This document shows positions 1-16,171 of a DNA stretch of 16,171 nucleotides, in pieces. The notes under the pieces are model-generated. The model had not been told where the DNA came from. It saw only the letters and a list, made by a program, of their open reading frames with translations, and searched no databases. Where the stretch lies: contig CANKZO010000039.1 in NCBI GenBank assembly GCA_947488485.1, positions 1 to 16,171 on the forward strand, written 5' to 3'. The translations under genes and the position numbers were made by a program. The stretch's first letter is position 1. Each line of letters begins with the position of its first letter. Source of the stretch: Opitutia bacterium. GTDB taxonomy: Bacteria; Verrucomicrobiota; Verrucomicrobiae; Opitutales; UBA953.

Positions 1-2
1 TA

Positions 3-842
3 AAAGTTACACAGCATCATTACCCTAACACAGTTCAATTGGGTGATGTGACAAAAATTGAGTTTATTGCATCAAAGATTGATTTGTTAATTGGGGGTAG
101 CCCTTGCCAATCATTTTCAATTGCTGGATTAAGAAATGGGTTTGATGGTAAAAGTGGTTTATTTTGGGAATATGCAAGACTTTTAAAAGAAATCAAACCA
201 ACTTACTTTTTATTAGAGAATGTTGTGATGAAAAAAGAATGGGAAAATATTATTACAGAAGTGTTGGGTGTAAACCCAATAAAAATTAATAGTTCATTGG
301 TTTCAGCACAGAATAGAAGGAGATTATATTGGACTAATATACCAGGGGTTGAAGAACCAATAGATAAAGGGATTGAATTAAAAGATATTTTAGATAAAAA
401 TGTTGGGGGTCATAAAATTGAGTTTGATGTTAATGGTGAATATCAATTGACAGCCAAAAATGGTAAAATTATTAGATTAAATAATAGAGTTGAAATACCT
501 TACACTATTTATGAGGCTAGAACAGAACTTGGTAAATCAGAAAGGAAAAGAATAAGAGAATTACATGGTATTGATACTACACCAAGGAATAAAGAACATA
601 AAGAGTATTTACCATTAAAAACTAAAAAATCTAATTGCCTTTTAACAGGGGAATCCACACTAGATTATATAGTGGATTCTGAATTAAATTTTAGAAGTTA
701 CACTATTAATGAATTGGAAAGATTACAAACATTACCAGTAAATTATAGTAACATTGAATTGTCAAAAAATAAAATTAGAAAAATGATTGGTAATGGTTGG
801 ACTGTTGATGTAATTGCGCATATTTTCTCCTACTTGAAATAA
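3..842 (+). CDS. DNA cytosine-C5 methyltransferase, 5' end cut off by the window
   Basis: The protein transfers a methyl group from S-adenosylmethionine to C5 of cytosine in DNA. The reading frame is open to the left edge, and the residues before the TTG at 39 (HHYPNTVQLGDVTKIE) read like normal family sequence. The TTG is therefore not the start, and motif I (FxGxG) lies outside the window. Visible motifs are GGSPCQSFS with the catalytic Cys (codon at 105), ENV (about 216), QNRRR (about 309), and a C-terminal GNGW that fits motif X (about 790). The stretch between motifs VIII and X, which holds the target-recognition region, is fairly short. No restriction enzyme lies next to it, so it is probably a phage protective or orphan methylase. 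Family call is firm; sequence specificity is unknown. Confidence 0.93.
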   Translation, partial: KVTQHHYPNTVQLGDVTKIEFIASKIDLLIGGSPCQSFSIAGLRNGFDGKSGLFWEYARLLKEIKPTYFLLENVVMKKEWENIITEVLGVNPIKINSSLVSAQNRRRLYWTNIPGVEEPIDKGIELKDILDKNVGGHKIEFDVNGEYQLTAKNGKIIRLNNRVEIPYTIYEARTELGKSERKRIRELHGIDTTPRNKEHKEYLPLKTKKSNCLLTGESTLDYIVDSELNFRSYTINELERLQTLPVNYSNIELSKNKIRKMIGNGWTVDVIAHIFSYLK

Positions 843-848
843 TTAAAA

Positions 849-880
849 TTTGGTTTACGCCAAAAAATTCACTATCATTG
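849..880 (+). promoter_or_regulatory. Bacteroidota-type promoter for the 899 gene
   Basis: TTTG at 849-852 is followed after exactly 20 bases by TATCATTG at 873-880. This differs by one base from the Bacteroidota vegetative -7 box TAnnTTTG. The expected start point near 887 leaves a leader of about 12 bases before the ATG at 899. The promoter begins only a few bases after the methyltransferase stop codon. Confidence 0.55.
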
Positions 881-898
881 TGCATAAAAAATACAACT

Positions 899-1090
899 AT
901 GACAAATCAATGCATTGAGTTTGAAAAACTTCCAGACAACAATTTTTTTATGCTTGATGGTATAACATATTGCAAATTTGGAAGATATGGATTGGGTTTT
1001 AATGAGGGGGAAAAGGTTTTCAAAGTGATTGATCCCAAAACATTGGTTGAGCAATTAGAATTAAAAGATATTTTTTCTAAAAAAAGTTAA
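899..1090 (+). CDS. Small protein of unknown function, 63 aa
   Basis: I do not recognise this protein. It starts MTNQCIEFEKLPDNNFFML and is mixed alpha/beta in character, with two cysteines, an aromatic-rich centre (YCKFGRYGLGF) and a charged C-terminus ending in KKS. It has no signal peptide or membrane segment. An upstream TTG at 878 is in frame, but it lies inside the -7 box of the promoter at 849-880, so the ATG at 899 is preferred. It sits between the cytosine methyltransferase and another small gene with its own promoter, as small accessory phage genes often do. It could be a small regulator or an anti-host protein, but nothing in the sequence decides this. Confidence 0.6.
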   Translation: MTNQCIEFEKLPDNNFFMLDGITYCKFGRYGLGFNEGEKVFKVIDPKTLVEQLELKDIFSKKS

Positions 1091-1095
1091 TAATA

Positions 1096-1126
1096 TATGT
1101 TTTTATAAAATATATGTATATATTTG
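1096..1126 (+). promoter_or_regulatory. Bacteroidota-type promoter for the 1151 gene
   Basis: A perfect -7 box TATATTTG lies at 1119-1126. A TATG at 1096-1099, 19 bases upstream, is one base away from the -33 TTTG. The start point would be near 1133, and the gene starts at 1151. Confidence 0.6.
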
Positions 1127-1150
1127 TGCCATCATAAAGATGATTCCCCA

Positions 1151-1372
1151 ATGGAAAAAGATGTAGCCAATTTACTTAGACAACTGCAATACTTAGCGAC
1201 AGCTTCTAGGGACTTTAAAACAAATTATCACGATTTAGTAATTTTTTCAACACTAATACGTGGTAACTTGAACGAATACTATCTGCCAGATCATAATGGC
1301 AAACTAAGTATTGTGTCTAAGGAAAAGGCAATTGAATATATAAAGTTAAAATCCGCTTTACCCCCTATTTAA
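1151..1372 (+). CDS. Small protein of unknown function, 73 aa
   Basis: This is an unrecognised soluble protein that starts MEKDVANLLRQLQYLATASR. Its first half looks helical. The second half carries a short NEYYLPDHNGKLSIVS stretch that could form a beta hairpin, followed by another helix. An in-frame TTG at 1124 lies inside the -7 promoter box, so translation most likely begins at the ATG at 1151. A perfect 10-bp inverted repeat overlaps its last codons and stop, which suggests it is transcribed as a single-gene unit. No catalytic motif or metal-binding pattern is visible. Confidence 0.6.
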   Translation: MEKDVANLLRQLQYLATASRDFKTNYHDLVIFSTLIRGNLNEYYLPDHNGKLSIVSKEKAIEYIKLKSALPPI

Positions 1373-1388
1373 AATGGAGGTAAAGCGG
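1353..1388 (+). terminator. Inverted repeat at the end of the 1151 gene, possible terminator
   Basis: CCGCTTTACC at 1353-1362 pairs perfectly with GGTAAAGCGG at 1379-1388, with a 16-base loop that holds the stop codon. The sequence after it is T-rich but not a clean T run. It could therefore be a terminator or an RNA-stabilising hairpin. Confidence 0.5.
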
Positions 1389-1423
1389 TGTATTAAATTT
1401 TATGTTAAAAAAAACATATAAAA

Positions 1424-1455
1424 TTTGATATATTTGAAATAAAACTATATATTTG
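1424..1455 (+). promoter_or_regulatory. Bacteroidota-type promoter for the 1483 gene
   Basis: TTTG at 1424-1427, a 20-base spacer, and TATATTTG at 1448-1455 give a full match to the Bacteroidota vegetative consensus. The ATG at 1483 lies about 20 bases after the expected start point, behind an A-rich leader. Confidence 0.75.
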
Positions 1456-1482
1456 CACCAGATTTTAAAAAAAACAAACAAC

Positions 1483-1962
1483 ATGAAAAGATTTGCATTA
1501 TTATTCTTAATGTTATTACCTGTTGCCGGGTTATTCTCTCAGTCAGTTATTGACACATTGTGCTTTGAGCTTCCATATAGGAAACAAGCACCAGCACCGT
1601 GTTCAATTGAAGACACAAGCACTACTGAAACAAGATTGTATATGGTCAAAGTTGGTCTGTATGATAGAAGCCTCGAAGCTAGGGAGTATATCATTAAGAT
1701 TGATCTTGGATCACAGTATCACTACTTTTATAATCAATTATTTAGAAGTAGAGATAAAGCAACTAATGCTATGAAGAATTTAAGGGGATTAGGCTATTGC
1801 GATGCGTATGTGGTTGAATTGCCAAGTTTTATTATGGGCTTTGAGTTTGAAGAACCCAAACAAACTACATCAGTTGTTAAACCAATTCAAACCCCAACTT
1901 CATTTACTAAACCAAATCAAACCCCAATTGAAGTTGGGGTAAAGATTACCTGGTTTAATTAA
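1483..1962 (+). CDS. Secreted protein with a SPOR-like domain
   Basis: This 159-aa protein starts with a clear signal peptide (MKRFALLFLMLLPVAGLFSQ, cleavage likely after the Gln or just before it). No lipobox Cys is seen, so it is probably periplasmic or exported. Residues 51-112 resemble a SPOR domain: a YMVKVGLY strand, then a helix with FRSRDKATNAMKNL, then GYCDAYVVEL. SPOR domains bind septal peptidoglycan lacking stem peptides. A Pro/Thr-rich tail with a 10-residue near-repeat (KPIQTP... / KPNQTP...) follows. The upstream in-frame TTG at 1453 overlaps the promoter, so the ATG at 1483 is chosen. The next gene also encodes an exported protein. A phage gene of this type might modify the host envelope, which is inference; the SPOR call is moderate. 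Confidence 0.65.
   Translation: MKRFALLFLMLLPVAGLFSQSVIDTLCFELPYRKQAPAPCSIEDTSTTETRLYMVKVGLYDRSLEAREYIIKIDLGSQYHYFYNQLFRSRDKATNAMKNLRGLGYCDAYVVELPSFIMGFEFEEPKQTTSVVKPIQTPTSFTKPNQTPIEVGVKITWFN
1878..1939. repeat. Short direct and inverted repeats in the C-terminal coding tail
   Basis: A 20-base unit at 1878-1897 recurs at 1908-1927 with one mismatch, a period of 30 bases or 10 codons. Overlapping it, CCCCAACTTCA at 1892-1902 is the exact reverse complement of TGAAGTTGGGG at 1929-1939. The protein-level repeat is in the Pro/Thr-rich tail. Confidence 0.7.
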
Positions 1963-1986
1963 AAAAAAGATTACAATCTTATTTTT

Positions 1987-2018
1987 AAGGCATGCGCAAT
2001 TTGTGTATGCCTTTTTTT
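1987..2018 (+). terminator. Rho-independent terminator between the two exported-protein genes
   Basis: AAGGCATGCG pairs with TGTATGCCTT, including G-T wobbles, around a short AT-rich loop, and a run of seven T follows. It lies after the 1962 stop and before the 2046 start. With no good promoter visible after it, it may be partly read through (an attenuator) or end the first gene only. Confidence 0.75.
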
Positions 2019-2045
2019 ATTAATAATTATAATTATAAAAAAAAC

Positions 2046-2669
2046 ATGAAGAATTTAATTTTACTAATTTTTACAATTTTAACCACGACATTAAATGCTC
2101 AATTCATTACTACTGGTATTAGAGGGGGATTGAGTAGTTCTATGACTCTTGATGAGGTTAAATTGATTAATACGTCAAGCAAGGAGGAGTTTTTGTTGTC
2201 CATGGGTAGCAAAACCTTTGGATATCATTTTGGTGCGTTGGTAAGGCTTAAACTTGGCCCATTATTTGTCCAACCAGAGGTTGTGTTCAATTCAAACTCA
2301 TTTGATATTTCTTTCCAGGATGTAAATAAGGTATCAACAAATATTGGGAAACAGAAATTCCAATATATTGATGTTCCTGTATTGGTTGGATTGAAATTTG
2401 GCCCATTAAGAGTTAATGCTGGGCCAACTGGGCATCTATTCTTGAATAACACCAAAGATTTATTTGACGTGAATAATTATGCTGCAAACTTTTCCAAAAT
2501 AAGCGTTGCATATACTATGGGCGTAGGATTGGATCTGGGAGCATTTATGTTTGATGTGAGGTACGATGGCAACTTATCTGATAACAGCCCCCTGGTTGAG
2601 TTTACAGAGGATTTTACGCTGTCAACTAGACCGCCAAGACTATCTGCAAGCGTTGGTTTTAAGTTTTAA
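2046..2669 (+). CDS. Outer-membrane beta-barrel protein, PorT-like family
   Basis: The 207-aa precursor has a signal peptide (MKNLILLIFTILTTTLNAQ). A small barrel follows, made of alternating amphipathic strands such as FITTGIRGGLSSS, FGYHFGALVRLKLG, LFVQPEVVFNS, YIDVPVLVGLKFG, LRVNAGPTGHLF and AYTMGVGLDLGAF. It ends with an RLSASVGFKF strand that closes on the C-terminal Phe, as outer-membrane barrels do. The pattern 'PLxVxPEVxF ... YIDVPVLVGLKFGPLRVNAGP' is typical of the PorT/OMP_b-brl family of Bacteroidota. An ATG at 1992 is in frame but lies in the terminator hairpin and would bury the signal peptide, so 2046 is chosen. The protein could change the host surface, for example to exclude competing phages, but this is inference. 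Confidence 0.82.
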   Translation: MKNLILLIFTILTTTLNAQFITTGIRGGLSSSMTLDEVKLINTSSKEEFLLSMGSKTFGYHFGALVRLKLGPLFVQPEVVFNSNSFDISFQDVNKVSTNIGKQKFQYIDVPVLVGLKFGPLRVNAGPTGHLFLNNTKDLFDVNNYAANFSKISVAYTMGVGLDLGAFMFDVRYDGNLSDNSPLVEFTEDFTLSTRPPRLSASVGFKF

Positions 2670-2688
2670 AATAAAATAAAAGTTTTAT

Positions 2689-2728
2689 AACCTCAATCTT
2701 AATATTAATTTAGGTTGGGGTTTTTTTA
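2689..2728 (+). terminator. Rho-independent terminator after the barrel gene
   Basis: AACCTCAATCTTAA at 2689-2702 pairs with TTTAGGTTGGGGTT through G-T wobbles, around a short AT loop. A run of T follows, ending at about 2728. Confidence 0.7.
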
Positions 2729-2743
2729 TTGTTAAAAATTGCT

Positions 2744-2752
2744 TATGTTTAT
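2744..2752 (+). promoter_or_regulatory. TATRTTTAT element upstream of the adenine methyltransferase
   Basis: TATGTTTAT lies 15 bases before the ATG at 2768. It differs by one base from the TATATTTAT motif found 14-15 bases upstream of the genes at 4912, 11805, 14794 and 15386. It may be the -7/-10 element of a phage-specific promoter class. No consistent -33 box is seen. Confidence 0.4.
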
Positions 2753-2767
2753 ATAAAATAAGGTGTT

Positions 2768-4219
2768 ATGTATATTGATGATATAATAAACAAGTCAAAC
2801 TTTTTCAACCAGAAGGATAAAAAAGCTATAAAAGAAAATGGGGTTGTTTTTACAGATAGAAATATATGTGATATTATCATTAATAAAATTAATCCAAGTA
2901 TAAATGAGGTGATTTGCGAGCCAAGTGTTGGTAAAGGTGCTTTTATTTTCGCATTATTAGAGTTTTTTAGAAAAAAGCACTCAATTAATGAAGTTGCTGA
3001 TTTTGTAAATAACAATTTATTTTGTTATGATATAAATAATGAGTTTATATTAGAATTTAAGGGATTATTAAAAGAATATTTTAACCATTTTAATTATGCT
3101 GGTGAATTAGATTTAAAAAACATCATTAATGGTGATTTTTTAATCCAAAATGTCAAATATGATATTATTATTGGGAATCCCCCATATATCAGGATCCAAA
3201 ACATTGATAAAGATTATCTGGATTCTTTAAAAAAAGAATTGAAGTCCATAACATTGGGTAATGTTGATTTATATTATGCTTTTCTGGAAAAATCATTAAT
3301 GGTTGCTGACAGAATAGGGTTCATTATTCCAAATTCTTTTATAAAGAACAAATCTGCCTTCTTTATAAGGGATATTATCAAAGAAAGATTATCATATATA
3401 TATGATTTTAAAAATGATAAGGTATGGAGCAATATATCAACATATACCTCAATTGTTATTTGCGATAATGACCGTTCAGATAACCTTTTGTATGAGGCAA
3501 GTAATTTAAGTATTAATAAAAAGAAGATTGAGTTGGCTTCTGACAAATGGATCTTTGAAGATATTACTTATGGGGCAAATAAACTAATTGATATGGTTAA
3601 CTCCCATTCTGGGGGGATTGCGACAATAAAAGATGATGTATTTAAAATGGATTCATGTGATGAATCTTTCTGTTATAAAAATGGTTTTAAGATTGAGAAA
3701 GATATTTGCAAAAAATATATTAAAGCAACAACCAGCACAAATTTTGAGGATTGTAAATATATAATATATCCATATGTTGATGGTAAAATTATTGATGAGG
3801 ATCTGATTAAAACCAAATACCCGAGGTGTTATGAATATTTAGTAAGTAGGAAAAGTGATTTGCTATCCAGAGACAAAGGTAAGGTGTCAAAATATGATGC
3901 TTGGTATGCTTATGGTAGAAGACAAGGATTATTAAAAGAAAAAAAAGGCAATTGTTTAATATTGCCCTTAACTTTTTTGAGGTCAAGAAATATTCATTAT
4001 ATTGAAGTTCCGGAATCAGAGGAATGCCTGGTTGTTTCTGGAATATTAGTTGACGTAAAGCCTAATATGAAAAAAAAATTCATCAAAACAATTAGTTCTG
4101 ATGAATTTTATAAATTTTGTGAATTAAACAACAAAATATTAGCGGATAAAAATAAGCCTAATGATTGTTGGTTAAGTGTCACATCGACTACAATAAAAGA
4201 CTATTGTTATTTTCTGTGA
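2768..4219 (+). CDS. DNA adenine-N6 methyltransferase, TaqI/Eco57I-like
   Basis: This 483-aa enzyme is predicted to methylate the N6 of adenine in a specific DNA site using S-adenosylmethionine. The order of motifs is that of the gamma class. The SAM-binding motif I EPSVGKGAF is at residues 51-59, FCYDIN (motif II) at 85-90, NGDF at 121-124, and the catalytic NPPY at 137-140. A C-terminal part from about residue 300 to the end contains KSDLLSRDKGK and AWYAYGRRQGL, typical of the TaqI C-terminal target-recognition domain. The gene is preceded by a TATGTTTAT element. Its last 13 bases overlap the 3' end of the convergent gene at 4207, a possible partner nuclease. It could serve as protection from host restriction or as half of a restriction-modification pair. 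Confidence 0.92.
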   Translation: MYIDDIINKSNFFNQKDKKAIKENGVVFTDRNICDIIINKINPSINEVICEPSVGKGAFIFALLEFFRKKHSINEVADFVNNNLFCYDINNEFILEFKGLLKEYFNHFNYAGELDLKNIINGDFLIQNVKYDIIIGNPPYIRIQNIDKDYLDSLKKELKSITLGNVDLYYAFLEKSLMVADRIGFIIPNSFIKNKSAFFIRDIIKERLSYIYDFKNDKVWSNISTYTSIVICDNDRSDNLLYEASNLSINKKKIELASDKWIFEDITYGANKLIDMVNSHSGGIATIKDDVFKMDSCDESFCYKNGFKIEKDICKKYIKATTSTNFEDCKYIIYPYVDGKIIDEDLIKTKYPRCYEYLVSRKSDLLSRDKGKVSKYDAWYAYGRRQGLLKEKKGNCLILPLTFLRSRNIHYIEVPESEECLVVSGILVDVKPNMKKKFIKTISSDEFYKFCELNNKILADKNKPNDCWLSVTSTTIKDYCYFL

Positions 4220-4824
4220 GCGATTTCAACTAGTCTAACATCTTTTATTGGGTTGATTTTGAAGAGGTTTTTGACATCTGTCTTCGTTTTGCAGCTTTCC
4301 AAGTTTTCAATGTGGAAAGTGACGTTGATTTCGTCAATATCTCTCACATAGCGGAATTTATTGCCGCTTTTTGGTAAATAAGACGCTGAATTGCTCTCAA
4401 TCGCTTTAATAGTCTCATCCCTGGTAAAGAAAGGAGGATTGTTTGGCGAGAAATTGACAACAGTAATCTTAACCTTGGGGTTGATGTTGTTTAACTTAAC
4501 AATGTCAGCAACGGTTTTGCTCATTGTGTTATTTTGGTTTTGCTTAATATTTGAAGCCAAAGCCTTAACCAAAATAATTTCAATCAGTTTTTCGTTTTTG
4601 TAAACGCAAACATTTGCTGTGAAAGTTCCCCAGATTAATTGATCCTTTTCAAACACAACATCCGTTCTAAATTCGCATCCAGAATAGAGTGGGTTCTTTT
4701 GTAAGGATTCAATTACAACATAATTGATGGTCTTCTGACGAGTTTTACCCTTGCTTTCAGATAAGGAGTAAGATTTCTCGTAAATCATCTTCAAACTGTC
4801 TTCGGAAAAGCTTAATTTGTTCAT
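4207..4824 (-). CDS. Protein of unknown function convergent with the adenine methyltransferase; possible restriction nuclease
   Basis: The 205-aa protein is not confidently recognised. Its start is set by a promoter at 4842-4873. The in-frame ATG at 4872 lies within the -33 box of that promoter, so translation should begin at the ATG at 4824 (MNKLSFSEDSLKMIYEKSYS). The N-terminal 40 residues are helical and basic. The centre has a beta-rich core, EFRTDVVFEKDQLIWGTF, then a VCVYKNEKLIEIILVK strand and SNIKQNQNN. This order (acidic residue, strand with E and K, then a polar helix) loosely recalls a PD-(D/E)xK nuclease, but the canonical ExK spacing is not seen. Tail-to-tail overlap with a methyltransferase is the other hint. 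Confidence in a gene is high; confidence in function is low. Confidence 0.75.
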   Translation of the reverse strand: MNKLSFSEDSLKMIYEKSYSLSESKGKTRQKTINYVVIESLQKNPLYSGCEFRTDVVFEKDQLIWGTFTANVCVYKNEKLIEIILVKALASNIKQNQNNTMSKTVADIVKLNNINPKVKITVVNFSPNNPPFFTRDETIKAIESNSASYLPKSGNKFRYVRDIDEINVTFHIENLESCKTKTDVKNLFKINPIKDVRLVEIAHRK

Positions 4825-4841
4825 TTTGTTATTATTTTCAG

Positions 4842-4873
4842 CAAAGGTAATAAATGTTATTTTATAATGCAAA
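4842..4873 (-). promoter_or_regulatory. Bacteroidota-type promoter for the minus-strand 4824 gene
   Basis: On the minus strand, TTTG (complement of 4870-4873) is followed after exactly 20 bases by TACCTTTG (complement of 4842-4849), a full match to TTTG-N20-TAnnTTTG. The ATG at 4824 lies about 17 bases beyond the -7 box. This rules out the longer in-frame ATG start at 4872. Confidence 0.75.
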
Positions 4874-4888
4874 CTTTTTCAATAAAAA

Positions 4889-4897
4889 TATATTTAT
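4889..4897 (+). promoter_or_regulatory. TATATTTAT element at the head of the LRR operon
   Basis: TATATTTAT lies 14 bases before the ATG at 4912 and is followed by an A-rich leader. It is the first promoter-like element of the run of coupled genes from 4912 to 10916. It lies almost back to back with the host-type minus-strand promoter at 4842-4873. Confidence 0.5.
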
Positions 4898-4911
4898 AAT
4901 GTAAAAAGATA

Positions 4912-6516
4912 ATGAAAATAATAATAAATGAGGCCCAGTTAAGGTTGATTATAAATGAGGAAGTTCCTTATGAACTTACAAAAGAATATTTAGATGTTGA
5001 GCGGTCCCCAGAAACAATAGCATTGCTTAATAATGTTTTCAATAAATTAAAGGATCTGCCAAATGCAAAAGTAACTAGAAGTGGGAATAGAGTTTCATTT
5101 CCTTATGAGGGTGAACCTTTGATTGATAAGATTACAAGGGTATTAGAAAGATATAAATATGAAATTAAAGATTATGCTAATAATGAAGCTATAAGATTTT
5201 CTGAAACAGAAAAGGGAACTAAGGAACAGCCAATAAAAATAACCAAAGCGTTACAGAGCATAGTTAATAAAGATTCAAGAGTTGAGAATTTATTATTTTT
5301 ATATTCAAATGTTATTTCTGGTAAAATTAATAAAAAAACCAATGACTTAATTATTGTGTTTTCAAAATTGCCGTATGATATTGCCACAATGTCACAGGAT
5401 CGTAGTTGGAAGGCAAGTTGTATGAATTTAATAGATGGTGATAATAGGCGTTATGTTAAATTAGATATTGAATACGGAACAATTATTTGTTATGTAACAA
5501 AAGAAACTGACCCTAATTTGAAAAACCCCCTTGGTCGTGTTTTAATAAAACCATTTATGAATAAGGAGAATGAAATTGTATTATATCCGGAGGCGAAAAT
5601 GTATGGTAAAATGGATGACCAAGGTGAATTAATTAAAGTTATTGATAAGTATATGGTCGATATACAAGATTTAAACGGGTTTTACAAAAGATTGGGGTGT
5701 TTATATCCTGATAGTGATAGAGATGTTGTTAGAGATAAAGAAATGGCTTCACGTTATGTTGAATATTGTATAGAATATAATGCAAAATTAAAAGAATTTG
5801 AATTCGATTCTGCAACAACTGAACAAAAATACAGGTATCTTGATTCAAGAATTAACAATAAAGAATGGTTAGCTGAACATGAATTTATGTTTGCAACAGA
5901 TGAACAAAGAAATAGATACATAGAATTTTCATTAGAAAAAGAACTTTTAAGTGATTTTGAATTTAATTTTGCAACAAGTGAACAGAAAAATAGATATGTT
6001 AATACATTACTTGATAATAATTTTGGATTGTCTGGCTTAATATTTAAGGCTGCATCAATGAAACAAAAAGAAAGGCATATTACTCTTAACAATAGAGTTC
6101 TTTATCCTAAATTATTTGAAGTTGAATACATTTCAAAAAAAGAAAAATATATACATGGTAGTTCTTGGGTTTTACTTGATTTTCCCATAAAAAAACTTCC
6201 AAACGAATTGTATATTAACGGATATTTAGATGTGGTTAATTTGAGAGAATTAACAAAAATATCAGATAAATTAATTACCGCAAGAAGTTTGACATTAAAT
6301 AATTTAACTATCACAAATATTGCAGATTACTTGGAAGTTGGCGGAGATCTAACTATAATTAATTGTAAGGATTTGACAAAATTACCAGATGGGCTGTATG
6401 TCGAGGGTGATTTGCAAATAATTAATTGTCCACAGTTTAAAAAATATACAGATGATGAATTACGTGAAATGATTCAATCAACTAATGGCGAGGTAGGGGG
6501 TAAAATAATAAAATAA
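4912..6516 (+). CDS. Tagged large protein with helical repeats and a C-terminal LRR segment
   Basis: This is a 534-aa mosaic. Residues 1-16 (MKIIINEAQLRLIINE) form an N-terminal peptide shared with other genes here and end in I-N-E. Residues 17-270 form a domain shared with the 9657 gene. Its conserved landmarks are KEQPIKITKAL, PYDIATMS, SWKASCMNLIDG, GTIICYVTKETD, NPLGRVLIKPF and EIVLYPEAKMYGK; I cannot assign it a function. Residues 295-390 hold about four 26-residue helical repeats of the form EFxFATxEQxxRYI. From about residue 425, four LRR-like units (LPxxLxVxGxLxL) lead to the C-cap KYTDDELREMIQSTNGEVGG, which the six following genes also carry. The stop overlaps the next start (TAATG). 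The protein may be a capsid-packaged cargo or structural protein, which is inference. Confidence 0.85.
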   Translation: MKIIINEAQLRLIINEEVPYELTKEYLDVERSPETIALLNNVFNKLKDLPNAKVTRSGNRVSFPYEGEPLIDKITRVLERYKYEIKDYANNEAIRFSETEKGTKEQPIKITKALQSIVNKDSRVENLLFLYSNVISGKINKKTNDLIIVFSKLPYDIATMSQDRSWKASCMNLIDGDNRRYVKLDIEYGTIICYVTKETDPNLKNPLGRVLIKPFMNKENEIVLYPEAKMYGKMDDQGELIKVIDKYMVDIQDLNGFYKRLGCLYPDSDRDVVRDKEMASRYVEYCIEYNAKLKEFEFDSATTEQKYRYLDSRINNKEWLAEHEFMFATDEQRNRYIEFSLEKELLSDFEFNFATSEQKNRYVNTLLDNNFGLSGLIFKAASMKQKERHITLNNRVLYPKLFEVEYISKKEKYIHGSSWVLLDFPIKKLPNELYINGYLDVVNLRELTKISDKLITARSLTLNNLTITNIADYLEVGGDLTIINCKDLTKLPDGLYVEGDLQIINCPQFKKYTDDELREMIQSTNGEVGGKIIK

Positions 6517-7025
6517 TGGATAGAAATACAATTGAAAAGATACTTAACTTCTTGAAAGAAAAAGAAGGCATGGAATTACCAAACAGTTGGTTTAATTCAA
6601 TAAAAAAACTTGAATTAATCAAAGAACTTGAAAACCATCCAGATGGTACGCAATATAGGTATGAGGATGATTTATATTTAGGTTATTCAAATATAAAAAA
6701 ACTTCCAAATGATTTATATGTTGATGGGTATTTGAATTTAGGGTATTGCCAACAATTAACGGAATTACCAGATAAGTTACATGTTGAAGGTAATTTGACT
6801 TTAGCGGATTGCAACCAAATAACAGAACTACCAAATAACTTATATGTTAAGAATTCTCTGATTTTAGATCGTTGCGAACAAATAACAGAACTACCAAATA
6901 ATTTATATGTTGGGCGGCAATTAATTATATATAAAACACCACTTGCAAACAGATATACGGATGATGAAATACGTAAAATAGTTGCTTCTACTGGCGGCAA
7001 AATAAAAGGATATATAAGTAGATAA
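6516..7025 (+). CDS. LRR paralogue 1 of 6
   Basis: The 169-aa protein has the shared N-cap (residues 1-50: DRNTIEKILNFLKEKEG, then a PDGTQY turn). Four LRR-like units of about 21 residues follow, with the pattern LPxxLxVxGxLxLxxC, ending in cysteines that would stack as the C/N ladder of an LRR solenoid. The C-cap (TPLANRYTDDEIRKIVASTGG) starts near residue 141. At DNA level, 33 bases at 6816-6848 recur at 6879-6911 with one mismatch and a 63-bp period, so this gene recently gained a repeat unit. There is no signal peptide. LRR solenoids usually bind protein partners; the partner is unknown. Confidence 0.85.
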   Translation: MDRNTIEKILNFLKEKEGMELPNSWFNSIKKLELIKELENHPDGTQYRYEDDLYLGYSNIKKLPNDLYVDGYLNLGYCQQLTELPDKLHVEGNLTLADCNQITELPNNLYVKNSLILDRCEQITELPNNLYVGRQLIIYKTPLANRYTDDEIRKIVASTGGKIKGYISR

Positions 7026-7468
7026 TGGAAAGAAAAACAATAGAAAATATACTTAACTTTCTGAAAGAAAAGGAAGGTAAGGAACTACCAAAGAAATGGT
7101 TTGATTCAATAAAGTTACTTAAGCTAGTTCAAAAACTTGAAAATATTCCAGATGGTGTTCAATACACACATAATGGTAATTTGAATTTAATCAGTTCAAC
7201 TATAAAAAAACTTCCAAATAACTTATATGTTGGGAATAGTTTGGGTTTAATAGATTGTACACAACTAAAAAAACTTCCAGATAATTTACATGTTGGGTAT
7301 CACTTGTACTTAAATGCTGTGGATATAACAGAACTTCCAAATAACTTATATGTTGGAGGTAATTTATTTATAAATCTGACACCACTTGCTGACAAATATA
7401 CTAATGAAGAAATAAAAGACATTGTAACCTCAACCGGGGGTGAAATAGGAGGAGAAATAATGAGATAA
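7025..7468 (+). CDS. LRR paralogue 2 of 6, the shortest
   Basis: This 147-aa copy has only three LP units (KKLPNNLYV, KKLPDNLHV, TELPNNLYV) between the N-cap and the C-cap (TPLADKYTNEEIKDIV). The N-cap (ERKTIENILNFLKEKEGKELP, then KKWFDSIK) is nearly identical to that of the 7971 copy, which points to recent duplication. Both ends overlap a neighbour by one base (TAATG), so its translation is probably coupled to theirs. A GGAGG at about 7449 lies before the following start and could help reinitiation there. Confidence 0.85.
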   Translation: MERKTIENILNFLKEKEGKELPKKWFDSIKLLKLVQKLENIPDGVQYTHNGNLNLISSTIKKLPNNLYVGNSLGLIDCTQLKKLPDNLHVGYHLYLNAVDITELPNNLYVGGNLFINLTPLADKYTNEEIKDIVTSTGGEIGGEIMR

Positions 7469-7974
7469 TGGAAAGACGAACAATAGAAAATATACTTAAC
7501 TTCCTGAAAGAAAAGGAAGGGCAAAAAATTCCATATGAATGGGTTGATTCAAAAGAAAAATTTAAATTAATTGAAGAACTTGAAAACTATCCAGATGGAA
7601 CTCAATATAGATATAATGATCATTTATATTTATGGGGAATACAAATAAAGAAACTCCCAAATAATTTACATGTTAGCGGTTTTTTGGATTTATCTTATTC
7701 AAATATACCAAAACTACCAGATAAATTATATGTTAGGGGTTATTTTAATTTAGATGGTTGTAAACAAATAACAGAACTTCCAAATAACTTACAAGTTGGG
7801 GGTGATTTGGTATTACATGGAACAAATATAACAGAGCTTCCAAATAATTTATACGTTGGAATTGATTTGTATATAGGAAATACCCCACTTGCTGATAAAT
7901 ATACAGATGAAGAGATAATAAAGATTGTTGAATCAACTAGGGGACAAATAGAAGGTCAAATATATAGAGAATGA
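7468..7974 (+). CDS. LRR paralogue 3 of 6
   Basis: This is a 168-aa copy with four LP units. The N-cap has diverged in the linker (IPYEWVDSKEKFKLIEELENY). The second unit, PKLPDKLYV, and the third, TELPNNLQV, differ from the consensus at the exposed positions, while the buried L, V and L are kept. This is the pattern expected if the surface of the solenoid is what varies. Its 3' end overlaps the next gene by four bases (ATGA) rather than one, the only such junction in the array. Confidence 0.85.
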   Translation: MERRTIENILNFLKEKEGQKIPYEWVDSKEKFKLIEELENYPDGTQYRYNDHLYLWGIQIKKLPNNLHVSGFLDLSYSNIPKLPDKLYVRGYFNLDGCKQITELPNNLQVGGDLVLHGTNITELPNNLYVGIDLYIGNTPLADKYTDEEIIKIVESTRGQIEGQIYRE

Positions 7975-8477
7975 AAAGACAAACAATAGAAAATATACTT
8001 GATTTCCTTAATACAAAGGAAAATAAAAAATTACCAAAGAAATGGTTTGATTCCGTAGAAAAACTTAAATTAATTCAAGAACTTGAAAACCATCCAGATG
8101 GAACTCAATATAAACATAGGGGGAGTTTGGATTTAAGGGATTCAACCATAAGAAAATTACCAAATGATTTACATGTTACAGGTTATTTGGATTTAAACAA
8201 ATCAAAGTTAACAAAGCTCCCAAATGATTTATACGTTGATGGTTATTTGAATTTAAGGTATTGCCAATACTTAACAGAACTTCCAGATAACTTACATGTT
8301 GAAGGTTATTTGAATTTAGCGGATTGCAAGCAATTAACAGAACTTCCAGATAATTTATATGTAGGGGGTGATTTGGGTATATATTATACACCTATAGCAC
8401 AAAAATATTCAAGTCAAGAAATAAGAGAAATGATTACCTCAAAGGGTGGAACATTAATAGGAAAAATATATAGATAA
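7971..8477 (+). CDS. LRR paralogue 4 of 6
   Basis: This 168-aa copy starts MKRQTIENILDFLNTKENKK, with Thr where its neighbours have Glu in the LKE triplet of the N-cap. It has four LP units (RKLPNDLHV, TKLPNDLYV, TELPDNLHV, TELPDNLYV). The last two pairs of repeat and linker (YCQYLTELP, DCKQLTELP) are close to each other and to units in the 6516 copy, which suggests exchange of repeats between copies. The C-cap has diverged (APIAQ-type, TPIAQKYSSQEIREMI). Confidence 0.85.
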   Translation: MKRQTIENILDFLNTKENKKLPKKWFDSVEKLKLIQELENHPDGTQYKHRGSLDLRDSTIRKLPNDLHVTGYLDLNKSKLTKLPNDLYVDGYLNLRYCQYLTELPDNLHVEGYLNLADCKQLTELPDNLYVGGDLGIYYTPIAQKYSSQEIREMITSKGGTLIGKIYR

Positions 8478-9028
8478 TGGAAAAAGAAACAATAGGAAAT
8501 ATATTAACTTTCCTCAAAGAAAAGGAAGGTAAAGAAATTCCATTGAATTGGAATTTAATTGAGAGACTTGAAACCCATCCAGATGATATTCAATATATAC
8601 ATAAGGGTTCTTTGATGCTAAAAAATTCAGATATAAAAAAATTACCAAATAAATTATATGTTGGGGGGAGTTTGTTCTTAATGGGTTGTGAACAATTAAG
8701 TGAACTCCCAAATAATTTATATGTTGATGGCGATTTTATGATGCTTTCTGGTGAAAAAATAACAGAACTACCAGATAGATTATTTGTTATGGGTTTTTTA
8801 CAATTGGCAATTGATCATAAAATATTAAAATACCCAAAGGCTCTATTTGTTAAGGACACTCTGTTTTTAACTTATACAAATATAGCAGAGTTACCAAACC
8901 AAATATTTGTTGGAGAAGATTTATTAATACAAGGCACTCCACTTGCTGACAAATACACAGATGAAGAATTATATGAAATGGCCGAATCATTAGAGGGCGG
9001 TAAAATAAGAGGTAAAATAATTAGATAA
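8477..9028 (+). CDS. LRR paralogue 5 of 6
   Basis: This is a 183-aa copy with five LP-type units, one of them degenerate (LKYPKALFV). Its N-cap linker is shortened: the WFDS helix is missing, and IPLNWNLIERLE leads straight into the HPDDIQY turn. Some units end in other residues than Cys (SGEKITELP), so the ladder is less regular. Gene junctions on both sides are TAATG. Confidence 0.84.
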   Translation: MEKETIGNILTFLKEKEGKEIPLNWNLIERLETHPDDIQYIHKGSLMLKNSDIKKLPNKLYVGGSLFLMGCEQLSELPNNLYVDGDFMMLSGEKITELPDRLFVMGFLQLAIDHKILKYPKALFVKDTLFLTYTNIAELPNQIFVGEDLLIQGTPLADKYTDEELYEMAESLEGGKIRGKIIR

Positions 9029-9657
9029 TGGAAAGAGAAACAATAAAAAACATATTAATCTTCCTAAAAAATAAGGAAGGTAAGGGATTACCACAGGGTT
9101 GGTTTAAACTTTTAACAACAGAGGAAATAATCCAAGAACTTGAAAATAAACCAGATGATGTTCAATATATACATAAGGGTGGTATATCTTTAATGAATTC
9201 AAATATAAAAAAACTTCCAAATGATTTACATGTTAGGGGTTATTTGAACTTAAATAATTGTAAACAATTAAAAGAATTACCAACTAATTTACGCGTTGAT
9301 GGTCATTTATGGCTAGAAGACACCAACATAACAAAACTTCCAGATGATTTATATGTTGCAGGTCTTTTGAATGTGCGAAATTCAAAACTAATAGAAACAC
9401 CATTTCATTTATATGTTGTTAGTACTTTGATATTAAGTTATAACAAAGAATTAATAAAAATATCAGATAAAACACATGTTGGGTATGACCTGGATTTAAG
9501 AGGTTGCATAAAGCTAAGAGAATTACCAAATGATTTATTTGTTGGTCATGATTTATATATACAAGAAACACCACTTGCAGAAAAATATATAGATGATGAA
9601 ATATATGGGATAATTGAAAATAATGGTGGTCAAATAAGAGGTAAAATAATTAGATAA
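9028..9657 (+). CDS. LRR paralogue 6 of 6, the longest
   Basis: This 209-aa copy has six units. Two are far from consensus (IETPFHLYV and IKISDKTHV). The latter resembles the TKISDKLIT unit in the C-terminal segment of the 4912 protein, a hint that these two ends of the array share ancestry. The N-cap has LKN instead of LKE. The stop overlaps the start of the tagged 9657 gene by one base, so the array is translationally linked to tagged genes on both sides. Confidence 0.85.
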   Translation: MERETIKNILIFLKNKEGKGLPQGWFKLLTTEEIIQELENKPDDVQYIHKGGISLMNSNIKKLPNDLHVRGYLNLNNCKQLKELPTNLRVDGHLWLEDTNITKLPDDLYVAGLLNVRNSKLIETPFHLYVVSTLILSYNKELIKISDKTHVGYDLDLRGCIKLRELPNDLFVGHDLYIQETPLAEKYIDDEIYGIIENNGGQIRGKIIR

Positions 9658-10916
9658 TGAAAATATTAATTAACGAAAAACAATTAAAGAATATCATAAA
9701 AGAAGCAATTCCTTATAATATCGCAAAGGAATACATAACAACTGAAAGGACTGATGCTGCCATTAAGTTGATGGATAATGTATTTAGTAAACTTAAAACT
9801 TTGCCAAATGCAAAAGTTCTTGATAGGAGGGGGGATAGAATTGCATTTCCTTATGGTGAAACACCTTTGGAAGATGATATAAAAATGTTATTGAGAAAAT
9901 ATGATTATAATGTTTTAGATTTTAATAACAATGATGCTTTAAGAATTGCCAAAACTGAAAAAGGAAATAAGGCTCAACCAATAAAAATAACCAAAGCATT
10001 AGCAAATATATCAAGATTAAAAGACAAGGATGGAAACATTATTGAACCAAAGGCAAAAAACTTTGTGGATTTATTTGCTGATGGAAAAAGTAGGGAAGGA
10101 AAAGCAATGGAAAAAAAACTTGGGCTAATTGTTATCTTTGCAAGACACCCATATGATATTGCTGGAATGTCTTATGGTAGAACTTGGAGCAGTTGTATGC
10201 ATCTAACAGATGGGCAGTTAAGAGATTTTGTTAAGAAAGATATTGAAAATGGGACAATTGCTGTGTATTTAACAAAAGCAACTGATGAAGGATTATCCAA
10301 CCCCCTAGCAAGGGTTTTGGTGAAACCATATGTTAATGTGGGAAATGAAAATGATGTTATATTATATCCAGAGGCAAAGACATATGGAAAAATAGATAAC
10401 CCAAAAAAATTTATAGATTACCTAGATTCTGTTTTGGAAAAAGTTCAAAACATAAGTGCAGATTATAAGTTATTGTCTTGTTTAAATCCTGATAGCAAAA
10501 GAGAAGTGGTAAGGCCAAAAAATAATGTAACAAGAAAAAATATTTTAGCCAAATTAGAAAATGGAGATAAACTTAATAATGTTGAACTTAATTTTTTAAC
10601 CAAGGAGGAAGCAGAAAATTATGTTGATAAACAAATTTCAATGTATTTCAAGTGGAATGCAAGATTGGACGATGCTGATTTGGACGATTTAGCGTTGACA
10701 GAAGAAGAGATTGTAATCGCTACGGATGACCAATTGGAAGATTATTTTGACCAAAGGCTTGATGATTTTGAGGGGGTAATGATGAATAAGGTTTTTGCTG
10801 AAAGGTATGTAGCAATAGATGATTTTGAATTACGTTTTATGTCAAATAAACAAATGACTAGGTATGTTGATATATTTCATGCTGCCGAGGCAAATAGGAG
10901 AAGTTATTATTTATAA
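9657..10916 (+). CDS. Tagged large protein, paralogue of the 4912 protein without LRRs
   Basis: This 419-aa protein opens with MKILINEKQLKNIIKE, a close variant of the 4912 N-terminal peptide. It shares the same unknown domain over residues 17-285 (QPIKITKAL, PYDIAGMS, TWSSCMHLTDG, NPLARVLVKPY, VILYPEAKTYGK). A roughly 30-residue insert at about 120-150 (lysine- and acid-rich, with NFVDLFADGKSREGKAME) is absent from the paralogue. The C-terminal 120 residues are acidic and helical with weak repeats (ELNFLTKEEAENYV, FELRFMSNKQMTRYV) related to the EFxFATxEQxxRY repeats of the 4912 protein. There is no LRR segment. The stop is 13 bases before the next gene. Confidence 0.85.
   Translation: MKILINEKQLKNIIKEAIPYNIAKEYITTERTDAAIKLMDNVFSKLKTLPNAKVLDRRGDRIAFPYGETPLEDDIKMLLRKYDYNVLDFNNNDALRIAKTEKGNKAQPIKITKALANISRLKDKDGNIIEPKAKNFVDLFADGKSREGKAMEKKLGLIVIFARHPYDIAGMSYGRTWSSCMHLTDGQLRDFVKKDIENGTIAVYLTKATDEGLSNPLARVLVKPYVNVGNENDVILYPEAKTYGKIDNPKKFIDYLDSVLEKVQNISADYKLLSCLNPDSKREVVRPKNNVTRKNILAKLENGDKLNNVELNFLTKEEAENYVDKQISMYFKWNARLDDADLDDLALTEEEIVIATDDQLEDYFDQRLDDFEGVMMNKVFAERYVAIDDFELRFMSNKQMTRYVDIFHAAEANRRSYYL
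10905..10914 (+). promoter_or_regulatory. Weak TATTATTTAT element before the 10930 gene
   Basis: TATTATTTAT lies at 10905-10914, inside the end of the upstream coding region. It is 15 bases before the ATG at 10930, the same spacing as the TATATTTAT elements. The match is poorer, so this may be chance in AT-rich DNA. Confidence 0.25.
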
Positions 10917-10929
10917 TAAAAAATATACA

Positions 10930-11745
10930 ATGAAAATATTAATAAATGAAACCCAGTTAAAGAACATAATAAAAGATGAATCTCTAATTAAAGGTTCTGT
11001 TGTATGGAGGCATATTAAAGATATTACTCCTGATAAAGAAATGATCCCAAATTTTTTTAAAAAAGATATTATTAGTCGTAAATTTAAAAATGTGGACGAT
11101 TTTGATATGGAATCACTATTAAATACAGACCCGGATTTTAAAGAATATTATGATGGGGGCGAAGATAGATATGGCGATGATGACGATGTAAGTCCAGGTG
11201 ATCTTTCAAATGAAATCGTAGTTGTTGATGGGATTTTACTAGATGGCTATTCAAGAGTTTCTACATTATTAAGAAATGGTGAAAAAACAACATACGCATA
11301 TGTTGCTACAAAAAAATATAATATGAATTTACAAGAGAATGTTAATAGGGTAAAGAAATTAATAAAAGAAAATTATGATATGTCTAAAACAAGACTAACT
11401 GTATCTGACAAAGGTTTTGATGGTTGGGGCCGGGTTTTAATTTTAAAAAATGAGGATAATGAAAAAATTGGATCCATAATATATAGAAGAAAAAATTATC
11501 TTGAAAGTGAAGGATTTCCATGGGTAAATGAATTGCATTTAGGATTTGATCAAAAATATCAAAGAAAGGGTTATTTTCAAGATGCAGTAATTGAGCTTTT
11601 AAAATTTACTAATAATACGCCAACATATCTAGCAACAGGCAGGGTTATCAATCCTAACGTTTTTAAAGCAATTGATAAATTAGATAGAGATATATTAGAT
11701 GTATATGAATTTGAACATTTAGGTTATATAATAACATTAAAATAA
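10930..11745 (+). CDS. Fusion of a ParB-like domain and a GNAT acetyltransferase, each with its own N-terminal tag
   Basis: The 271-aa protein starts with MKILINETQLKNIIKD. Residues 20-128 resemble a ParB/Srx-like fold ending in VVVDGILLDGYSRVSTLL, where the DG-x-SR pattern matches the catalytic loop of that superfamily. A second tag, MNLQENVNRVKKLIKE, begins at residue 132. It is followed by a GNAT N-acetyltransferase domain (about 155-271) with a motif A-like ELHLGFDQKYQRKGYFQDA, in which R/Q-x-x-G would bind acetyl-CoA. The in-frame start at 10864 lies in the previous gene, so 10930 is used. Residues 128-131 come from a former 5' leader, and the internal ATG at 11323 might still be used to make the 140-aa GNAT alone. 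Confidence 0.82.
   Translation: MKILINETQLKNIIKDESLIKGSVVWRHIKDITPDKEMIPNFFKKDIISRKFKNVDDFDMESLLNTDPDFKEYYDGGEDRYGDDDDVSPGDLSNEIVVVDGILLDGYSRVSTLLRNGEKTTYAYVATKKYNMNLQENVNRVKKLIKENYDMSKTRLTVSDKGFDGWGRVLILKNEDNEKIGSIIYRRKNYLESEGFPWVNELHLGFDQKYQRKGYFQDAVIELLKFTNNTPTYLATGRVINPNVFKAIDKLDRDILDVYEFEHLGYIITLK
11312..11346 (+). repeat. 35-bp direct repeat, copy 1, inside the ParB-GNAT gene
   Basis: This is identical over 35 bases to 11794-11828. It spans the 11 bases before an ATG and the first 24 coding bases of the MNLQENVN tag. Here it is read through as coding sequence from upstream. Confidence 0.95.
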
Positions 11746-11780
11746 AAAAATGAATTTAAGTTGTAATTATTATTTAAAGA

Positions 11781-11789
11781 TATATTTAT
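11781..11789 (+). promoter_or_regulatory. TATATTTAT element upstream of the metallopeptidase gene
   Basis: TATATTTAT lies 15 bases before the ATG at 11805, in the short gap after the 11745 stop. An A-rich leader follows. Confidence 0.5.
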
Positions 11790-11793
11790 AATT

Positions 11794-11828
11794 AAAAATA
11801 TAATATGAATTTACAAGAGAATGTTAAT
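11794..11828 (+). repeat. 35-bp direct repeat, copy 2, leader and tag of the metallopeptidase
   Basis: This is the second copy of the repeat at 11312-11346. Here it has its expected layout: an untranslated A-rich leader, then the ATG at 11805 and the start of the tag. Confidence 0.95.
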
Positions 11829-12728
11829 CGAATAAAACAAGTGATGGGGGTTCTAAATGAACAAACAAAAATAAAAGAAATACCAGTTGAAGATGAAATA
11901 TTTAAAAAACGTTATGATCCAGTAATAAGACCTTTACTTAATAAAGCCAAACAATATTATATAAAATATTATTCTGATAAAAAAAATACTTCAAAATTAA
12001 AATACAAGGATAATATTGATATAATTAAACAATTTATCTCAACAATAGATTATAAACCTTATTATGAATATAATGATAAGAAATTAGGTTTTGTAGCTCA
12101 TGATTACCCAACAGTTATGTATTTGAACATATATTATTTATTTACTCAAGAAAAATTTAATTTTACTCCAAAAACTGAAATGTTATTTAATACAATTTTT
12201 CATGAGACAGCTCATTTAATTGATCTTAGATTGCAATCTTTACATGAAAAAACAATTATGTCAACATATAACATATTTAATGTAAAAGATGATGAAGATG
12301 AATATACTGAAAATGATATGGAAACATATGCTAGGGTTCAAACTTTACGCACCAAACTTGGAATTAGTCCAACAGCAAATGGAACACAAATTAAAAATAA
12401 AATACTTGGTGCAATTAAACAAGGTAAAATTACATTCCCAGACGTTAAAGTAAAAAGTAAAGGTAATATATTGCAATTCATTAAAAAAGGTTTTACTGGA
12501 CAAGCAATAAATGATATTTTTAACACCCAAGATTTAAAATCTTTGAGGGATTTTTATTCAACAATCCGATTTAATGGAAATTATACTGATGATATATATT
12601 ATTTATTTGCAAAATTTTCAACAATAGATAATAATTCTGTTTTTCTTGATTTAGATAGACTTGGTTATGTAAACATATCCGTTGTCGATAACACAAAAAA
12701 AACAACCAACAATACTCAAGCGACGTAA
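11805..12728 (+). CDS. Tagged zinc metallopeptidase-like protein (HExxH)
   Basis: The 307-aa protein begins with the peptide MNLQENVNRIKQVMGVLNE, ending in L-N-E at residue 19. A gluzincin-like active site HETAH is at residues 133-137 within TIFHETAHLID, where the two His would bind zinc and the Glu would activate water. ENDMETYARVQTLR at 170-183 could supply the third ligand (Glu 173). The rest is rich in Lys and Tyr. It has no signal peptide, so it would act inside a cell or a virion. It ends 17 bases from the convergent gene at 12746. Substrate is unknown. The protein might process virion or host proteins if packaged, but this is inference. Confidence 0.82.
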   Translation: MNLQENVNRIKQVMGVLNEQTKIKEIPVEDEIFKKRYDPVIRPLLNKAKQYYIKYYSDKKNTSKLKYKDNIDIIKQFISTIDYKPYYEYNDKKLGFVAHDYPTVMYLNIYYLFTQEKFNFTPKTEMLFNTIFHETAHLIDLRLQSLHEKTIMSTYNIFNVKDDEDEYTENDMETYARVQTLRTKLGISPTANGTQIKNKILGAIKQGKITFPDVKVKSKGNILQFIKKGFTGQAINDIFNTQDLKSLRDFYSTIRFNGNYTDDIYYLFAKFSTIDNNSVFLDLDRLGYVNISVVDNTKKTTNNTQAT

Positions 12729-12745
12729 TTTTTTTATAACCCCAA

Positions 12746-14206
12746 TCAAAGCTCAACCCACATTAATATGGTATTATGTCCCAACTCTTTTGCGGCAACA
12801 ATCCGATGCAACCCATCACCCTCTTCTGGTATTGGTGGGGTGGAATTAAAATTTTTTTTCATATTTTCCAAATAGGAATCTTGCTCATCCTCATAACCTG
12901 GATCATTGTCATATAAATCTTGCCTGGAATAATCAAAATCTTTCAAATCTTTTTGAACCAATTGATATTCTTTGCCTTTTTTTGGAAAAACATTCCCCCC
13001 AGTATCAGGCTCATTCCCATCACTAACTATTATATCCCCAACCGAATATTTATCCATAAATTGCCCTTCAATAAGATTATGACCCTGAACCAAATTATCT
13101 TCAATATATTTAACAACTTTTTTAATGTCATTTATTTTATAAAATTTACCAACTATTTTACCATCTGCATATAATAAATATGTAGGTCTTCTATTGCCAG
13201 AAAAAGGTGTACCCTCTACTAAGCCCTCTCCAATTCTTAATTCAACGCCATTGACATTTTTTGTTGCGTATGGGTGGTCGTAATTATACATACTTTGACG
13301 TATGTCATTATTGGATTGTCCGAAAAGTTTAGTTGCGTCACCATCAGTATAATGGGATTCAATTTCTTTTTGTAATTCTTCTGCTTGTTTACTAGTTAGA
13401 AATCCGCCTTCTATCTTATCACTTACTGATAACCCAGTATTCACAATCTGGGCTATTTGATTCTCATTTAAATATTCTCTTATAGTTGTTTTAATATATC
13501 TCCCTTCCATAAGATTATGATTTTTAACCAATTCTTTAATAAAATTATTTATGCTCAAAATAATATCAGCAACCTTATCCCCAGAATCATACCTTAACTC
13601 AAATTCATTCTTTCTACGCTCCATCTTGTTCCGGTTCCCATATACACCAACGGTCTTATCCAAATCTGCAATAACAACAGATATGTGATAATCAAAATAA
13701 CCAGCCTTATCAACATTCCTTATGTTCTCCGTATGATCGGAAATCCTTAATCTAACGTGAATCCCCCCAATGGTAATATTAATGTATTTTCTTTTCCCAT
13801 ACCTCATCTGGAAATAATTCTGAACGCCATTCAATACCTCATCAGAATCCCTATTTGGGGGCTTCACTTTCCTTTTCTCAATCGTTTCAGGTTCTTCCGC
13901 ACTAATCAACTTATAAACAGTATCATCGTTGTAGTAGTAATTTATGGGATAATCTTTAATATCATCATCCTCAATGAACTTGTAATGGGTAACAACCCCC
14001 TCCATAACCACATACATATAATCATCATAATATGTCAGAACATCATCAAACCCATCAAACGCGGCCATCGCCCTAACCTTGTCAATCCCCTTATATAATA
14101 TCTCACTATAATCAGATGCTTCAAACCTTACATAATATACCGTAATGGAAGAATCCCCACTATATGCTTCCATTATTAACTCCCTACATATATTCATTAA
14201 TTTCAT
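12746..14206 (-). CDS. Tagged multi-module protein ending in a ParB-like domain
   Basis: This 486-aa protein starts MKLMNICRELIME, with an I-M-E at residue 13. Three modules follow. Residues 14-234 have an unknown fold. Residues 235-380 start with a tag-like IKTTIREYLNE. Residues 381-486 carry DGLHRIVAAKELGHNTI near the C-terminus, like the DG-x-HR loop of ParB/Srx-like domains. The modules are separated by HNLMEGRY (234) and HNLIEGQF (380), each with an (L/I)-x-E site. The stretches before these (about 137-234 and 312-380) look like diverged copies of one another. The 17-base gap to the upstream 14224 gene suggests one transcript from the promoter at 14764. I know of no function for the first two modules. 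Confidence 0.8.
   Translation of the reverse strand: MKLMNICRELIMEAYSGDSSITVYYVRFEASDYSEILYKGIDKVRAMAAFDGFDDVLTYYDDYMYVVMEGVVTHYKFIEDDDIKDYPINYYYNDDTVYKLISAEEPETIEKRKVKPPNRDSDEVLNGVQNYFQMRYGKRKYINITIGGIHVRLRISDHTENIRNVDKAGYFDYHISVVIADLDKTVGVYGNRNKMERRKNEFELRYDSGDKVADIILSINNFIKELVKNHNLMEGRYIKTTIREYLNENQIAQIVNTGLSVSDKIEGGFLTSKQAEELQKEIESHYTDGDATKLFGQSNNDIRQSMYNYDHPYATKNVNGVELRIGEGLVEGTPFSGNRRPTYLLYADGKIVGKFYKINDIKKVVKYIEDNLVQGHNLIEGQFMDKYSVGDIIVSDGNEPDTGGNVFPKKGKEYQLVQKDLKDFDYSRQDLYDNDPGYEDEQDSYLENMKKNFNSTPPIPEEGDGLHRIVAAKELGHNTILMWVEL
13064..13520 (-). repeat. Two near-identical 19-bp copies marking the module boundaries
   Basis: The bases at 13064-13082 and 13502-13520 match at 18 of 19 positions. 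They encode the HNL(I/M)EG boundaries of the 12746-14206 protein. Confidence 0.8.
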
Positions 14207-14223
14207 AACTTATCTTGATAAAC

Positions 14224-14751
14224 TTACATAATATTATCCTGTTTCAATTCCATTATAACAGTATTAATTCCAAAATTATCATCTTTTTCATCAATAATTT
14301 TAATATCATATTTTAACCCAAATTTAGATTTTAAAAAATTTATAAAACTTGTTGAAGAATAAATTCTTCCCATTTGTGATGTTCTCCCCCTAAAAACAAA
14401 TTTATCAATATTACCAAATTTTTTCATATACTCTTTCAATACATCAGGTAATTTTCTTATTGCATCTATAAATATTTTTGATTTTTCACTGTCAGATAAA
14501 CTACGATCCCACCTATTAAAATCATCTCTTAGTTCCAAATAGGGATATAAATGCACAAATGTAAAACCATCTAATTCCACATCATCAAATATATATTGAA
14601 ACCCTACCTTATTTTTACTATCCCATATAATCACCTTCTCTTTAGTCATAGAACGATAATTCTCATCATCACCATAAACATTTCGTTTAAATGTAGATTT
14701 GGCATCGAACAGTTCATTTACAATAGTTTCAATAATAGATATTAGTTTCAT
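14224..14751 (-). CDS. Tagged protein of unknown function, 175 aa
   Basis: The protein opens with MKLISIIETIVNE, a 13-residue hydrophobic and acidic peptide ending in V-N-E. A soluble, mixed alpha/beta body with many aromatic residues follows (VGFQYIFDDVELDGFTFVHLYPYLELRDD). A later segment, KFVFRGRTSQMGRIYSSTSF, precedes two strands (LKYDIKIIDE, NTVIMELKQ). I recognise no catalytic motif. The start is well placed: the ATG lies 12 bases after the minus-strand copy of the palindromic promoter element. It is the first gene of a two-gene minus-strand unit with the multi-module gene at 14206. Confidence 0.75.
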   Translation of the reverse strand: MKLISIIETIVNELFDAKSTFKRNVYGDDENYRSMTKEKVIIWDSKNKVGFQYIFDDVELDGFTFVHLYPYLELRDDFNRWDRSLSDSEKSKIFIDAIRKLPDVLKEYMKKFGNIDKFVFRGRTSQMGRIYSSTSFINFLKSKFGLKYDIKIIDEKDDNFGINTVIMELKQDNIM

Positions 14752-14763
14752 TTTTTTTTATTT

Positions 14764-14779
14764 ATAAATATATATTTAT
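14764..14779. promoter_or_regulatory. Palindromic divergent promoter element
   Basis: ATAAATATATATTTAT is a perfect 16-bp palindrome in the 42-bp gap between two divergent tagged genes. On the + strand, TATATTTAT (14771-14779) lies 14 bases before the ATG at 14794. On the minus strand, the same word (complement of 14764-14772) lies 12 bases before the ATG at 14751. One site can thus serve both genes. Confidence 0.5.
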
Positions 14780-14793
14780 GTTAAAATAATAAT

Positions 14794-15348
14794 ATGAATA
14801 TACAAGAATATATAATAAGAATAAAGCAAGTAATGAATATAAATGAGGATAAAGATTTAATTGATAATCTTGACCTATATGAGATTGCAAGATGGGGGTT
14901 GGAGGGTGAGTATGAACATAGTTCATGCTGGGATGACAATGAAGATTTGGAAGGCGCAATTAACTGTGCTGTTGAGAGTTTCAAATACTTCCTATCAAAA
15001 CCATATCCTGTTGAACTGGGGGATATTCCAGACATGCCCATAATATATCGTTTAGTTAGATTAAAGGATGTGAATAATCTGGATAGGATAAGGTTGGGTA
15101 AAAGTTGGTTTTCAAATCCTAATCAAATCAATAATCCAGAATTTTTCGATATGCTTGATTATTTAAAACCATTTAAAACAGAAGAGGGGGTTGTATATAT
15201 GATTAAGGGTCAAACCAGCAAAGATAATATTGATATGAAAAGAACTTTATGGGAGCGTGACACCCAATGGTGGGAAAATGAGATTCTATTAATTGATGAT
15301 TCAAATGTAAAAATACTTTCAGTCAAACCACTATCCAAATTGGATTAG
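14794..15348 (+). CDS. Tagged ADP-ribosyltransferase-like protein (R-S-E type)
   Basis: The 184-aa protein begins MNIQEYIIRIKQVMNINE, a variant of the MNLQENVNRIK tag ending in I-N-E. The body has the three marks of the arginine-type ADP-ribosyltransferase (ART) fold in order: an Arg at the end of the first strand (IIYRLVR, Arg 86), a W-F-S in place of S-T-S (residues 105-107), and an E-x-E on a late strand (WWENEILL, Glu 161 and Glu 163). These would bind NAD and transfer ADP-ribose to a target protein. Residues 19-80 form an acidic helical region of unknown role. T4 Alt, a head-packaged ADP-ribosyltransferase that modifies host RNA polymerase, is the obvious analogy. The fold call is by motif only. 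Confidence 0.7.
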   Translation: MNIQEYIIRIKQVMNINEDKDLIDNLDLYEIARWGLEGEYEHSSCWDDNEDLEGAINCAVESFKYFLSKPYPVELGDIPDMPIIYRLVRLKDVNNLDRIRLGKSWFSNPNQINNPEFFDMLDYLKPFKTEEGVVYMIKGQTSKDNIDMKRTLWERDTQWWENEILLIDDSNVKILSVKPLSKLD

Positions 15349-15362
15349 AATTTTTATTTATA

Positions 15363-15371
15363 TATATTTAT
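15363..15371 (+). promoter_or_regulatory. TATATTTAT element upstream of the 15386 gene
   Basis: TATATTTAT lies 14 bases before the ATG at 15386. The 25 bases that begin here, through the start codon, are nearly identical to those at 14771 (TTATGTTAAAATAAxAATATG in both). Confidence 0.5.
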
Positions 15372-15385
15372 GTTAAAATAACAAT

Positions 15386-15907
15386 ATGAAATTATTAATT
15401 AATAAATCCCAATTAAAAGATATTATAATCGAATCAAAAAATTATGCCATTGTTGATTTTCTTTTAAATAAAAATTTCATAAATCCCAGGAGCAAACAAT
15501 TTCTTTATCATGGAACCCACAAACACCCAAGCGAATTTTTTTTAAAAGATGATTATGATTATGATGATAAAGAATATGAATATAGCGGAGACCTGCCAGA
15601 AGGTTATATTTTCTTAACCACAAGCATTGAAGAAGCATCAGCATACGGAATGTATGTTATCCCATTCGAATTGAAACGATATGATAACAAAACATTTAAG
15701 GTAGATGATTTCCCATCCAGAGTGTTTGATAGAGATTATGGAATTGATCTATATACAAATGATAAAGATTATGGCTTCTGGGATAAGTTTGAAAATAGCG
15801 GAAAACATAACCTCATTATAACCGGCAAAGGCCGCTCAACAGTTATAACAGATATATTTAATGCCATACCAAGAACAGACCTTGCCATAGAATTTTATAA
15901 ACAATAA
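15386..15907 (+). CDS. Tagged ADP-ribosyltransferase-like protein (H-Y type)
   Basis: The 173-aa protein opens with MKLLINKSQLKDIIIE, ending in I-I-E. FLYHGT at 39-44 matches the first-strand His of the diphtheria-toxin/PARP/KptA branch of the ADP-ribosyltransferase fold. GYIFLTTSIEEASAYG at 73-88 matches the strand, Thr-Thr-Ser and Tyr-bearing helix that bind NAD. I cannot place the third, acidic residue with confidence. A very acidic, Tyr-rich loop (DDYDYDDKEYEYSGD) lies between the two motifs. Its leader and promoter element nearly copy those of the adjacent 14794 gene, which suggests they were acquired or duplicated as promoter-tag cassettes. It may modify a host protein or nucleic acid. 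Confidence 0.68.
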   Translation: MKLLINKSQLKDIIIESKNYAIVDFLLNKNFINPRSKQFLYHGTHKHPSEFFLKDDYDYDDKEYEYSGDLPEGYIFLTTSIEEASAYGMYVIPFELKRYDNKTFKVDDFPSRVFDRDYGIDLYTNDKDYGFWDKFENSGKHNLIITGKGRSTVITDIFNAIPRTDLAIEFYKQ

Positions 15908-15954
15908 GGTAGGGGTTCCGTTTATATTAAACATAGTGTTCAATATTAATCACT

Positions 15955-15971
15955 GTTCATTGTCAATGAAC
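15955..15971. repeat. Perfect 8-bp inverted repeat in the convergent gap
   Basis: GTTCATTG and CAATGAAC flank a single T in the gap between two convergent genes. With no T run and a one-base loop it is a poor terminator and looks more like a protein-binding palindrome. Confidence 0.5.
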
Positions 15972-15999
15972 ATAATATTTAAAAGGTAATGTAGGGGGG

Positions 16000-16171
16000 T
16001 TATACATGATATATTAACTTTGCTTTTTGATATGCTTCTGATGCTTCACCTGGGGTGTCAAATGAACCAAGGTATATTTGTTTATCTGCTACACGTATTT
16101 GTGATACATATTTTCCACTTGCTTTACGAAATGAATAACCTTTTACATCTTTTTGATTTCTTTTCGCCTTA
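16000..16171 (-). CDS. C-terminal fragment with an AP2 domain, probably an HNH homing endonuclease
   Basis: Reading the minus strand from the right edge gives an open frame of 56 codons and a TAA at 16000-16002. The translation contains GYSFRKASGKYVSQIR, then IYLGSFDTPGEASEAY and a final KAKLIYHV. This is the DNA-binding AP2/ERF-like domain that phage and bacterial HNH homing endonucleases carry at the C-terminus. The strands GKYVSQIRV and KQIYLGSF and the helix EASEAYQKA are all visible. The nuclease part would lie beyond the window. It is convergent with the 15386 gene. Such genes are selfish elements that often sit between phage genes. Confidence 0.8.
   Translation of the reverse strand, partial: KAKRNQKDVKGYSFRKASGKYVSQIRVADKQIYLGSFDTPGEASEAYQKAKLIYHV

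Follow-up and report, generated by a model that had tools for sequence, protein, structure and literature searches.

The closest described counterpart of the proteins reported here is found in phage T4. According to the sections of PMC9026906 that treat its internal proteins, T4 propeptides act as CTS and the prohead protease gp21 cuts after L/I-x-E. In the published accounts of this system, as far as they describe individual proteins, IPI, IPII, IPIII, and Alt are unrelated injected proteins that each carry a short N-terminal propeptide (10 to 19 residues in the IPs) ending in L/I-x-E, the protease is of the S77 type, the motif recurs in the capsid protein, and Alt is an injected ART; in each of these points T4 resembles the locus and relatives described below. 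We compared the IPII and IPIII sequences, which have MKTYQEFIAE/A in common (the slash follows the motif Glu here and below). However, only a handful of T4 genes are tagged, compared with 34 to 73 called per genome in the phages studied here, which moreover use five or more classes of tag, mostly with sequences that do not resemble the T4 CTS, exchange tags between homologous cargoes, and place internal tags in fused ORFs. Giant phages related to phiKZ and SPN3US are also similar, since the parts of the literature that cover their heads describe an ejection-protein-rich head in which a gp21 relative cleaves on the C-terminal side of Glu and, in SPN3US, the paralogs gp53 and gp54 with an identical 15-residue N-terminus. 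In those same accounts, by contrast, the propeptides are mostly long (111 to 254 residues, two exceptions having 20 and 24) and the SPN3US motif is A-x-E. Polyvalent proteins, in the portion of PMC5512222 concerned with their domains, overlap in content with our set (ART, zincin-like peptidase, ParB-like) and are predicted to be packaged and injected, but they are joined by fusion, whereas here mostly separate genes are united by a tag.

The DNA analyzed here is a stretch of 16,171 nucleotides, referred to as the window. All eight ORFs reported in a first-pass annotation, together with an internal start at 11323, were recovered at their coordinates (Table 1). That annotation had proposed that these proteins share start peptides in three variants, most of them ending in [ILV]-x-E, with the IIKD-E end of the 10930 copy as the exception, and each of these claims held: the start peptides of the eight proteins and of 11323 fall into three classes, [LIV]-x-E ends 8 of the 9 starts (7 of 8 proteins plus 11323), and 10930 departs from the motif as described. 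With profiles trained on the tags of five other genomes, the window left out, and thresholds set by internal and shuffled controls, 7 of the 8 proteins were called, as was 11323. The start of 14206(-) fell below threshold (best 4.2 bits versus a class C threshold of 10.2); further inside this protein lies another tag-like stretch, GRYIKTTIREYLNE, with its Met at 13510, which is likewise under the profile thresholds and has the same form as the ..ATTIREYLNE leaders of P0011 and others. In T4 IPIII, an Asp at the P1 position inhibits processing and still allows targeting, according to the relevant part of PMC9026906. Window classes A, B, and C bear no resemblance to T4 MKTYQEFIAE; E-type leaders (LR756502; homologs P0017, P0033, P0041, and P0070) resemble it by eye.

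Table 1. Tags and tag-like stretches in the window (slash, end of tag)
Feature	Position	Strand	Tag end	Protein or context	Profile score
Tag class A, MKIIINEAQLRLIINE/	4912..4959	+	..RLIINE/E	534-aa protein (4912-6516)	A1 profile 21.6 bits vs threshold 8.8
Tag class A, MKILINEKQLKNIIKE/	9657..9704	+	..NIIKE/A	419-aa protein (9657-10916)	25.0 bits
Tag class A, Asp at expected P1	10930..10980	+	..NIIKD-E		23.1 bits
Internal tag class B, MNLQENVNRVKKLIKE/	11323..11370	+	..KLIKE/N	within 10930 ORF, precedes GNAT-like body	23.3 bits vs threshold 8.1
Tag class B, MNLQENVNRIKQVMGVLNE/	11805..11861	+	..GVLNE/Q	307-aa protein (11805-12728)	35.8 bits
Tag class C-like, MKLMNICRELIME/	14168..14206	-	..ELIME/A	486-aa protein (12746-14206)	resemblance by eye only (cf. 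MKLINTYRTILNE, P0062)
Internal tag class C-like, MEGRYIKTTIREYLNE/	13463..13510	-		within 14206 protein	below threshold
Tag class C, MKLISIIETIVNE/	14713..14751	-	..TIVNE/L	175-aa protein (14224-14751)	12.5 bits vs threshold 10.2
Tag class B, MNIQEYIIRIKQVMNINE/	14794..14847	+	..MNINE/D	184-aa ART-like protein (14794-15348)	25.3 bits
Tag class A, MKLLINKSQLKDIIIE/	15386..15433	+	..DIIIE/S	173-aa ART-like protein (15386-15907)	15.5 bits

We asked how widely such tags are shared among unrelated genes in related phages. Across five related phage contigs (269 to 309 kb), 276 of 1,734 genes were called as tagged, representing 208 body families and five tag classes, in agreement with the earlier observation in the window that the bodies behind common tags are unrelated. 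When N-termini were compared within each genome and pairs with homologous bodies were left out, 64, 142, 111, 52, and 209 gene pairs scored 40 or more in the five relatives, versus 2, 5, 3, 4, and 5 pairs for internal segments and 0, 3, 6, 3, and 3 for shuffled N-termini. T4, crAss001, phiKZ, and phage G displayed little or no excess sharing in the same comparison. The counts were 0 N-terminal pairs versus 1 internal pair in phiKZ, which differs from the present phages in this respect, and 4 versus 3 in T4; since T4 shows no excess despite its few internal proteins, the comparison is blind to small sets. It might be argued that the tagged proteins are paralogs that kept a common ancestral N-terminus, or that they resemble one another by chance, given that, as the first-pass annotation had cautioned, [LIV]-x-E is common: 35% of untagged proteins hold it at residues 10 to 30. 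We find this scarcely credible, because homologous-body pairs were excluded and 208 body families remain, the control phages have little or no excess, and one and the same body can carry different tags (see below); the N-terminal pair counts, the control phages, and tag exchange between homologous bodies thus contradict both chance and paralogy. A search of the GTDB genome collection returned no matches for the class B pattern and 2 for the class A2 pattern, both on one contig, and this near-absence ruled out a bacterial signal peptide. By these pattern searches the tags appear nearly restricted to viral contigs. Neither a megablast of the whole window nor a tblastn of a 20-aa tag consensus, the latter an insensitive search, found a match in INPHARED. 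The contig with both GTDB A2 matches, from a Prochlorococcus single-cell assembly, holds several starts of tag-like form; by eye, it resembles a phage sorted together with the cell.

The motif itself was examined with tags defined upstream of it and counted by body family; class C was kept out because its definition contains the motif, which would make the test circular. All 90 A2 body families had [LIV]-x-E, and a further test of body families found it in 31/36 for the B pattern, 38/42 for A2, 22/35 for A1, and 14/20 for D, leaving 13/35 A1 and 6/20 D families without it. Among class B body families in the five genomes, 12/19 had the motif and 7/19 lacked it. In 127 distinct A2 bodies, P1 was Glu and P3 was Ile, Leu, or Val in 127/127, with P2 and P1′ variable. 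In most body families of the tested classes, the tag end is constrained in the manner expected of a cleavage site. An alternative is that recombination has spread a DNA module made up of a promoter and the first codons, so that the common start serves expression rather than the peptide. Consistent with such a module, 54% of 275 tagged genes have a TATTTAT element within 60 nt, mostly 4 to 6 or 13 to 17 nt 5′ of the ATG, compared with 20% of 1,435 untagged genes and 5 to 6% of shuffles; 6 of the 8 window genes have one within 45 nt. However, the conserved A2 residues are encoded by varied synonymous codons, which rules out DNA-level hitchhiking; apart from the short element, upstream DNA is unlike between loci; and the motif is kept across differing tag lengths, the class B Glu falling anywhere from residue 17 to 20. 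We therefore consider a module of this kind very unlikely.

Tags also change on homologous bodies. There were 199 homologous pairs with differing class labels, although these pairs are not independent and some reflect confusion between the A2 and C labels, and the junction at which the same body meets different tags is the motif Glu. Homologs of 14794 and 15386 carry leaders of A, B, C, and T4-like type (class read by eye). [LIV]-x-E was found in 37 of 41 distinct leaders of 14794 homologs (missing in 4) versus 6 in equal-length body stretches, and in 34 of 35 distinct leaders of 15386 homologs (missing in 1) versus 0; an N-terminal tag was absent altogether from 7/54 and 2/42 homologs, respectively. 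In L414 and L103, the 11805 body has tags of class A2. Four relatives of the 9657 body, examined in other jumbo phages, begin without such a tag; like the untagged homologs and the leaders that lack the motif, they count against a cargo reading. At the level of sequence, tags and cargoes behave as separate modules, with tags exchanged at the motif.

If the motif is a cleavage site, a head maturation protease would be expected in the same genomes, and the first-pass annotation had suggested looking for one. Among the 23 contigs of at least 200 kb with class A/B tags, 21 had an S77 (gp21-like) protease that scored over the cut-off (12/12 in a first set and 9/11 in a second); the two without a match at the profile cut-off are 208 and 274 kb. 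Neither S77 nor Gp23 was matched in six tagged contigs below 200 kb, and S77 scored over the cut-off in 0/3 contigs of at least 200 kb with E-type leaders. Gp23 was present in 12/12 first-set contigs of 200 kb or more. Since the evidence comes from relatives of the window, the co-occurrence supports a protease link for the window tags by way of related phages rather than through the window's own genome. The T4-like capsid protein has ..LINE/A in 10/10 aligned sequences (two near-copies left out), where it ends the conserved N-terminal region, and T4 gp23 has ..FLTE/AE. Furthermore, a long gene lies between the protease and the capsid protein, the scaffold position in T4, and when genes of at least 300 aa are ranked by [LIV]-x-E density it comes first in G001 and G007, second in G011, third in G006, and first and seventh in G004, which has two modules. 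None of the 35 core genes examined was tagged; Terminase_6C had no match in 8 records.

In other systems, amphipathic N-terminal helices act as signals for loading or for membranes, and the peptides might instead target another place, such as the tail tube, the inner membrane, or a replication compartment, with no involvement of the prohead protease. The tagged set does include peptidoglycan hydrolases, compatible with a tail or envelope role, as well as a marginal PPK2 protein; a place in the head is less obvious for these, which counts against a cargo reading. Yet a different destination would leave unexplained the fixed P3 and P1 beside a variable P2 and P1′, the body junction right after the Glu, and the same motif in the capsid protein, and we consider it improbable. 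A tagged ribonucleotide reductase small chain was rejected as a counterexample, since its call was marginal, at 1.5 bits above threshold, and its start lacks the motif end.

Given that the tags end at an apparent head-maturation-protease site, they most likely serve as addresses that direct dozens of different proteins into the capsid, to be delivered to the host. We hold it very probable that the peptides are cleavable capsid-targeting propeptides on a genome-scale cargo set, from which we infer packaging, cleavage, and injection. The packaging-tag reading made from the window alone had implied N-terminal sharing, a constrained motif, a protease and a capsid motif in relatives, modular tag exchange, and an untagged core, and these predictions were largely borne out. 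We suggest that the tags would bring unrelated proteins to the prohead core by binding there as the head assembles, that the S77 protease would cut after [LIV]-x-E and release the mature protein within the head, and that the mature cargo would be ejected along with the DNA when the phage next infects a host, after which ART-like, GNAT-like, ParB-like, and metallopeptidase-like cargo may act on host targets. The cleavage site would be the point at which tag and cargo modules recombine, and the protease would split any fused ORF that has an internal tag into its units. Neither virion proteomics nor a protease assay was found for this clade. A broader proposal, which we rate at even chances, is combinatorial delivery by giant T4-like phages, in which exchangeable cleavable peptides load approximately 30 to 70 proteins per head, recombination at the protease site moves hundreds of cargo families between phages, polyproteins made of fused tandem units are split inside the capsid, and the classes may differ in the position or order that they give to cargo in the core; such a system would comprise at least six tag classes, counting a T4-like class on many genes of a 642-kb phage.

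Many giant-phage genes are without known function or place, and a recognizable tag for head-packaged, protease-cut proteins would make hundreds of unknown families testable as injected proteins, some of which probably affect host metabolism or defenses at an early stage of infection. The principle behind the T4 internal proteins, established for few genes, could then be a genome-wide exchangeable delivery code, and the tags would serve as a natural means of loading proteins into large phage heads. If combinatorial delivery is correct, the tag alone would predict the injected arsenal of uncultured phages.

Pfam and PHROGs searches with the tagged proteins of the window returned only sub-cut-off or unknown-function matches, and the effector activities suggested here (ART, GNAT) are partly guesses. 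The GNAT-like body after 11323 matched Acetyltransf_3 under the curated cut-off (E 4e-4), and the 11805 protein has a HETAH motif and looks metallopeptidase-like by eye, with no Pfam family. In the 14794 family (window protein model pLDDT, 88.5), Y85-R86, S104, and E161 are invariant and E163 is near-invariant, an R..S..ExE-like pattern; Pfam gave no ART family for it. The 15386 family (pLDDT, 85.7) has an invariant H-G-T, and 10 of its 35 members match ART-PolyVal weakly (best E, 0.0053), the window's own member being unmatched. A PDB sequence search with both families found nothing credible, and their possible identity as ARTs, itself partly a guess, draws on the conserved residues and the weak Pfam match. 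Within the window, the 10930-11745 ORF joins a ParB-like body (by eye) in frame to the GNAT-like unit via the internal tag, the other proteins being single units or of no clear architecture. Fused relatives, also read by eye, include ParB-tag-ART (P0087) and GNAT-ART (P0072).

The first-pass annotation had described eight window proteins and an internal start at 11323 as opening with related peptides in three variants. An open reading frame (ORF) check of the window found all of these present, and three start forms, here termed classes A to C, were recognized among the nine starts. These short start peptides, or tags, close with [LIV]-x-E in eight of the nine, the exception being 10930, which has Asp at the expected P1 position. 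Tag profiles built from five other genomes called seven of the eight proteins and the 11323 start; only 14206 received no call from them. A further internal tag-like stretch in the 14206 protein scored below the profile threshold. Around the internal start, the DNA (aaaaaatataatATGAATTTACAAGAGAATGTTAAT) nearly repeats that at 11805, which suggests that the start region and tag at 11323 are a recent copy that was joined in frame to the gene preceding it.

Coordinates of tagged starts and other features in the window
Position (nt)	Feature	Tag class
4912	Tagged start	A
9657	Tagged start	A
10930	Tagged start	A
15386	Tagged start	A
11323	Internal tagged start	B
11805	Tagged start	B
14794	Tagged start	B
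14751	Tagged start	C
14206	Tagged start	C, by resemblance
13510	Met of internal tag-like stretch in 14206 protein	
11290-11345	Near-repeat of 11790-11845	
6516-9657	Six tandem paralogs	
39-842	Cytosine-methyltransferase-like ORF, by eye	
2768-4219	Eco57I-type N6-methyltransferase	
15992-16171 (minus)	AP2-like C-terminal piece, by eye	
14751-14794	Palindromic AT-rich intergenic stretch	

N-terminal sharing was quantified in five related phage contigs of 269 to 309 kb (G001, G004, G006, G007, and G011), comparing residues 2 to 31 all against all among genes without body homology (score of ≥40). This gave 64, 142, 111, 52, and 209 pairs, compared with 2, 5, 3, 4, and 5 for internal segments and 0, 3, 6, 3, and 3 for shuffled N termini. 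Profiles whose thresholds permitted two control hits per class tagged 276 of 1,734 genes in five classes (34/350, 61/359, 60/371, 48/323, and 73/331 per contig); the tagged genes comprise 208 body families and are clustered in parts of each genome. N-terminal versus internal pairs numbered 4 versus 3 in T4, 1 versus 1 in crAss001 (100 of 103 kb compared), and 0 versus 1 in phiKZ. Because T4 has a gp21-like prohead protease (Peptidase_S77, or S77) and few internal proteins, its result indicates that the comparison misses small sets. Bacillus phage G gave 16 versus 6 pairs (400 of 498 kb), an excess without a common leader cluster, while a 400-kb part of the uncultured phage LR756502 gave 96 versus 13. 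The latter includes a 67-gene N-terminal cluster whose leader, among the best 40 of the 67, is mostly different from the other classes and T4-like (E-type); a regular expression for leaders resembling the T4 capsid targeting sequence matched 78 of 491 genes there versus 13 of 440 when applied internally. Such leaders were observed on many genes of the very large uncultured phages LR756502 (642 kb), LR756504 (636 kb), G031 (385 kb), and G032 (242 kb).

With tags defined solely by what precedes the motif and each body family counted once, [LIV]-x-E came next in 31 of 36 families for the class B pattern, compared with 9% on average deeper in the same proteins and a shuffled mean of 30% (maximum, 50%). 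Corresponding counts were 38/42 for A2, 22/35 for A1, and 14/20 for D. Within the five genomes, class B gave 12/19, a value reached by one shuffle in 500 to 1,000. A larger A2 set (loci L305 to L422, with two earlier loci uncounted and two matches excluded for lack of a nearby ATG) had the motif in 90/90 families versus 3 to 8% deeper in the proteins; [LIV]-x followed by D, Q, S, N, or K at the same place was counted in 1, 7, 15, 24, and 28 of the 90. Across 127 distinct A2 bodies, P1 was always Glu and P3 always Ile, Leu, or Val, while P2 (N 39, K 37, S 19) and P1′ (Q 46, E 20, S 18, N 17) were mixed, and many synonymous codons encode the conserved residues. This pattern argues for selection on the tag peptide rather than on the DNA, and these ends look as a protease site would.

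Judged from homologs, tag and cargo are separate modules. The 14794 body (54 homologs) stands, by eye, behind leaders of class A (P0002), B (P0001, P0045), C (P0003, P0008), and the T4-like type (P0017, P0033, P0041). With 12 homologs excluded, 7 because fewer than 10 residues precede the body, [LIV]xE occurred in 37 of 41 distinct leaders versus 6 of 41 same-length body stretches, and other last residues after [LIV]x occurred in 4 to 23 of the 41. For 15386 (42 homologs, 4 set aside, including 2 untagged), the counts were 34/35 versus 0/35. At loci L414 and L103, class A2 tags stand in front of the 11805 body, and 199 homologous pairs across loci, which are not independent and in part reflect A2/C label confusion, differ in class label. 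Exchange on one body is exemplified by ..IINE/GLHDTSW, ..LLKE/GLHDTSW, and ..LQKE/GLHDTSW (slash, presumed cut after Glu). Two homologs (P0035, P0028) lack an N-terminal tag but have one internally or at the C terminus; in P0087, a ParB-like part is joined to an ART-like body via ..FILSE/S, resembling the ParB-like and GNAT-like 10930 ORF.

As established for T4 (PMC9026906), N-terminal propeptides of 10 to 19 residues direct internal proteins to the core of the prohead and gp21 cleaves behind L/I-x-E; Asp in that Glu's position inhibits processing but leaves targeting intact. The window's tags match this scheme in the respects that sequence can test; on the T4 precedent for Asp, the 10930 copy would be packaged and untrimmed. 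T4 Ip1 to Ip3 share the leader alone and inhibit restriction enzymes (PMC12373910), and ARTs are proposed to be often packaged in myovirus heads (PMC9503650). We infer that 14794 and 15386 are ART-like; models of both are confident for the body and poor for the tag. A Pfam scan of 144 of 204 tagged representatives (E value of 1e-4 or better) matched 35 families. Among the best 25 of these, M23 peptidase (3) and ART-PolyVal (2) were most frequent; lysozymes, Tae4, PPK2 (marginal tag), GNAT, sigma-70 regions, and others appeared once each among the matches listed. The principle of leader-tagged head cargo is already known from T4; we found no description in the open-licence literature of a genome-wide, multi-class, exchangeable tag system in other giant phages. 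PMC9723584 reports freshwater Bacteroidetes phages that reach 331 kb and encode a prohead protease.

Co-occurrence of tags with a gp21-like protease was largely borne out in relatives. S77 was over the cut-off in 12 of 18 first-picked tagged records, all 12 of ≥200 kb, and in 9 of 11 class A/B-tagged contigs of ≥200 kb in a second set. It was over the cut-off in none of the six shorter first-picked records, in neither of two second-set contigs (208 and 274 kb), and in no E-type-tagged giant (0/3 searched alongside the second set; 0/2 for LR756504 and LR756502), although four of these five giants matched weakly in a frame of about 700 to 770 aa. The T4-type capsid protein Gp23 was present in the same 12 records and absent from the same 6, which, missing both, appear to be fragments that do not include the head region. 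Capsid proteins have a conserved start region ending in ..QLYENQAS.LINE/A in 10 of 10 aligned (G001 and G008, near-copies of G002 and G012, left out), followed by a variable stretch; T4 gp23 shows ..FLTE/AE and LR756502 ..HQINE/N. In the five contigs, a long gene lies between those for the protease and the capsid protein, where T4 has its scaffold; among genes of ≥300 aa, it ranked 1 to 7 for [LIV]xE density (G001, 1/71; G004, 1 and 7/69 in two modules; G006, 3/79; G007, 1/86; G011, 2/86). Searches for core families (polymerase, helicase, reductase large chain, portal, sheath, capsid, and protease) gave 37 matches, 35 of them in gene lists, and none of the 35 was tagged. In the 269-kb contig G004, the S77 protease, Gp23, and the T4-type portal are each present twice; the contig may hold a pair of head modules or be chimerically assembled.

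The tag forms recur among viral sequences, where the first-pass annotation had pointed, class A2 and B matches being abundant in IMG/VR. At least 120 stretches matched the A2 pattern (RLTESDLxxIVxxV), 112 matched a degenerate DNA pattern covering class B residues 1 to 14, with many unrelated bodies behind it, and 5 matched a strict A1 pattern. Class B had no match in the GTDB genome collection; A2 had two there, both on a single contig that belongs to a Prochlorococcus single-cell assembly and bears several tag-like starts. IMG/VR relatives of 9657 include L115 (76-kb contig; 90% over residues 1 to 191) and L113 and L114 (G001, 270 kb, and G002, 201 kb; 75% over nearly the whole length), and homologs of 9657 and 11805 adjoin each other in G001.

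The six tandem paralogs have leucine-rich-like repeats (LPNNLYVGG..), and all open with amphipathic helices that resemble one another (for example, MERKTIENILNFLKEKEG); most of their starts contain L-K-E, yet the profiles made no tag call. A 39-member N-terminal cluster in G001 consists mostly of similar genes. Modification and homing-type genes, two recognized by eye, appear to adjoin the cargo bank in the window, the AP2-like piece running off its end. A TATTTAT element lies 5′ of tagged genes in the five contigs, mostly 4 to 6 or 13 to 17 nt before ATG, and was found upstream of 54% of tagged genes, 20% of untagged genes, and 5 to 6% of shuffles. Of the 8 window genes, 6 have it. The element may act as a promoter at, or near, leaderless starts. 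The palindromic stretch (ATAAATATATATTTAT), common to the divergent tagged genes, is possibly a two-way promoter.
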